A stretch of 64,000 nt of DNA from Terriglobia bacterium (lineage in GTDB: Bacteria > Acidobacteriota > UBA6911). The notes below the pieces were generated by a model, which was given only the letters and a program-made list of their open reading frames with translations, was not told the origin of the DNA and made no database searches. The DNA is taken from the NCBI GenBank assembly GCA_020072565.1, contig JAIQGI010000004.1, positions 1 through 64,000 on the forward strand. Reading direction: 5' to 3'. The translations under genes were made by a program, and so were the position numbers. Numbering within the stretch: the stretch's first letter is position 1; every line of letters starts with the position of its first letter. Positions 1 to 64,000 of this stretch are shown here, piece by piece.

Positions 1-1
1 A

Positions 2-310
2 TCCGGACGCCGCGGCATTCTGCAGATGACTCCAGCCGAATATTTCGATCTGGTGGACAAGTCGGGGCGGATGACGCGGTCGGATAAACGGGGAGCCATC
101 GATGCGGATCTTGCGCCGATGCTGCTGCGGATCGGTGCCCATCCCGACGCGTGGCTTGAAACCGTCTCCCGCTTCGGATCCAAATTCCGTCTCGCCGCCG
201 GCCTGGTTTCCAATCTACATAATTTCGCAGATCAGCTCGGCAGGCGCTGGCTCCAAGGCGAGGCGACGGCACGAGCCGCCTTCGCATCCTCGCCGCTGCA
301 ATTGGCCTGA
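2..310 (+). CDS. REP-associated (IS200-like) transposase, 3' end only
   Basis: Only the C-terminal part is present; the frame is open to the left edge, so the first Met at base 26 is probably internal. The segment runs from a LVDKSGR-like motif through DKRGAI and then a Trp/Phe-rich tail ending at TGA. From memory this matches the C-terminal tail that follows the Y1 (HUH) nuclease domain in REP-associated tyrosine transposases. The catalytic domain (HUH motif and Tyr) lies outside the window, so intactness cannot be judged. A direct repeat of REP/RAYT-like style lies 386 bases downstream. Family assignment is moderately sure. Confidence 0.6.
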   Translation, partial: SGRRGILQMTPAEYFDLVDKSGRMTRSDKRGAIDADLAPMLLRIGAHPDAWLETVSRFGSKFRLAAGLVSNLHNFADQLGRRWLQGEATARAAFASSPLQLA

Positions 311-338
311 CGCCATTTGCACCCAGCAGTGCGATCCT

Positions 339-617
339 CTACAGATCTGCTTTAAGCCGCCCGACCGATTTCGGCATCGTTTCTACGATGTCCTCCACAC
401 CCGCCAGTGACAGCCCAACCAGTCTGATCCAGCGGATTTGTTTCACCCAATTGTCGCCGCGCATTTCCTCAACCCTAAATCTCAGCTCCTGCCGCTGAGG
501 CTCAGAAATGCATAGAAATAATGGGTGTCCACGTTTCTTACTTGGCACTAAATAATAGGGCCGAAAATCGATCGCAAGCCCGACTCGTAGGCCCTCCCTG
601 ATGCTCATGCCTCCCAT
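339..617 (-). CDS. Small hypothetical protein (92 aa)
   Basis: Unrecognised. The translation has a plausible alternation of hydrophobic and charged residues (PLFLCIS, ELRFRVEEMRGDNW, LVGLSLAGVEDIVE) and is not low-complexity, so it may be a real small protein or the C-terminal piece of a larger one. No strong ribosome-binding site precedes the ATG at 617; a GGGAGG lies directly against a second ATG at 608, which is too close to work well. It converges on the transposase fragment. It could be a chance frame. Confidence 0.35.
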   Translation of the reverse strand: MGGMSIREGLRVGLAIDFRPYYLVPSKKRGHPLFLCISEPQRQELRFRVEEMRGDNWVKQIRWIRLVGLSLAGVEDIVETMPKSVGRLKADL

Positions 618-695
618 CAGAAAGACTTCGCCTGGTCCGGCGCCGATTCCAGAACGTCATCAAATATAAAATGGGCTATGTAGCCTTTTAATTCT

Positions 696-755
696 TAAAC
701 GGGTGCCGTCCCCTATTTCCCCTATTTCCTAAACGGGTGCCGTCCCCTATTTCCC
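696..755. repeat. Two perfect 26-bp direct repeats, period 34
   Basis: Copies at 696-721 and 730-755 are identical and share the core GGGTGCCGTCCCCTATTT. The 8 bases between them repeat part of the unit (CTATTTCC). This style of repeat is often found beside REP-associated transposases, and a fragment of one sits at the left edge. No inverted partner of the core was noticed elsewhere in the window. It may be the remaining end of a RAYT-type element. Confidence 0.7.
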
Positions 756-1332
756 GGCCGCGTGTGTTGCCGTCGTTGCCACCGTCTATGTGAGAGTCCG
801 CTCACCTGCAGAAAGAGCTTGACGCTGCACACCTCATGGAATGTATCGGAGGCTCACTCATCACGATCCCGAAAAATGCTTCGATCGAGGAGGTATCCTG
901 GATATGGACCCTCGGGAGATCAACGGTCCTGGGGCTTCTCAGAGGGCGATTTGTCGAGGCCGGTCGCGGTACTGAGAAAAAACGAAAGGAATTGGCGGAA
1001 AGACGGATCCTAATATTGGGCTCGTCTTCCGGTCACCGGATTTGCAGCAAAGCTTGCCGGGTGAATGCTTGTTGCCGAGGCGTCCCGCCACGACCAAGAC
1101 CTTAAAACCAGAAAACAGGGGCAAAAACCGCGGCTAAGTAAGTCCGTGAGGCCTCTGCCGAACCTTATCCTCCGAGCTTTCAGGCACTTCCCCTGGTCCG
1201 TCCCCGATCCGCCCGAAGGGGCTTTCTTATGCTTGCTTGCCAAAGGTATCGCCAAGGGCGTGGAATTTGAGATGCAAGCTCCGCAGCGCCTCCTCATGTC
1301 GGGCCACCAAGCCGCATCGCAGGACCGTGGCT
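756..1332. other. No supported gene
   Basis: Frames here are short, mutually overlapping and lack convincing ribosome-binding sites or recognisable motifs. A weak GC hairpin (CCCC...GGGG followed by CTTTCTT) lies around 1203-1227. It is probably debris next to the transposase remnant. Confidence 0.5.
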
Positions 1333-2724
1333 TCAGCGGGGAGTGCCATCCTTGCCGACTTTTTTCGTGGGTTCAGCAATCGGCATTTTAAGGTTTAGCA
1401 ATTCCGGGTCCAGCTTCTCTTGAGGAACAACAAACTGATTGGCTTTGAACTGTTTCCAGCACTCATAGTATCGCGTTATCTTCTGTTTGAAACGCGAATG
1501 CAGGATTGCATCTGCGCCATCGATGCCATCAATAGTGTACTCCCAGCTCGGATAGGAGGGATCTACGGCCGTCAGGTATGAGAAAAACCGCTTCATCTCA
1601 GGAGTGATCTTGGGCACAGCCTTAGTTGGGTCCGTGGGTATCGTAGTTGCCTCGCCGCAATAGACTCTGAATGCTTCACCGATTACATACCTAAACATGA
1701 AATCCGCAATCGACTCCTCATCATCAAACACCTGAGCGGCCAGACTTTGCCAAATGTAGTACTGCGCATCTTGCGTTTGGTTTTCAGGTCTTAGTCTTTT
1801 TGACGCCAACGCCTGGCGCATCATCCTGATAGCCTCACGTCCCTCCGGCAGCCGGCGTAGTCGAATACCCTCTACATCTGCTCTCATTAGAAAGTCAAAA
1901 GCTGAGTTGCGGATCGCTGCACTGCCGTCGTTAGAAAGGATGTTCGTCATCACAGGGATTAACTCCCTCGCGGATTCCATCAGGACTCGTCTGAGCTGCC
2001 GCAATTCACTGGTATCCTTGGAGTATAATGGTTTCCTGACAAAGGAGGTACTTACTTTTGTGATGAGGGACTTCCAACGCTCAACCAATTCGGACAGCGA
2101 GGCCTTCCTCAGATCAGCATATAAGAGTCCGATCTCCTCACGGGCAAAAACACGGAGATCTTCATCCTTCTCTTGTTCAGCGATTCCGTAAAGCAGATCC
2201 TTCGCCTGAATTCCTATCCTACGTCCATCCAATTGCATGAATCTATCTACCATGCCTCCGTTCCACCCTCGTTCCTTGGAATCGCGACGGCTGTAATCTC
2301 GCACTGTTCCGAAATCTAGCCTCAAAGGAGCGTCCTTCATTGCTACGAATCGATCCATCTCGCTTAAGAGATGCATGGCGAGCGCTCGGTCCTCGTTTCT
2401 TCGCCTTAGGCAAATGTCCATCAGGCAGGGCACGCAATCCAAACCCTGAATTATCATTACATCTCTTATGTTTCCCCCATCCAAGGGATTTTCCTTCTCG
2501 TCTCTGAGCCATAATTCGACTCGACGCGAGGGGGGCAGCGTCGCAAAGAGCTTAAAAAACTCCTCTTGATTGCCTCGGTTTGTTGAGTCGCTGAAATATC
2601 GTCTAATAATCGCATCATATGATGCCTGTTCATTGCCATGGCCCACACGGGCTCTTGCCATAATCACAGATGAACTCATCAAAACGAAGCTGGCCATTGC
2701 CAACGACCAGAATAATTGTCTCAT
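1333..2724 (-). CDS. Secreted hypothetical protein (463 aa)
   Basis: Unrecognised. The N-terminus has a clear signal peptide (basic start, hydrophobic core at residues 5-22, cleavage plausible after MARA), so the protein is probably periplasmic or secreted. The remainder is soluble, charged and mainly helical in look, with no HExxH or other catalytic motif noticed. The ATG is preceded by GGGAGG with an 8-base spacer. The stop codon of the upstream M14 peptidase gene ends one base before this ATG, so the two are almost certainly co-transcribed and may work together. The ordinary central composition argues for a conserved globular protein. Confidence 0.75.
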   Translation of the reverse strand: MRQLFWSLAMASFVLMSSSVIMARARVGHGNEQASYDAIIRRYFSDSTNRGNQEEFFKLFATLPPSRRVELWLRDEKENPLDGGNIRDVMIIQGLDCVPCLMDICLRRRNEDRALAMHLLSEMDRFVAMKDAPLRLDFGTVRDYSRRDSKERGWNGGMVDRFMQLDGRRIGIQAKDLLYGIAEQEKDEDLRVFAREEIGLLYADLRKASLSELVERWKSLITKVSTSFVRKPLYSKDTSELRQLRRVLMESARELIPVMTNILSNDGSAAIRNSAFDFLMRADVEGIRLRRLPEGREAIRMMRQALASKRLRPENQTQDAQYYIWQSLAAQVFDDEESIADFMFRYVIGEAFRVYCGEATTIPTDPTKAVPKITPEMKRFFSYLTAVDPSYPSWEYTIDGIDGADAILHSRFKQKITRYYECWKQFKANQFVVPQEKLDPELLNLKMPIAEPTKKVGKDGTPR

Positions 2725-2725
2725 A

Positions 2726-5700
2726 TCATTGGCCTCCCGGTCCGGTGCCGCGCCCGCTTCCTGCGGCTGGTGTGAGGGGCGGCGGAGGCGGAACGTAATG
2801 CCAGTTCAAGATGGAGTTGAAGATCATGTTGAACTCGCCGTGGTTCTGCCAGCGATAGATCGGGTTGTTGGCGAACAGGATCACGCGGCCCTTGCCGTTG
2901 TTGGCGTTGGGGACGTCGACGGCGAATGGCCTAAGCCGCAGGTTGTCGGCGCCGACCATCAGGCCGCTCAGGACCGATGCGTCGCCGCCGACGTAGCGGC
3001 CGAGGATGTTGGCCTGGTCGGCCACCCCCACGCGCAGAACGGTTCCGCCGACATACTTGATCGGGATCGTCTTGTCCGCGTACCCATAAAAGATCGGGTG
3101 ATCGGGCCGCAGGATCTCCGCCTGCACGATCGGGCGCTGTGCGGTGACGCCGGTGACCTGTTCCGCGTCGATTGTGTGGGCCCATCCGAACTCGATCGGG
3201 AACCGGATCGCTCCGCTCGCCGCAATCAAGGTGCCGCCGGACTCCAGGAACTTCGCGAATGCGTCGATGCCTTCCTGGCCGAAGCCGCCCGACATGTCTG
3301 GTGTCTCCCCGTACATGCCCAGGAACTTGTACTTGTCGCTCTTCTGGTAGGGCTGCGGGCGAGCGGCCGGCTGCTGGAACACCGACTGCCGGTTGATGTT
3401 GTTCTGGGCGGCCATCAGGATGACATCATACTTGTCGCGCAGGTTGCCTTGCTTCACTTGCTCCTTGAAGATGAGGTCATACGGGATGCCGAAATTGTCG
3501 AATGTGAGCCGGTACCAGCCGAGGTCCTGCGTGCCGCTCCACTGGGAGTAGATCGCGATGCGGGGCGCCTCGGCGTCGTGCATCGGCACCGAAGGCGCTT
3601 CGGACAGCGCCGCTGCTGTCAATCCGAACTCCTCTATGGCCGCGCGCACATCCGCGCCGACCGGCCCGGTGACGACGAAGGATCCCGCCGGGAACTCGAC
3701 GCCCTCCGCCGTGAAGCTCTTTTCCGCGATCTTCATCGGGACCGCTTTGAGCTTGTAGCGGAAGGAAATCATGTTGTTCGAGCCGTAGTGCGCGACTGCG
3801 AGGCCGGCCGTGCCGGCACCCGTGATCTTTCCTTTGAGCACGACCTGCGGGACCGGTGCCGTCGCTGCTTTCAGAATGGCGGGATCGGCAATTTCCTTTA
3901 CATCCACCAACATCTCGAGACCCATGGTCCAGCCGCTGTCGTCGTAAGTGGCCAGCCTCGAATCCGGATAGACCTGTTTCTCGAGCAGGTTCTTGGCGAG
4001 GCGGCCGTACGGCTGATCGCGCTTGATGACATAGGAGCCCGCCGGAAACGTGATGTCCCCCACCTTGATTTCGCTCGTCGCCAGCCCGACTTCGATGCCC
4101 TGGATGCGCAGAATCCTGACGAGTTCGGCCGCCCTGGTCATGTCCCGCTGGACCGGAATCACGTAGCCGTACGGCGCCTTGGTCTTGCCCTCTTCGATCG
4201 AATTCCTGGATTTGATGTAAAAGTTCTCGACGATGATGTTGGGAAACATGGCCGTGAGCTGCAGCGATGACAGGATGCCGGTTTCCATGTAGTTTGTGTT
4301 ATCGCGCCGGCTGAACGTGGCCGCCGCGTTGGGCGGCACGGGAAGGCCGCGATACCACTCGCGATCCTGCGTCCCGCCACGGCCGGTCGGCTCGCCGCCT
4401 CCGCGACCGCCGCCCGGGGTTGCGCCGCCGCGGTCGCCGATTTGGGGCGCACCCCCGCGGTTACCCGCCCCCTGGGATACCGGTGCCCCGCCCGCTTCGG
4501 CTGCACCGCCTCGGCCGGTGCCGCCCGCTCCGGCCTCACCTGCCGCAGCTGCACCGCCTCGGCCGGCAGCCCCACCGCGAGCCCCACTCACACCTCCGGC
4601 ACCGCCGGCTCTTGCTTCGCCGGCTGTTGCCCCCGCCGCACCTGCGGCCGCACCACCGCCACCGGTTGCCGCGCCGCCACGTCCAGCAGCCCCACCGCGG
4701 GCACCGCCCGCGCCGCCCGCTCTGGCCTCACCAGCCGCGATGGCGGGGGGACCTCCGGCCGCGCCGCCACCCCTGGTTCCCGCGCCGCCGTCACGGCCTG
4801 ATTGCGTCTCGTACATTTTCATGATGCCGTTATGATTGTAGGCAACCGATCCGAGATAGCCCGGTGACCAGCCGTCCATGAACGCATGCGTGTACACGCC
4901 TGGCATGCCCCACTTGGTCATCTGGGCCACTTCCCAGTCGGAAAACCAGGGCAGCTCAAAGAAAAGGAGCGGATCCAGGTTGGGATTCTGCGGAGGACCG
5001 CCGCTGTAAGTGTAAAGCAGGGACATCGATTCGTGCAGGTCATGCATGATGGGCGGATGCGCAGTGTAATACCAATCCGTGAGCACGCGCATCTGCACCA
5101 GTGCCACGTTAATGTCGCGGTTGTTGTCGTGATACACGTACTTGCCCCAGTACGGAAGGCTTCCGATGCCGCCACCAGCCGGTCCGCCGCCCGGTCCGCC
5201 ACGCTGGCCGCCGGCCTGGCCGCCTGCTGTGGTGCCGGCAGCGGTGGCCGGTGGCCCCGCCTGCCCAGTCGCTGTTGCAGGGCTGGCCGCAGCCTGTGAC
5301 ATTTCGAGTCCGCGGTAGAACCAGTCGACGTTGCGGTCGCGCCCGTCCGCGTCGGCGGCCGGGGTGATCGACACGTAGACGTTGTCGCGAATCTGAGTGA
5401 TGAACGCTGACGTTTCCGTGGCAAGCCGGTAGACGAGCTCCATCAGCATTTCCGACGGGCCGGTCTCGCCGCTGTGCAGCCCGCCCATCACATGGTAGTT
5501 CGGCTTCGTCGTCGCGATCAGTTGCCGGATCTGCTCGTCCGTCAATCCGCGCGGATCAGCGAGCTTGGCCAGGTTGTCGCGGTTCTGCTGCAAGGCCCTC
5601 ATGTTTTCTTCCGAGGAAACCCACACCACGATCAGTTCGCGGCCTTCGTCGGACTTGCCGATGGTTTCCACTTTGACACGAGGCGTCGCGTCCGCCAGCG

Positions 5701-6007
5701 CACGATAGAACTTCAGCATGTCCGCGTAATAAGTCAGTTTCTGTGGAGAGCCGATATAGTAGCCGAGCACGTCCTTGGGCGTCGGGATTCCCTCAACGCG
5801 CGGCAGGTGATCCACGAGCGGGCTGCCGTATCGCGAGTCGCCCGTCCAGTCTTTGTAGAGCTTGGCAAATTCTTCATCCTGGGTCTGCTTCGGGTCACGT
5901 GTGTCGGTGATCTGCTGGGCCGGGGTAAAGAGGGCGGCCAGCAGAATAAAACTCACTCCGAGCAGCACAGTCCACGCGGAACGGCGAGGGGTGCCTTCGA
6001 CTCTCAT
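2726..6007 (-). CDS. Secreted M14-family zinc carboxypeptidase-like protein with Gly/Ala/Arg-rich insert
   Basis: 1093 residues with an N-terminal signal segment (about 12-31). Zinc-site residues fit family M14: HSGE (H178, E181) and DLHES (H325) as metal ligands, with a candidate general-base Glu at 400 (KMYETQSG). Two low-complexity inserts break the catalytic domain: an Ala/Gly segment at about 237-283, and a 143-residue Gly/Ala/Arg stretch at about 405-547, directly after the candidate catalytic Glu. The large C-terminal part (550-1080) is shared in layout with the neighbouring paralogue at 6275-8902 and ends in a region like a glutamine-amidotransferase-type fold. The start is supported by GGGAG 8 bases upstream. 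It probably degrades peptides in the periplasm or outside the cell; true substrate unknown. Confidence 0.85.
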   Translation of the reverse strand: MRVEGTPRRSAWTVLLGVSFILLAALFTPAQQITDTRDPKQTQDEEFAKLYKDWTGDSRYGSPLVDHLPRVEGIPTPKDVLGYYIGSPQKLTYYADMLKFYRALADATPRVKVETIGKSDEGRELIVVWVSSEENMRALQQNRDNLAKLADPRGLTDEQIRQLIATTKPNYHVMGGLHSGETGPSEMLMELVYRLATETSAFITQIRDNVYVSITPAADADGRDRNVDWFYRGLEMSQAAASPATATGQAGPPATAAGTTAGGQAGGQRGGPGGGPAGGGIGSLPYWGKYVYHDNNRDINVALVQMRVLTDWYYTAHPPIMHDLHESMSLLYTYSGGPPQNPNLDPLLFFELPWFSDWEVAQMTKWGMPGVYTHAFMDGWSPGYLGSVAYNHNGIMKMYETQSGRDGGAGTRGGGAAGGPPAIAAGEARAGGAGGARGGAAGRGGAATGGGGAAAGAAGATAGEARAGGAGGVSGARGGAAGRGGAAAAGEAGAGGTGRGGAAEAGGAPVSQGAGNRGGAPQIGDRGGATPGGGRGGGEPTGRGGTQDREWYRGLPVPPNAAATFSRRDNTNYMETGILSSLQLTAMFPNIIVENFYIKSRNSIEEGKTKAPYGYVIPVQRDMTRAAELVRILRIQGIEVGLATSEIKVGDITFPAGSYVIKRDQPYGRLAKNLLEKQVYPDSRLATYDDSGWTMGLEMLVDVKEIADPAILKAATAPVPQVVLKGKITGAGTAGLAVAHYGSNNMISFRYKLKAVPMKIAEKSFTAEGVEFPAGSFVVTGPVGADVRAAIEEFGLTAAALSEAPSVPMHDAEAPRIAIYSQWSGTQDLGWYRLTFDNFGIPYDLIFKEQVKQGNLRDKYDVILMAAQNNINRQSVFQQPAARPQPYQKSDKYKFLGMYGETPDMSGGFGQEGIDAFAKFLESGGTLIAASGAIRFPIEFGWAHTIDAEQVTGVTAQRPIVQAEILRPDHPIFYGYADKTIPIKYVGGTVLRVGVADQANILGRYVGGDASVLSGLMVGADNLRLRPFAVDVPNANNGKGRVILFANNPIYRWQNHGEFNMIFNSILNWHYVPPPPPLTPAAGSGRGTGPGGQ
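4367..4795 (-). repeat. Low-complexity Gly/Ala/Arg coding repeat with internal duplication
   Basis: This lies inside the M14 peptidase gene. It encodes about 143 residues rich in Gly, Ala and Arg. A unit beginning GEARAGGAGG and ending RGGAAGRGGAA occurs twice, offset by about 37 residues (111 bp), which points to growth by tandem duplication. The opposite strand is Pro-rich in all frames, which produces spurious open frames. Confidence 0.85.
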
Positions 6008-6274
6008 CGCATTTGCTCCCTGACAATTAGGTTATAGATCGCTTCTTGCCGCCGGCAGAAACATAGCATGGGTCATCGCGGAATAGATGAAGAATCAATC
6101 AGCGCGTAGCGCTGCCCTTCGGGCCGCAGAAGCCGGCAAGCCCCGGGCGCGTTGGCCTGCGTTCATCCGCGTCCCGAAAAATACCTCGCCGCATTCATGA
6201 ACCACAGCACTAAGCATGCATTGCGTCTTCTGTGGCGCTCTGTGTCCTCAGCGTTGGACTTTTTCCGAGAGTGC
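6008..6274. other. Intergenic spacer with a CTCTGTGTCCTC-type imperfect repeat
   Basis: The spacer separates the two M14 genes. It holds a degenerate hairpin pair around 6199-6257 (ACCACAG on the left, CTGTGGCGCTCTGTGTCCTC on the right). A TATAAC -10-like hexamer on the minus strand near 6030 could serve the 6007 gene, but no good -35 is visible. Confidence 0.4.
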
Positions 6275-8902
6275 TTATCTGGCGCCTGCGATCAGGGAAT
6301 TCCAGAAGAACATGAAATCGCCCGTGGATTCGGAGCGGTACAGCACATCGGGCGCAAGCAGGATTATGCGACCGGCGCCCAGAGGGGCCTCGACAATGGC
6401 GGCCATGCCCCGCAGTACATCACCGCCGCCGATGTAGCCGCTCAGCAGTAGATCCCCTCTTTCCGTGTAGGCGGCTACCACCTGGGCCCTGCTGCCCGGC
6501 GTTTTCATGAGAATCGGCGTTCCGCTGTCCAGGAACCAGCATGCCTCCTCCACGTCGTAGCCATAGCCGACCTTCGAGGTGGGGTCCACCCGGATGCGCA
6601 CGATCGAACCTTTGCAGACAGGTCTCTGGACTGTGGCCTGGCTGACACCTATATCCCAGCCCTGCGTAATAGGCAGAGTCGTGGCCTGGCCCATCAGGAC
6701 CAGAGTGCCGCCCTTTTCAGCGAAACTTTTCAGATTGGCCACACCTGCAGCACCAATGCCCGCCCGGTACTCCGGAGGAGTGTTCCCTCCGGATGAGCCG
6801 TTGATCAGGCCATTGGCAGAGACGGATGGAATGATGACGACGTTGTAGCCGGCCAGGTTGCCGCTTGATATGTCGGTGACAGACAACGAAGTGTAAGGAA
6901 AGGCGGCGCGGTCCAGGCGCAGGCGGGTCCAGCCTTCGGGCATGGTGGATCCGTTAGGCTTCAGGAGCCCTACCTTGACGGCATGTAGCGCTACGGAAGG
7001 CACCTCCCCGCTGATCGCGTAGGCCGTCAGGCCCGTCTCCTGGACCAGAGCCTTCAGCTTATCGTGATCGGCCTGGGTACCCTTGGTGTGCACCACAAAA
7101 TCGCCCGCCCGGAAGGTGTGCCCGGCAGCGGTAAAGGATGCGTCCGCCTGAGAAACGCTCATGTCCGGGTCCTGCCACAGCCGCGGCAACGCCACGGCCC
7201 AGCCATTGCTGGCCTGGTGCTCGACGGCATAGTAAGCCGCCACAACACCGGCCAGGGTCCCCGCGTAAGGCAACTTGCCGGAGAGCGGAGTCAGGCTCAG
7301 ATCTGCCGGCAATGGGGAGGTGAGGGCAGCTACCTTCACATCGGACATCAGCCCCAAGGTCCAGGCCTGCATGTCGTAGGTGGTGGTTCTATTCCGCGGG
7401 TCCAGGGCGTTGATGGGGAAATCCTGGCGCGTCAGCAACAGCTTGGCATAAAGCCCGTACGGCTGGTTCATGCGGACCACATAATCGCCGGCGGCGAACT
7501 GCTGCCCATCGACGGTGAATGCGGCGGCAGCACGATCCACCTCGATGTGCTGCGCTACGTGCAACGTATTGATCAGGTCGGTGACATTAACGTTGTTGCC
7601 GCCTTTGGCGGGTATGACAAAGGCGGTGGGCGGCTCGCCGGATGCCTTTGCCATGTTGTTTTTGCCCTTCAGGTAGAAGTTGAACAGCAGGTCATTCTTG
7701 TTGCGCATCATCCAGGTCAGGCTGTTCTTGATGGCGTCTTTTTGCAGATTCACGGCATCGATCAGGCGCCATTGCAGAGGCACCGTGTATGGCTGCGGGT
7801 TGAACCATGTACGCCTGTTCGCATGCGAGCCCCCCGTGATGGTGCGCGGAGTGGCATAGCTCGCACCCGTCAGCTCCCACCACGAGCCATTGGCATTGTG
7901 CATCATGGTGTACATGTGGTTGTAGCTGGGATCCCACATGTCCGCGTAGTCGTAGGTGAAGACTCCCTTATAGCCCGCTGCGATCATCTGGCTGATGACA
8001 TAGAAGGACATGCTCCCCAGCTCGGCGTTGGAGATCGGGTTTTCCGCAAAGTTCGAAGGGTCCGGCGACATGCCCAAATACAGCAGATCCTGGGCCTGGT
8101 GCAGGTCGGTATACATGAGGGGATTCCACTCAAAGCGGGCCTGGGTGCTCGCCTGGCTCTCCTTCAGCGACAGGCGGATGAAGTCCCGGTTGTCGTCGTG
8201 ACCGTTGTACTTGTTGTAGTAGGGCGGCGAAGAGCTCACGAAGGGCGTGTCTTTATAGGTATAGTACCAGTCGGTAACGATCTCGAGCCCATCGGGATTA
8301 ATGGTGCCCTCGATCACCACGATCACGTCTTTGAGCAGACTGAGCGTCCACTCGTCCCGGCCCGAAGCCAGCTCATAGCTCAGTTGGGTCAACGTCTCCG
8401 CCCCGGTGCGCTCGGTGGCGTGAATGCCGGCATCCAGCCAATACACCGCTTTGCCCTGTTGTGCCAGGAGCCTGGCCTCGTCGTCCGAGGCCACCTGGCG
8501 GGGGTCGGCCATTTTTTTATTGATGGCTTTGAATTTGTCAATCTGGGCCCAGTTCTCCGGCGCGGTGATGACCGTCAGCATCAGCGGCCGCCCCATCTCG
8601 CTCGTCCCGTTCGAGAAGACGCGCACCCGGTTCGAGGTGCGCTGCAACTCCCGGTCATAGTCCACGATGCCCTTGCGCGGCCCTTCCCCGGCCAGTTCGC
8701 GGCTGAGCCAGGGTGTGAGCTTGTAGTCGTCGCCGATGTTGTAGCCGAAGAAAGCCTTGGGAGTGGTGACCCTGGGGTCCGGCGGCTGCTTCCTCTGCGA
8801 GTTCTGCATCGCTCCTGTCGAGGATGCCATCAGGCCGAAGAGGACAACAAGGGCCAAAACGACCGGCTTGGTGGAACGGCGGGATCCGATATTTCTTTCC
8901 AT
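6275..8902 (-). CDS. Secreted M14-family zinc carboxypeptidase-like protein
   Basis: 875 residues with an N-terminal signal segment (about 11-31). M14 features: HATE (H161, E164), third zinc ligand H268 in YTDLHQAQ, substrate-loop motif HDDNRDF near 235, and candidate catalytic Glu at 343 (SWWELTG). It is a paralogue of the 2726-6007 protein with the same domain order, but it has an ordinary short loop where that protein carries its long insert. A strong AAGGAGA lies 8 bases before the ATG. The C-terminal third resembles the beta-rich and amidotransferase-like portions found in large secreted M14 proteins. Exact substrate unknown. Confidence 0.87.
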   Translation of the reverse strand: MERNIGSRRSTKPVVLALVVLFGLMASSTGAMQNSQRKQPPDPRVTTPKAFFGYNIGDDYKLTPWLSRELAGEGPRKGIVDYDRELQRTSNRVRVFSNGTSEMGRPLMLTVITAPENWAQIDKFKAINKKMADPRQVASDDEARLLAQQGKAVYWLDAGIHATERTGAETLTQLSYELASGRDEWTLSLLKDVIVVIEGTINPDGLEIVTDWYYTYKDTPFVSSSPPYYNKYNGHDDNRDFIRLSLKESQASTQARFEWNPLMYTDLHQAQDLLYLGMSPDPSNFAENPISNAELGSMSFYVISQMIAAGYKGVFTYDYADMWDPSYNHMYTMMHNANGSWWELTGASYATPRTITGGSHANRRTWFNPQPYTVPLQWRLIDAVNLQKDAIKNSLTWMMRNKNDLLFNFYLKGKNNMAKASGEPPTAFVIPAKGGNNVNVTDLINTLHVAQHIEVDRAAAAFTVDGQQFAAGDYVVRMNQPYGLYAKLLLTRQDFPINALDPRNRTTTYDMQAWTLGLMSDVKVAALTSPLPADLSLTPLSGKLPYAGTLAGVVAAYYAVEHQASNGWAVALPRLWQDPDMSVSQADASFTAAGHTFRAGDFVVHTKGTQADHDKLKALVQETGLTAYAISGEVPSVALHAVKVGLLKPNGSTMPEGWTRLRLDRAAFPYTSLSVTDISSGNLAGYNVVIIPSVSANGLINGSSGGNTPPEYRAGIGAAGVANLKSFAEKGGTLVLMGQATTLPITQGWDIGVSQATVQRPVCKGSIVRIRVDPTSKVGYGYDVEEACWFLDSGTPILMKTPGSRAQVVAAYTERGDLLLSGYIGGGDVLRGMAAIVEAPLGAGRIILLAPDVLYRSESTGDFMFFWNSLIAGAR

Positions 8903-9121
8903 GGCGAGATTCTCCTTACAATGCTGTTACCGGAACAGCTCTTCGCGCTTTCGTTCCTGTTGAATTATCCTGTCTATGGGGAGCGCACACAGTGTAGGAA
9001 GTCGCACAGGCCTCAAAAAACCGAGGCCCTGCTACTACGAATGCCGCCTATGACCTTCACCAGGGGCGATACAATTCCCCTTTTCGGAGCCGCAATCATT
9101 GCGCCTGAAGGCAGCGTTTGC

Positions 9122-9337
9122 TTATGAAGCTTTTCCGGAGCCTTTGCAGGCCTGGCAGAATCCGCTTCCATAGCAACTGCTGCACGTCCTTGACGATTGC
9201 GACTTGCCGCGAACCTCACCCGAAACTACGGCAATCGGGGTTGGCATGTGCTGCACCACATTCCCTGCACCGCCGCACCTTGCGCATTTTCCCGACCCCT
9301 GGCAAGCCCGGCAGGATTCCTTTTCGCTCTCTTCCAT
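9122..9337 (-). CDS. Small CxxCxGxG zinc-binding protein (DnaJ cysteine-rich-like)
   Basis: 71 residues containing two paired modules, CRACQGSGKCARCGGAG and CSSCYGSGFCQACKGSG, matching the CxxCxGxG zinc repeats of the DnaJ central domain. There is no J domain and no client-binding region, so it is not a co-chaperone as such. The start at 9337 is chosen because AAAGGA sits 8 bases upstream, whereas the longer frame to 9508 has no ribosome site and an atypical N-terminus. It stands between the M14 gene and the M49 gene on the same strand. Function unknown; zinc binding is inferred. Confidence 0.65.
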   Translation of the reverse strand: MEESEKESCRACQGSGKCARCGGAGNVVQHMPTPIAVVSGEVRGKSQSSRTCSSCYGSGFCQACKGSGKAS

Positions 9338-9516
9338 GCTTGGTATCCTTTCGCCTTCCATACAGACTATAGAATTGATGCCGTCTACGCAACTCCGAAT
9401 TGCCATGGGTGGGCAGGCAATTTCCCCTGCCTTGCCGATGCCGTGAAACGAAAAGGCAACCGCAGACAAGAGCCGCCAGCTACCCGCGTCCAGTCTGCCT
9501 CGATCCACGCTTCCGG

Positions 9517-11223
9517 CTAGTTTTTTTTAACTCCGGTGAACAATCGTTCCGCGGTGATGAACTTCGGCTCGATGTCGACCGGAACGTTCTGCAGCCTGTC
9601 CAATGCCCGCTTGACTTCCGGGCGCACAACAACCAGTTTCTTCAGCAGGTCCCGGGCCTTGGCATAATTCCCCTCGGCCTCCAGGGTCATGAGTTCGCGG
9701 GTCAGCGCGATCACTCCCTCCTTGATCCTGGCCGGATCTACGGCGAAGGTGCCGTCGGGAGCCGTCCTGAAGGCGCCATAGTCAAGGAGATAGTTGAGCT
9801 GGATCGCGATGCCTTTGCCGTGCGCCTCAGCGAGGCCGAATCGGATCGCCCTGAATGCGGAAGCCAGAAAGGTGTCGTACATGGTCAGCCCCAGTCCCTT
9901 ACCGAGCACACCCTTGTCGACCAGATACTGCAGTGCGAAAAGTCCGGAGATGTCGGCCTTGGCTTCCTCGATGGTGCTGTAAGTGTCCTTCAGCTCCTGG
10001 CGCACCGTGGTCGTGCGTCCGCCGGCGTGAATCTCGTGCGGGCCGAGCCCATGCATCAACTCGTGCATCACGGTGTGGGTGAAAAAGGGGTCGAAGGAGA
10101 CGTTTTTCTGATCGGCGGCCGAGAGCACGTTCCGTGAAATGGGCATGAGCGCGATCTGGAACTTGGCTTGCTGAACGTTTCTGAGCATGACCCGCTTGGC
10201 GCCCTTTTCCCTGATCATGCGCTCGTCATTCGGGAGATTGAACGCCGCCGTCTGGACGCCGCGGTTGCCGTCGCCCGAGGCCAGGATTTCGTTGACGACC
10301 CGGATCGGTGCGAGCCCGCCGAGCTTTGGATTGCGATACTTCGGGTCTATGGGCAGATGGTCCTCGATGTCCTGCAGCTGAGCCCCGAGCTTTGCGAGCT
10401 TGGCCGTTTCCGCTTCATCGCGGATCGTGATGAACGCCTCGAAGGCAGCCTTGTAGTTGAACCACTCGTCTTCGTAGACTTCGTACGGTCCGATCGTGGG
10501 TTCGATGCCGGCGTCAAGCTCCATCCATGCCACATCGCTTGCATAATATTCGTTGCTCACGAAAGCATCCGCGCGGCTTGTCAGGTAGGCCTTGAGCGTC
10601 GGCTGCGCCGTAAGCGCCGCAGCTTCACGCAGAAGCCCGGCTGCTTGAGCCAGGTCCTTCTGATACTCCACACTGTATGGAACGACGGCAAAACCGGGTT
10701 TTCCCCCTGCCGGCCTGCGGATCACGGTGAAAAAGCCGGTCGCACGCGCCCGTTCGGCTTCAGAAAGTGCCTTGAGCCAGGCCTCCACTTCCGCCTTGGC
10801 AGCACCGGCCGGATAGAAGTTTGCACCTTCCGGCTTGTTCGGCGCACCGGGGATGAACGGGGCGTTGTTGTCGAGCCGCGACCAGGGCCCTTTGTTGATG
10901 AGGAAATAGTGGAGCCGCGCCTTGCCCAGCGGTGAGTTGTCTTTCTGAAGCTGGGACAGCATGTTTTCATTGCCCGACCAGACCTGGCGCAGAAAAAGCG
11001 TGTCCATGATCCGTCCGGCTTCAACCATTTTGGCCAAGGCCTTTTGCTCGCCGGCCGGTAGACTTGAAATGTCGGCGGTGATCTCCACCGGGGCAAATCG
11101 GGCCGTCATTGCCTGCAGCCGCGCCAGGTCGGGCATGGAGGCCTCCTGTGATGAAAGTTGAACTGCGGCGCCTGCGAGCAGCGCCGTGACGCCAAGCGAG
11201 AAGAACAGCCGCGTTCTTTTCAT
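9517..11223 (-). CDS. Secreted M49-like metallopeptidase (dipeptidyl-peptidase III family)
   Basis: 568 residues with a signal peptide (about 3-22). The zinc site is HELMHG at 387-391 (HExxH form) followed by TIEEAKADISGLF, whose Glu is the likely third ligand; this spacing and the EEAKAD motif fit family M49. Eukaryotic DPP III uses HELLGH with an extra residue, so this belongs to the bacterial HExxH-type branch. The ATG at 11223 is preferred over an upstream GTG at 11238 because GAGGTG lies 4 bases before it. It probably trims oligopeptides in the periplasm, consistent with the nearby M14 peptidases. Specificity cannot be read from sequence. Confidence 0.75.
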   Translation of the reverse strand: MKRTRLFFSLGVTALLAGAAVQLSSQEASMPDLARLQAMTARFAPVEITADISSLPAGEQKALAKMVEAGRIMDTLFLRQVWSGNENMLSQLQKDNSPLGKARLHYFLINKGPWSRLDNNAPFIPGAPNKPEGANFYPAGAAKAEVEAWLKALSEAERARATGFFTVIRRPAGGKPGFAVVPYSVEYQKDLAQAAGLLREAAALTAQPTLKAYLTSRADAFVSNEYYASDVAWMELDAGIEPTIGPYEVYEDEWFNYKAAFEAFITIRDEAETAKLAKLGAQLQDIEDHLPIDPKYRNPKLGGLAPIRVVNEILASGDGNRGVQTAAFNLPNDERMIREKGAKRVMLRNVQQAKFQIALMPISRNVLSAADQKNVSFDPFFTHTVMHELMHGLGPHEIHAGGRTTTVRQELKDTYSTIEEAKADISGLFALQYLVDKGVLGKGLGLTMYDTFLASAFRAIRFGLAEAHGKGIAIQLNYLLDYGAFRTAPDGTFAVDPARIKEGVIALTRELMTLEAEGNYAKARDLLKKLVVVRPEVKRALDRLQNVPVDIEPKFITAERLFTGVKKN

Positions 11224-11234
11224 AGCGCACCTCG

Positions 11235-11639
11235 TCACCGAAAGATATCGCGTGAATTAAACCACGAATCACCCGAAATGCAGTCTGACCAGTGCCATTT
11301 GTTGTCATATGCGTTGGCCTCGTCGACGCGCATCCTCCTTCCCAGGGAGCCCCGCTCCGGAGGAACATCGCTGGCCAAGCTTGCAGACAGAACACCGGGC
11401 AGCGCGCGGATTCGTGCCAATACCTGATGGTAATAACTTATGCTTTTTGCCACATCGAAACCGCGAAATGGCTTGCCGACATTCAGGGTCAACACATTCT
11501 GGTCAAATCCCGGATTGACCGAGTGAAGCGGAACAGATTGCGCATCTTGCTGAGCCACATAAGGAATCCTCCTGAGCTGAAACCGGCCTGGGCCGCTGGA
11601 TGAGTCTCCAGCGTCCCGATACCAGGGATCGCCTTTCAA
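11235..11639 (-). pseudogene. Decayed fragment of a MacB/FtsX-type permease
   Basis: The readable core (about 11345-11530) encodes NPGFDQNVLTLNVG followed by YYHQVLARIRALPGVLSAS. This matches the periplasmic segment of the large MacB-type permeases and is closely similar to the corresponding part of the intact permease just upstream (NIHPGFEAENCLMVTL, EQLQERLRVLPGVRAA). The flanking sequence on both sides does not resemble the family and all membrane segments are missing. It is best read as the remnant of a second permease gene, possibly left by recombination between paralogues. Confidence 0.7.
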
Positions 11640-11681
11640 TAACCGACCTGGCTCCGGCAGCCGCGACCCGCTCGGACATGG

Positions 11682-14357
11682 TCACTCGACTCTGAGCGCG
11701 ACCATGGGATCGACCCGGGTGGCGCGGCGCAGGGGCCAGTAGCAGGCCGCAAGAGCTGCGAGAAACAAGACCGACGTAACCGTTCCGTACACCAGCGGAT
11801 CGGCCGCGCTGATTCCATACAGGGCGCTGGCCAGGAAACGCGTGCAGGCGATGGCGGCGACCAGACCGAAGCCGATTCCCGCCAGGACCATCACCATGCT
11901 CTCTCTTAGTAAATGCTTGAGAACCTCGTTTTGCTGCGCCCCCAAAGCCAGGCGGATCCCGATTTCGTGTGTCCGCTGTTTGACAGAGTAACTTGCCAGG
12001 CCATAGATCCCAACCGTGGCCAGCGCCAAAGTCAGAAATCCGAAGACAGTCAGGATGACGGACCCTCCGCGAGGTACATCCAGGGACCGACTGACATGCT
12101 CGGCGAGAGTCTTGACTTCAAACAGCGGCATGTTCCGGTCCAGTGCTTGAACCTCCCTGCGTACCAGCGGCACGGCTGCTTCTGGATCGCTCGCCGTTCT
12201 GACAAAGAGGATGGTCTCTTCAGTGGTATCTCCCGGCCGGGGTAAGAAGGCGTACGGGATGCGCGCTTCACCCAGACTGTAATAGTTGCTGTCCCTGACA
12301 ATCCCTATCACTCGGCGCAAGGGACCGTGCGGACCAAAAAATCGTATGGACTGGCCAAGCGCATCCTGCTTGGGCCAATAGCGGCGCGCCATCGTCTCGT
12401 TTATGATCGCCGCAGCCGGCTCTCCTCGTAGTTCATCCGCCGAGAAGTCGCGGCCTCTCAGGAGCGGAATTCCCAGAGTGCGAAAATAGTCCCGCCCCAC
12501 ACTGGTGCAGTCCAACTCGAGCAGCTGGCTGTCGGGACCCTGGTATCCCGGAATGAACACGGGATCGCGCCCCCAGCCCATCATCAGGGGCGGGGTCCGC
12601 GCCAGACAGGCGGCGCGTACACCCGGCAGCACCCGAAGCCGCTCCTGCAATTGCTCATAAAACCTCTGACACCGCGAAGAAGAATAATCCTGGAGCTTTG
12701 GGTCAAGAGTTACCATGAGGCAGTTCTCCGCCTCGAACCCCGGGTGTATGTTTCGGGCATGCCAGAGCCCTCGCAGGAACAGGCCGGCCACGACGAGCAG
12801 CACTAAGGACATGCCGACCTGCAAGGCCACCCGTATCTGTCGCCTGCCAAGGAGGCGCGTTCGCCGAGCCGAGGCCGGGGGATGCTCTTTGAGCCCCGCA
12901 ACCAGATCCGGTTTGGAAGCATGCAAAGCCGGGGTCAGCCCAAAGACTACGCCGGTGAGCAGCGATAAAATTACAGCAAATCCCAGTACCCTTCCATCCA
13001 ACCGCAGTTCCAAACCCAGGGGGAAATTGATGGGTGCTTGAACGACAGGCATCAGGTCGAGTGTCCAAAATGCCAGCAACATGCCCGCCGCCCCTCCCGA
13101 CAGCGAAAGCAAAAAACTCTCCGTGAGCAACTGGCGGACCAGCCGGCTCCTGCTGGCGCCGACCGCCGCGCGCACGACGATTTCCTTTTGCCTCGCTGCC
13201 GCGCGCGCCAGCAGCATGTTCGCAATGTTGGCGCACGCGGTAAGCAGAGCCAGTCCAGCGACAGCCATGATGAGACCGGACATTGCCGCAGCCAATCCCG
13301 CGGGTATCAGTTTTGGATTGCCTCGTGTGGCGGCGGTGACCAATATGCGTCGGCCCTGGTTGGTCTTGGGATAGTCCGACTGGAGCCGGTGGGCCAGTGT
13401 CTGGAGCGCAGCCTGGGCCTGTTCCAAAGTCACTCCCGGGGCGAGTCGCCCCATGACTTCCAGATCCGTTTGATTCCTGTCCTGAAGGAGATTCGCGGCC
13501 GGCGCCACCTGCGCCTGCATCATCAGCGGGACATATACGTCAAACAAAACGCCGGGTATGGGACTCGTGAATCCCTCGGGAGCTATGCCGACGATCGCAT
13601 AAGGATGCCGGTTAAGCTCGACCGTTTTCCCGATCACCGCCAGGTTGCCGCCAAACCGGCGCTGCCAAAGACGATGACTGATTATGACCACCGGACTCTC
13701 ATTGGGCGTTTGATCTTCTTCTGCCAGGAAAGAGCGGCCGGGAGCGGTTGCGACGCCCAGCACAGACAGGAAATTGCCCGACACCAGGGCCCCCCAAACA
13801 CGCTCCGTCTGATTCTCGACCCGCAGGCTGAATTGGACCATAGGCTTGAAGGCCATAAGGCCGGAAAACACGCGGTGCTGGTCCTGATAGTCCTGGAATT
13901 CAGGATACGAGAGGTTCTGAAGATGGGATTCCTTTTCGCTGGTGGCAAAAACCCACACCAGCCTTGCGGGATCTCGGATGGCTGCAGGCAGGGGATGGAG
14001 GAAAATTGCGTTCACGAAGCTGAATATCGCGGTATTGGACCCGATTCCGAGCGCAAGAATGATCACCGCCACTGCTGTGAATCCCGGATTTTTGCGTAGC
14101 ATGCGCAGGCCATAACGCAGGTCCTGCCACAGTTCATCGAGCCACCGAATTCCTCGCGTCTCGCGACACACTTCCTTGACCTGTTCGACCCCCCCGAAGC
14201 TGCGCAGAGCGGCAAAACGTGCCTCTTTCTGGTTCATGCCGTGTCTTACGTTCTCTTCGATCTGCCTCTCCAGGTGGAAACGCAGCTCGTTATCCATGTC
14301 CCGTTCGCTGCGACCCTTTTGAAGACACGCCCTCAATCGAATCCAGAATCCGCTCAT
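11682..14357 (-). CDS. ABC-type permease of the large MacB/FtsX family (ADOP type)
   Basis: 891 residues. The N-terminus carries the short helical region seen in acidobacterial permeases (RDMDNELRFHLERQIEENVRHGMNQKEA), then a first membrane segment (NPGFTAVAVIILALGIGSNTAIFSF), a periplasmic domain, a central FtsX membrane block, a second periplasmic domain and a C-terminal FtsX block with RTHEIGIRLALGAQ. No ATPase gene is adjacent, so it must borrow one or act without. Of two adjacent ATGs, the one at 14357 is chosen because AAGGAGGG gives it a 5-base spacer. It lies 125 bases after the PadR gene and is probably controlled by it. Substrate unknown; export of a toxic compound or peptide is possible. 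Confidence 0.88.
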   Translation of the reverse strand: MSGFWIRLRACLQKGRSERDMDNELRFHLERQIEENVRHGMNQKEARFAALRSFGGVEQVKEVCRETRGIRWLDELWQDLRYGLRMLRKNPGFTAVAVIILALGIGSNTAIFSFVNAIFLHPLPAAIRDPARLVWVFATSEKESHLQNLSYPEFQDYQDQHRVFSGLMAFKPMVQFSLRVENQTERVWGALVSGNFLSVLGVATAPGRSFLAEEDQTPNESPVVIISHRLWQRRFGGNLAVIGKTVELNRHPYAIVGIAPEGFTSPIPGVLFDVYVPLMMQAQVAPAANLLQDRNQTDLEVMGRLAPGVTLEQAQAALQTLAHRLQSDYPKTNQGRRILVTAATRGNPKLIPAGLAAAMSGLIMAVAGLALLTACANIANMLLARAAARQKEIVVRAAVGASRSRLVRQLLTESFLLSLSGGAAGMLLAFWTLDLMPVVQAPINFPLGLELRLDGRVLGFAVILSLLTGVVFGLTPALHASKPDLVAGLKEHPPASARRTRLLGRRQIRVALQVGMSLVLLVVAGLFLRGLWHARNIHPGFEAENCLMVTLDPKLQDYSSSRCQRFYEQLQERLRVLPGVRAACLARTPPLMMGWGRDPVFIPGYQGPDSQLLELDCTSVGRDYFRTLGIPLLRGRDFSADELRGEPAAAIINETMARRYWPKQDALGQSIRFFGPHGPLRRVIGIVRDSNYYSLGEARIPYAFLPRPGDTTEETILFVRTASDPEAAVPLVRREVQALDRNMPLFEVKTLAEHVSRSLDVPRGGSVILTVFGFLTLALATVGIYGLASYSVKQRTHEIGIRLALGAQQNEVLKHLLRESMVMVLAGIGFGLVAAIACTRFLASALYGISAADPLVYGTVTSVLFLAALAACYWPLRRATRVDPMVALRVE

Positions 14358-14482
14358 CATTCCCTCCTTTGAGAAGGGGCAGTGCCGCAATTAACGAAGC
14401 GCTTTCCGTGCGCAATGATACGACGACGCTGCGATCCTCTTGCGATGTGCCGAACCACTCTTTAGAAGATCGGGCGCACGCG

Positions 14483-14815
14483 TCAGGCCGTCTGGAGGAT
14501 GCGGGCGACGGCGGCAGCAAGGCGGTTCCAGTTCTCGGTTTCCTCCTCGAGCTGCTTGCGGCCGAGTTTTGTCAGCCGGTAATACTTGGCCCGGCGATTG
14601 TTTTCCGAGGCTCCCCATTCGGCCGCGATCCACCCTTGCTGCTCGAGCCGGTAAAGGGCCGGATAAAGGGAGCCTTGTTGCACCCGCAACACATCCCGGG
14701 AGATCTGCTGGATGCGCTGGGAAATGCCCCAGCCGTGCATGGGTTCAGGCACCAGGGTTTTCAAAATCAGGAGATCAAGCGTGCCCTGAAGCAAATCCAC
14801 GTTTGCTTTGCTCAT
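14483..14815 (-). CDS. PadR-family transcriptional regulator
   Basis: 110 residues, the typical size for PadR subfamily 2. A winged helix spans about residues 8-80 ([50 protein letters not shown]-like segment), followed by one C-terminal dimerisation helix. Its gene precedes the permease gene in the same direction, a pairing common in acidobacteria, so it most likely represses itself and the permease until a ligand binds. A palindrome suited to a PadR dimer overlaps the promoter just upstream. Confidence 0.92.
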
Positions 14816-14829
14816 TGGTTCTCCTAGAG

Positions 14830-14876
14830 ATTCTACAAGTGAGTCAAGACTATCCTGAGTCTTTGTAGAATGTCAA
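14830..14876 (-). promoter_or_regulatory. Promoter with overlapping inverted repeat, likely PadR operator
   Basis: On the minus strand TTGACA (14876-14871), a 16-base spacer and GATAGT (14854-14849) form a sigma70-like promoter. A perfect 9-bp inverted repeat, ATTCTACAA at 14830-14838 and TTGTAGAAT at 14863-14871, brackets and overlaps it; a smaller AGTCAAGACT palindrome lies between the arms. The placement fits autorepression by the PadR protein encoded immediately downstream. Confidence 0.65.
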
Positions 14877-15005
14877 AGGGAAAAACAGGCCTCCGTCCCG
14901 TTTGGCATCCAGCCAATGTTCTTTCCTTTACTCGGAAGTCCGCGTCGGTTGACGGACAACGTCGGGTTCCTATAAGCTCGTGGGCATGACGGAGGCAAAG
15001 CGGCC

Positions 15006-17015
15006 ATGATGCAGGAAAAGGTGTTGACCAACATTCTATTGAAGTCAGGCGAAAGAGATGTGAGCCGGGGCGCCGAATATGTCCGGAGTGCCTTCAACAG
15101 GTACGGGGTCAGAAGCTACGCGGTTCTGGTCGATCACACGAGCGTAGCGGAGGATCTCCCGGCTCTATCTGACTGCTCCATGGCGGGCTTCTACACGTTC
15201 GAACTCAACGTAGTGGGGACGGTTTTCGCCGGGGACCGCGTGAAGCCGGTCACGCTCGATGGTCCCATTCCTGCCTGCGACGGGTGGCTGGTTGCCTCCA
15301 CATCCCGCGCCGCTGTGATCGTGCTGAATCATGCGCTCATGAACACGGGGAACGAAAACCGTGTCATCACCCGTCTTTACGGCGGCCAGATATCCGCGAT
15401 CAATGCGTACATGGATGTATTCTCGGGGGAGACCGAGACGGTAGTGCAGATCAGTCATTACTATGAACGCAAGTACCGGATTACTTTTCCCATTGACGTG
15501 AGATATACGATCTGTGCGTGCGACGGCACGGTGAGAGCCGCCGGGCAACGGATCATCCCGCCGGGCGGATTGACCGTAATCGACACCCGGGAGCTGAATC
15601 TGGGAGAGTTTGCCGGTTATCTCCGGCTGGAGCTCGAGGTCGAGAATCTGCAAACGCGCGTTCAGCCGTTCATCCATTTCTGGGCCGACTACATCAGCAA
15701 GGCGGGATTGACCCGCAACCATCAGTCGGGATGGGACCAGTGGGCGCCGAATTCGGTGTTTGCCCGCGGCTACTACCCGGTTGAACCGGAACTGGAACTC
15801 ACACTTTCGTTCTACAATGAGAACGACCGCGAGACGCACCCCAGGATCCTGCTGCACTACAACAAGGACGGGGAGGAGATCGTTGTTGAGAAAGCAGCCG
15901 ATCCGGTTCCTGCCCGGCACATGTCCTATCAGAACATTTCCAGGTTGTTCCGCGATATCTCTCTGGAGGGAGTCAAGAGCGCTTTCTATTTGATCCGATG
16001 CGACACTCCGCTGCACCGGCCCAACTACTATATGGCTCCGAAAGGGACCCGGCAATACATCAATACCAGTCACCAGACCGGCTCGGATGCCTGTCACTGG
16101 GCTGTGCCCGCCGATACCTATAACTCTGATTATTTGCAGAAACTCGACGAGGCCGGCGTGGATCCGTGGGTGATTGCCTTCCCGCTTCTCGAAGAACGGT
16201 TCAAGATCGACACCTATCTGGGTCTGCTCTCGTCGACAATTGCCCGGATCAACGATTTCACGTTCATTTTTCGCAACGAGCGCGGGGAAGTGGTGTTTAC
16301 CCGGGATGAGACACTGGACGGGACCAGCCCGGAATTCCTCAATCTCAATGAATACGCGCACCGTCACGGCGTGGCGCTCAAATCGGGGCTTTTCGGACTC
16401 GCGCCCCGCAAGGGATTGCCCGAGGTGCCGCGCCGGGCAATCTCTCTGCTCGGGTTCAAGCATAAAAACTATAAGTACATCGGCACGGCGCCCGCGGCGG
16501 GCTTCGAGGATCCGAATCTGCCTTTTTACATCGACCCGCCGGTCCCGCTCCAGCAACAGTATGACTACTGCCCGGTTCTGACTACAGACCGATTCGGCCC
16601 CGGCATGGTGTCGGACGAGTATGACACGCTCTACCTCATCACCAACTGCTCGCTCTACCGTAAATATGCGCGGGAATGCACCTACCGCCTTGAAGTGTTC
16701 GACGCCAGGGGGAAGATGCACTGCGTCTATCGCACGATTCTGCCGCAGAGTTACGACGTCTTCTGGCTGAGCGAGATCCTGGCGGGATCAAGGATCGGCT
16801 CTGACAATCCGTACTATACCGTCTGGCAGCGAAGCTACGACACACTGCTGATCAGCTATCACTTTCTCTACCGCAAACGCGATCACGCGATGAGCTGTGA
16901 CGACACCTTTGGGGGCACACTCCTGATCGAGCCACAGGTCTGGGACGTGACCGGAAACGGTGAATTCGCACGCCCCGTGCTGCGCGGCAAAAACCTGATT
17001 TCGGCGAAGCGCTGA
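15006..17015 (+). CDS. Large hypothetical protein, repeated beta-rich modules (669 aa)
   Basis: Unrecognised. There is no signal peptide or membrane segment. The sequence looks beta-rich and appears to contain about four related modules (near residues 120-240, 260-350, 400-500 and 545-650). Each has a strand-rich start, an Asp/Asn-Gly turn, a Pro-rich step such as IIPPGGL or TILPQSY, and a short helix-like segment (DTRELNLGEF, SRLFRDI, WLSEIL). GGAGG lies 10 bases before the ATG. It diverges from the PadR gene and converges on the operon with waaA and kdsB. Cytosolic location is inferred from the missing signal. A role with surface glycans is only suggested by context. Confidence 0.75.
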   Translation: MMQEKVLTNILLKSGERDVSRGAEYVRSAFNRYGVRSYAVLVDHTSVAEDLPALSDCSMAGFYTFELNVVGTVFAGDRVKPVTLDGPIPACDGWLVASTSRAAVIVLNHALMNTGNENRVITRLYGGQISAINAYMDVFSGETETVVQISHYYERKYRITFPIDVRYTICACDGTVRAAGQRIIPPGGLTVIDTRELNLGEFAGYLRLELEVENLQTRVQPFIHFWADYISKAGLTRNHQSGWDQWAPNSVFARGYYPVEPELELTLSFYNENDRETHPRILLHYNKDGEEIVVEKAADPVPARHMSYQNISRLFRDISLEGVKSAFYLIRCDTPLHRPNYYMAPKGTRQYINTSHQTGSDACHWAVPADTYNSDYLQKLDEAGVDPWVIAFPLLEERFKIDTYLGLLSSTIARINDFTFIFRNERGEVVFTRDETLDGTSPEFLNLNEYAHRHGVALKSGLFGLAPRKGLPEVPRRAISLLGFKHKNYKYIGTAPAAGFEDPNLPFYIDPPVPLQQQYDYCPVLTTDRFGPGMVSDEYDTLYLITNCSLYRKYARECTYRLEVFDARGKMHCVYRTILPQSYDVFWLSEILAGSRIGSDNPYYTVWQRSYDTLLISYHFLYRKRDHAMSCDDTFGGTLLIEPQVWDVTGNGEFARPVLRGKNLISAKR

Positions 17016-17037
17016 GGGCCGGAAGCTCGACGCTGAG

Positions 17038-17103
17038 GGTGCGGAGAATGCGGAGAATTGAGATGTTTTCCTGATATTTTTTCTGCGTTCTCCGCGGCCT
17101 GTG
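17038..17103. repeat. Hairpin built of GCGGAGAA units between convergent genes
   Basis: TGCGGAGAAT occurs twice in tandem (around 17040-17058) and TTCTCCGC at 17088-17095 is the exact complement of the first unit, with a T-rich loop. It lies between two convergent genes and could terminate both. It belongs to the family of short-unit intergenic repeats seen elsewhere in this window. Confidence 0.55.
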
Positions 17104-17122
17104 CGGTGAGAATTTGAGAAGC

Positions 17123-18193
17123 CTACAGATCCAAATGCACCTGAGGGGGGAGCAGGATCGATTGGGGATTGGTGGCGGCCGCAAGAGGCGGGATGTCGTT
17201 GAGGAAATGGTAGCAGACGCCGAAGGCAGCAGGGCCCGAGATGAGGTCTCCGAGCTTACAAGAAACGACTACATCCCCAGTGGCGCGCAGGGTTACGGTC
17301 ATCGTCCGGCAATCATTCGGGATGGCGGTGATGGCAACCGCCAGCGCCTTATTGCGGTCGATGCAATGAAACCAGCGCTGCGGGAGGTACTCCTCAGGGC
17401 TTGTTGCCGAGCCGCGGTGGTCGATCCGTCCGGCAGTCAACAGCGACCATTGGGCAGCGCCGCCGGCGGAAAAATCGGTGTGCCAGACGATTTCTGCTGC
17501 GACGCCACTCTGCAGTTTTCCATAGATCCCGCCGCCGACGCCGAAGTCGCAGGTAAGGACCTGCGCGCCGACTGCGAGCGGCAATGCAAAGACAACCTCA
17601 TCACCCGGCTGCGGTTCTTGGAGGACGTGTACCAGCGACAGCCATGATTTGCATGCAGTGATTTCCGCCCGGGTTTGGGCGTGGCAGCCGTCCGCGTACC
17701 GGTGGGCGGCGGTGATGCGCGCGGCTAGAGAGAGGCCTGCAGCACAGGCAGAGCTACTGAGTAGCTCGGCCTGCGCCCCGTTCCGCGTCAGCAGGCTCGG
17801 TGCTCGCAGGTGGCGCACCTCATCATAGACCACATCGTGCACTCTGCCGTGCAGGTCGAGCTCGATCGCGAAGCGCAGCTGCTCACTGCGCAACCGTTCC
17901 CTTGTGGATATCCGCAACGGGTCATCGAAGAGGAATGCAGGCTGCCCGGTGCCGAGCCGCAGTTCGACGGTTTCCAGCGGCGCCATGGAGACCGCAAAGT
18001 CGAGGCGAAAGAGCGCGGCATCGTTGTCGCCGGCCGGCGTTACTTGCATGGGGACAGGCTGTCCGTCCCGGCCGATCAATCCGAGATCTTGCGCCCGACA
18101 TACTTCCGGCAGATGCAGCTCCGTCGACAGCGGATATAAAAAACGCCGGATCCCCCGGGTTTCACGCACGGAAATGCGGCCGACGACACTCAT
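17123..18193 (-). CDS. Hypothetical beta-rich protein coupled to waaA (356 aa)
   Basis: Unrecognised. There is no signal peptide or membrane helix. The sequence alternates short hydrophobic strands with turns throughout (RRFLYPLSTELHLPE, ETVELRLGTG, VVFALPLAVGAQVLTCDFG, ALAVAITAIP), as in carbohydrate-active beta-sandwich proteins, but no catalytic motif can be named. Its ATG overlaps the waaA stop codon by 4 bases, so it is translated from the same message. Tight coupling to the Kdo transferase gene suggests a job in the lipopolysaccharide or surface-glycan pathway; this is inference from position only. Confidence 0.75.
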   Translation of the reverse strand: MSVVGRISVRETRGIRRFLYPLSTELHLPEVCRAQDLGLIGRDGQPVPMQVTPAGDNDAALFRLDFAVSMAPLETVELRLGTGQPAFLFDDPLRISTRERLRSEQLRFAIELDLHGRVHDVVYDEVRHLRAPSLLTRNGAQAELLSSSACAAGLSLAARITAAHRYADGCHAQTRAEITACKSWLSLVHVLQEPQPGDEVVFALPLAVGAQVLTCDFGVGGGIYGKLQSGVAAEIVWHTDFSAGGAAQWSLLTAGRIDHRGSATSPEEYLPQRWFHCIDRNKALAVAITAIPNDCRTMTVTLRATGDVVVSCKLGDLISGPAAFGVCYHFLNDIPPLAAATNPQSILLPPQVHLDL

Positions 18194-19527
18194 CGTGCCC
18201 TCACCTCCTCGTAAAGAGCTGCCATCCTCTCGAAGGTGAGTCGGGCTGCGCCCCGGTTGCCTTCGAAAACCGAATACGCTGCCTTACCCAGCGCCTCGCA
18301 CGCGGCCGGGTCCCGGAGCAGTCGCACGAATGTCTCGGTGAGCTGCCGGACCTGCGAGTTTCCGTCCTCCTCTCGGGCGGTGATCTGCCGTATGCTGCGA
18401 CGCGAGCGAAACTCGTCGATGATCTGCGGGAAGTTCTCCATCGACGGCCCGATCACGATCGGCTTCGCATAAAGGGCCGGCTCGATGATACTCTGCCCGC
18501 CGTGGTGGGCGAGCGTGCCCCCGACGAATACGACCGTCGCGAAGCGGTAGGCCGTCGCAAGTTCCCCGAGCGTATCCAGGATGAGCACTTCCGCGTCCTG
18601 GACCGGGCCGGCATTATTGGATCGGCGCCGGACGCCGAAGCCGGCACGCTCAACCAGAGCGGTCACGGAATCAAAGCGCTCCGGATGGCGGGGTGCTACG
18701 AGCAGTCGCGTTTTTCCCAGCCCCGGCGTCCCGCGGATCCGACGGAGAACCTCGAGCAGCGTCTGCTCCTCGCCTGGATGCGTGCTGCCTGCGACGATCA
18801 AGGGGCCGGCGCCTGAGTGGAGTCCGAGTGCTTCCTGGAGAGCGTGTGCTTGAGCTTCGGCGATTTCTTTTTCAACCAGATCGCGGTCATACTTGATATT
18901 GCCCGTTACCAGGACCCTGTCCGCCGGCGCACCCATGCGCCGGATGCGCTCGGCATCCTCCTCGGATTTCATCATAAGAATACTGTAGCTTTGAAAGACG
19001 GGGCCCAGCACCGGCCGCAGCCAGCGATAGTACCGAAACGACGCGGCTGAGATGCGACCGTTGACGAGAACCACAGGCATGCCGCGCCGGCACATCTGGC
19101 GCGTGACATTCGCCCAGATCTCGGTATCGGCGATGACCAGCATGACAGGCCGGATCCAGTCGATTACGCCGTTGGCGATCGACGCCAGGTCGATGGGAAA
19201 GTAGAACGTGTTGCCCTCGCCGTATTTTGCGAAGCGCTGCCTTGCGATAGCCTGCCCCGTAAGGGTAATCGTCGAAAAGACGAAGCGTATTTCGGGGAAC
19301 CGCCGATGAAGCGCATGGGCCAGCGGTTGGACGCTCAGCGTCTCGCCGACCGAACAGGAGTGAAACCAGATGGTCGGGCGGCCGTCGGAGCGCAGGCTGT
19401 CGGGGAGGCGCCCAAGGCGCTCGCGCAGGCCTTCGGGCGACCTCCGATGGCGCCACGCTCTCAGACACAACACCGGTATCAGAAAAGCGCCCCAGATCAC
19501 CATCAGGAAGCTGTAAACGAAATACAT
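18190..19527 (-). CDS. waaA: 3-deoxy-D-manno-octulosonic acid transferase
   Basis: Transfers Kdo from CMP-Kdo to the lipid A precursor at the inner face of the cytoplasmic membrane. 445 residues with an N-terminal membrane anchor (about 3-24), a GT30 donor region with HSCSVGET (the Glu of SVGE is the catalytic base in the family), ADTEIWAN (usually ETELWPN), VNGRIS and TGNIKYD, then a C-terminal GT-B domain with FVGGTLAHHGGQSIIEPA. The ATG at 19527 is preferred over an upstream TTG because MYFVYSFLM matches the usual start of the family. kdsB lies 89 bases upstream. Neither lpxK nor kdsA/C/D is in the window. Confidence 0.93.
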   Translation of the reverse strand: MYFVYSFLMVIWGAFLIPVLCLRAWRHRRSPEGLRERLGRLPDSLRSDGRPTIWFHSCSVGETLSVQPLAHALHRRFPEIRFVFSTITLTGQAIARQRFAKYGEGNTFYFPIDLASIANGVIDWIRPVMLVIADTEIWANVTRQMCRRGMPVVLVNGRISAASFRYYRWLRPVLGPVFQSYSILMMKSEEDAERIRRMGAPADRVLVTGNIKYDRDLVEKEIAEAQAHALQEALGLHSGAGPLIVAGSTHPGEEQTLLEVLRRIRGTPGLGKTRLLVAPRHPERFDSVTALVERAGFGVRRRSNNAGPVQDAEVLILDTLGELATAYRFATVVFVGGTLAHHGGQSIIEPALYAKPIVIGPSMENFPQIIDEFRSRRSIRQITAREEDGNSQVRQLTETFVRLLRDPAACEALGKAAYSVFEGNRGAARLTFERMAALYEEVRAR

Positions 19528-19616
19528 AGGCCGCCGGACCAAGAGCTTGCCACGGACTTCACCGAGTGCGACCGGGGCTTGGGTGCGCCTGCCGTCGCAA
19601 TCCGTGGCCGAGTTTT

Positions 19617-20357
19617 TTAGGTCATCCCTTGTTTGTCGAATAATGTGATCACGCGCCGTAGGTCGGCTTCAGTGTCGACTCCGACCGTGTCATGTTGCGT
19701 TTCCACAACCAGGATCGGAACGCCATTCTGCAGAAAGCGCAGCTGCTCGAGTTTCTCGGCGAGTTCGAGCGACGACTGCGGCAGGCGGTGAAATAGAGCC
19801 AGTGCTGCCCTCGTGTATGCGTAGAGGCCGATGTGCTTGTAATATCGTATTCGGCCACTCCCGTCGCGGTCGAAGGGTATCGGGAAGCGCGAAAAATAGA
19901 GCGCGCGCATCTTGGCATCCGTGACCACCTTGACATTGTTCGGATCCCGGGCAGCCGCATCGCCGATCGCAACCATCAGGGTCGCCACCTCCGTGTCTCC
20001 TGCCAGGATCGGCCCCAGCAACAACTGGAGGTGATCCGGGCGCAACGTAGGTTCGTCCCCCTGGATATTCACGTAAACATCCCCGTCGGTCCGCTCCATT
20101 ACTTCGTGCAGCCGGTCGCTTCCCGACGGATGACTGCCGGTCATCGTCACGGGAATGTCATGGTCCAGGCAATAGTGCTGCACTTCTTCGCTGTCGGTGG
20201 CCACGATCAGATCGCTCAAGAGAGGCGACCGCCGGGCACTTTCATAAACCCAGTGGACCATCGCCTTTCCGGCAATCGGGCGCAGAACCTTGCCGGGCAG
20301 GCGCTTGGAATCCAGCCGCGCGGGGATCACACCGAGAACCTTTAGAGAGTCTTTCAT
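19617..20357 (-). CDS. kdsB: 3-deoxy-manno-octulosonate cytidylyltransferase (CMP-Kdo synthetase)
   Basis: Activates Kdo with CTP to give CMP-Kdo, the donor for the waaA product encoded just downstream. 246 residues, the normal length. Motifs: VIPARLDSKRLPGK (nucleotide-binding loop), VATDSEEV, NIQGDEP (metal and CTP site), DPNNVKVV and a C-terminal GVDTEADLRRV. AGGA precedes the ATG by 5 bases. It forms an operon with waaA and the 356-residue unknown gene. Its presence shows that the organism makes Kdo-containing lipopolysaccharide. Confidence 0.96.
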   Translation of the reverse strand: MKDSLKVLGVIPARLDSKRLPGKVLRPIAGKAMVHWVYESARRSPLLSDLIVATDSEEVQHYCLDHDIPVTMTGSHPSGSDRLHEVMERTDGDVYVNIQGDEPTLRPDHLQLLLGPILAGDTEVATLMVAIGDAAARDPNNVKVVTDAKMRALYFSRFPIPFDRDGSGRIRYYKHIGLYAYTRAALALFHRLPQSSLELAEKLEQLRFLQNGVPILVVETQHDTVGVDTEADLRRVITLFDKQGMT

Positions 20358-20828
20358 GGTTTTCCTGACCTAAGCGGGAGCGTCCTCTAAATTTTCAATT
20401 ATCGCATTACTTTGCGCGAAACCGGGAGAAAAGTCCGGGATCAGTGACGATTCCGATATTGGGAGAAAGCCGCCCTGAATGAGGCGAAGAACACGAATGG
20501 GAGAGAGAAGTGAAGCGAGCGCCTTCGCCCTCTCCGCAGCGGTGCCCTGGAACCTCAAACATTCTGCGGTCTCTATCGCCTCAGCGTTTGCTGCGTTGAG
20601 ATCTTATGGATGCGGCTTAGGCGGAGCTTTGGCCGGCCGGCGATTGGAGGGCGGGGGTGCCGGCGGACCACGCCGTTTCATTTGCCGGTAAACGTTTTTC
20701 CCCAGTTTTATGTTCTTAAAGCCGCCTTTGTGGGACATGCAGGCCCCCTGATTTTGGATGGTTCATTTACGGTTGTTTGCCGCACGGGGACCGTCTCTGC
20801 ACGGCATGTCTTGAAATCCAAAACAGGA
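20358..20828. other. Intergenic region upstream of kdsB
   Basis: 471 bases without a supported gene; frames are short and lack motifs. A GATAAT -10-like hexamer on the minus strand near 20398-20403 could serve kdsB but no clear -35 is seen. No terminator with a T-run was found for the gene ending at 20829. Confidence 0.45.
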
Positions 20829-23800
20829 TCAATTTCTGCTGGCGGTCAGGCAGCGGGCCGGGTCGGTGACGGCGCCGATCTTGGCAGCGAAGCCGGTTTG
20901 TTTTGCGATCTCCTGCTGCGTGACGATGCGGACGTCGAGCAGACCCTTGCGCTTATAGCCGGTTCGCAAATAATTCATTTCTGCCAGCGCGAGACTCCAG
21001 CCCTCGAGCCAGATCTCCAATTCATGCTTCATCGCCGGTGTACCGTCGAAATGAACAATGAGGTCAATGTCTGCCTCGGGACCGGCCGTCCCGTTCTTCG
21101 TGCTGCCGATGACATAAACGCCTTTGACGCCAAACCGGCCGGCATCGAGTTCAGCGGCGATCTTCTGAGCCATGCGGATGCGCCAGCGCGAGTTGTCGTC
21201 CGGCAGCCGGCTGGCAGGCTCGGCCTGCGGCGCGGGCGGGCTCTCGACTTCGCCCGACATGGCGAGCATGCCCACTGCTTCCTCCTGGTCCGCGTTCATG
21301 AGCACGCGGAGCACGCGTCCGCCGGTGGCACGCGGCACATCGATTACGCGGATCGTGTGGGCAAGAGCGGCGTACTCCGGCAATATCGCGGGCAGGATGT
21401 TCGGGGAGTTTCTCAGGAATGACTCCTTGAATATGATCCCGGCGTCATCGGGGTAGAGCGGGAGATACCGGATGCCCGATTCCACCAGATCCTGGAAAAA
21501 GTGGGTGCCGAAGGAGAGGTCGGGAACGTAACCGCCCGTCTTGCGTGCGATCTCGACGAGGACCGCAGTGTTGTTGATGTCCGAATAGGTGACACTGACC
21601 CCGAGCTTGATGTCGCCGCGGCTGCCCCAGCGCCCCGGGCCCATGAGGATGAACTTGCGTTTGGGAAGAATCTTGTTCAGGTTGCTTACGGCACGCCCGA
21701 CGGCCTGCAGATCGGCCAGGTTCGTGAGCCGGCTGTAGCCGTCCGGATCCACATAGACGACGTGCGTGATATCGGCAGTCTTGCCGTTGGAAACATAACG
21801 ATTGGCAGAGAAGATGATCTGGCTTTCCGGGATGTCTCTCGGAATGGGAGACGGGACGCTTTCGAGCGAGTAGCTTTGCGGGCGGCACTGGAGGAGGTAG
21901 AAGTTGCTGCCGTCGCAGGCAAACTCGATGTCGACGGGCGTGCGCATCGTGTTGCGCAGCAGCGCGAAAAGACTCTTCATCTGGCTGAGGAAAGGGGTCC
22001 GCGCAATCAGGCCCTCAAAGGTGATGACGACGTCGTCTCTCTCGAAATCGAGGTTGAACGCGTTGGGAGTGCGCATGCGATCGTCCTCGAAGATGGAAAT
22101 GAGATTGCCTATGCCGGGGTATTGGGCTCCGACATCGGCCAGGACATCAGACAGCTCCATCGTCCGGAAGGCATTGTCGGCGAGATCGATTACGTCGATT
22201 TTCTTGGGAGCATAGCGGATGGTCTCCTCGGGCGTCACGTTGACGCGCAGGTGGGGCTGCCCCGGAGCGACCAGGATCGGATAATCGTCGGCCACGCGAT
22301 CGACGGCACGAGTTCCGAGGCCCGGCACAAGGCGCAGCAGGCCATCCTCGCGTTTGATCCGGGGCGACCAACGGAACTCGTTGTTGGAGAATCCGACGCC
22401 GGAAAAGGCGGGGAAGAAATAGCGCCCCACCCGGGTGCCGACCACCTCCTGGATCATGATGCCCATCTCTTCATGCTGGTCGAGCAATCCTCTCTCGGCG
22501 CGGTACTGAATCGGATCCGGGCTGAAAACCGAGGCGTACACCTCGGCGAGCGCATCGAGCAGTGCTGCCAGCCGGCTTGCCCTCTCCCCCTGGTTGGCCA
22601 GAAACAGGCTCTTATACTTTCCCGAGAAGGCCGCGCCCATGCGATCCTCGAGCAGGCTCGAGCTCCTGACGATCAGCGGGTGGTCGCCGAAATCATCGAG
22701 AGCGGTGGAAATACCCTGTAGGATGTCCGGCGGGAACCTGGAGCTCTTGAAGACTTGGAGAATATGCGGATATTCCTCCCGGATCTGATCGATATCGAGG
22801 TACTTCCAGTTGTATACGTCGTCGAGGTTGTTGTAGGCGAGAAAGTGCAGGAGCATGTCCGAAGGAAGGTACCAGGTCTTCGGAATCCGGATGTCGGTCA
22901 GCAGATCGGAATAGTCCTTCGCGCCCTGGAGGATATGCGAAGCGAGAAACAACCCGCTGGTTTTGCCGCCCAGTTTGCCGTGGCTCTTCGGCACCAGGAT
23001 GGTATGTTTCAGGAGGTCGAAGAAATCCTCCACCTCGAGGTGCTTGCGCGACGTTTCGATGAAGTCGAGATCATCGGTCAGCAGGCGGCGCACGAGGGAG
23101 GTCTTCAGGCCGACCTGCGTTGCCACCGACAGTTCGCGTGAATTGATGCCTGTGTGCTGAAATCGCTCCATGGCGTTCGCGATCTCGACCAGGGAAGTGT
23201 CAGCGGCCTCGAGCGCCTGAACGAGGAAGTTGACCCGGTCCTCTTTGATCCAGATCTGGATCAAGGACAGCAGTTCCTGCTCGGCGAGGTAATGTGCGGC
23301 AATGAGGAATGTCTCTTCCGTGATCGCGTCCAGGTCCCTGGGTTCGGCCTTCTGCAGCGGACGGTTTTCGTCGTAGGGTATCTCGTCCTGCTCCCGTGCG
23401 CCCGACAGGGTGCGCAGCAAATCCTTGGCTTTGCCGATGCCGTTGATCGACAGGTAATTGAGCATCTTGCGCGCGATCTGTTTGAACAGGTCCGGATCGG
23501 TCGTTTTTAAAAGGTCAAGGATGATGCGCCAGTCTTGCCGTGCCACGTCGGTTGCCGAGGTATTCCACTGCTTGACGTGCCCTGCGTTCCTGAGTTCGCG
23601 CTGAAGCACAGCCTGGCCGATCCGATCTGCGATCATCTTGATCAATTGATATTCTTCTTTGAGGAACGGTCCCTCATCCGCCTCCGGCAACTCTCGCGTG
23701 TAAGCAACTGTAATGCTGCCGACCTCTTCTCCCTGCACAAAGATGGGCGCCCTTTGTACCCAGCGTGTTTCATAAAAACCGGGCATGCTGATGGTCCGGT

Positions 23801-24026
23801 TCTGAAAGATAATTCTTGCCTGACAGAACTGGGGATATTGCCATCCGGCGGGGATCGCCTCGGTGATCAGACGAAGCAGTTCGCTAAAGGGCTTGTCCGA
23901 TTGAAGGATCTCGTCGATCGTGTAGATGGATTTCAGCTCTTTGGCGCGCTCTTGCAGCACGCTCAGGACTTTATCGAGAGGCGTGATTCGATCGCTGGCT
24001 GCCGGTTCCTGCCTTGATTCGCCCAT
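20829..24026 (-). CDS. GAF-like / PEP-pyruvate-binding ATP-grasp / nucleotidyltransferase fusion protein
   Basis: 1065 residues in three parts. Residues about 10-150 look like a GAF-type sensor (LKSIYTIDEIL, GWQYPQFCQARIIF, VGSITVAYTREL). Residues about 340-730 carry the pyruvate-phosphate-dikinase ATP-binding domain: GGKTSGLFLASHIL, HPLIVRSSSLLEDRMGAAFSGKY, IMIQEVVGTRVG, DIEFACDGSNFYLLQCRPQS. A conserved-looking GPGRWGSRGDIKLGV follows. The C-terminus has a nucleotidyltransferase core, VYVIGSTKNGTAGPEADIDL (GS and DxD). The phosphohistidine swivel domain and the PEP-binding barrel of true PpsA/PPDK are absent. The ATG at 24026 is used because the longer frame to 24083 translates an intergenic repeat. 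Reaction unknown. Confidence 0.82.
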   Translation of the reverse strand: MGESRQEPAASDRITPLDKVLSVLQERAKELKSIYTIDEILQSDKPFSELLRLITEAIPAGWQYPQFCQARIIFQNRTISMPGFYETRWVQRAPIFVQGEEVGSITVAYTRELPEADEGPFLKEEYQLIKMIADRIGQAVLQRELRNAGHVKQWNTSATDVARQDWRIILDLLKTTDPDLFKQIARKMLNYLSINGIGKAKDLLRTLSGAREQDEIPYDENRPLQKAEPRDLDAITEETFLIAAHYLAEQELLSLIQIWIKEDRVNFLVQALEAADTSLVEIANAMERFQHTGINSRELSVATQVGLKTSLVRRLLTDDLDFIETSRKHLEVEDFFDLLKHTILVPKSHGKLGGKTSGLFLASHILQGAKDYSDLLTDIRIPKTWYLPSDMLLHFLAYNNLDDVYNWKYLDIDQIREEYPHILQVFKSSRFPPDILQGISTALDDFGDHPLIVRSSSLLEDRMGAAFSGKYKSLFLANQGERASRLAALLDALAEVYASVFSPDPIQYRAERGLLDQHEEMGIMIQEVVGTRVGRYFFPAFSGVGFSNNEFRWSPRIKREDGLLRLVPGLGTRAVDRVADDYPILVAPGQPHLRVNVTPEETIRYAPKKIDVIDLADNAFRTMELSDVLADVGAQYPGIGNLISIFEDDRMRTPNAFNLDFERDDVVITFEGLIARTPFLSQMKSLFALLRNTMRTPVDIEFACDGSNFYLLQCRPQSYSLESVPSPIPRDIPESQIIFSANRYVSNGKTADITHVVYVDPDGYSRLTNLADLQAVGRAVSNLNKILPKRKFILMGPGRWGSRGDIKLGVSVTYSDINNTAVLVEIARKTGGYVPDLSFGTHFFQDLVESGIRYLPLYPDDAGIIFKESFLRNSPNILPAILPEYAALAHTIRVIDVPRATGGRVLRVLMNADQEEAVGMLAMSGEVESPPAPQAEPASRLPDDNSRWRIRMAQKIAAELDAGRFGVKGVYVIGSTKNGTAGPEADIDLIVHFDGTPAMKHELEIWLEGWSLALAEMNYLRTGYKRKGLLDVRIVTQQEIAKQTGFAAKIGAVTDPARCLTASRN

Positions 24027-24034
24027 TGCCGTCA

Positions 24035-24150
24035 GGAGTCCGGAGTCAGGAGTCAAGAGTCGGAAGGATGAAATCATACTCATGTGTCCATGCTCGGAAG
24101 CTGGACTGTTGAGCTTTTCTTCTGACTCCCGTCTCCTGACTCCGGACTCC
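24035..24150. repeat. 18-bp perfect inverted repeat of GAGTC units
   Basis: GGAGTCCGGAGTCAGGAG at 24035-24052 and its exact complement at 24133-24150 flank an 80-base loop; each arm continues into further GACTCC/GGAGTC units (24031-24062 and 24122-24151). It lies between gdhA and the fusion-protein gene. Reading it as protein gives the LLTPDSGLLT-like peptide, which is why the upstream start was rejected. Confidence 0.85.
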
Positions 24151-24200
24151 CTGTCCTTTAGAGTACTTCTGTCATGGTCCGCTCAAGCCGGGTCGTTCAT

Positions 24201-25487
24201 TTAGACCCAGCCGCGGTCTTTGCATGCCTGAGCCACGCGGCTGATCGCGATGACGTAGGCTGCATCTCTCATATAGAGCTTCTTCTTCTTTGCCAGTTCA
24301 TGAACCGCGTGGAAGGCCGAGGTCATTTTGGTGTCGAGCCGGTTGAGGACTTCATCCTTTTCCCAGAAGAAGTTCATGTTGCTCTGCACCTGCTCGAAGT
24401 AGCTGCAGGTGACGCCGCCGGCGTTGGCCAGGAAATCGGGAATCACGAAAATCCCACGCGGTTTCAAAGCTGCGTCGGCTTCGGGTGTTGTGGGTCCGTT
24501 CGCTCCTTCGGCGATGATCCTGACCCTTTTCTGAATCTTGCCGGTATTTTCGCCCGTGATCTGGTTTTCCAGCGCGGCCGGGATGAGGATGTCCACGTTC
24601 TGCTCCAGCCAGGCCTCTCCGGGCAGCACCTCATAGCCCAGTTTGCGCGCCTTGTCCTTGTCGATGCCGCCGAAGCGGTCGGTGATGGCCAGCAAGGCAT
24701 CCACGTCGACGCCGGAAGCGAGCTTGAAGGCGTACGAGGTCTGGTCGTTCTGATCCCAGGAGGAGACACAAATGACCGTGCCGCCCATCTGCTGATAAAG
24801 GCGGATCGCGTATTGTGCAACGTTGCCAAAGCCCTGCACGCTTGCGACTGTTTTCTCAGTATTGGCGCCAAGCTCATGGAGCGCCTCGCGCAGCGTGTAG
24901 ACCACCCCATAACCGGTAGCCTCGGTGCGCCCGAGCGAGCCGCCCATGCCCACGGGCTTTCCGGTAATGAATCCGGGATATTTGCCGCCATGGATGACTT
25001 CAAACTCATCCAGAATCCACAGCATGTGCTGGGCATTGGTCATGACATCGGGTGCGGGCACGTCCGCCAGCGGCCCGACATTCCGCGCGATTTGCCGAAC
25101 CCAGCCGCGGCAGATGGCCTCCTGCTCGCGCTGGCTCAGATTGTGCGGATCGCATATCACTCCGCCCTTGGCGCCACCAAGGGGAATATCGACCACGGCG
25201 CACTTCCAGGTCATCCACATGGACAGGGCCCGGACGGTGTCGATCGTTTCCTGCGGGTGAAAGCGGATGCCGCCCTTGGAAGGGCCGCGCGCATCGTTGT
25301 GCTGCACACGGAAACCGCGGAAAATCCTGACGCTGCCGTCGTCCATCCGGACCGGGATGTTGAACTGATACTCACGCATCGGATTTCGCAACAATTCCTT
25401 GGTTGCCTTATCGAGGTTAAGCTGGTCGGCTACACGGTCAAACTGCGTCTGTGCCATCTGAAATGCACTAAAAGAGTTATTGCTCAT
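24201..25487 (-). CDS. gdhA: Glutamate dehydrogenase (Glu/Leu/Phe/Val dehydrogenase family)
   Basis: Interconverts glutamate and 2-oxoglutarate plus ammonia with NAD(P). 428 residues. Motifs: GGIRFHP and MTWKCAVVDIPLGGAKGGV (substrate site and catalytic Lys), PAPDVMTN, GRTEATGYGVVY, QGFGNVAQYA (dinucleotide-binding Rossmann loop), NANGPTTPEAD-like EGANGPTTPEAD and NAGGVTCSYFEQVQ. The length fits the hexameric small-subunit class. The ATG at 25487 is selected because GGAG lies 6 bases upstream; in-frame GTG and ATG codons further up are less well placed. Cofactor preference was not decided. Confidence 0.95.
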   Translation of the reverse strand: MSNNSFSAFQMAQTQFDRVADQLNLDKATKELLRNPMREYQFNIPVRMDDGSVRIFRGFRVQHNDARGPSKGGIRFHPQETIDTVRALSMWMTWKCAVVDIPLGGAKGGVICDPHNLSQREQEAICRGWVRQIARNVGPLADVPAPDVMTNAQHMLWILDEFEVIHGGKYPGFITGKPVGMGGSLGRTEATGYGVVYTLREALHELGANTEKTVASVQGFGNVAQYAIRLYQQMGGTVICVSSWDQNDQTSYAFKLASGVDVDALLAITDRFGGIDKDKARKLGYEVLPGEAWLEQNVDILIPAALENQITGENTGKIQKRVRIIAEGANGPTTPEADAALKPRGIFVIPDFLANAGGVTCSYFEQVQSNMNFFWEKDEVLNRLDTKMTSAFHAVHELAKKKKLYMRDAAYVIAISRVAQACKDRGWV

Positions 25488-25729
25488 TCTCATCTCCACG
25501 TGTAATCAGGCCCGGGGAGGACCCGGATAAAAAGAAAGGCATGATGACTTGCCCTGGTAATGACTATCGCCGGCCTCTCTGCCGTGTGGTCGGGAAGGCG
25601 CGGACCTCGCATTATACATCCGGCATGGGGATTGGTGTAGAGCCGCGCATCAAATGACGAGCGACAGGCGGTTCCATTCCTGCCCGTCATTTGTCTTGTG
25701 GCGGCCGCGGTTTGCGCTGCCGGCGCCGG

Positions 25730-27157
25730 CTACTCGCTTTCGGCGGTTTTCCTGGCCGTTCTCGGCCTTCTGGCCGTGGCTCTCGTGCGTCTGGCCGTCA
25801 ACGGAGCTCCGGTTGTTCTCCTGCGCCTTGGTTTCTCCTCGGCAGCGGCCGCCGGCGCATCCTGAGGTGGTTCTTCGCTCAGGCTTTCTACCGGAGACTC
25901 GACCATGGCCTCGATCGCTGGTTCCAGGGGATGCGGCGCATCGGTTCCGGGAAAGACCTCAGCTGCCGGAACCGTCGTTTCTACAGACGCCGCCTCCTCC
26001 GCCTCCCCGGGCGACTCAGGTTGATCGGCTTGCGGGAACTGGTCGCCAGGATAGATGCGGAGGATGCCCTGACGATTGCGCTCGATCCGGAGCAGACCCT
26101 CGCGCTGCGCCTGGCGGGCCAAGTCATGAATGCTGGAAATGCCAAAGCGGCGCTCATCAAACGAGGGATCGGCTGACCGGAGCAAGTGCTTGAAGCTGCG
26201 CAGATACATGGGCCAGTGCGACTTGGACCCCATCTGCCCCAGGATCCGGCGGACGGCAACGACCGCTCCTGCGTATTGAGCCGGAGCCGCCGCCGGCTCT
26301 CCGGCAGGCGCAGGAGCCGACTCCGGCTCGGCCTCCTGGGGAACGGCGGCGGCGGCATGAGGGGGGGCCACGACCGGGGCAGCCGGCGTCGGTGCGTTCT
26401 CACCATCGTTAAGCCCCACCAGCAGGCTGCGGTCCACCTGTTTGAGGTTGACGAAGCCCGCATTGGCCATTTTCTGGATGAACTCGCGGAAGGAATGGAC
26501 GCCGTAGTCACGTTCGGAAAATGTTGAATCGAGCTGCAACAGAGTGCTCTTCAACAGGCCAAGCTGAGGTGACACCTCGCGATCCGCCAGGATCTCGAGA
26601 GCGCGACGCAGGGGCGGGAAAGCGTCCCGCAACTGGGCAGTACTTACGGCAGGCGTCTTCCCGGCGGCTTTGCGGACGACCGGATGGATGCCGATCAGGT
26701 TCTCGTAGGCAATGAACTCGTGGCAGTTCTTCTGCAGGATGCTGCTGGTAAAGGAGCGTCCTCCTACCACGAACACCATCTTGTCGTACTGCTTGAGCTT
26801 CTCCACGAGCGCGATGAAATCACTGTCGCCGCCGACGATTACAAAAGCGTTGATGTGGCTTCTTGTGAACGCCATCTCGAGGGCGTCCAACGCCAGCGTG
26901 ATATCGGCGCCATTCTTGTCCCCGCCCGGCGTCAGGTTGCGCTGAACCATGTGTACGGCATGCTGGGTCATGGCCCGGCTGTAATCTGCGGCATGCTTCC
27001 AGTCGCCGTATGCGATCTTTGTCACCACCTCACCGCGTTCCTTGATCGCTTCCAGAACCGTCCCGACATCGAAGTGCCTGGAAAGCGTTTTCTTTACCCC
27101 GATCTCGATGTTGTCGAAATCGATAAAGACGGCGATCTTTAAACGTTCTTCACTCAA
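25730..27157 (-). CDS. NYN-domain protein with two OST-HTH/LOTUS domains
   Basis: 475 residues from a TTG start at 27157, chosen because TGAGGT lies 7 bases upstream and the protein then begins right before the NYN fold. The NYN (PIN-like) nuclease domain at about 5-155 shows VFIDFDN (D13, D15), GADITLALD (D85) and GGDSDF (D111, D113), a full acidic set for metal-dependent RNA cleavage. Two LOTUS/OST-HTH domains follow (about 175-248 and 297-369) with YGVHSFREF and FGISSIHDL, separated by a Pro/Ala-rich linker. An acidic stretch and a strongly Arg-rich tail end it. By analogy with MARF1/LabA-type proteins it may be a sequence- or structure-guided RNase; target unknown. Confidence 0.88.
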   Translation of the reverse strand: MSEERLKIAVFIDFDNIEIGVKKTLSRHFDVGTVLEAIKERGEVVTKIAYGDWKHAADYSRAMTQHAVHMVQRNLTPGGDKNGADITLALDALEMAFTRSHINAFVIVGGDSDFIALVEKLKQYDKMVFVVGGRSFTSSILQKNCHEFIAYENLIGIHPVVRKAAGKTPAVSTAQLRDAFPPLRRALEILADREVSPQLGLLKSTLLQLDSTFSERDYGVHSFREFIQKMANAGFVNLKQVDRSLLVGLNDGENAPTPAAPVVAPPHAAAAVPQEAEPESAPAPAGEPAAAPAQYAGAVVAVRRILGQMGSKSHWPMYLRSFKHLLRSADPSFDERRFGISSIHDLARQAQREGLLRIERNRQGILRIYPGDQFPQADQPESPGEAEEAASVETTVPAAEVFPGTDAPHPLEPAIEAMVESPVESLSEEPPQDAPAAAAEEKPRRRRTTGAPLTARRTRATARRPRTARKTAESE

Positions 27158-27465
27158 GTTATCTACCTCAATGAGCCTCGGCTCTTTGCAACAGTGCAGA
27201 GGACTATGTTTGCTCCTCGGCCGGGATTGCATCCACCATTTGTTATGTATGCCACCCGCGTGTCTCGGCGATCTGGCCCACGCATCATGATGGCATTCGG
27301 CAAGAGAAAGCGAACACCAGCAGTTTTGCCGGGGTGTGACGAAATAATTATACCAGTTTCTGCTTGTGCCGTCCGGGCAAATCGCGCAGCCCCTGGCCCG
27401 CGCCGCCGCGCGGCCCCCCGGTATGGACTGTTCACTGGTGATTGTGAGGTCTTGGCGGACAGGGC
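27158..27465 (-). other. Leader and intergenic region of the NYN-LOTUS gene
   Basis: 308 bases between the NYN start and the receiver-domain gene. The NYN frame stays open up to 27541, but its translation here (Cys/Trp/His-rich, low similarity to any protein) looks non-coding, and an extended -10 promoter lies inside it at 27347-27355. Confidence 0.55.
27347..27355 (-). promoter_or_regulatory. Extended -10 promoter for the NYN-LOTUS gene
   Basis: On the minus strand the sequence reads TGGTATAAT, a perfect TGn extension plus consensus -10. No good -35 is visible, as is usual for this class. It would give a leader of about 180 bases before the TTG start at 27157, and it lies downstream of the longer possible starts of the frame, which supports the shorter protein. 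Confidence 0.55.
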
Positions 27466-27867
27466 TCAGTCTGCTTCCCCTGGGCCGTCGAGCAATTCGC
27501 GGATTTTTTGCAGCAACTCCGCCGGAGAAAAAGGCTTCCAAATGAAGGAATCCACGCTTTCGAGGATGCCGTGGTTGACCACGGTATATTTTGTGTATCC
27601 CGACATATATAAGACATGAACCCCGGGCTTCCGAGCCTGGAGTCTTTGAATCAACTCGCCGCCGCTCATGCCAGGCATTACGATGTCCGTCAGGACAAGG
27701 TCGATGGGGCCGGTGTGCTTCTCCTCGATTTGCAGAGCTTCCTCGCCGTTGCGGGCGGAAATTACGTTATAGCCCTCATCCTGGAGAATGTTATTAACAA
27801 GATCCAGGACAACCGGCTCATCTTCTACGACCAGAATCGTTTTCGCGTTGCTGCCTGTGGCCGTCAT
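27466..27867 (-). CDS. Single-domain response regulator (receiver domain)
   Basis: 133 residues, a CheY-like receiver with no output domain. Acidic pair in VVEDEP, phospho-acceptor Asp in LVLTDIVMPGMSG, switch Ser in YMSGYT and conserved Lys in WKPFSPAEL. The sequence resembles receiver domains found at the C-terminus of hybrid sensor kinases. The start at 27867 is supported by GAGAGGG 5 bases upstream; the longer frame has no such site. No histidine kinase is encoded nearby, so the partner is encoded elsewhere. Confidence 0.88.
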   Translation of the reverse strand: MTATGSNAKTILVVEDEPVVLDLVNNILQDEGYNVISARNGEEALQIEEKHTGPIDLVLTDIVMPGMSGGELIQRLQARKPGVHVLYMSGYTKYTVVNHGILESVDSFIWKPFSPAELLQKIRELLDGPGEAD

Positions 27868-28511
27868 ATCTGCCCTCTCGCATGGTGGCCGGCAAGGTGG
27901 AGCGGGCATGCCCCACGCCCGGCGTATTCCGGAAAGAGAATTGCTCCCATCAAGCCTGATGATGCCTCATCGGTGCCCGGCCGTTGCTCATACGTGACGT
28001 CCGGCACCAATACCATCCAAGCTTCCATTCCATTCTCGCGCCAGGTCACGCTGAGAATGCAGGTTGTCGACGAGGACGTCCTCCGCCTTGGATGAAGCTG
28101 AAGTCGGCTTTCGCCTTAGGGTCAGAATTATGACAAGCCGCCGGGGCTTTTCATCGTCCTGATTCGAACGAAGCGCTTCCAGCAAACATCTGCTGATGCT
28201 ATTGTAGCACGGTTCCATGCCAATCCTGCCACTCATACGATGGCAGCAAGAGTCAGCAGCGAAGGACACGGCGCGGCGTAGCCGCATCTAAGAAATCTTA
28301 ACGCAGGGTTTGCCGGGATCGCAGAAGCCGCAGAACATTTGCCCTTTCTGCGCGCCAGGGACGGGGGTCCGAGAAATACCAAGCAAGCGCATTCGCCCCC
28401 GCCGCTGCGACGGGGGCGATCGGCCTGCGCAAACCCCATGCGTGTTTTTCTCGTCATTCGATGTTGCTTTTTGCCCGCAGTGTCTGAGTCGCACGTACCG
28501 ATTGATCGAAA
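27868..28511. other. Intergenic region with no supported gene
   Basis: About 640 bases upstream of both the receiver gene (minus) and the TPR-like gene (plus). Several overlapping frames of up to 100 codons occur on both strands but none has a ribosome site or a recognisable domain. It may hold an old pseudogene or an untranslated RNA; nothing specific can be shown. Confidence 0.45.
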
Positions 28512-28540
28512 TTGCGCCAGGCAGCGTGCTGTGCTATATT
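28512..28540 (+). promoter_or_regulatory. Sigma70-type promoter upstream of the TPR-like gene
   Basis: TTGCGC at 28512-28517, a 17-base spacer and TATATT at 28535-28540, followed by a T-run and the GTG start 43 bases further on. Both hexamers are close to consensus. Confidence 0.6.
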
Positions 28541-28583
28541 TTTTTGCTTGTCTTAAACTCCCATATTTTACGAGGATGGTGTT

Positions 28584-29339
28584 GTGAGCACTACCAAGCT
28601 GACCCGAAAAGAGATTGCTGCAGATCCGATTCATGATGCGCTGATCAGTACTGTCGAGATTTTGCGCGCACGCGCCAAGATCATCAGCCTGGCAGGAGCC
28701 GCGCTTGTGCTGCTGCTTGTCGGGATTTATTTTGGCCTGCACTATCTCGATGCCCGTGACAACGCCGCTCAGCAGGAACTGGCCAAGGGTATGGATTACT
28801 ATCATGGGATGGTGGATGCCGCAAACGCGAAAGATGATCCCTACGCAAACGGAGTGGTGCCGATTTTCCGCAGTGACGAGGCCAAGTATCGTGCTGCCAG
28901 CACGTTTTTCAGCTCCGTGGCATCCCGCCACGGCTCGTCTAAGATCGGGGTCATAGGGCGCTATTACCTGGGACTTTGCCAGAAGCAGCTCGGGCTGAAG
29001 AGCGAGGCGATCGCGACGCTGCAGGCGGTAGCGATCAATACTTCGGATCGCACGGTCGGATACCTTGCCCAGAAAGTCATGGCATCCTACTATGTCGAGA
29101 CCGGTGACGCTAAGAGGGGGCAGGAAATCCTGCAGGCAATGCTCAAGGATCCCCAGTGCGATCTGCCGAAAGAGGATCTCCAGGTTGATTTGTCCCGGGC
29201 ATACATGGCCCAGGGTAATCGGACAGAGGCCCTGAAGGTTTTGCGGGACGCCCAGGAAGCGGGCAGCGGGGGCATGCTTCAGTCGCTGGTATTCCAGGAG
29301 ATGAGCCGCATCCAAGGCAGCTCTGGGAACGAACCGTAA
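28584..29339 (+). CDS. Membrane-anchored TPR-like protein
   Basis: 251 residues. A short cytoplasmic N-terminus (about 1-30) leads into a single membrane helix (about 34-56, IISLAGAALVLLLVGIYFGLHYL), then a helical TPR-like domain with repeats such as IGRYYLGLCQKQLGLKSEAIATLQ and KVMASYYVETGDAKRGQEILQ. This layout resembles YfgM/TPR_21-type proteins, which act as periplasmic chaperone partners at the translocon, but the assignment is only by layout. The start is GTG with GAGG 8 bases upstream. It has its own promoter and a hairpin just after the stop, so it is probably monocistronic. Confidence 0.75.
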   Translation: MSTTKLTRKEIAADPIHDALISTVEILRARAKIISLAGAALVLLLVGIYFGLHYLDARDNAAQQELAKGMDYYHGMVDAANAKDDPYANGVVPIFRSDEAKYRAASTFFSSVASRHGSSKIGVIGRYYLGLCQKQLGLKSEAIATLQAVAINTSDRTVGYLAQKVMASYYVETGDAKRGQEILQAMLKDPQCDLPKEDLQVDLSRAYMAQGNRTEALKVLRDAQEAGSGGMLQSLVFQEMSRIQGSSGNEP

Positions 29340-29368
29340 CCCTGACACCGGTGCCGGCGATGCCGTAA

Positions 29369-29387
29369 GTGCCTGCAATTTAGGCAC
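29369..29387 (+). terminator. Short hairpin after the TPR-like gene
   Basis: GTGCCT and AGGCAC form a perfect 6-bp stem with a 7-base loop, just upstream of the next promoter. There is no T-run, so termination activity is uncertain; it may simply insulate the two transcription units. Confidence 0.35.
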
Positions 29388-29388
29388 C

Positions 29389-29416
29389 TTGACAAGAGGG
29401 GCATCCCGACTATAAT
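29389..29416 (+). promoter_or_regulatory. Consensus sigma70 promoter of the yceD-rpmF-plsX operon
   Basis: TTGACA at 29389-29394 and TATAAT at 29411-29416, both perfect hexamers, with a 16-base spacer. The GTG start of the first gene lies 33 bases downstream of the -10 hexamer. Confidence 0.85.
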
Positions 29417-29448
29417 AAGCACCTTCGTCCAGAGTAGGAGCCTGGTAC

Positions 29449-29976
29449 GTGTTCATCGAAATCGAGCGCTTGACACTGGAACCGTTGCACGTCCAGCATG
29501 TGTACGGTATCGGTGAGCTCCAGTTCAAGCATGCGGACGCCGCTCTGGAGGAGCCCGTTGCCACGGATTTCATCCTGACGCACAAAGAGAAAGATCTTCG
29601 CGTTGTAGGGACGATTCAGACTGCGATCCGGTATCAATGTTCCAGATGTCTCAAGGAGTTTTCCGCTCCTTTGGACGGCAGCTTCGACCTTTTTTACCTT
29701 CCTCAGGCTGACTGGAAGAAGGATGAGGAGGTCGAGCTGAAGTATGAAGACATGGAGGTCGGCTATTATGACGGCCTTGGTCTGGATGTCGACCTGATGG
29801 TGCTGGAGCAGATTGAGTTGGCAATGCCTATGAAGTTTATCTGCCGCGAAGGGTGTAAAGGGCTCTGTCCATCCTGCGGCGCGGACTTGAACGAAGGGCA
29901 GTGCCTCTGCAAGGTTGACACGACGGATTCCAGGCTTGCCGTGCTCCGGGATTTCCACAGCAAGATGAAAGAGTAA
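29449..29976 (+). CDS. yceD: YceD family protein (DUF177), 23S rRNA accumulation factor
   Basis: 175 residues. The family is linked to 23S rRNA accumulation and is nearly always encoded directly before rpmF, as here. It has a Cys pair in YQCSRCLKEF and a zinc-ribbon-like C-terminus CREGCKGLCPSCGADLNEGQCLC. The start is GTG at 29449 with AGGAG 8 bases upstream. It is the first gene of the operon with rpmF and plsX behind a consensus promoter. Confidence 0.88.
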   Translation: MFIEIERLTLEPLHVQHVYGIGELQFKHADAALEEPVATDFILTHKEKDLRVVGTIQTAIRYQCSRCLKEFSAPLDGSFDLFYLPQADWKKDEEVELKYEDMEVGYYDGLGLDVDLMVLEQIELAMPMKFICREGCKGLCPSCGADLNEGQCLCKVDTTDSRLAVLRDFHSKMKE

Positions 29977-30067
29977 TCCGTCAAAGCCGCCGCGAAGGTC
30001 CGGCGAGCAGCTCCGGGGAAGCGGCCGGCTTTCGGGCTACCTTGGAGGGAAGGGGGAAACCGTATTT

Positions 30068-30253
30068 ATGCCAAACCCGAAACGCAGACATTCCAAAGCG
30101 CGCCGCGGCAAGCGCCGGGCGCATGACTTCCTGCATCCTGTCACCCCGGGCATTTGCCCGCAGTGTCTGGAACCGAAGATGCCGCATCAGGCCTGCCCCA
30201 AGTGCGGTTACTACAAGGGCCAGCAGGTAATGGAAGGAGAGGAAGAGATCTAG
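30068..30253 (+). CDS. rpmF: 50S ribosomal protein L32
   Basis: 61 residues, normal length. It starts MPNPKRRHSKARRGKRRAHD, the classic L32 N-terminus, and carries the four-Cys zinc ribbon CPQC...CPKCGYY. The ribosome-binding region is GGAGGGAAGGGG shortly upstream. It lies between yceD and plsX in the conserved order. Confidence 0.97.
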   Translation: MPNPKRRHSKARRGKRRAHDFLHPVTPGICPQCLEPKMPHQACPKCGYYKGQQVMEGEEEI

Positions 30254-30298
30254 CCGCGGAGGCAGAATGGCTCTTCGCGGGACTCTTCCCTTGCCGCC

Positions 30299-31318
30299 AT
30301 GATCAAGATAGCCGTTGATGGGATGGGCAGCGACAACTCGCCCCGGAGTGAAGTGGAGGGCGCGATACAGGCCTCCAGGGACTATGGCGTCCACGTTATC
30401 CTGGTAGGCAAGGAGTCGCTGTTGGGCCCTCTCCTGAAGGCGCCGGCGCGCGGCGCCTCCGTTGAGTTGCGGCATGCCTCCGAAGTGATTGCCATGGATG
30501 AGCAGCCCACCGCCGCGCTGCGCAGGAAGAAGGATTCCTCGATCCGCGTGGCTGCGGACCTGGTGCGTCAGGGATTGGCGAGCGGGCTGGTAAGCGCCGG
30601 CAACACGGGCGCGGTCATGGCGATTTCCAAGATGGTCATCGGGGCGGTCCCGGGAGTCGATCGGCCCGCACTGGCAGCCGTGCTCCCGACTCTCAAGGGT
30701 CACGCCGTCCTGCTCGATGTCGGTGCCAACGTCTCCTGCAAGCCGCACCACCTGGTTCAGTTCGCCATCATGGGGCATTTGTTCAGCAAGAAGATCGTGG
30801 GCGTCTCCTCCCCGCGTGTGGGCTTGATGTCGGTGGGCGAGGAGGAATCCAAGGGCAACGATCTCACCAAAGAAGTGCACAAGGCGCTGAAGGAAATCCG
30901 CCTCAACTTCATCGGCAACGTGGAAGGACGGGACATATACAACGGCCGGGCCGACGTGATCGTTTGCGACGGCTTTACCGGAAACGTGGCACTGAAGACG
31001 AGTGAGGGGCTAATCGAGGCCGTCGTGCTGCTTCTCAAAGAAGAGCTCTCCAGCACTCTTCAGGCCATGGTGGGCGCCCTGTTGAGCCAGCAATCCTTCA
31101 AGCGTCTGAAAAAACGCCTCGACTACTCGGAGTATGGCGGGGCTCCTCTGCTCGGCCTCCGAGGAGTTTCCATCATCTGTCACGGAAGGTCCAGCAGCAA
31201 CGCCATCAAGAACGCGATCCGGGTCGCAAAGGAGTTCGCGGAGAATCAGGTCAACGCCAAACTGGAAACCGAGCTGAGCCAAGTGGGCAGCTATGCCAAG
31301 GGCTGTGTGCCGGATTAG
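30299..31318 (+). CDS. plsX: Phosphate acyltransferase PlsX
   Basis: Makes acyl-phosphate from acyl-ACP, the first step to phosphatidic acid by the PlsX/PlsY route. 339 residues, normal length. Motifs: IAVDGMGSDNSP at the N-terminus, GLVSAGNTGAVMA, RPALAAVLPT, LLDVGANVSCKP, VGLMSVGEEESKGN, DVIVCDGFTGNVALKTSEG and GAPLLGLRGVSIICHGRS. It acts as a peripheral membrane enzyme. It is followed by acpP and fabF, but fabH, fabD and fabG, which commonly separate them, are absent. Confidence 0.97.
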   Translation: MIKIAVDGMGSDNSPRSEVEGAIQASRDYGVHVILVGKESLLGPLLKAPARGASVELRHASEVIAMDEQPTAALRRKKDSSIRVAADLVRQGLASGLVSAGNTGAVMAISKMVIGAVPGVDRPALAAVLPTLKGHAVLLDVGANVSCKPHHLVQFAIMGHLFSKKIVGVSSPRVGLMSVGEEESKGNDLTKEVHKALKEIRLNFIGNVEGRDIYNGRADVIVCDGFTGNVALKTSEGLIEAVVLLLKEELSSTLQAMVGALLSQQSFKRLKKRLDYSEYGGAPLLGLRGVSIICHGRSSSNAIKNAIRVAKEFAENQVNAKLETELSQVGSYAKGCVPD

Positions 31319-31662
31319 CGGATGATGGGGAAAGTCGCATTCCTGTTTCCAGAGCGAGGATCACCCTGTCCCACGGCAAACGGTGCCATGCGCTCTTCTG
31401 CGCGACTCGCGCCCAGATGTTGGCCGGAGGCCGGCGATGCAGATGGGGCGAAAGCGCTTGCTCGGCAGCTCTCTGCCCCGCCCGTTGCGTCGGCAATTCT
31501 GGTCCTCATCCATCTCTTCCGTGGCTGGCTTTTCCCCCATTGTCGGAATCGCAGATCCGAGGAATCGAAGCGCTTGCTTCTGCAGGTTCGGATGCTACAA
31601 TGTGGGTTTTTCCATAGGGGTGTCCCGGTCCGCTTTTCTGTACCTTCAAAGGAGGTGGTTAC
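31319..31662 (+). promoter_or_regulatory. Spacer between plsX and acpP containing an acpP promoter
   Basis: 344 bases without a supported gene. A sigma70-like promoter is visible at 31574-31601: TTGCTT, a 16-base spacer and TACAAT. A strong AAAGGAGGT precedes the acpP ATG. The rest shows no motif; the conserved fabH/fabD/fabG genes expected here are missing rather than decayed, as no remnant could be read. Confidence 0.6.
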
Positions 31663-31899
31663 ATGGCGTCTGTTGAAGAGAAAGTGAAGTCCATCATCGT
31701 GGATCAGTTGGGTGTCAGTGAGGGGGAAGTCACGGCCGTGGCATCGTTTGTCGACGACCTCGGCGCCGACTCGCTCGATACCATCGAGCTGGTGATGGCG
31801 TTCGAAGAGGCATTCGGCATCGAAATCCCCGATGAGGATGCGGAGAAGATCCGGACCGTCAAGAACGCGATCGACTATATCGAATCCCACGTCAATTAG
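31663..31899 (+). CDS. acpP: Acyl carrier protein
   Basis: 78 residues, normal length and acidic. The phosphopantetheine attachment Ser is in [25 protein letters not shown] lies 6 bases before the ATG, one of the strongest ribosome sites in the window, as expected for an abundant protein. It carries growing acyl chains for fabF (17 bases downstream) and supplies acyl groups to PlsX (upstream). Confidence 0.97.
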
Positions 31900-31916
31900 C
31901 TGGAGAAATCCCGACT

Positions 31917-33161
31917 GTGAAGCGGCGCGTAGTCATCACCGGCGTTGGCCTCGTGACTCCTCTGGGGAACGGTACCCAGGAGACGTGGCGAGGTCTGCTG
32001 GATGGGCGATCGGGAGTCGGGCCGATTACGCGCTTCGACGCTTCTCAGTTTCCGACCAGGATTGCAGCTGAGATCAAGAGCTTTGACCCCACGCTGTTCA
32101 TGGAGAAGAAGGAAGTAAAAAAGATGGACACCTTCATCCACTACGCCGTGGCCGCGTCGGAGTACGCCATGCGGGATGCCGGGCTTGCGCGCTGGGACGG
32201 CGTGGCAGGGGACTCTGTGGGGGTGATCATAGGCTCGGGCATCGGCGGCTTCGGCAGCATCGAGGCCGAACACCTGGCCCTGCTCGCCCATGGCCCGAGG
32301 CGGATCTCTCCCTTCTTCATTCCATCGAGCATCGTGAATCTTGCCGCGGGCCGCGTGTCGATGCAGTTCGGCGCGCGCGGGCCGAATTCGGCGCCGTGCA
32401 CGGCCTGTTCTGCCGGCAGTCACGCAGTCGGCGACTCCTTCAGAATCATCGAGCGCGGGGATGCGGAAATCATGATCGCGGGGGGGAGCGAGGCCGCCAT
32501 CACTCCTTTGGGCGTGGGCGGGTTTGATGCCATGAAAGCGCTGTCGACCCGCAATGATGAGCCGACACGGGCCAGCCGTCCTTTCGACCGGGACCGTGAT
32601 GGCTTCGTTCTGGGCGAAGGCGCGGGCATTCTGATCCTCGAAGCGCTCGATCACGCTCTCGGAAGGGGCGCCAAGATATACGCCGAAGTGGTTGGCTACG
32701 GCATGTCCGGCGACGCCTATCACATTACAGCACCCCCGCCGGGGGGCGACGGTGCCGTGCGGGCCATGCGCATGGCACTCAAAGGCGCGGGCGTCACTCC
32801 GGATCAGGTCGATTACATCAACGCGCACGGGACTTCCACGCAGCCCAACGACAGAACCGAAACTGCCGCGATCCGCACCGTCTTCGGAGAGCACGCCGGC
32901 AAGCTTGCCGTGAGCTCCACTAAATCCATGATCGGCCATCTGCTGGGTGCGGCCGGCGCGATGGAAGCAGGGGTTACAGCACTGACCATCCGGGATCAGA
33001 TCATGCACCCGACCATCAACCAGGACAACGCGGACCCGGAGTGCGACCTCGATTATGTGCCCAACAAGGCGCGCCGGGCGCATATCCGCTATGCGCTCAC
33101 GAACAGCTTCGGCTTCGGCGGCACCAATGCCTGCATTCTGTTGAGGCGCTTCGAGCGCTGA
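31917..33161 (+). CDS. fabF: 3-oxoacyl-ACP synthase II
   Basis: Elongates acyl-ACP with malonyl-ACP. 414 residues, normal length. The Cys-His-His triad is visible: [12 protein letters not shown] (Cys), [11 protein letters not shown] (His), [16 protein letters not shown] (His), with the usual [12 protein letters not shown] near the C-terminus. The start is GTG with GGAG upstream. It follows acpP by 17 bases and is probably co-transcribed with it. Confidence 0.97.
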
Positions 33162-33219
33162 AGATCAGGAAACAGGTAGCCTGTCACCGGACTTCGACAT
33201 TAGATAGGAGGCTTGCTGC

Positions 33220-33996
33220 ATGAAAATTATCGTCTGTGTCAAGTACGTCCCCGATACTGCCATCAAGGTGAAAGTCGCTCCCGGCGGCAAGGCGGTAAAT
33301 ATTGCGGATGTCTCCTTCGTGGTGAATCCCTACGACGAGTACGCTGTGGAAGAGGCGCTCCGAATCAAGGAAAAGTCAGGCGGTGAGGTCATCGTCCTCG
33401 GCGCTGGAAGTGAAAAAGCCACCGCCGGACTGCGGACCTGCCTGGCGATGGGCGCCGACTCGGGTATCCTGGTGCAGGACGAGGCGATGGAGAATGCCGA
33501 CTCCCTTGCCATCGGAACTGCATTGGCACGTGTCTGCCGCGAGCTCAGCCCCGACATAATCCTTTTCGGAAAGCACGCCATTGGCGTGGATAACGGAATC
33601 GTGCCGTCCGTGGTCGCGGAACTGCTGGACCTGCCGCAGGTGTCGGTGATCGTGAAGCTGGAAATCGGAGAAGGCAGGTTCCGAGCCGAACGGGAGATCG
33701 AAGGAGCGCGCGAGATCGTGGAGGGAAGCCTGCCGGCCGTTTTCACGGCGCAGAAAGACCTCAACACGCCGCGCTACGCATCGCTCAAGGGTATCATGGC
33801 TGCCAAGAAAAAGACCATCGCCGTCCGCACTCCGGATTCCCTGGGGCTGATGCCGCAAGACCTCCAGCCCAGGCTTGCTGTCGAAGAGGTCACACTGCCG
33901 CCGGCGCGTCCGCCGGGAAGGATTCTCACCGGCGATGTCGCGGAAACGGTCCCCGCACTGGTCCGGCTGCTGCACGAGGAAGCGAAAATCATCTGA
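33220..33996 (+). CDS. etfB: Electron transfer flavoprotein, beta subunit
   Basis: 258 residues. Starts MKIIVCVKYVPDT and has VNPYDEYAVEEALRIKE, LAMGADSGILV, DIILFGKHAIGVDNGIVPS and a RYASLKGIMAAKKK signature near residue 190, all typical of EtfB. It pairs with the alpha subunit encoded 101 bases downstream to carry electrons from acyl-CoA and other flavin dehydrogenases to the quinone pool. A strong AGGAGG lies 9 bases upstream. The location after fatty-acid genes is suggestive only. Confidence 0.95.
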   Translation: MKIIVCVKYVPDTAIKVKVAPGGKAVNIADVSFVVNPYDEYAVEEALRIKEKSGGEVIVLGAGSEKATAGLRTCLAMGADSGILVQDEAMENADSLAIGTALARVCRELSPDIILFGKHAIGVDNGIVPSVVAELLDLPQVSVIVKLEIGEGRFRAEREIEGAREIVEGSLPAVFTAQKDLNTPRYASLKGIMAAKKKTIAVRTPDSLGLMPQDLQPRLAVEEVTLPPARPPGRILTGDVAETVPALVRLLHEEAKII

Positions 33997-34000
33997 AGCG

Positions 34001-34061
34001 AGTGACGAATGACGAATGAAAACAGATGAGAGACCGGCCGTTCGTCTGTCATTCATGATCT
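34001..34061. repeat. GACGAATGACGAAT tandem with imperfect inverted copy
   Basis: GACGAAT is repeated twice at 34004-34017 and an imperfect complement (GTCATTCATGA) follows at 34048-34058, in the spacer between etfB and etfA. It belongs to the short-unit intergenic repeats listed elsewhere. Confidence 0.45.
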
Positions 34062-34097
34062 GTGTCTCGTTATTGGGATTTGATGGAGGGAAAGCTG

Positions 34098-35084
34098 ATG
34101 GCACAGGGGATTCTGGTCTTCGTTGAGGAGCGGGAAGGAGTGGTCAAAAAACCCTCTCTCGAGGCGGTCGGCGCAGCGCGAAAGCTGGCGGACACTCTGC
34201 AGGAACCCGTCACGGCCCTCTTCATCGGGCCGAAAGAACCTGCGATGAATCTCGCGCATCACGGTGCCGACAAGATCCTGCTGGCACGCCACGAACTGCT
34301 CGTCTCCTATTCGACCGAGGGATTTGCATCGACCATCGGTCAGGCCGCCGGGCAGGTGAATCCACGCATTATCCTGGGCTCTGCAACTGCGATGGGCCGG
34401 GATGTCCTCCCGAGAGTTGCCGCCAAGTTGCGCGCCGGCCTGGCACAGGATTGCACTGACATCCGGATCATCGAGGGAAAGCAACTCGAATGCGTGCGCC
34501 CAATCTATGCCGGCAAGGCGTTTGCCCGGGTCAGGCCTGCGATGCTGCCTGCGGTCGCGACACTGCGGCCCAATGTCTTCTCTCTGGGTGCGCCCGATAC
34601 TTCCCGCACCGCCGAAACGGCTGCTTTCACGCCGGAGTTGAAGCCTGAACAAATCCGGGCTCGGGTCGTCGGAATCCAGTCTGCGGCAGGGGCGAAAGTG
34701 GAATTGACGGAGGCCAATATCGTGGTTTCCGGCGGGCGCGGGATCAAGGGCCCCGAAAACTTCCCGATTGTGCAGGATCTGGCGGATGCGCTCGGCGCTG
34801 CCCTCGGCGCCTCACGTGCAGCGGTCGATGCGGGATGGATCGATCATCAGCACCAGGTCGGCCAGACGGGCAAGACAGTCTCGCCCACACTTTACATCGC
34901 ATGCGGCATCAGCGGAGCGATTCAGCACCTGGCCGGCATGTCGTCGTCCAAATACATTGTTGCCATCAACAAAGATCCCGAAGCACCGATCTTCAAGCTC
35001 GCCGACTACGGGATCGTCGGTGACCTGTTCACCGTCGTCCCCGCGCTCGCCAAAGAAATAAGAAAACTGCGGTCCCAAGGCTGA
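34098..35084 (+). CDS. etfA: Electron transfer flavoprotein, alpha subunit
   Basis: 328 residues from the ATG at 34098, chosen for GGAGGG 7 bases upstream and the MAQGILVFVEEREG start. The C-terminal FAD-binding domain is complete: VVSGGRGIKGPENF, ASRAAVDAGWIDHQHQVGQTGKTVSP, LYIACGISGAIQHLAGM, VAINKDPEAPIFKLADYGIVGDL. It forms the heterodimer with EtfB. Confidence 0.96.
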   Translation: MAQGILVFVEEREGVVKKPSLEAVGAARKLADTLQEPVTALFIGPKEPAMNLAHHGADKILLARHELLVSYSTEGFASTIGQAAGQVNPRIILGSATAMGRDVLPRVAAKLRAGLAQDCTDIRIIEGKQLECVRPIYAGKAFARVRPAMLPAVATLRPNVFSLGAPDTSRTAETAAFTPELKPEQIRARVVGIQSAAGAKVELTEANIVVSGGRGIKGPENFPIVQDLADALGAALGASRAAVDAGWIDHQHQVGQTGKTVSPTLYIACGISGAIQHLAGMSSSKYIVAINKDPEAPIFKLADYGIVGDLFTVVPALAKEIRKLRSQG

Positions 35085-35263
35085 CGGCAGGGAAGCCCCC
35101 GCGCGTGCTCTGCTCCAAGATTATTTGCTAGAAGAAATGAATGACGCAGAGGGCGCGGAGGGCAGCGGGGAGTGCCGGCTGCGCTCTGTTTCGTCTGCGT
35201 TAGGGCTTTGGATGAAAGCTGGATGCGACGTGCCGGCGGGGCACACCCGGCTTGGCGTAGTTA

Positions 35264-35272
35264 TGTTATACT
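35264..35272 (+). promoter_or_regulatory. Extended -10 element upstream of the HD-membrane-protein gene
   Basis: TGTTATACT fits TGn plus a -10 hexamer with one mismatch and lies 23 bases before the ATG at 35296. No -35 is seen. Upstream, an imperfect CGCAGAGG/GCGGAGG repeat fills part of 35142-35205. Confidence 0.4.
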
Positions 35273-35295
35273 ATGAGGTTTTGGGCGGGTGACAA

Positions 35296-37653
35296 ATGCC
35301 TGCAGTAGCTAAATTTGGGAAACGGGACCGGCCCGGGCACAATTCTCTTCAAAAGATCTCCGAAAACCTCCGCAGCCAACTGACCCGGATCGACCTACTG
35401 GTGGGATTGGGCGCAGCGGTCGTGCTGACCGTCCTTCTCGTCGTGTTCCATTATCATTCCGTTCCTGAATACCAGGCAGGGGATGTCGCTACCTCGGAAG
35501 TTCGCGCCCTGCAGGATGTTATTTATCAGGACCAGCCAGCCACGGCGCAAGAGCGGGCAGCGGCGCGTGAGCGCAGCCAGGCCGTCTATGACTTCAACGG
35601 GGCGCTCATTGTCCGGATCGAGCGCGACCTTGGTCAGGCCTTCTCTACAGCGCGCAACATCCTGGCCGAGAAAAAAGTGCCGTCCAAAGGTGTGCTGGAG
35701 GCAGCCGAGAAGGCAGAACTCCTGCCAGAGCTGGAATCAAGCTTAGGCAGAACGGTGCCCCCCAAGGTCTTGCCGCTCCTGCTGCAGGAGAGGTTCAATG
35801 CTTCGCTCGAAGGGCGGATCGTCCGGATCCTGGATACGGTGCTTCGCGGTTGCATCGTCGACGACGAGGGCTGGTCACAGTTTCTCCGGGATCAACGCAG
35901 GGGCATCGTCGTGCGCGACAATACGCAGCCTGCAGAGCGCACTCTGGCGGAAGCCTACATGGCGCGCAATCGCACTGCAGCGCGCGAGTACCTGCGGCAG
36001 CTCCAATCCGAGTTCGCCGAGCTTTCAGCGCGTGACCGCGCACAGTTGCTGGGCTTCCTGGACACCCTGCTGGTCCCTAACCTCCTGTACAATCAGACAG
36101 AAACGGAGGTGCGGCGCGAAGCCGCGGGTTCCCGGGTCGCGCCCGTGGAAATTACCATCAAACAGGGCAAGCCCATCGTGCGCAAGGGGGAGATAGTCAC
36201 CCCGGCGATGGTCGTGCAACTCGAGGCGCTGCGGAGAGAACAAAGACCACATTCATTCCTGGCACAGTTCGTCGGATTTTTCTTTTTCATTGCTGCCTTC
36301 CTTTACGGCCTCTGGCGCTCCTTCATTCTTTACCAGCACCGCCACAGGAAGATCCGGCACCAGACGCTTCTGATCCTGCTGGTGCTGGTCGCCGTCTTTG
36401 TCGTCATCCGCCTGCTCACCGGGCTCTCCGACATCCTGAGCGAGCGCTTGCCGGCGGAGGCTTTCCCAGGGCTGTTCCAGCTCTACTACATGATCCCGTT
36501 CGCATTCGGTGCGATCCTGGTCGCGTTGCTCGTGGACGTCAATCTGGGAATCATGACCTCGCTGCTGGTGGCGACGCTTACCGGCCTCTTTTACGGGGAC
36601 AGCTATATTGCCGCCTATGCCGTGCTGGGCAGCCTCGCGGGAGTTTACAGCGTCCGGCACTACAAGGACCGGGCTGCGATTCTGAAGGCGGGCCTGACGA
36701 TCGGTGTCGTGAACATGACATGCATCCTGGGGATCGATTGCCTGCGCCAGGCTCCCATGACCTTCTGGGGTACAACCCTGCAGCTGAGCTCCGGGTTCAT
36801 CAGTGGCGCACTGGCGTCCGCCCTGGCATCCACCCTGCTGCCGACTCTCGAGTCGTTGTTCAAGATCACCACCGATATCCGGCTGCTGGAGCTGTCGAAC
36901 CTCAACGCTCCGATGCTGCGCCGTCTTTCAGTGGAAGCCCCCGGCACCTATCATCACAGCCTGATGCTGGCAACGCTCGCCGAAACTGCCGCCGAGGCAA
37001 TCGAAGCGAACTCTCTCCTGGTGCGGGTCGGGGCCTACTATCACGATCTTGGCAAGATGCTCAAGCCCGAGTACTACGTCGAGAATCAGTCGTTTGGCAT
37101 CAACAAGCACGAGGCGCTGTCGCCGAACATGAGCTGCCTGATCATCGCGAGCCATGTCAAGGACGGGCTCGAACTGGCCAAGGAAATGGGCCTGACTCAG
37201 GATATCTGCGACCTCATTCCGCAGCACCACGGCACCCGGATCATGTCCTACTTTTATCGCAAGGCGCTCGACGCGATCAATGGCAAGGAGCAGGAGATCG
37301 ACGAAGTGGATTTCCGCTACCCGGGTCCGAAGCCGCAGACCAAAGAAGCGGCCATCCTGATGATGGCGGATTGCATCGAAGCCGCGTCCCGGACGCTGAC
37401 CGATCCGTCACCGGCACAGCTTCAAGGCATGATAGATCGCCTGGTCGACTCGGTTCTGGCCGACAACCAGCTCGACGAATGCGATATCACTTTGCGTGAA
37501 ATCGGTCTGGCCAAGGAGTCGTTCTTCAAGATCCTGACGGGCTTCTATCATCATCGCCTCGACTATCCCGGTTATGATTTCAAAGCTGTCGAAGAGAGAC
37601 CAGATAAAATCCCCCTCACGAACTCAAGTCCTAAACACGCAAAGGCGATTTAA
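35296..37653 (+). CDS. 7TM-HD family membrane phosphodiesterase (PgpH-like)
   Basis: 785 residues: one N-terminal membrane helix (about 34-54), an extracytoplasmic domain to about residue 310, a block of about six membrane helices (about 315-510), and a cytosolic HD domain with YHHSLMLATLAE, YYHDLGKM (HD pair), NKHEALSP and LIPQHHGTRIMSYF. This is the layout of PgpH/YqfF, which hydrolyses cyclic di-AMP in Firmicutes; whether the nucleotide is the same here is not known. Its 3' end overlaps ybeY by 80 bases. phoH, usually adjacent in this cluster, is not present. Confidence 0.9.
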   Translation: MPAVAKFGKRDRPGHNSLQKISENLRSQLTRIDLLVGLGAAVVLTVLLVVFHYHSVPEYQAGDVATSEVRALQDVIYQDQPATAQERAAARERSQAVYDFNGALIVRIERDLGQAFSTARNILAEKKVPSKGVLEAAEKAELLPELESSLGRTVPPKVLPLLLQERFNASLEGRIVRILDTVLRGCIVDDEGWSQFLRDQRRGIVVRDNTQPAERTLAEAYMARNRTAAREYLRQLQSEFAELSARDRAQLLGFLDTLLVPNLLYNQTETEVRREAAGSRVAPVEITIKQGKPIVRKGEIVTPAMVVQLEALRREQRPHSFLAQFVGFFFFIAAFLYGLWRSFILYQHRHRKIRHQTLLILLVLVAVFVVIRLLTGLSDILSERLPAEAFPGLFQLYYMIPFAFGAILVALLVDVNLGIMTSLLVATLTGLFYGDSYIAAYAVLGSLAGVYSVRHYKDRAAILKAGLTIGVVNMTCILGIDCLRQAPMTFWGTTLQLSSGFISGALASALASTLLPTLESLFKITTDIRLLELSNLNAPMLRRLSVEAPGTYHHSLMLATLAETAAEAIEANSLLVRVGAYYHDLGKMLKPEYYVENQSFGINKHEALSPNMSCLIIASHVKDGLELAKEMGLTQDICDLIPQHHGTRIMSYFYRKALDAINGKEQEIDEVDFRYPGPKPQTKEAAILMMADCIEAASRTLTDPSPAQLQGMIDRLVDSVLADNQLDECDITLREIGLAKESFFKILTGFYHHRLDYPGYDFKAVEERPDKIPLTNSSPKHAKAI

Positions 37654-38077
37654 GATCTTCCGGTATGCCGTGTCTGCGTTCTGCGACGGAGTCCTGTGCG
37701 CGTTGGAGGTGCGGGAGCGTACGCTCGCCGTGGTTTTCGTGAGCGCGCGCAGGATGCGGGGTCTGAACCGGCAGTATTTGGGCCGTGACTACGCGACCGA
37801 CGTTCTTAGCTTCGGCTATCAAGGCGAAGTAGTGGAAGGATCCTCCTTCCTTGGGGAGATCGTGATCGCGCCTGAGATCGCCTGGCGCCAGGCGCGCCGC
37901 TGGCGCAACCGGCCGGAACGGGAGATGCGCAAGCTCCTGGTGCACGGGATTTTGCACCTCCTGGGTTACAATCACGAGGCCGACGCAGGCGGGATGAACC
38001 GGTTGCAGCAACAACTGCTGCGCCGGCGGACCAGGGAGTACGAAGGGCCGCTGGCCGAAATGAGAGACGCGACATGA
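37574..38077 (+). CDS. ybeY: Endoribonuclease YbeY (16S rRNA maturation)
   Basis: 167 residues. The zinc-binding signature is present as HGILHLLGYNHEAD (three His); the usual YDH reads YNH here. The upstream DRATDVLSF-type motif is seen as DYATDVLSFGYQ. The start at 37574 lies 80 bases inside the preceding HD gene; it is kept because the family's N-terminal strand (QRRFKIFRYAVSAF) begins in the overlap and no later start codon would include it. The stop overlaps the next gene by 4 bases (ATGA), so the three genes are tightly coupled. Confidence 0.92.
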   Translation: MISKLSKRDQIKSPSRTQVLNTQRRFKIFRYAVSAFCDGVLCALEVRERTLAVVFVSARRMRGLNRQYLGRDYATDVLSFGYQGEVVEGSSFLGEIVIAPEIAWRQARRWRNRPEREMRKLLVHGILHLLGYNHEADAGGMNRLQQQLLRRRTREYEGPLAEMRDAT

Positions 38078-39336
38078 TACTCTTCTATCTGGAGATCGCG
38101 GGCATCGTGGCCGGCGCCACTGGTCTGTTTCTGCTGTCGATGCTGGAGGGCGCCCTGCTTGCTGCCAGCCCGGTGACCTTGCGGATGAGCCTCGAGCGCG
38201 AAGACGAGAAGACACCGCCGCTGCTGGAGCTGGTCATCGAAAACAAGAGCCATCTTTTTCTCCCTCTGCATCTCGGGATCCAGGTCGCACTCATCATCGT
38301 CGCGATTCTGATCACCCACGTGAGCATGAAGCGCTGGCCAGTCTGGGGTCTGGCCTGGGCGATCGCCATCGCACTGGCAGCCTCCGTTCTCCTGCGGCAA
38401 CTGCTGCCGCGGCTGATGACCCAGAACGAATCCGAGAAGAAACTGATCCTGCTGCTGCGCTTTCTGAATCCGCTCATCGCAGCGTGCCGCCTTCTGGCCC
38501 TGCCCTTGTCGCACGTATTGAACCTCTTCCAGCGCCTCTATCATGAAACTGAACCCCCCGCCGGCCCTGCCGGCGAGGAGACCACCGGGGAGGAGATCCA
38601 GGCTTACCTCGAGATCGGGGAAGACGAGGGGATCCTTGAAAAGGAGGACACCCGGCTCATCCAGTCGGTTGTCGAATTTGGGGATACCCTCGTGCGTGAA
38701 GTTATGACCCCGCGCACGAGGATCGCGGCCTGCAGCGAGGATGCTACGATGGGTGAACTGCGCGACATCATGGTGGCAAGCCGCCACTCGCGCATCCCGA
38801 TCTACCGGGGCGATGTCGATCACATCATCGGGATCGCTTACATCCGGCAGCTTCTGGCGCAATATTCGCAAGGAAAGGACTCTGAATTGATCACCGGCCT
38901 GGTTCATCCTGCGTTGTTTGTTCCCGAGACCAAGCGCGTTTCGGCGCTGCTGAAGGAGCTGCAGGTGCGCGGGGATCACACGGCCATCGTCATCGACGAA
39001 TTCGGCGGCGTCGCCGGACTCGTCACCATCGAGGATCTGGTGGAGGAGATTGTCGGGGAGATCCGCGATGAGGACCAGGCGAAAGTGAGCGAGATCGTCG
39101 AGGAGAGTCCGAAGAGCTTCGTCTTCCGGGGAAGCACCGAAATCTACCATTTGGAGGAGTTGGCGGGGAAAAAGTTCGCGGGCTCCGATGCTTCCACAGT
39201 AGCGGGACTGATCTCGTCCTACCTGGGGCGCATTCCTGCGCCGGGTGAGGAGTTCGACTTCGAGGGCATGCGGGTCCAAATCCTCGACGCCGACCGCAAG
39301 CGGGTCCGGAGACTGCGGATCCAGCTCTCCGGCTGA
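38074..39336 (+). CDS. CNNM/CorC-family transporter with CBS domains
   Basis: 420 residues. An N-terminal CNNM membrane domain with three or four helices (about 5-165) is followed by two CBS domains (about 205-330; REVMTPRTRIAACSED, RHSRIPIYRGDVDHIIGIAYIRQLL, AIVIDEFGGVAGLVTIEDLVEEIVGEI) and a C-terminal CorC/HlyC domain (about 345-418). Such proteins are linked to magnesium or cobalt efflux and are often named hemolysin C-like; direct lysis activity is not implied. It overlaps ybeY by 4 bases. Confidence 0.92.
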   Translation: MILFYLEIAGIVAGATGLFLLSMLEGALLAASPVTLRMSLEREDEKTPPLLELVIENKSHLFLPLHLGIQVALIIVAILITHVSMKRWPVWGLAWAIAIALAASVLLRQLLPRLMTQNESEKKLILLLRFLNPLIAACRLLALPLSHVLNLFQRLYHETEPPAGPAGEETTGEEIQAYLEIGEDEGILEKEDTRLIQSVVEFGDTLVREVMTPRTRIAACSEDATMGELRDIMVASRHSRIPIYRGDVDHIIGIAYIRQLLAQYSQGKDSELITGLVHPALFVPETKRVSALLKELQVRGDHTAIVIDEFGGVAGLVTIEDLVEEIVGEIRDEDQAKVSEIVEESPKSFVFRGSTEIYHLEELAGKKFAGSDASTVAGLISSYLGRIPAPGEEFDFEGMRVQILDADRKRVRRLRIQLSG

Positions 39337-39337
39337 G

Positions 39338-39412
39338 AATCTCAACGCGGAGGGCGCAGACCACGCCGATATAGTCCGCCTACGTGCCCTCAGCCTCCTC
39401 CGGGTTGAGATT
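39338..39412. repeat. Long imperfect hairpin between corC-like gene and ribD
   Basis: Arms 39338-39353 and 39397-39412 pair at 15 of 16 positions (one G-G mismatch), with AATCTCAAC on one side and GTTGAGATT on the other; the loop is 43 bases. It starts almost at the corC-like stop codon and is followed by TTTTG, so it could act as a terminator. The inner part is the GCGGAGG unit seen in other intergenic repeats of the window. No FMN riboswitch signature is seen. Confidence 0.6.
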
Positions 39413-39434
39413 TTGCCTTTGAGGCATCGGGACT

Positions 39435-40598
39435 TTGGTGAACAGAGTGAATCCACAAGACCGGAAGTTCATGCGCCGGGCCTTGGCGCTCGCCGGGAAG
39501 TCACTAGGTCTGGCCAGCCCGAATCCCCCCGTCGGGTGTGTGATCGCTCAAGGAGACGAGGTGGTGGGACAGGGCTGGCACGAATACGCAACCCGCGATC
39601 ATGCCGAGGTGCGCGCCCTCGCGGAGGCTGGGATCCAGGCCCGGGGCTCCACCGCCTACGTGACCCTCGAGCCTTGTGTCCACTACGGCCGGACGCCACC
39701 CTGTGCCTCGGCACTGATTGCCGCGGGTGTCCGTCGGGTGATCGTGGCGCGGGTCGATCCCAACCCGATCGTGTCCGGCAAAGGAATCGGTGCGCTGCGC
39801 GCCGCGGATATCGATGTTGAACTGGGATTGTTGCAGGCCGAGGCCGGGCGCAATATCGAGCCGTTTGCTTGCCATGTGACCACGGGCCTGCCGCTCGTGG
39901 TCGGCAAGGTGGGGATGTCTCTGGACGGCAGGATTGCGGCCGCCGGCAATCCCGGTGCCCGGATCACCTCCGACGAAGCCCGCAAATTCGGCCAGCAGCT
40001 GCGGCTGCAGCTGGATGCTCTGCTGGTAGGCATCGGCACCATCCTGGCGGACGACCCGCAACTCACCTACCGGGGCAAGCTGCCCAAGGCCCGTCCACTC
40101 ATAACCGTGGTGCTCGACAGCCTCTTGCGTACTCCACCGGGCGCCCGGCTTTTCCGATCGGATCCGGCGCCGCATGTCCTGATCTTCTGCCGGCCGGATG
40201 CACCCCTGCAGCGCAGGCGGGAACTCGAAGCCGCTGGAGCCGAGATCGTCCCGGTGGAGCACGGCCCCGAAGGACTGGACTTGAATCGAGTATTGCGGGA
40301 GTTGGGGGAGCGCAAGGTTCTCGGACTGCTCGTCGAGGGGGGCAGTGAGGTTCACTGGTCGTTCCTGTCAGCGCGTCTGGTCGACAAGTTTCAATTTATC
40401 ATCGCTCCCATGGTCCTCGGCGGCAGGCAGGCGGTGCCGTCGGTAGGTGGCGCGGGCTACCCGTCGGCGGGAGAAGCGCCGCGCTTCCGCATCAGTCGCA
40501 GCCTGCAGGCCGGTCCTGACCTGATCCTCGAGGCCTACCCCAGCTATTCAAGATCGATCCTCTCTCCCTGGCTTACTGTTTTCGACAGATCGACATGA
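39435..40598 (+). CDS. ribD: Bifunctional riboflavin biosynthesis deaminase/reductase
   Basis: Deaminates the pyrimidine intermediate of riboflavin synthesis and then reduces its ribose. 387 residues. The N-terminal deaminase has DHAEVRAL and LEPCVHYGRTPPC (zinc His/Cys/Cys and catalytic Glu); the C-terminal reductase has KVGMSLDGRIA, SDEAR, DALLVGIGTILADDPQLTYR and LLVEGGSEVHWSFL. The start is uncertain: TTG at 39435 has GAGG 10 bases upstream; GTG codons follow at 39438 and 39447. It stands alone without ribB/E/H. Confidence 0.94.
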   Translation: MVNRVNPQDRKFMRRALALAGKSLGLASPNPPVGCVIAQGDEVVGQGWHEYATRDHAEVRALAEAGIQARGSTAYVTLEPCVHYGRTPPCASALIAAGVRRVIVARVDPNPIVSGKGIGALRAADIDVELGLLQAEAGRNIEPFACHVTTGLPLVVGKVGMSLDGRIAAAGNPGARITSDEARKFGQQLRLQLDALLVGIGTILADDPQLTYRGKLPKARPLITVVLDSLLRTPPGARLFRSDPAPHVLIFCRPDAPLQRRRELEAAGAEIVPVEHGPEGLDLNRVLRELGERKVLGLLVEGGSEVHWSFLSARLVDKFQFIIAPMVLGGRQAVPSVGGAGYPSAGEAPRFRISRSLQAGPDLILEAYPSYSRSILSPWLTVFDRST

Positions 40599-40863
40599 TC
40601 TCGGTCTGGAATCGTACATCCGGTCGGCTGACCGTCGCCGAGAATCAATCGCGCCCAAATCCGCACACGCACGCCTGCAGGTGCCTGACCGGAAACGTTG
40701 GCACGATGAACCGCGGTCTCAGTGGGCGCGCAAGGGGCTCGGGCATCCGGGGCCGGGTGGAGAGTTGGAAATTGATATCCTGTCGCCGAATTCCCAGATA
40801 GAATGGGCGCGCCGCTGATTCGGCGGCATGATTATTCCTGATTGCTGATTTTATCGGACTGCC

Positions 40864-41859
40864 ATGCATCCCCTTCGGAGATTGCTGCCTGCGGGATTGC
40901 TCCTGCTGATCATCGTCGTGGTGGGTATCAGCGGCTATATCCTCATCGAAGGCTGGAACCTTCTCGACTCTACTTATATGGTAGTCATCACCTTATTCAC
41001 GATCGGCTTCCAGGAGGTACACCCCTTATCGCACGCGGGCGAGATCTTTACCATGTTTATCGCCGTATCCGGAGTGGGCACCGCCGTTTACGCCGGCGGG
41101 CGTGCGGTCGAGATCATCGTTGAAGGCGAGATGTCCGGGTACCGGAAGAGGAAAAGGATGAACCAGAGAATCAGAGAAATGAGCCAACATTACATCATCT
41201 GCGGCTACGGCAGGGTCGGCCACCAGGTGTCGCAAGTCTTTGCATCCTCAAAGGTTCCATTCGTCGTGATCGACAGCAAGCCGGAGACCACCGCCGAGCT
41301 CGAACTCAAAGGCGCGCCTCACATCATCGGCGACGCTACCTCGGACGAAACGCTCCTGCAGGCGGGCATTAAGACCGCCAAGGGCCTGGTCGCCTGCTCG
41401 GATTCGGATGTGGCCAATGTCTATGTAACCCTGTCTGCCCGCGCCCTGAATCCAGGCCTGCGCATCGTTGCCCGGGCGGGACTCCGGGATACCGAGAAGA
41501 AGCTCCTCATGGCAGGCGCCGACCGTGTCATCTCGCCTTATTTCATTTCAGGCCTCCGGATGGCCGCGCTTGCGACCCGGCCCGTGACCAGCGATTTCCT
41601 TGATCTGGTCACACACGGCGGCCAGGTCGAATACAGCCTCTTCGAATTGGCTGTTTCCGAGCATTCGGCACTGGTCGGCAAGAGTCTGGAGGAAGCCGAC
41701 ATCCGCGGCGTGGCCGGTGCGCTGGTGCTGGCCATGCGGAAAGCGGATGGCTCTTTTAATCTGCAGCCGAAGGCAGCCTCGAAGGTCGAAAAGGGGAGTG
41801 TCCTGGTTGTCCTCGGGACTCAGGAACAGATCGAGGTGCTGGAAAGAATGGTGAAATAA
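40864..41859 (+). CDS. Two-TM ion channel with TrkA-N and TrkA-C (RCK) domains
   Basis: 331 residues. Two membrane helices (about 9-28 and 60-80) flank a pore loop whose filter reads TIGFQE (46-51), where potassium channels have TVGYGD. A TrkA-N/RCK domain follows (about 108-225; HYIICGYGRVGHQVSQ is the Rossmann loop) and then a TrkA-C domain (about 245-331). The layout matches MthK-type channels gated by a cytosolic ring. Ion choice is uncertain because the second filter Gly is Gln. The 265-base spacer upstream (40599-40863) shows no gene. Confidence 0.88.
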   Translation: MHPLRRLLPAGLLLLIIVVVGISGYILIEGWNLLDSTYMVVITLFTIGFQEVHPLSHAGEIFTMFIAVSGVGTAVYAGGRAVEIIVEGEMSGYRKRKRMNQRIREMSQHYIICGYGRVGHQVSQVFASSKVPFVVIDSKPETTAELELKGAPHIIGDATSDETLLQAGIKTAKGLVACSDSDVANVYVTLSARALNPGLRIVARAGLRDTEKKLLMAGADRVISPYFISGLRMAALATRPVTSDFLDLVTHGGQVEYSLFELAVSEHSALVGKSLEEADIRGVAGALVLAMRKADGSFNLQPKAASKVEKGSVLVVLGTQEQIEVLERMVK

Positions 41860-41945
41860 CCGGTTTCTGCCAACCGCTGGCCTGCTGTTACAAAATCGTC
41901 CGTTTCTCCACTGGGAGAACGGACCCAGAGCTGAAAGGACCCTTT

Positions 41946-43331
41946 ATGTTTTCCCGTGAAATCTATGTTCGCCGCAGAGAGATACTCAGGAAATCCGTCA
42001 AGTCGGGACTCCTCCTGTTTCTTGGGAATGAGGAAAGCCCGATGAATTACCCGGCCAACCAGTACACATTCCGTCAGGACAGTTCTTTCCTCTACTACTG
42101 GGGCCTCGACTCTCCGGGGCTGGCGGCCGCGTTGGATGTCGACAGCGGGACGGAAACCCTGTTCGGCGATGATCCGACGGTTGCGGACATAGTTTGGACG
42201 GGACCACAGCCGCTTTTGCGTGACCGGGCGGCATCGGTCGGGGTGAGCCTGGCGTTGCGGGCCGCGAGCCTCAGAGAGAGCATTGAGGAAGCAATGCGCA
42301 AAGGGCGCACGATCCACTACCTCCCCGCCTACCGGCCTGAAAACATCTTGAAGATTGAGCACTTGCTCGGGATCCACCCTTCCTTTGCGAAAGCGTATGC
42401 CTCGGTGGAATTTACGAAGGCGGTCGTGGCACAGCGCTCCATCAAGGCGCCGGAAGAAATCGCTGAAATCGAAAAGGCTATCAATATCAGCTGCGAGATG
42501 CAGACATATGCCATGAAGATGGCGCGCGCAGGCATGATCGAGCGCGAAATCGCCGGCGCCATGCATGGAATCGCTCTGGCGCGAGGAGGGGATCTCGCAT
42601 TCCCGATCATTTTTTCGATCCACGGCGAGACGCTTCACAATCACTATCATGGCAACGTGATGCAGAACGGCAACATCATAGTCAACGACTGCGGCGCGGA
42701 GTCGGAGCTCCACTACGCCGGTGACCTGACACGCACATTCCCCGTAAGCGGCAAGTTCACCGATCGTCAGCACGAGGTGTACCGCATCGTCCTCGATGCC
42801 CAGCAGAAGGCACTCCTGGCAATCAAACCGGGTGTGCCACACCGTGAAATCCACCTGCTGGCCTGCCGGACTCTGGCTTCGGGGCTGAAGCAGCTCGGAC
42901 TTATGAAAGGGGATGTAAACGAAGCGGTGGAACACGGGGCGCATGCGATGTTCTTCCAGTGCGGACTCGGTCACATGATGGGGCTCGATGTGCACGATAT
43001 GGAAGACCTGGGCGAACAGCACGTCGGCTATGCAGGGACGCAGCGCAGTCCGCAATTCGGACTCTGTTACCTTCGTCTGGCCGCGCCGCTCCGCGCGGGG
43101 TTTGTGATCACCTGTGAACCGGGCATCTATTTTATCCCGGCGCTGATCGAGCAGTGGAAGGCGGAGCGCAAACACGAGCAGTTCATCAACTATGACATGC
43201 TCGAGCGCTACCGCGACTTCGGAGGTATACGCGTGGAAGATGATGTCCTGGTGACCGAGACCGGGTATCGGATCCTCGGCACCCACGCGCCGAGCACGAT
43301 CGAGGAAGTCGAAGCTGCCTGCGCCGGGTAA
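41946..43331 (+). CDS. pepP: Xaa-Pro aminopeptidase (aminopeptidase P, M24B)
   Basis: 461 residues. An N-terminal AMP_N domain (about 1-165) precedes the pita-bread catalytic domain. Metal ligands are in place: NDCGAESELHYAGDLTRTFP (two Asp), GHMMGLDVHD (His), ITCEPGIYF (Glu) and GGIRVEDDVLVTETG (Glu). It removes N-terminal residues before proline. AAAGGA lies 6 bases upstream of the ATG. Cytosolic: no signal peptide. Confidence 0.94.
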   Translation: MFSREIYVRRREILRKSVKSGLLLFLGNEESPMNYPANQYTFRQDSSFLYYWGLDSPGLAAALDVDSGTETLFGDDPTVADIVWTGPQPLLRDRAASVGVSLALRAASLRESIEEAMRKGRTIHYLPAYRPENILKIEHLLGIHPSFAKAYASVEFTKAVVAQRSIKAPEEIAEIEKAINISCEMQTYAMKMARAGMIEREIAGAMHGIALARGGDLAFPIIFSIHGETLHNHYHGNVMQNGNIIVNDCGAESELHYAGDLTRTFPVSGKFTDRQHEVYRIVLDAQQKALLAIKPGVPHREIHLLACRTLASGLKQLGLMKGDVNEAVEHGAHAMFFQCGLGHMMGLDVHDMEDLGEQHVGYAGTQRSPQFGLCYLRLAAPLRAGFVITCEPGIYFIPALIEQWKAERKHEQFINYDMLERYRDFGGIRVEDDVLVTETGYRILGTHAPSTIEEVEAACAG

Positions 43332-43369
43332 TCTGTGATGGCATCGGAACAGAACCGCCATGGACGCCG

Positions 43370-43381
43370 ATGCACGTGCAT
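43370..43381. repeat. 12-bp perfect palindrome between convergent genes
   Basis: ATGCACGTGCAT lies in the 113-base spacer between pepP and thiE, flanked by CGCC and GGCG that could lengthen the stem. No T-run follows. It might be a weak bidirectional terminator or a protein site. Confidence 0.35.
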
Positions 43382-43444
43382 GTTTGGCGACCCGCAGCGT
43401 ACATCGGTGGTTTCAACGCCTGGGATTGAGACTCTCAGCGGAAT

Positions 43445-44074
43445 CTATGCCCGGGCCGCAGCCTTCAGAAGCTGCTCCATCCGGCGGGCCAGGCTCTTTG
43501 CCTGCATCAGGGTCGAAATGACGGCGGCGCTGGCGGCTCCTGCTTCCAGCACGCGGGGTATGTGCTCCAATTCAATGCCCCCGATGGCCACGACGGGCCG
43601 GCTCGATTGCCGGCACGCTTGCCGCAACTCTGTCACCCCGACGGCCGGAGAGTGGTTGCGCTTTGTGGAAGTGGCGTAGACCGGGCCAAAACCGATGTAT
43701 TGAACCGGCAGACTGTTTGACTGCCGCACCTGTGCCCTCGAGTGAGTCGAGAACCCCAGCAGCGCTTCTTCCCCTAATACGACCCGCGCGGCGGCGGGCG
43801 GCAGGTCGTCCTGGCCGAGGTGCACCCCCGCGGCTCCGCTGAGCATAGCGAGGTCGCAGCGATCGTTTACGATGATGGAGACGCCGAACCGGGCGGCGTA
43901 CTCCACGCAGCGACGAATGTCGTCAAGCAGCTCACGCACCGGGGTTTGCTTGTCACGGATCTGGACAAGGGAAGCACCGCCCCGCACCAGCTCGCGCACG
44001 ATTGACAGGTGGCTTGTCCTGCCCGACAGCCTCAGATCGGTAATGGGGTAAACCGGGGGAAGCTTCCATGCCAT
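43445..44074 (-). CDS. thiE: Thiamine-phosphate synthase
   Basis: Joins the pyrimidine and thiazole phosphates into thiamine phosphate. 209 residues, normal length. Motifs: YPITDLRL, GGASLVQIRDK, IIVNDRCDLAMLSGAAGVHLGQDDLP, LGFSTHSRAQV, YIGFGPVYATSTK and VVAIGGIELEHI. It begins 5 bases after the accC stop and so belongs to the accB-accC message, an unusual companion. No TPP riboswitch can precede it in that spacing. Confidence 0.94.
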   Translation of the reverse strand: MAWKLPPVYPITDLRLSGRTSHLSIVRELVRGGASLVQIRDKQTPVRELLDDIRRCVEYAARFGVSIIVNDRCDLAMLSGAAGVHLGQDDLPPAAARVVLGEEALLGFSTHSRAQVRQSNSLPVQYIGFGPVYATSTKRNHSPAVGVTELRQACRQSSRPVVAIGGIELEHIPRVLEAGAASAAVISTLMQAKSLARRMEQLLKAAARA

Positions 44075-44079
44075 CGGCG

Positions 44080-45420
44080 TCAGCGTTGCGCGTAGCGGTC
44101 AAGGAAGCGTGTGGTGATGCGGCCGTCAAGAAAGTCCTGGTCGCTGAGGATGCGCTGGTGCAGGGGGATCGTGGTTTTCACTCCTTCGATGATTGTCATG
44201 TCCAGGGCACGCTTCATCCGGCAGATGGTGTCGTTGCGGTTTTCTGCGTAGCTGATCAGCTTTGCGATCAGGGAGTCGTAATGGGGAGTCACGACACATT
44301 CGTCGTAAGCGGCCGTGTCGACGCGCACCCCGCAACCGCTCGGCGGATGGAAGGCTGTGAGCTTGCCCGGGAAGGGCAGGTAGGTGTCCGGGCATTCTGC
44401 GTTGATGCGACACTCCATGGCGCTGCCCCGGAAGACGATGTCTTCCTGGCGGAAGCCCAATCTCTCGTGCCCTGCGATCCGGATCTGTTGCTTTACCAGA
44501 TCCATGCCAGTGATCATTTCGGTAACCGGATGCTCGACCTGGATGCGAGTGTTCATTTCCATGAAGTAGTATTTGCCCCGGTCGTCGAAAATGAACTCGA
44601 GCGTTCCGGCGTTGGTGTAGTTTACCTGCTGCATTGCCGTCACGACTAGATTTCCCACTTCCGAGCGCAATTCGGGTGTGACATAGGTTGAGGGCGCCTC
44701 CTCGATCAGTTTCTGATAGCGGCGCTGGATGGAGCATTCCCTCTCACCGAGATGCACCACATTCCCGTAATGGTCGGCGAGCACCTGGAATTCTATGTGG
44801 CGGGCCGCCGGCAGATATTTCTCCATGTAGATATCTGAAGAGCCGAATGCGGCCTGAGACTCGTTGCGAGCCACCTCAATGGCTTCCGGCAGCTCGGCGG
44901 GCGAATTCACGATCCGCATTCCCTTGCCGCCACCGCCGTTAGATGCTTTCAGGATGAGCGGATAGCCGATCTCCTCCGCGCGCTCGAGCACGGCTGCAAT
45001 CGGGCCCTTGATCTTTTCGCTTCCCGGCACGATGGGGACGCCCGCCTCGCGCATGACCTTGCGTGCGGCCTCCTTGTTGCCCATGAGTCGGATGACTTCG
45101 GGTGACGGGCCGATGAAGGTCAATCCGCAGGCCTCACACACCTCGGCAAAGTACGCGCTCTCCGCCAGAAAACCATAGCCGGGATGGATGGCGTCGGCGT
45201 TGGTGATCTCCGCGGCGCTGATGACGGCCGGGATATTGAGGTAACTCTCCGCGCTGGGAGGAGGGCCGATGCAGACTGCTTCGTCCGCGAAGCGCACAGG
45301 CAGCGAGTTCTGGTCGGCCTGCGAGTACACGGCAACCGTTGGGATTCCCATCTCCTTGCAGGCGCAGATGACCCGAAGCGCGATCTCACCACGATTTGCT
45401 ATCAGTATCTTACGGAACAT
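44080..45420 (-). CDS. accC: Acetyl-CoA carboxylase, biotin carboxylase subunit
   Basis: Carboxylates biotin on AccB using ATP and bicarbonate. 446 residues, normal length. ATP-grasp features: KASNGGGGKGMRIV, EKYLPAARHIEFQVLADHYGNVVHLGERECSIQRR, FMEMNTRIQVEHPVTE and the N-terminal ILIANRGEIALRVI. It follows accB by 11 bases. Confidence 0.97.
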   Translation of the reverse strand: MFRKILIANRGEIALRVICACKEMGIPTVAVYSQADQNSLPVRFADEAVCIGPPPSAESYLNIPAVISAAEITNADAIHPGYGFLAESAYFAEVCEACGLTFIGPSPEVIRLMGNKEAARKVMREAGVPIVPGSEKIKGPIAAVLERAEEIGYPLILKASNGGGGKGMRIVNSPAELPEAIEVARNESQAAFGSSDIYMEKYLPAARHIEFQVLADHYGNVVHLGERECSIQRRYQKLIEEAPSTYVTPELRSEVGNLVVTAMQQVNYTNAGTLEFIFDDRGKYYFMEMNTRIQVEHPVTEMITGMDLVKQQIRIAGHERLGFRQEDIVFRGSAMECRINAECPDTYLPFPGKLTAFHPPSGCGVRVDTAAYDECVVTPHYDSLIAKLISYAENRNDTICRMKRALDMTIIEGVKTTIPLHQRILSDQDFLDGRITTRFLDRYAQR

Positions 45421-45431
45421 GAAAAGCTCGC

Positions 45432-45920
45432 CTACTTGCGCTGCCGGATGGCAAAAAGCTTCTGCCCGAATTCGACAGGATGGCCGTTTTCGGTATGAAT
45501 TTCAACGATTTCGCCGGCGACGTCGGATGGGATCTCGTTCATGAGTTTCATCGCTTCCACGATGCACAGGATCGTGCCGACTTCGACCTTGGCGCCGATC
45601 TTGGTGTAAGGCTCCGCCCCCGGTGCGGGTGCACGATAGAATGTGCCGACGATCGGTGAAGTGATGATGTGAAGTCCCTCCTCCGAAGCCGCCTCTTCTC
45701 TGGCGGCGGAGGATGCAAGGGCTCCGGCTGCAGAGGCGTCGGCTTCACGTCCGGCCGGCAACGGTCTGGCGAGGACATGAGGATGTGAAATGGTGGTGCC
45801 CTCGCCGGGGGCAAACCCGCGGCGCAACCTCACCTTGGTTCCGGTGTGTTCCAACTCGAATTCGCTGATGTCGCTCTGCAGGATATCCTGGATGAGATCC
45901 TTCACTTCCTTGATGTTCAT
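45432..45920 (-). CDS. accB: Biotin carboxyl carrier protein of acetyl-CoA carboxylase
   Basis: 162 residues: an N-terminal helical region, a Pro/Ala-rich linker (about 45-85) and the biotinyl domain with EAMKLMNEI (biotinylated Lys). It is the first gene of accB-accC-thiE. accA and accD are not in the window. Confidence 0.96.
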   Translation of the reverse strand: MNIKEVKDLIQDILQSDISEFELEHTGTKVRLRRGFAPGEGTTISHPHVLARPLPAGREADASAAGALASSAAREEAASEEGLHIITSPIVGTFYRAPAPGAEPYTKIGAKVEVGTILCIVEAMKLMNEIPSDVAGEIVEIHTENGHPVEFGQKLFAIRQRK

Positions 45921-46369
45921 GGAGCGCTTCCTATGGCCTTTGGAGGTCTTCTGACCACCTCAGACTCGAACTGCGTGCCCTCATGTAGTAGACAACCAAA
46001 ATCTCCTCGGTTCCCAATGGTTTGACCTTTCAGAGAACGTGGGGCATGACGGAACGTCGAGCTTGGACTGCGAGTGTATCGAAGGATGTTGTTCGGGCGC
46101 TTGCCCCGGCCACTGGTGTTCCTGTCCGGCAGCCAGCTTTCTTCCCGGATGCCCGGTTTGACGGCGGGGATGATAGCATCAAAGGTGAGGGTTGTCAAAC
46201 CCAGCCGCGCTTGATTTCTTCAATCTCTTCAATAGTTTTGATGAAATCAAACCACGAAACACCCACTGCCGCGAGCCGGTACCGTCCGGCACCCGGCCAA
46301 GGATGAAACTGCGCCTGGTCGGATGCCGGAGGTCTGAAGCGGTCGTGCATCGAGTGCGGTGCGACGATG
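45921..46369 (-). promoter_or_regulatory. Intergenic region with accBC promoter
   Basis: 449 bases without a supported gene. A near-consensus minus-strand promoter is seen at 46170-46198: TTGACA (46198-46193), 17-base spacer, TATCAT (46175-46170). It gives an accB leader of about 240 bases, long enough for regulation, but no recognised riboswitch or attenuator was found in it. Confidence 0.62.
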
Positions 46370-46726
46370 TCAGAATACCAATTCCCGCTCGATTGTCTCG
46401 GTGAGACGAGACATCTCGTAGAGTGCTTTTCCGGCATGCGCATCCGGTTCCAGCAGCAGGATGAGGAAGTAGTCGCCGGTCAAGGTCTGGAACAGGAGTT
46501 TTCCCTGCTGGGTGACGAGCAGGGAACTGAGAAGTCCACCCATGTCGGTGTCGCCGGCTGCCTTGCGGGAAGCCCGATAGAAAAGGCCGTATTCCGCTGC
46601 CAGACCTTCGGCCTGGGTCCGGAAAGACCTGCTGTTGGTCTCGAGAAGGACGCCGTCGACACCCACGATCATGGCCCAGCGCGCACCCGTCCGGGTCACG
46701 AGTTTCGACAGGATGGATTGAAACAT
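46370..46726 (-). CDS. Roadblock/LC7-like small protein at the end of the pil operon
   Basis: 118 residues. The pattern ILSKLVTRTGARWAMIVGVDGVLLE, then GLLSSLLVTQQGKLLFQTL and GDYFLILLLEPDAHAGKALYEMSRLTETIERELVF fits the alpha-beta-alpha roadblock/LC7 (MglB-like) fold. Its ATG lies 8 bases after the pilQ stop, so it is the last gene of pilMNOPQ. Roadblock proteins act as GTPase partners or scaffolds; in Myxococcus, MglB with MglA sets pilus polarity. No MglA-type GTPase is in the window. The fold call is by eye. Confidence 0.65.
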   Translation of the reverse strand: MFQSILSKLVTRTGARWAMIVGVDGVLLETNSRSFRTQAEGLAAEYGLFYRASRKAAGDTDMGGLLSSLLVTQQGKLLFQTLTGDYFLILLLEPDAHAGKALYEMSRLTETIERELVF

Positions 46727-46734
46727 GAGCCGCC

Positions 46735-49023
46735 CTACTTCACGATCTTCGGAGTTATGAAGAACAATACCTCCTGCGTGTTGTGGGAGACCGATGTGTG
46801 CTTGAAGAGGTTTCCGAAGATCGGCAACGAAGCCAGCCCTGGAACCTTGTCCTCCTGGGTCTGCTCGTTGTCGATCAGGATGCCGCCTATTACCGTGGTC
46901 CCGCCGTCGCTCACCAGCACGCGCGTGGTGGATTCACTCATACGGATGGAGGGGATCCCCTGCACCTGCCGCGTGAAGTCGGGCGTATTGTTTTCAACTT
47001 TGAGGTCGAGGACGATGTTGCCTTCCGAGGTGATCTGCGGGGTGACGGTCAGTGTAAGAGCGGCGTTCTGGAACTGAACCGTTACGGTGTTGTTGGCGAT
47101 TACCTGAACTGGGAAACGCAAACCCTGGGTAATCGAGCCGGGACTGTTGTTCTGGGTTGTCAGCTTCGGCTGGGAAATCAGTTTCGCCTGCCCTTTGCTC
47201 TCTCCTGCCGTGATTGCGGCGTCGAGGAGGAAGGTGTCAAAGATGTTTCCCACCGAGATGCCCGCGCCTCCGAACGGCAACTTCGAGGGGAGGTTTACGT
47301 TGAAATTGCCCGGATTGTTGGCTGCGTTGGGTCCGGTGCTTATACCGCCGGACTGGCTCGACGTATCCTGCGAAGCGCCCCGGCCATTGTTCGGATTCCC
47401 GGCGGCAAACGTGTTCGTTGGTGTCGCAGACGGCCGAGTTCCGCCGATGGTACCAAAGGTATTGGGTCCACCGACAGTAACCCGCTGCAGGTTCCCCTGC
47501 ACAAACCCGAACTGGACTCCGATGTCGCGCGCGAAATCCCGGGTTCCTGAAACGATGCGTGCCTCAATCTCGACCTGGGGTTCCGGGGTGTCGAGCTGGT
47601 CGACGAGATGCATGATGTTGTCGACGGAGCTCGGAATATCCGTGATCACGAGCGAACCGCTTCTCTTGTCCACCAGGAGGGTGCCGCGGACGGTCATCTG
47701 GTCCTTCAGGGCCGTATTCAAGGCGTCCGCTTCTGCGTAATTCAAGCGCCGCACGCGTGTTACCACGTCTGCCGCAAGCAACTGCGCCTTTTTGAGATCT
47801 TCGACCTGTTTTGCCTCGGCTTGGATGGTCTTCTTGGTAGCGATGCGGACAACGTTGCCGTCTATCTGTTTTTCAAGGCTGTTGTTCCTCAGAACGACAT
47901 CGAAGATCTGGTCCCAGGGCGCTTTGGCCATCTTGATCGAAGTAGTCCCTTTGACTTCGGGATCGACCACGATGTTGATGCCGCCCTCTTCTGACATCAG
48001 GCGGAAGAAGTCGACGAGAGCGATGTTGACCAGGTCCAGTGTCAAGGGAGGTCCGGCCCACCCGTCCTGCAGGGCATTGGCTGCCGGGGCGGGAGGGGGC
48101 TGAACCGGGAGCGCTGCGGGCTGCTGCGGAGCCGGTTTCGCTCGGGGCTGAGGCGGTGCAACGTGAACCGACGGCTGGGACGAAGCCGAAGCCAGGGCGC
48201 TCTGTGGAATTTCAGACGCGGAAAGATCGCTGATCACCGGGATGACGGCGGGCAAGGTATCGGGCGGCTGCGCGGCAATGGCCGGCGTCTGTTCCAGCTT
48301 TTGTGGTGCGGCCGGACGCCTCGAGCTTGGATCGACGTTTGCGGCGGTTGATGCCGGAGTCGGGGCCGGGGCCTTGAGCCCTTCGGGTGCCACCGGGCGT
48401 TTCGAGCCTGAATCGGCACTCAGGGTAGTGGGTGCCGGAGCCGGTGCCGCGGTCTTGGGAGCTTCGGCCGCGGGGCCTGCGCCCGGGTGGAACGTGATGC
48501 GCACACCCTGGCTGTCGGCTGCGATCTCATGGCTGCCGTAGCTCTTATCGAGATCAAAAACCAGCCGGGCGATCTTGGGATCTGTGCTCTGAAATTGACG
48601 AATGCGGAGCTGTTTTACTCCGGCAGCTGCGATGGGGTAGTTCTGGACGGACGCTCTATTCTCGACATTCAGAAAGTCCACGACGAGCCGCGAAGGATTG
48701 CTGAGATTGAACTCCTGGTATGCCGGCTGGCAGCTGCTGCTGACGGCGACCACCAGATTCTTGCCCTCCTGGGAAGTCGTGACATTCGTGATGAGACCAC
48801 TCGGCGCCTTGGACAGCTTCTCCATCACCCCCTTATCTCCCAGATACGGCAGGTCGAGGGATTCGACCCCCTTAGGCAGCTTTAGGGCGGCGCCTTGCTC
48901 TTGCGTAAATCCCCGAGGGGATAAGGCGAGCAGCAGCAGGGCGAGCAGAACGGTGCCCCATACACTGCGATGGGTTCTGATGGTTGTGGCCAGGCCCCTG
49001 ATATCGAAGGATCGCATTCTCAT
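46735..49023 (-). CDS. pilQ: Type IV pilus secretin PilQ
   Basis: 762 residues. Forms the outer-membrane ring through which the pilus exits. Signal segment (about 18-40), an AMIN domain (about 50-190) for peptidoglycan contact, a long Pro/Ala linker (about 190-325), an STN/N0 domain (about 330-400, LDLVNIALVDFFRLMSEEGGINIVVDPEV), an N1 domain, and the secretin core to the end with VPGLASLPIFGNLFKHT. The ATG at 49023 is used because TAGGAA lies 9 bases upstream; the longer frame starts at a TTG. It follows pilP. Confidence 0.95.
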   Translation of the reverse strand: MRMRSFDIRGLATTIRTHRSVWGTVLLALLLLALSPRGFTQEQGAALKLPKGVESLDLPYLGDKGVMEKLSKAPSGLITNVTTSQEGKNLVVAVSSSCQPAYQEFNLSNPSRLVVDFLNVENRASVQNYPIAAAGVKQLRIRQFQSTDPKIARLVFDLDKSYGSHEIAADSQGVRITFHPGAGPAAEAPKTAAPAPAPTTLSADSGSKRPVAPEGLKAPAPTPASTAANVDPSSRRPAAPQKLEQTPAIAAQPPDTLPAVIPVISDLSASEIPQSALASASSQPSVHVAPPQPRAKPAPQQPAALPVQPPPAPAANALQDGWAGPPLTLDLVNIALVDFFRLMSEEGGINIVVDPEVKGTTSIKMAKAPWDQIFDVVLRNNSLEKQIDGNVVRIATKKTIQAEAKQVEDLKKAQLLAADVVTRVRRLNYAEADALNTALKDQMTVRGTLLVDKRSGSLVITDIPSSVDNIMHLVDQLDTPEPQVEIEARIVSGTRDFARDIGVQFGFVQGNLQRVTVGGPNTFGTIGGTRPSATPTNTFAAGNPNNGRGASQDTSSQSGGISTGPNAANNPGNFNVNLPSKLPFGGAGISVGNIFDTFLLDAAITAGESKGQAKLISQPKLTTQNNSPGSITQGLRFPVQVIANNTVTVQFQNAALTLTVTPQITSEGNIVLDLKVENNTPDFTRQVQGIPSIRMSESTTRVLVSDGGTTVIGGILIDNEQTQEDKVPGLASLPIFGNLFKHTSVSHNTQEVLFFITPKIVK

Positions 49024-49037
49024 GGCGGCTATTCCTA

Positions 49038-49535
49038 TCAAGTTCTGAGACGCTTGGTTATTTCCTGGGTCAAGACCTTACCGCTTCTCAGCTTGGTCTC
49101 GCGGATCAACAGTACGGAGTCGATGTTGATGGCCTTTATGTAGCCATCAAACAAGCGATCCCCTTCGCGCAGGAAATAGACTCGTTTATCGGTTCCTTTA
49201 AAAACTGCCGTTTTTCCCGCGGTGGCCAACGACATGCCGAGCAATTCCACCTCGTTGCTGTACATGCCGGCGATGCCGGGGGGCGGGGTCCCTCTGGGGA
49301 CTTCCTCGTCGGCGGCACCACCCTTCTTTCTCAGGAGGGGATTGAGAAATGGGTCGGGGCGATTGCTCGGTTCATAGCGGGCCCCCCGGTAGATCGTCTT
49401 GGCCTCCACGATCGACGCAGGTTTTCCGGCGGTTCCGGTGTTCATTGCCGGAGTCTGCCCGATGGCCGCAGTGGGCACAAGAACGGCGACCCATCCCAGA
49501 GCTGCAAACCATAAATGCAATGATTTCCTGAGCAT
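49038..49535 (-). CDS. pilP: Type IV pilus assembly protein PilP
   Basis: 165 residues from the ATG at 49535, chosen for AGGA 5 bases upstream and the signal peptide that follows (MLRKSLHLWFAALGWVAVLV). The C-terminal PilP domain is seen as DPFLNPLL then VELLGMSLATAGKTAVFKG and VYFLREGDRLFDGYIKAINIDSVLL. Most PilP proteins are lipoproteins with a Cys after the signal; none is present here. It lies between pilO and pilQ and should bridge the inner-membrane PilNO complex to PilQ. Confidence 0.85.
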   Translation of the reverse strand: MLRKSLHLWFAALGWVAVLVPTAAIGQTPAMNTGTAGKPASIVEAKTIYRGARYEPSNRPDPFLNPLLRKKGGAADEEVPRGTPPPGIAGMYSNEVELLGMSLATAGKTAVFKGTDKRVYFLREGDRLFDGYIKAINIDSVLLIRETKLRSGKVLTQEITKRLRT

Positions 49536-49542
49536 TTCTATC

Positions 49543-50136
49543 CTATTTGACGGGAACGGTGCCCTGATCTTCCCGATATACAAAGGTTGTGGCTGTACAA
49601 GTGGAACTGAGGGTTCGCGTGGGATCTGTCGAGCCCTCAAGGTTTTTTATGTTGATATCGTCGACGTTTACGATGCGCCTGAATTGCCCCACCTTCTCGA
49701 AGAAGCCGCCCAGGGCGTTGTAAGATCCCTGGACCTCCATCTGGATGGGCCAGTCGGCATAGAAAGTGCGCGGCGCCACGGGCTTGGGTGCGAATTTAAT
49801 GATTTTGAGTTTGCTTTCGGATGCCATGAGCTGAACGGCGCGCAGAACGTCGGGGGTTTCCTTTTGACTCGGGAGGATGCGGCGCAGTTCGTCCAACCGG
49901 ACATCGAGTGCCGCCAGGTCGCGTTTGAACTGATCCAGCCGCCTTTCGACGTCACTCGCCTGCGCAACCGCCTTTTCCAGCCCGGCAATTTCCGTCTGAA
50001 GTTTGCCGCGCACTTCCACCAGATCCTTCAGGAGGAACCAGTAGCCGGCGACAGCGACACCGATCGCCAGAACTGCCACGACAGCGATCTGTATCTTGCG
50101 CGGAAGGTTTTCCAGTTTGAAGTTTTCGAAGGCCAT
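49543..50136 (-). CDS. pilO: Type IV pilus assembly protein PilO
   Basis: 197 residues. A single membrane helix (about 15-36), a coiled-coil stretch (about 40-90, rich in Glu/Leu/Arg) and a ferredoxin-like domain to the end (SKLKIIKFAPKP, YADWPIQMEVQGSYNALGGFFEKVGQFRRIVNVDDI). It pairs with PilN in the inner-membrane alignment complex. It overlaps or nearly abuts its neighbours, consistent with one message. Confidence 0.93.
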   Translation of the reverse strand: MAFENFKLENLPRKIQIAVVAVLAIGVAVAGYWFLLKDLVEVRGKLQTEIAGLEKAVAQASDVERRLDQFKRDLAALDVRLDELRRILPSQKETPDVLRAVQLMASESKLKIIKFAPKPVAPRTFYADWPIQMEVQGSYNALGGFFEKVGQFRRIVNVDDINIKNLEGSTDPTRTLSSTCTATTFVYREDQGTVPVK

Positions 50137-50144
50137 ATGCAGAG

Positions 50145-50714
50145 TTACTCCGTGGACGTTTTACGCGCACTGACGCAAACCAGAGTGAATTTCGCCGCGT
50201 CCTTCTGCTGATCCTCGTAGAGTTCGAGGTCGACAGTCTTGAAGAAGCCCGTGGCCGACAGGTTACTCATGAAATCCGGGATGTTCTCGCCGCGCACCGT
50301 GAAGCCGGTGATGCGCACCTGATCCCCCTTCTGCTCAACGGCTGACAGCCAGAGCACGGCATCGGTCGGGATGCTATGGATCACATGATTGAGCAGGTAT
50401 ACCGGTCCCGTCTGGTTGTTCTTGAGCTGCTCGATGACGTCGATGCGGTTCTGGCGCTCGAGCTTCATTTTCTCAAACTGAACGATCTGCTTTCGCAGGT
50501 CTTGCAGGCGGTTGTTTTCGACCGCAAGCCGGTCTCGGTACGCCGTGAATTCCGCCACCTGTCTGTGCAGGAAGAACCAGGTTCCGAACAGGCCCCCGCC
50601 GACCAGAACCAGCGCCGCCAGCATCAGCAGACCCAGAGGCGAGGTCTTCGGTTTGAGTGTGACACGTTGTTGCGTATGTACGGTTTGATCTCTGAGCAGA
50701 TTTACCTTGATCAT
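50145..50714 (-). CDS. pilN: Type IV pilus assembly protein PilN
   Basis: 189 residues from the ATG at 50714, chosen because MIKVNLLRD is the family's conserved start (it binds PilM). A single membrane helix (about 28-50), a coiled coil (about 50-95) and a C-terminal domain with DAVLWLSAVEQKGDQVRITGFTV follow. The start lies just inside the 3' end of pilM (stop at 50722), with AGGA 11 bases upstream. Confidence 0.93.
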   Translation of the reverse strand: MIKVNLLRDQTVHTQQRVTLKPKTSPLGLLMLAALVLVGGGLFGTWFFLHRQVAEFTAYRDRLAVENNRLQDLRKQIVQFEKMKLERQNRIDVIEQLKNNQTGPVYLLNHVIHSIPTDAVLWLSAVEQKGDQVRITGFTVRGENIPDFMSNLSATGFFKTVDLELYEDQQKDAAKFTLVCVSARKTSTE

Positions 50715-50721
50715 GGCTGCT

Positions 50722-51780
50722 CTATTCCTCGGTGTTCCGCATAGCGAGCCCGATGGCGACGGCCAGGTCCGGGGACCGGTCCGCAATCTGCGGGAAGCGC
50801 TTCGGGTCGTAGCAGACGTTCTTGAAGGAATCGAACCTCTCTGCCGGAATTTCGAACTTGCGGCCCAGCATCTCCAACAGTCCCGGGGTGTGCGCTGCGC
50901 CGCCGCTTACCAGCATGCGGTCGATGTGGTCGACCGTCGTGGCCGATTTGAAGAAATCGAAAGTCTTCTGGATCTCGAGGCAGATGATCTCCGTCACGGA
51001 TTCGATGACGTGCTGTGCCTCGGACGGCCCGACCCCTTCCACGGATTCGCCGTGTTTGAGGGCTTCGGCCTGGGTGAAGCTCAGGTTGAACTCCTTCTGG
51101 ATGAAGTCGGTGTACTGCCGCCCGCCGACTCCGACGTCGCGAGTGAACAGGAAGTCGTTCCCGCTTACAATATTGATGGTCATGATGCTGGCGCCAATGT
51201 CGAGCAACGCCACGTTGGTTCGTGTCACCGGCTCATAGTTGAGCTGGTAGGCGTTCTGGAGGGCGAAGGCATCGACGTCCACGACCACCGGGGTTTTTCC
51301 CGCCATGGAGATCACGCTCGTGTGGTCGGTGATCTTCTCTTTCTTGACGGCCACCAGCAGAACGTCGAGATTTCCAGAAGCCGTGCTCTCCCCGAGCACC
51401 TGGTAGTCCAGATTGACGTCGGCGATGTCGAAGGGAATGTACTGCTCAGCTTCCCACCGGATGGATTCGGCCAGATCCTCATCGCTCTGGATGGGGAGGG
51501 CGATCCTCTTGACGATGACCGAGTGCCCGGATATCGAAGTGGCCACGCGGCGGTTTTTGATGGACTGCTGGACGAAGATCCGGTTGATGGCATCGGAAAC
51601 GGGAATCTTGGAAATAACCACACCGTCCACGATGCAATCGGGCGAGAGTTGCTCGATGCCCATGCCCGTCAGCTCGAATCCACCTTTGCGCATGGGACGC
51701 AACTCTACCGCTTTGATGCTGCTGGATCCAATGTCCAGGCCGACGACTTGTTTAGATCGATTCAATAGTGTCAGTGCCAT
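50722..51780 (-). CDS. pilM: Type IV pilus assembly protein PilM (actin-like)
   Basis: 352 residues, normal length. An actin/FtsA-type nucleotide-binding fold: VVGLDIGSSSIKAVEL, ESIRWEAEQYIPFDI, VALLDIGASIMTINIV and MLVSGGAAHTPGLLEML. Cytosolic; it binds the N-terminus of PilN. It is the first gene of the operon pilM-N-O-P-Q plus the roadblock-like gene. The ribosome site is weak. Confidence 0.95.
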   Translation of the reverse strand: MALTLLNRSKQVVGLDIGSSSIKAVELRPMRKGGFELTGMGIEQLSPDCIVDGVVISKIPVSDAINRIFVQQSIKNRRVATSISGHSVIVKRIALPIQSDEDLAESIRWEAEQYIPFDIADVNLDYQVLGESTASGNLDVLLVAVKKEKITDHTSVISMAGKTPVVVDVDAFALQNAYQLNYEPVTRTNVALLDIGASIMTINIVSGNDFLFTRDVGVGGRQYTDFIQKEFNLSFTQAEALKHGESVEGVGPSEAQHVIESVTEIICLEIQKTFDFFKSATTVDHIDRMLVSGGAAHTPGLLEMLGRKFEIPAERFDSFKNVCYDPKRFPQIADRSPDLAVAIGLAMRNTEE

Positions 51781-52366
51781 GAGGTCTCAGAATTCAGCCC
51801 ATTGGTTCATGATGGAAAAGCCTTTTAGGGGGATGACCTTTACGGCGACCGCCAACATCCGGAGACGGCGTGTGTTCAAGGTGTTTGTTTCCAATGATTC
51901 CGATGTTCTCGGCCAGGCCGTTCCGTCTCAGACTCTCTTATCGTTCGAACCCCGGCGGAACGTTCACATTTTTTTTCAGAGATATAGTTTCGGCAGGTCG
52001 CCCGCTATTTCTGGAAAAACTCCCGGGACCGGCGCAGAGAGGTGCTGGCGCCGCAATACAGTGAAATGGGTCACAAGATTCTCTCATTTTGCGCCGGATT
52101 TTCGCCTCATCCTCTGCCGGTTTTTTGCCTTATTTTGCGCCGAATTTTTTCTATATGAAGTTTGCACGGAGCATGGGGCGTGCTATTATAAAGGTCCGTC
52201 GGGATCTTCTTCTTTGGCGTCCCGGGCACGGATGATGCCTCCCGGCGCCGTTCTTTCCAAGCAGAGTATCCGCTCCGTCAGTTCGGCCAAATTCTCTTGA
52301 CAGTTGAGCTTCCGTTCGCTAGCCTAAAAGATTATCCTGTGCTGCGGATATTCCATGGAGCAGATG
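51781..52366. promoter_or_regulatory. Divergent intergenic region between pilM and rplM
   Basis: 586 bases without a supported gene. On the plus strand TTGCAC at 52162-52167, 16 bases and TATTAT at 52184-52189 form a good sigma70-type promoter for the ribosomal operon; a second, weaker candidate is TTGACA at 52297-52302 with TAGCCT 17 bases on. The first gives a leader of about 170 bases, in which an L13-type autoregulatory structure could exist but was not identified. No clear promoter for pilM was found on the minus strand. Confidence 0.55.
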
Positions 52367-52795
52367 ATGAAGAGTCATATACCCGGCGAGAAGGAAATGC
52401 AGAAACAGTGGCACGTGGTCGACGCCGAGGGCCAGATTCTGGGGCGGCTTGCCACACGTGTGGCCAGGCTGCTGACGGGAAAGGACAAGGCGGTGTACAC
52501 GCCTTTCCTGGATACGGGTGATCATGTCGTTGTCGTCAACGCCGACAAGGTTCGGCTGACGGGCAAGAAACTCACCGGCAAGCTTTATCGTCACCATACC
52601 GGGCATCCCGGCGGATTGCGCGAGGTGTCGGCCGGTGTGCGCATGGCGCTGAACCCCGAACGGGTGGTGCAGGATGCTGTATTCGGCATGTTGCCCAAGA
52701 CCAAGCTCGGCCGGGCGATGCGAAAGAAGTTGAAGGTATATCGTGGTCCCCACCATCCGCATCAGGCCCAGCGGCCCAGCGTGCTCGCGCTGTGA
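52367..52795 (+). CDS. rplM: 50S ribosomal protein L13
   Basis: 142 residues from the ATG at 52367, chosen because GGAG lies 6 bases upstream and MKSHIPGEKE fits the family start; in-frame ATGs at 52355 and 52364 are alternatives. Motifs: WHVVDAEGQILGRLATRVA, DHVVVVNADKVRLTGKK, YRHHTGHPGGLREV and AVFGMLPK. It is the first gene of the conserved rplM-rpsI-rpsB-tsf-pyrH-frr string. Confidence 0.96.
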   Translation: MKSHIPGEKEMQKQWHVVDAEGQILGRLATRVARLLTGKDKAVYTPFLDTGDHVVVVNADKVRLTGKKLTGKLYRHHTGHPGGLREVSAGVRMALNPERVVQDAVFGMLPKTKLGRAMRKKLKVYRGPHHPHQAQRPSVLAL

Positions 52796-52852
52796 GGTAT
52801 ATCTTAAATGATGGGGTAGAGCTGGCTTCCACCTAAGGCAAGGAGTTCGAGT

Positions 52853-53245
52853 TTGGCCACAGTTCAATATTACGCGACCGGAAAAAGAAAAAGTTCCACC
52901 GCTCGGGTTTATCTGATACCGGGAATCGGCGACATTAAGGTGAACAAGCGCGAACTGGCCGATTACTTCCGCAACGAGACTCATCGCACGGTCATTCGCT
53001 CCCCTCTCGCCGTCACCGACAACGTGGGAAAATTCGACCTGAAGGTCACGGTCGACGGGGGCGGGATTGCCGGGCAGGCGGGGGCCATACGGCTCGGAGT
53101 TGCCAAGGCGCTGCTGGAGTTCAACAACGAGTTGCGGCCCAAGCTGAAGCGGGCGGGTATGCTGACGCGCGATTCCCGAATCAAGGAACGGAAGAAGTAC
53201 GGTCAAAAAGGAGCCCGCAAGCGGTTCCAGTTCTCCAAGCGGTAA
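52853..53245 (+). CDS. rpsI: 30S ribosomal protein S9
   Basis: 130 residues. It starts at TTG (52853) with AAGGAG 7 bases upstream, giving the typical [19 protein letters not shown] start. It ends in the conserved basic tail [17 protein letters not shown] that reaches the tRNA in the P site. 57 bases after rplM. Confidence 0.97.
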
Positions 53246-53262
53246 CCTGAGGGAGGTTCTAT

Positions 53263-54390
53263 TTGGTCTCGATTAGCATGAAGCAACTGCTGGAGGCAGG
53301 TGTCCATTTCGGTCACCAGACAAAACGCTGGAACCCGAAAATGAAGGAGTACATTTTCGGAGAAAGAAACGGCATCTATATCATTGATCTGCAGAAGAGC
53401 CTGAGACTCTTCAAGAATGCGGTTCAGTTCGTTTTTGAACTCGGCTCCCAGGGGAAATCCATTCTCTTTCTGGGCACCAAGCGCCAGGCGCAGGAGGTCA
53501 TCCAGGAGGAAGCTCAGCGTTCCGGGTTGTACTACGTGAATCAGCGGTGGCTGGGCGGGCTGCTCACCAACTTCACCACGATCCAGAAAAGCATCAAGCG
53601 GTTTCGAGAACTGGAAGCAATGCAATCCAACGGGCAGTACGACCTCCTTTCCAAGAAGGAAGTCGCCCGCCTCGAGCGCGAACGTAAGAAGCTCGAGAAG
53701 AACCTCTCGGGCATCAAGGAAATGACCCAGCTGCCGGAGGCGCTCTTCGTCATCGACACCAAGAAAGAAGCGATCGCGGTTCAGGAAGCACGCAAGCTGG
53801 CAATCCCGATCGTGGGCGTAGCGGATACCAACTGCGATCCCGACGAGATCGACTATATCATTCCCGGCAATGATGATGCTCTGCGTGCCATCCGCCTCAT
53901 CACCAACACCATCGCCCAGGCCTACCTCGACGGCCGTGCCGTGTTCGAGGCGCAGCAGAAGGAGTTGGCGGAACAGCAGGAGAAACAGCGACAGCTTCAG
54001 GCCCAGCAGGCCGCGGCTGCGCGCGAAGCTGCGGCTAAAGCGGCTGCGGCTGAAGCCGCGCGCAGGGCAGCTGAAGGGAAAGAAGCCGGAGAAGCGCCGC
54101 CGGCGCCGGGAGAAGGCGGCGTGCCTCAGACTGAGGCGGGCGGCAAACCCAAGACCACCTTTAAAAAGACCCTGCAGCGCAAAGCCCGGCCCAAGAAGTC
54201 GGAGCCGAGGGCGCAAGCTGATTCGGATGCGCCATCCGGGCCCGCGGTGGAAGCTGACGCTGCCGCGCCTGCCGAACCGGCCACGTCAGCCGAGCCCGTA
54301 GCGACCCCGGCGGAAGATGCCGAGACGAAACCGCCCGTCACTCCAGCGGTCGACGAAAGCGGTCCGACGACCGGCGGACAGGGGAGTTAG
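53263..54390 (+). CDS. rpsB: 30S ribosomal protein S2 with long C-terminal extension
   Basis: 375 residues against a usual 230-260. The core (about 1-228) is normal: [69 protein letters not shown] and [12 protein letters not shown]. After it come about 147 extra residues: a Gln/Glu/Ala-rich segment likely to form a helix or coiled coil (about 229-272), a basic patch ([14 protein letters not shown]) and a Pro/Ala/Glu-rich tail. The start is TTG at 53263 with GGAGG upstream, and the [10 protein letters not shown] start matches the family. Confidence 0.95.
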
Positions 54391-54550
54391 GGCCTCAGGC
54401 TGTTAGCAGTCGCCGACTTCGCGTCATCTTCACATCACACACCCTCGGAGGCGGCCCCGCTGCCTGGGGCTCGCACCGCAGCAGGCCATCGGGTCGGACT
54501 GCGCGGCGCCCCAGTGCGGCCGGGTTCAGTTCAGATTTTGGAGGTAGGCG

Positions 54551-55141
54551 ATGAACATTACGGCAGAACTTGTCAAGAAGCTTCGGGAAAAGACCGGAGT
54601 CGGCTTCATGGAATGCAAAACCGCACTTCAAGAAGCCGGCGGCGATCTGGAAGCCGCCGTCACAATCCTGCGCAAGAAAGGCCTTACCGCGTCGGCAAAA
54701 AAAGCCGAACGCGAAACCAAGGAGGGTCTGATCGGCTGCTACGTGCACAACGGGAAGATCGGGGTGATGGTGGAAGTGAATTGCGAGAGCGATTTCGTTG
54801 CACGCAACGCCGAGTTCCAGGCGCTGATTCATGATATCGCCATGCAGATCGTGGCGAGCGATCCGCGCTTCATTCGCAAGGAAGACGTGACCGAGGACGT
54901 GCTGGCCAAGGAACGGGAAATCTTCAGGGCGCAGGCTCGCGCCACCGGAAAGCCTGATAACGTACTGGACAAGATCGTCGAAGGCCGCATGGCAAAATTC
55001 TATGCCGAGGCCTGCCTGCTGGAGCAGCCTTTTGTCAAGGAGCCGGGTATATCCATTAAAGATCACATCGCCAGCCACGTCCAGAAGATCGGCGAGAATA
55101 TCCAGGTGCGCCGCTTCGTGCGCTACCGGCTCGGCGAATAG
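54551..55141 (+). CDS. tsf: Elongation factor Ts (short form)
   Basis: Nucleotide-exchange factor for EF-Tu. 196 residues, the short Thermus-like form (E. coli has about 283). Motifs: [38 protein letters not shown] (the TDF-type contact region) and [22 protein letters not shown] lies 6 bases upstream. About 160 bases separate it from rpsB. Confidence 0.97.
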
Positions 55142-55173
55142 GTGCGGCGGTGCCAGGCCGCGCGGGAGGGTTT

Positions 55174-55902
55174 ATGGAGGCAGGTCAGTGCACGCCCCGG
55201 TATCACAGAGTCCTGCTGAAGCTCAGCGGCGAGGCACTCATGGGAGGGCAAGGATACGGCGTGGACCCGCGCATGGCCGACCGCATCGCAGGGGAGATCG
55301 AAGAGATTCACGGCATTGGCGTTCAGGTGGCCGCAACCGTGGGAGGCGGCAACATCATCCGCGGGATCTCCGTCAGCGCAGCAGGCATGGATCGCGTCAG
55401 CGGCGATTACATGGGGATGCTGGCCACGGTCATCAACGCCCTGGCGCTACAGAATGCCCTTGAGAAGCGAGGCGTGTTTACCCGCGTCCAATCGGCGATC
55501 GAAATGAGGACGGTTGCCGAACCCTACATTCGCCGCAGAGCCATCCGGCATCTGGAGAAGGGCAGGGTGGTCATATTCGCCGCCGGCACCGGAAACCCAT
55601 ATTTTTCGACCGACACCGCCGCGGCCCTGCGTGCCATCGAGATCGGCGCCGAGGCCATCCTCAAAGCCACCAAGGTAGACGGCATCTATGATGCCGACCC
55701 CGTGTCCAATCCTTCCGCTCAGTTAATCGAGGACCTTACGTATCAGGAAGTCCTGGAAAAGGGCCTGCGCGTCATGGACACGACTGCCGTCACTCTTTGT
55801 ATGGAAAACAAACTTCCCATAGTGGTTTTCAATCTGCTCCGTCATGGTAATATCAGGGACGTCGTACTCGGTGCCAGAGTGGGATCTACCGTGCACGGCT
55901 AG
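55174..55902 (+). CDS. pyrH: Uridylate kinase (UMP kinase)
   Basis: Phosphorylates UMP to UDP. 242 residues from the ATG at 55174, chosen for GGGAGG just upstream; an in-frame GTG at 55150 would add 8 residues. Motifs: [61 protein letters not shown] and [12 protein letters not shown]. The usual place between tsf and frr. Confidence 0.96.
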
Positions 55903-55958
55903 ATCTCCCCGGCCCGATCCGACACATCCCGGTTCATCCCATAAGGAGATCGATTCCA

Positions 55959-56516
55959 ATGATCCGACAGATTCTCGAAACGGCGCGAAAGCGGATGGAG
56001 AAGTCCATCGAGGGGATGCAGCACGGCTTGGCTGCGATCCGAACCGGTCGAGCCTCCATCAGCATTCTGGATCATATTCAGGCCAACTATTACGGTACCC
56101 TCACGCCACTCAATCAGATGGCATCCCTGTCGACGCCGGATCCCACTTTGATCGTCATACAGCCATGGGATCCGTCGACGATCTCGAGCATCGAAAAAGC
56201 CATTCTGTCGTCGGATCTGGGCCTGAATCCCACCAATGACGGCAAGGTGGTCCGGCTTCCCATTCCCGCGCTGACGGAGGAACGCCGCAAGCAGCTGGCC
56301 AAAACGGTGAGCCACATGGCCGAGCAACACCGCGTCGCGATCCGCCAGGTGCGGCACGATGCCAACGACCAGCTGAAGACTCTGCTCAAAGACAAGGGCA
56401 TTTCCGAGGATGAGGAGAAGGAAGGGCTCAAGAAGGTCCAGGATCTGACCAACGACTTCATTACCCGCGTAGACAACTTGCAGAAAAAGAAAGAGGCGGA
56501 GATTCTCGAAATCTGA
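55959..56516 (+). CDS. frr: Ribosome recycling factor
   Basis: 185 residues, normal length. Motifs: EGMQHGLAAIRTGRASISILDHI, YYGTLTPLNQMASLS, IQPWDPSTISSIEKAI, LGLNPTNDGKVVRLPIPALTEERRKQL and a C-terminal helix ending KKKEAEILEI. AAGGAG lies 10 bases upstream. Last gene of the translation operon. Confidence 0.97.
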   Translation: MIRQILETARKRMEKSIEGMQHGLAAIRTGRASISILDHIQANYYGTLTPLNQMASLSTPDPTLIVIQPWDPSTISSIEKAILSSDLGLNPTNDGKVVRLPIPALTEERRKQLAKTVSHMAEQHRVAIRQVRHDANDQLKTLLKDKGISEDEEKEGLKKVQDLTNDFITRVDNLQKKKEAEILEI

Positions 56517-56556
56517 TGGGCTATACGTGAATGGTCGGCTCATCAGCGCCAGGGCT

Positions 56557-56618
56557 CCAGGACGCCAAGACGCCAAGACAGGATGGTTCTGGCGCATTGG
56601 CGTCCTGGTGTCTTGGCG
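56557..56618. repeat. Hairpin of GCCAAGAC units after frr
   Basis: CGCCAAGAC occurs twice in tandem (56563-56571 and 56571-56579) and its complement GTCTTGGCG is at 56610-56618; CCAGGACGCCA (56557-56567) pairs exactly with TGGCGTCCTGG (56598-56608). The element lies 40 bases after the frr stop and could end the operon transcript, though no T-run follows. Confidence 0.7.
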
Positions 56619-56744
56619 GCAAATCCGCCAAGCGGGCAATGGTGCATTCCGGCTCTTGCCGATTGGAGTTATTATTGAACGGGTAACGCCGGACGAATGC
56701 GAGACGCGACCCGATGACTGGAATTCGGAAACCCGAGGCCGGTA

Positions 56745-57983
56745 GTGGACAGCAAATCGGATCTGATTCACGATTGGAACTCTGCGGGAGAGCGATTCTT
56801 CACGGGCCGGCAGCCGAGTTTTGCCGACGAGACGTTGCGCGACGGGTTGCAGTCGCCCTCGATTCGCAATCCCTCGATCGAGCAAAAAATCCGCATACTG
56901 CACCTGATTGAGGCGCTGGGGATTCAATCCGCGGATATCGGATTACCGGGCGCTGGTGCGAAGGTGGCTGCGGAAACCGAGCGGCTGGCGGTCGAGGTCG
57001 CGTCGCGGAAGATGCGCGTCCGGCCTTACTGCGCGGCCCGGACCGTGCACTGGGACATCCGCCCGATCGTCGAGATCTCGCAGAAAGCAGGCATTGCCAT
57101 CGAGGTCGCCGCCTTCATCGGCGCCAGCCCGGTGCGCCAGTATGTGGAAGATTGGAATATCGGGGCCATCCTGAAGCGCAGTGAGGAGGCGATCCGTTTC
57201 GCCGTCCAGGAAGGCCTACCGGTGATGTTCGTGACCGAGGACACGACACGAACCCGCCCAGAGGACATCCGCAGGCTCTACTCCGATGCGATTTCCTGGG
57301 GCGCGCGGGCTCTGGTCGTCTGCGATACTGTTGGACATGCGACCCCGGCCGGGGTCAGGAACCTGATCCGGTTCTTGCGCGACGAGATCGTGGTTCCATC
57401 GGGTCTGCCGATTCGGATCGACTGGCACGGTCACAATGACCGCGGCCTGGGCGTGATCAACGCCATCGCGGCCTTTGAAGCGGGTGCAGACCAACTCCAC
57501 GCCTGTGCGCTCGGGATCGGCGAACGCGTCGGCAACGTGGCCATGGACCAGCTCCTGGTCAACATGCGCTTGATGGGCTACCTGGAACAGGATCTTACGG
57601 AACTGAAGGATTACTGTGCGGCCGTTTCCGAGGCGACAGGATTGCCCATCCCCCTCAATTACCCGATCCTGGGCGCCGACGCCTTCCGGACCGCCACCGG
57701 CGTGCATGCCGCGGCGGTCATCAAGGCGCTGAAAAAGGGAGACGTCGAACTGGCCAACCTGGTCTATTCGGGAGTCCCCTCCCAGTGGTTCGGGCTCGAG
57801 CAGCAAATCGAAATCGGACCGATGAGCGGGCGGTCCAACATCGAGTATTGGCTGCAGAAACGTGGGTTTGCGCCCGACGAAGACCTGGTCGCGCGCCTGT
57901 TCGCCAAGGCCAAGTCCTCGGACTGTGTTCTGAGCGAAGCCGAAATCATGGCGGAAATCCGAGGCTCCACCGATAAAGCTTAG
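56745..57983 (+). CDS. HMG-CoA lyase / isopropylmalate-synthase-like enzyme
   Basis: 412 residues. A TIM-barrel of the HMGL-like superfamily: DETLRDGLQSPS (metal Asp and catalytic Arg region), RPYCAARTVHWDI, TEDTTRTRPEDI, VVCDTVGHATPAGV, IDWHGHNDRGLGVINAIAAFEAGADQLHACALGIGERVGN (HxH metal ligands) and GVHAAAVIKALKKGD, which resembles the acceptor-specificity region of 2-isopropylmalate and homocitrate synthases. There is no LeuA regulatory domain (usual length above 500). The start is GTG with GAGG 6 bases upstream. Substrate cannot be told; no leucine or lysine genes are near. Confidence 0.85.
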   Translation: MDSKSDLIHDWNSAGERFFTGRQPSFADETLRDGLQSPSIRNPSIEQKIRILHLIEALGIQSADIGLPGAGAKVAAETERLAVEVASRKMRVRPYCAARTVHWDIRPIVEISQKAGIAIEVAAFIGASPVRQYVEDWNIGAILKRSEEAIRFAVQEGLPVMFVTEDTTRTRPEDIRRLYSDAISWGARALVVCDTVGHATPAGVRNLIRFLRDEIVVPSGLPIRIDWHGHNDRGLGVINAIAAFEAGADQLHACALGIGERVGNVAMDQLLVNMRLMGYLEQDLTELKDYCAAVSEATGLPIPLNYPILGADAFRTATGVHAAAVIKALKKGDVELANLVYSGVPSQWFGLEQQIEIGPMSGRSNIEYWLQKRGFAPDEDLVARLFAKAKSSDCVLSEAEIMAEIRGSTDKA

Positions 57984-58039
57984 GTGTGGATTCCACGGCA
58001 ATTTTGCATATTTTGGCTTGCGGATTTCGTACTCGAACC

Positions 58040-58068
58040 CGAATCCGAAATTGACACTATCGGATTCG
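58040..58068. repeat. 8-bp inverted repeat downstream of the HMGL-like gene
   Basis: CGAATCCG at 58040-58047 and CGGATTCG at 58061-58068 form a perfect stem with a 13-base loop. No T-run follows; it may be a weak terminator or a leader structure of the dedA gene. A TTGACA lies in the loop but no -10 is at proper distance. Confidence 0.35.
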
Positions 58069-58110
58069 TGAGGTTGCGGTTACTATTCGCAGTTTCGGAA
58101 TGACGATCGT

Positions 58111-58770
58111 ATGTTGGATTTCATTCGTTACGCGTACCACCTGCTGACTGACGTGCAGGGCCTCATCCAGTGGGGTGGGACCGTGCTCGTGTGCATCATT
58201 ATCTTTTCGGAAACGGGCTTGTTTGTCGGCTTTTTTCTGCCCGGGGATTCGCTGCTGGTAACCGCAGGCATTTTCGCCGCCATGGGGCATCTCAATTTGC
58301 CGTTGCTGCTGACCACGGTCTCGCTGTGCGCGATTGCCGGGGATCAGGTCGGCTATTGGATAGGCCGTCGGGCCGGTGCGACCCTTTACCGGCGCGAAGA
58401 CTCCTTCTTTTTCCGCAGGAAACACCTGCAGCGGGCCCATGATTTCTACGAGAAGTACGGAGGAAAGACGATCGTGCTCGCGCGTTTTGTGCCGATCGTG
58501 CGCACATTTGCCCCGGCAGTCGCCGGAGCCGCGAACATGAAATATCGCCGCTTCGTCACCTATAATGTAGTGGGTGGGGTTCTCTGGGTATGGAGCATGC
58601 TGCTGGCCGGCTTTTTTCTGTCCTCGGCAATTCCGGACGTGGACAGACACATCCACATGGTCATCGTCATCGTCGTTTTCCTGTCCGTGCTCCCGGCCGT
58701 GATCGAGGTGCTGCGCAACCGAGGCCGCAAGCGAGCCGTGCCCGAGCCGTCGCCCGGCAGCCAAAAATGA
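58111..58770 (+). CDS. DedA-family membrane protein
   Basis: 219 residues with about five membrane-associated segments. Family motifs: IIFSETGLFVGFFLPGDSLLVTAG, GDQVGYWIGRRAGATLY and ARFVPIVRTFAPAVAGAANMKYRRF (the conserved F/RxxPxxR region). DedA proteins flip undecaprenyl phosphate or phospholipids and support membrane potential. The C-terminal tail is basic. The ribosome site is weak. Confidence 0.92.
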   Translation: MLDFIRYAYHLLTDVQGLIQWGGTVLVCIIIFSETGLFVGFFLPGDSLLVTAGIFAAMGHLNLPLLLTTVSLCAIAGDQVGYWIGRRAGATLYRREDSFFFRRKHLQRAHDFYEKYGGKTIVLARFVPIVRTFAPAVAGAANMKYRRFVTYNVVGGVLWVWSMLLAGFFLSSAIPDVDRHIHMVIVIVVFLSVLPAVIEVLRNRGRKRAVPEPSPGSQK

Positions 58771-58829
58771 CAGGAACGCTCGTGAGGATCTTGCCGCTTT
58801 TCATCAGAAGTGCCGATCAATGCCGGATC

Positions 58830-58859
58830 TTGATGGGGCGCCTGGGATTCGAGTAACAT
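58830..58859 (+). promoter_or_regulatory. Candidate efp promoter
   Basis: TTGATG at 58830-58835, an 18-base spacer and TAACAT at 58854-58859; the efp start is 33 bases further. Both hexamers have two mismatches at most. Confidence 0.4.
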
Positions 58860-58892
58860 AAACACCTGGCAAACATTTGAGGCTTATTTTTC

Positions 58893-59456
58893 ATGATTGC
58901 AGCAACCCAGATTAAACGTGGGATGACCATTAAACTCAACGGTGAGCTGTATCGTGTCTTCTCCTTTCAGCACATCACGCCCGGGAACTGGCGTGGCATG
59001 GTCCAGACCAAGCTGAAATCGGTGAAGACCGGATCCATCATCGAGCACCGCTTCCGCTCCGAGGATCGAGTCGAACAGGCTTACATGGAAATGCACCAGA
59101 TGGAGTATCTCTACACGGACGGGACGGACTATTACTTCATGAATACCGCGACCTTCGAACAGATCCACCTTCCCGTGGACCTGCTGGAGGATTCGATCCC
59201 CTACCTGACTCCCAATATCCAGATCCAGGTGGAGTTCTACGAGGGCAGGCCGATCGGAATTGACTTGCCCCCTTCGGTCGAGCTCAAAGTCGTCTCCACC
59301 GAGCCCGCGCTGCGGGGCGCGACCGTCAGCAATGTCAGCAAACCTGCCACGCTCGAGACGGGCCTGGTCATACAGGTCCCCCCCTTCGTCAATGAAGGGG
59401 AAGTGATCCGTGTAGACACGAATGAAGGCAAATACCTGGAGCGCGTGAAATCCTGA
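58893..59456 (+). CDS. efp: Elongation factor P
   Basis: 187 residues, normal length, three beta-barrel domains. It relieves ribosome stalling at polyproline stretches. The tip of the loop that enters the peptidyl-transferase centre reads TPGNWRG: the position of the modified Lys34 of E. coli (PGKGQA) is Asn32 here. The remaining signature is normal (VKTGSIIEHRFRSEDRVEQAYMEMHQMEYLYTDG, YDLP-like region). GAGG lies 10 bases upstream. No EpmA, EarP or YmfI-type modifier is in the window. Confidence 0.96.
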   Translation: MIAATQIKRGMTIKLNGELYRVFSFQHITPGNWRGMVQTKLKSVKTGSIIEHRFRSEDRVEQAYMEMHQMEYLYTDGTDYYFMNTATFEQIHLPVDLLEDSIPYLTPNIQIQVEFYEGRPIGIDLPPSVELKVVSTEPALRGATVSNVSKPATLETGLVIQVPPFVNEGEVIRVDTNEGKYLERVKS

Positions 59457-59664
59457 ACGGATCTCTCCTTTGAATCGGGGATTTTTCATTTCACTCGTCC
59501 TGATCTGGATCGATCGGCACCGATCCAAAACATGCAATCCAAAATCAGGGTGTATACGTTCCTCTGTTGATTTTGCCCCTCACGTTTGGTAAGTTTCACC
59601 GCTAATCGCTTGCCTAGTTTTCTGGTTGTGATACCGACCGGTGCGCGACGAGGTGACCTGAGCC

Positions 59665-61581
59665 ATGAGAGAACTAACGCAAAGCCTGCGGCTGTCTCCG
59701 AGTGAGATTCCGCAGCGGATCTACGGGCTGGAAAATTGGGGGGCAGGATACTTCGGGGTGAGCGAGCAGGGGTGCCTCACGGTCCACCCCACGCGCAATC
59801 CCCTCATGGGGGTCGAAATTATCTCTCTCATCAATACCCTGCAGCAGCGCCGGGTCGCTCCTCCCTTTCTTCTCCGGTTTCCCCAGATCCTCGATACTCA
59901 GATCAAGGAATTCCATGAGGCGTTCCGCAATTCGATTGCGGAATACGGCTACGGCGCGCGCCACCGCGGCGTTTTCCCCATGAAGGTGAATCAGAGGCGC
60001 AGCGTGGTCGAGCGCCTGATGGCTGCCGGCCACCGCTACGAGTATGGATTGGAAGTTGGTACGAAGGCCGAACTGGCGGCAGCGCTCACGCTGACGGTTC
60101 ATCCCAACGCGCTCTTGATATGCAACGGCGTGAAGGATCGGCGCTATCTCGAGTGGGCGATCAAGGCAGCCAAGTTCGGCAAGAACCCGATCATTGTCAT
60201 GGAGGAGGTTTCCGATCTCAAGAAGATCTCAGAGGTAGGTACTGCGCTGCAGGCCAAGCCGGCTCTGGGTGTCAGGGTGCGCATATCTTCCCGTGGTGCG
60301 GGGAAATGGGAGGAATCCGGCGGCGAGACCTCGAAGTTCGGCATCAATACCATACAGCTGCTGGATTGCCTCAAGTCCGCAACCGATTCCCAGATGGCGC
60401 GGCAGCTCAAAATGCTGCACTTCCACATCGGTTCACAAATAACCGACATCCGCAGAATCAAAAGCGCCATCAAGGAAGCCGCCCGAGTGTATGCCAAGGT
60501 CTACAAGATGGGATACCCGGTCGAGTATCTCAATGTGGGCGGCGGTCTCGGCGTCGATTACGACGGCAGCCGCACGGCGTCGGACTGCAGTGTCAACTAC
60601 AGCATTCAGGAATACGCCAATGACATCGTCTACACCATCGACGAGATTTGCGAGTCGGAAAACGTGCCGCCCCCGACGATCGTAACGGAATCCGGACGCG
60701 CCGTCGCCGCACACCACGCCACCTTCATCACCAATGTGATCCGGACGCTCAATCCGGGATTGGGAGGGCCTGAGGTCGACTTGTCCAAGATCGACTCCGA
60801 AGTGGTCCTGGAGATGATGGACCTCCACAAGGACATCAACCAGAAAAACTTCACGGAGTATTATCACGATGCACTTCAGCACCGCGAGGAGCTGCAATCG
60901 CTCTTCAACCTCGGCTACCTCAACCTGCAGAATCGCGCGCACGGCGAATGGTTGTTCTGGGAAATCTGCCGCAAGGCCATCAAGTTCTCCCACCTGCTGA
61001 AGGAGCGCCCCGAGGAGTTAGCCGACCTCGAGAACATACTCGCCAGCAAGTACATCTGCAACTTTTCCGTATTTCAATCCACCCCCGATGCCTGGGCTCT
61101 GGATCAGCTTTTCCCCATCCTTCCCGTCACCAGGCTTACGGAAGAGCCAACCGAACGCGCCACACTGTGCGACATCACGTGTGACTCCGACGGGCAAATC
61201 GACAAATTCGTCGACCTCCGGGACGTCAAGCTGGCTCTTGAGCTGCACGGCGGCATCAACGACTCCTATTACCTGGCAATCCCGCTGGTGGGCGCCTATC
61301 AGGAGTCGCTGGGCATGAACCACAACCTGCTCGGGTCGGCCAACGAGGCGCATTTTCTGGTTGATGATGCGGGCAGGGCTCACCTCGACAAGGTCGTGCG
61401 CGGGCAAAACCTCTCGCAGGTGCTCGCCGGCGCCGGATACGAGACGCCGGGTCTCATCGAGGGCTTCCAGCAAATGATCGCGACGGCAGAGGCACAGGGC
61501 AAAATCAGCGCCGAGGAAAGCGGCTCGCTTACCGAGCTCTACCAGTCCACCCTCGAAGCCTACACCTACCTCGAAGATTGA
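59665..61581 (+). CDS. speA: Biosynthetic arginine decarboxylase
   Basis: Converts arginine to agmatine for polyamine synthesis. 638 residues, normal length. It begins with the ENWGAGYFGVSEQGCLTVHP region; the PLP-binding Lys is in FPMKVNQRRSVVE; HFHIGSQ, YLNVGGGLGVDYDGS, TESGRAVAAHHA and CDITCDSDGQIDKF (active-site Cys) follow. GAGGTG lies upstream of the ATG. The 208-base spacer after efp has no gene. speB is not in the window. Confidence 0.95.
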   Translation: MRELTQSLRLSPSEIPQRIYGLENWGAGYFGVSEQGCLTVHPTRNPLMGVEIISLINTLQQRRVAPPFLLRFPQILDTQIKEFHEAFRNSIAEYGYGARHRGVFPMKVNQRRSVVERLMAAGHRYEYGLEVGTKAELAAALTLTVHPNALLICNGVKDRRYLEWAIKAAKFGKNPIIVMEEVSDLKKISEVGTALQAKPALGVRVRISSRGAGKWEESGGETSKFGINTIQLLDCLKSATDSQMARQLKMLHFHIGSQITDIRRIKSAIKEAARVYAKVYKMGYPVEYLNVGGGLGVDYDGSRTASDCSVNYSIQEYANDIVYTIDEICESENVPPPTIVTESGRAVAAHHATFITNVIRTLNPGLGGPEVDLSKIDSEVVLEMMDLHKDINQKNFTEYYHDALQHREELQSLFNLGYLNLQNRAHGEWLFWEICRKAIKFSHLLKERPEELADLENILASKYICNFSVFQSTPDAWALDQLFPILPVTRLTEEPTERATLCDITCDSDGQIDKFVDLRDVKLALELHGGINDSYYLAIPLVGAYQESLGMNHNLLGSANEAHFLVDDAGRAHLDKVVRGQNLSQVLAGAGYETPGLIEGFQQMIATAEAQGKISAEESGSLTELYQSTLEAYTYLED

Positions 61582-61648
61582 ATGATAAGTCCTGAATGGG
61601 CTTCCACCGCAACAGCCTCACTCATGATTCACCAATCATCCGCGAATC

Positions 61649-62608
61649 TTATCTGGCAACGTCCATAGCGGGGTAGTAGCCGGTCTTTGAGGCTACAACC
61701 GTGAGGCCGGGAATCCGGGTTTCGATTCTGACATTGCGCCACCGTCCGTCGGGCGCTTTTGGCGGATAATAAGCGAAGGTGTACTGATGGTGCATCCTCT
61801 CGGAGATCTCGTCGCAGATCTTGCCGAGTTCCTTCGACTGGACCACGATGAACGACTCGCCGCCCGCCGACGAGGTGAGCTGATCGAGAACGGTTTCGGT
61901 GATCGCCTTGTACTGGAGTTCCTCCAGCAGATCCGTCTCGAGACCGATGGCAAACAACTCCGTGGCGCTCCGGCGCAACACGGCGATCGTCCCCTTTAAC
62001 TCGGCACTGCCATAAGTGTTGACGCCGTCGCTCAACAGCAGCAGCACCTGCCGGCGGTTGTGAGCGTTCTGAGACTGCTTTAAGCCCAGCAGGATCGCAT
62101 CGTAGAGCGCCGTAGACCCGTTACCTTCCAGTCGACGGATCGAGCGCCTGATCCTGTCCAGATCCTGGGTGAAACCCTGAATCACGAGCGGGCGGGAGTT
62201 GAACGTCATCAACATCGCTTCGTCGCCGGGATTGAGACGAGTCAGGAACTGAATGAGGGATTTCTTGGCGTTATCGAGTTTCTTGCCGGACATGCTGCTG
62301 CTGGTATCGAGAAGAATCACTATGCTCAGCGGCATATACTCCCGGCTGAACTGACTGATGGGCTGTCGTGCGTCATTGTCATAAATAATGAAGTCGTCCT
62401 GGTTCAGGCCGGTGACCACCTTGCCTCTCCGGTCATGAACAGTGGCGAACAGGCTGACCAGTTCGACCTTGACCCCGACGCGGTAGTCCTGGATCTGCGG
62501 CGCAGCGTCCTCGCGTGGCGATTGACCTGCCCGGAAAGCGCCGGACGGGAATGCCGCCAGGCAGAAGAATACAAGAAGATGGAAAGTCGAAGCCAATCCG
62601 GATCTCAT
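61649..62608 (-). CDS. Secreted VWA-domain protein (acidobacterial type)
   Basis: 319 residues with a signal peptide (about 5-26). An N-terminal strand region with VKVELVSLFATVHDRRGKVVTGLNQDDFIIYD precedes a von Willebrand A domain (about 90-270) with the metal site DTSSSMSGKK, then STALYDAI and LLLSDGVNTYG, and a C-terminal YAYYPP-type strand (FAYYPPKAPDGRWRNVRIE). This layout matches the VWFA-related proteins abundant in Acidobacteriota. It may bind proteins or polymers outside the membrane; partner unknown. Confidence 0.87.
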   Translation of the reverse strand: MRSGLASTFHLLVFFCLAAFPSGAFRAGQSPREDAAPQIQDYRVGVKVELVSLFATVHDRRGKVVTGLNQDDFIIYDNDARQPISQFSREYMPLSIVILLDTSSSMSGKKLDNAKKSLIQFLTRLNPGDEAMLMTFNSRPLVIQGFTQDLDRIRRSIRRLEGNGSTALYDAILLGLKQSQNAHNRRQVLLLLSDGVNTYGSAELKGTIAVLRRSATELFAIGLETDLLEELQYKAITETVLDQLTSSAGGESFIVVQSKELGKICDEISERMHHQYTFAYYPPKAPDGRWRNVRIETRIPGLTVVASKTGYYPAMDVAR

Positions 62609-62781
62609 TTGCCGTCCCGCAACAGTCCCCTCTCATAATAGGATAGACCTGAGCAGGCGTCCGTCGAAGCCTAATTTGGTGCGGGATCGGCAACCAAAAC
62701 ATTGACCTCGAAAGATAATAAACATGCGCGAATCTTTTCGTATACTTCGTCCCTTTCCTGGGTTGAAACGGGTTGCGGAAC

Positions 62782-63999
62782 TCAATTCACGAGATCGGAT
62801 TCGGGGCCCATGCGCTTGAGCTTCTCCACGAAGGTCGTGCGCTTGAGTTGAAGGAGAGAAGCCGCGCGCTTTTTGTTTCCGCCGGTCACCCGAAGGCTCT
62901 GCAGAATGAGTCGCCGCTCGAGTTCAGAGATCAGGGTGTTGAAGTTTACCCCATCCTCCGGAATGTCGATGTTGCGGAAGATCTCGTCCTCGCCCGGTAT
63001 TCGGGACACGACCGGGAAGTCGGTCACCTCCAGAAGCTCGCGGTCTCCGGAAAGCGCGACGGCCATTTCCACTGCGTTTTCCAGCTGGCGGACATTTCCA
63101 GGCCACTCGAAGGCTATCAAGTATTTGATGGCTTCATGGGAGACCCTCTTGACCGGGACCTGCTGCTCCGCGCAGAACTTCTTTACGAAGTGGGAGACCA
63201 GAGGGGGCAAGTCCTCGCGCCGCTGACGAAGCGGCAGGATATGGATGGGAATCACGTTCAGGCGATAATAAAGGTCTTCACGAAATTCGCCGCCGCGCAC
63301 CTTATCCATCAGATCCTCGTTGGTGGCAGCGATGATCCGCACATCCACCTTGACGGCCGTCGTTCCCCCGACCTTCTGGAATTCGCGCTCCTGCAGAACC
63401 CGAAGCAGCTTGACCTGAAGGTCCAGGGGCATGCTCCCGACTTCGTCAAGAAACAGGGTGCCGCGGTTCGCCTGCTCAAAGCGGCCCAGCCGGTGCTGAT
63501 GCGCTCCTGTGAACGCCCCCTTTACGTGGCCGAAGAGCTCATCTTCTAGGAGATTAGCGGGAATTGCCGCACAATTGACACAGACGAGTGGCTGGTCTCT
63601 GCGGGGTCCGTTGTAATGGATGGCGCGCGCAACGACCTCCTTTCCCGTCCCGGTTTCTCCGGAGATCAGGATCGTGCTGGTCTTCTGCGCCACCATCGCC
63701 ACCATACGGTAGACCTGCTGCATCGCGGGGCTGCTGCCGATCAGGTTGGTGAATTGGAACTTATCCTGCAACTCGGATCGAAGCAGGGAGTTCTCCGATT
63801 TGAGGCGCCTGTCCTGCAGCCCCTTCTCAACCCGCATCACCATCTCTTCGAGCTGAAAAGGCTTGGGCAGGTAGTCGTAAGCTCCCACGCGGATGGCCTC
63901 CACGGCTGTCTGAATGTTTCCATAGCCCGTCATGATGATCACAATCGTTTCGGGGAAAATGGTCAGAGCTTCCTGAAGCAGTTTTTCACCCTGCACGCT
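62782..63999 (-). CDS. Sigma54-dependent NtrC-type response regulator, 5' end cut by window
   Basis: At least 405 residues; the frame runs off the right edge, so the first part of the receiver domain (with the phosphorylated Asp) is missing and the GTG at 63996 is not the start. Seen: end of a receiver (IIMTGYGNIQTAVEAIRVGAYDYLPKPF), a linker helix, an AAA+ domain with GETGTGKE (Walker A), GAFTGA (sigma54 contact), GTLFLDEVG (Walker B) and RLNVIPIHILPLRQR, and a C-terminal Fis-type helix-turn-helix (GGNKKRAASLLQLKRTTFVEKLKRMG). Target genes unknown. Confidence 0.93.
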   Translation of the reverse strand, partial: SVQGEKLLQEALTIFPETIVIIMTGYGNIQTAVEAIRVGAYDYLPKPFQLEEMVMRVEKGLQDRRLKSENSLLRSELQDKFQFTNLIGSSPAMQQVYRMVAMVAQKTSTILISGETGTGKEVVARAIHYNGPRRDQPLVCVNCAAIPANLLEDELFGHVKGAFTGAHQHRLGRFEQANRGTLFLDEVGSMPLDLQVKLLRVLQEREFQKVGGTTAVKVDVRIIAATNEDLMDKVRGGEFREDLYYRLNVIPIHILPLRQRREDLPPLVSHFVKKFCAEQQVPVKRVSHEAIKYLIAFEWPGNVRQLENAVEMAVALSGDRELLEVTDFPVVSRIPGEDEIFRNIDIPEDGVNFNTLISELERRLILQSLRVTGGNKKRAASLLQLKRTTFVEKLKRMGPESDLVN

Positions 64000-64000
64000 C

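Follow-up and report, generated by a model that had tools for sequence, protein, structure and literature searches.

GlnD and GlnE are pol-beta-type nucleotidyltransferases (NTases) that modify nitrogen proteins, and glutamate dehydrogenase (GDH) is a crossing point of carbon and nitrogen metabolism; to our knowledge, few dedicated regulators of GDH are known in prokaryotes, GarA of actinobacteria being one. Among PPDK-type proteins, rifampin phosphotransferase (RPH) requires residues K22, R117 and T136 for phosphoryl transfer (PMC4844700), the two-component HpeHI has its ATP-grasp and its acceptor on different proteins (PMC12167813), and the truncated PPDK VadK (Rv1127c) acts as a regulatory kinase, which autophosphorylates and binds enzymes of the methylcitrate cycle (PMC13400623). 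The window analysed here, a stretch of 64,000 nucleotides from a Terriglobia bacterium (Acidobacteriota), encodes a protein of 1084 amino acids that combines features of these systems in a different arrangement (Table 1).

GlnD and GlnE resemble this protein in having a pol-beta-type NTase (GS...DxD...D) and a tie to nitrogen metabolism. The window NTase is, however, small and of minimal type, without HD/ACT domains or GlnE repeats, and no sequence membership was seen, the GlnD/GlnE family being absent among the Pfam and NCBIfam matches at E<=1. With PpsA and PPDK the protein has in common the PPDK_N ATP-grasp and its aligned catalytic residues, but it lacks their phosphohistidine domain and PEP/pyruvate barrel, and carries an unrelated domain and an optional NTase instead. 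RPH (5hv3) provides the best fold and sequence match to its ATP-grasp, although the rifampin-binding domain and the swivel His825 domain are both missing from the window protein. VadK is similar in being a truncated PPDK without the PEP barrel whose role is tied to metabolic enzymes, and sets a precedent for a PPDK-fold regulator; it differs in that it retains the canonical catalytic-histidine domain, has neither GAF nor NTase, and is known to bind methylcitrate synthase and methylcitrate dehydratase rather than GDH (PMC13400623). HpeHI shares an ATP-grasp that is separable from the acceptor domains, and HpeI (9goj) is among the top fold matches of the window ATP-grasp, but in that system HpeH contributes a genuine swivel histidine domain and a site for an aromatic substrate (PMC12167813). 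The ATP-grasp belongs to a known kind; what appears to be new is the domain combination, the C-terminal domain and the linkage to GDH. No published description of any of these was found in the open-access literature searched, which excludes most subscription journals.

Architecture of the 1084-residue protein

The longest open frame spans positions 20829-24083 of the minus strand and specifies 1084 amino acids; position 24026, where the first-pass annotation placed the end of the gene, is the codon of Met20. Met20 is probably the true start: relatives align from about residue 20-34 onwards, and the upstream ATG (24083) falls within an inverted repeat, between its two arms. The repeat itself, which lies between the GDH gene and this frame, may be a hairpin or a REP-like element. 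Full-length orthologues with identical architecture were found at 52-74% identity, so the arrangement is not a chance product or an assembly artefact. The fusion described in the first-pass annotation is therefore real; it is not unique, however, as the NTase is optional and the family large.

Table 1. Features of the locus, in window coordinates
Feature	Position	Strand	Remarks
GAF - helical linker - PPDK_N ATP-grasp - GTHFF domain - nucleotidyltransferase protein	20829..24026	-	Likely start Met20
GAF-like sensor domain, ~residues 35-159	23607..23981	-	Weak Pfam match, fold match, identity to a histidine kinase
PPDK_N ATP-grasp domain, residues 370-741	21861..22976	-	K374, R473, E720, Q732, R734 intact
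Undescribed C-terminal domain, residues 734-948 (GPGRWGS ... SFGTHFF; R818, E844, S857, H861)	21240..21884	-	Model with pLDDT 95
Pol-beta-type nucleotidyltransferase, ~residues 962-1079 (G993-S994, D1005xD1007, D1050)	20847..21200	-	Pfam and motif
Imperfect inverted repeat, 32-nt arms, 88%, GGAGTC-like units	24035..24150 (arms 24035-24066 / 24119-24150)		Between GDH gene and 1084-aa ORF; overlaps the start region of the longest frame
Glutamate dehydrogenase, ELFV family, 432 aa	24201..25499	-	Immediately upstream, same strand

Domain searches recovered the GAF, PPDK_N and NTase parts, the first two of which also found fold matches through structure prediction (AlphaFold2 on an 18-sequence alignment, mean pLDDT 74.6 for the whole protein); neither approach gave a match for the C-terminal domain. 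The Pfam match to GAF is weak and below the cut-off (residues 112-159, E 0.009), but two findings back it: in the predicted model the N-terminal region resembles GAF domains from NifA and NLH1 in fold (probability 1.00), and its sequence is 43% identical to the GAF region of a sensor histidine kinase of the same genome. The GAF-like sensor proposed from the sequence thus holds.

The PpsA/PPDK ATP-binding domain is indeed intact. PPDK_N (PF01326) matches residues 370-741 with E 1e-53 (183 bits versus a cut-off of 27), and in a fold search the modelled domain matches RPH, PEP synthase and HpeI, the best match being RPH 5hv3 (E 4e-15). The residues K374, R473, S/T492, D/E718, E720, Q732 and R734, aligned to the catalytic residues of RPH and PPDK (K374 through the PPDK_N motif, the others through a phmmer alignment), are retained in practically all of 154 relatives. 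RPH K22, R117 and T136, together with the Mg-binding Glu E297, correspond to K374, R473, S492 and E720; Q732 and R734 are also present. At the other end of the protein, NTP_transf_2 (PF01909) matches residues 983-1017 over the cut-off (E 2e-6), in agreement with the GS...DxD core noted earlier. Most relatives bear the motif: GS is found in 59/66, the two residues of DxD in 59/66 and 51/66, and the third Asp in 58/65, some close relatives (L011-L014) having Ser or Asn in place of this carboxylate. With the residues of both the ATP-grasp and the NTase conserved, a pseudo-enzyme was rejected. A defence-system reading was also dropped, PADLOC having given only weak matches, to the NTase part.

The domain that follows the ATP-grasp

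The region after PPDK_N, from which the GPGRWGSRGD stretch had been singled out in the first-pass annotation, appears to be an undescribed domain of ~200 residues, as far as Pfam and the PDB and viral fold libraries reach. Modelled alone it reaches pLDDT 94.9 and pTM 0.92. R818, E844, S857 and H861 are retained in every class of the family. As the set of 154 sequences was gathered partly via the GTHFF motif, the unbiased evidence for H861 is the 18-sequence alignment, which was not selected on this residue and in which it is conserved in 18/18 members.

H861 was the reason to consider a hidden swivel phosphohistidine domain. In its motif, SFGTHFFQDLVESGI, the spacing from H to GI equals that of the PpsA-type active-site loop (TCHAAIIARELGV/GI loops), and in the predicted model H861 starts a helix within a beta-alpha-beta-alpha-beta-alpha order that comes straight after PPDK_N, similar to a phosphohistidine domain. 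The searches were unsupportive. A six-frame search of the genome with PF00391 found five phosphohistidine domains elsewhere and none at the locus; PF00391 matched 0/97 of the relatives bearing the C-terminal domain; hhalign against 22 phosphohistidine domains gave a probability of 0.3%; and Foldseek, with the pLDDT-95 model, found no PDB match at E <= 0.001 and no PPDK, PPS or RPH among the 50 matches listed. Sequence and profile searches of the PDB gave no convincing relative, Pfam named no domain at residues 742-958, and neither a PEP/pyruvate barrel nor a drug-binding domain was found. A likeness of the model to CD38/ADP-ribosyl cyclase (probability 0.63, TM 0.24) was set aside as noise. 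The absence of the mobile His domain and the PEP barrel, as first claimed, is thus borne out, and because a phosphohistidine domain was looked for and not found, the protein, judged by its sequence, is not a member of the PPDK/PpsA/RPH dikinases. The C-terminal domain appears to form a new family and may represent a novel phosphoryl-acceptor fold within the PPDK superfamily.

A modular family and its linkage to glutamate dehydrogenase

The genome collection contains at least 577 confirmed relatives, some of them archaeal, and 119/297 genomes of the window's phylum have the family. The constant core is PPDK_N followed by the ~200-residue domain (GPGRWGS...SxGTHFF). The input domain varies: it may be GAF, receiver-like (a Response_reg match below the cut-off), KaiC/RecA-like (L016-L019, by inspection of the sequence, Pfam giving no name in L019) or missing, as in proteins of 575-600 residues. 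The NTase is likewise an optional module, absent from shorter forms (e.g. L015, L079, L141-L143). A FastTree phylogeny separated, with high support, the GAF-type branch from a branch of core-only and receiver forms. A viral origin was considered and rejected, the viral contigs containing no relatives and the viral structure library no fold match for the C-terminal domain.

Of the 46 NTase-bearing genes whose upstream sequence reaches 1.4 kb or more, 43 have GDH directly upstream on the same strand; two of the three exceptions have GDH slightly further away or at a contig end. GDH was also immediately upstream of 11/17 GAF-type genes without an NTase and of 25/46 other core genes, these counts overlapping in part since tandem partners share one GDH. 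The linkage extends over about a dozen bacterial phyla (including Acidobacteriota, Calditrichota, Ignavibacteria, Bacteroidota, Spirochaetota, Planctomycetota, Clostridia and Lentisphaerota), Thermoplasmata archaea and one cultured isolate, Oligosphaera ethanolica (Lentisphaerota, L073), a spread that binning errors cannot explain. Co-occurrence was scored across 298 genomes of the window's phylum, counting GDH at >=60% identity: 52 have both this GDH and the GAF-type protein, 3 and 2 have one without the other, and 241 have neither, the genomes being related and not independent events. Judging from the coordinates, the gene is located at a contig end, or close to one, in the five exceptions. 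The linked GDHs cluster tightly as one clade and have many residues specific to it, with T88, H119, Y289 and T393 among the nucleophiles; such residues are too many to indicate one modification site.

A second family gene, core-only or receiver-core, often sits between the GDH and GAF genes, and a calcineurin-like phosphoesterase (metallophosphoesterase) is a recurrent neighbour, seen at 24 loci and often after the GAF gene. No other neighbour recurred across the loci examined. The Chloroflexota forms are ~770-800 residues long and mostly have no GDH nearby. In five Chloroflexota loci (L107, L111, L113, L115 and L117) the core gene adjoins dnaN, encoding DNA polymerase III beta, in some cases together with a deoxynucleoside-kinase-like gene, not GDH.

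The conserved GDH linkage, absent from the first-pass annotation, is the strongest clue to function. The earlier suggestion, that a phosphoryl or nucleotidyl group is transferred under ligand control in an undescribed reaction, would still seem the best reading of the sequence, and the family protein is probably a dedicated controller, or a partner enzyme, of GDH with an undescribed chemistry. For the 1084-residue protein there is, on sequence grounds, an even chance that it is a sensor/transferase dedicated to GDH that would switch this enzyme by ATP-dependent covalent modification. It would then serve as the large subunit in a regulatory system dedicated to GDH: its GAF domain might sense a nitrogen or carbon metabolite (2-oxoglutarate being a guess), and the PPDK_N ATP-grasp and the new domain, which with its invariant Arg, Glu, Ser and His occupies the place where a phosphohistidine carrier normally follows, would activate a phosphoryl or nucleotidyl group with ATP. 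This group, or AMP/UMP from the accessory NTase, would be placed on the neighbouring GDH or on a paralogous partner and so alter GDH activity, and the metallophosphoesterase of many clusters would reverse the modification. A fuller version, in which the ATP-grasp hands the group to the H861-bearing domain and then to GDH, under interchangeable sensors, as an ancient bacterial and archaeal GDH control module, is put forward tentatively and is rather less likely to be right. Counting against modification of GDH are the Chloroflexota forms, which suggest that a wider substrate range is possible, the variable third NTase carboxylate, and several receiver-core paralogues in whose short flank no GDH was seen.

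The linkage alone is compatible with a regulator or a co-enzyme and cannot separate them. The protein could be a metabolic enzyme, its ATP-grasp acting as a kinase or ligase on a substrate or product of GDH (2-oxoglutarate, glutamate or ammonia); the C-terminal domain would then provide the acceptor site, and the NTase would make or store a nucleotidylated product. Where PPDK_N is found with changed partners, the protein is often a small-molecule kinase (RPH, PMC4844700; HpeHI, PMC12167813), many relatives consist of the ATP-grasp and C-terminal domain only, and linkage to GDH suits a pathway as well as it does regulation; yet the variable sensor-like inputs resemble signalling, and apart from the phosphoesterase no other metabolic gene recurs next to GDH. 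Modification of GDH is the most economical reading, and a GDH-linked metabolic enzyme, though doubtful, comes next. Compatible with either, and unlikely, is a dikinase with a cryptic carrier, in which H861 would accept the beta-phosphate of ATP in the manner of the swivel histidine of PPDK, PpsA and RPH, on a domain that is far diverged from theirs or unrelated to it. The invariance, helix position and loop spacing of H861 and the retention of the residues for ATP-to-His transfer speak for such a carrier; the hhalign, PF00391 and Foldseek results speak against it. Pure nucleotide binders usually lose some catalytic residues, whereas the catalytic Lys, Arg, Glu, Gln and Arg are present in about 154 relatives and the NTase triad in most; it is thus quite improbable, despite the multiple sensor modules, that the ATP-grasp merely senses ATP, ADP or AMP without transfer and that the protein controls GDH by binding. 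A modular ATP-grasp partner beside GDH in many phyla and in archaea would amount to an unstudied general control layer, and the gene pair of the cultured bacterium makes the question of a GDH partner directly testable.

Related loci in the window genome

The genome from which the window comes has a separate NTase gene of 127 residues, and such a gene is likewise found near a core-only gene in a sister species. At L177 (3684-5035; G000:C2) a calcineurin-like phosphoesterase gene is convergent with a standalone NTase that is 55% identical to the C-terminal NTase of the window protein; in the sister genome (L180) a core-only PPDK_N gene is present at this place, which is missing from the window genome. 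A 682-residue PPDK_N protein of the same genome (L005 / L179, 5658-7703) lacks the GTHFF motif and represents a further divergent branch. At L178 (G000:C30:24000-40000) a receiver-core PPDK_N paralogue and a second ELFV dehydrogenase are encoded divergently, and after the paralogue come genes for a GAF histidine kinase and for a response regulator of the sigma-54 (NtrC-like) kind, making this a possible second nitrogen-control locus; a third ELFV dehydrogenase is located elsewhere. Within the window, upstream of GDH, lies an ORF of 603 residues (25730-27541, minus strand) that by eye looks like a NYN-domain protein; in the sister genome (L181), too, GDH is preceded by a sequence related to the C-terminal part of this ORF.
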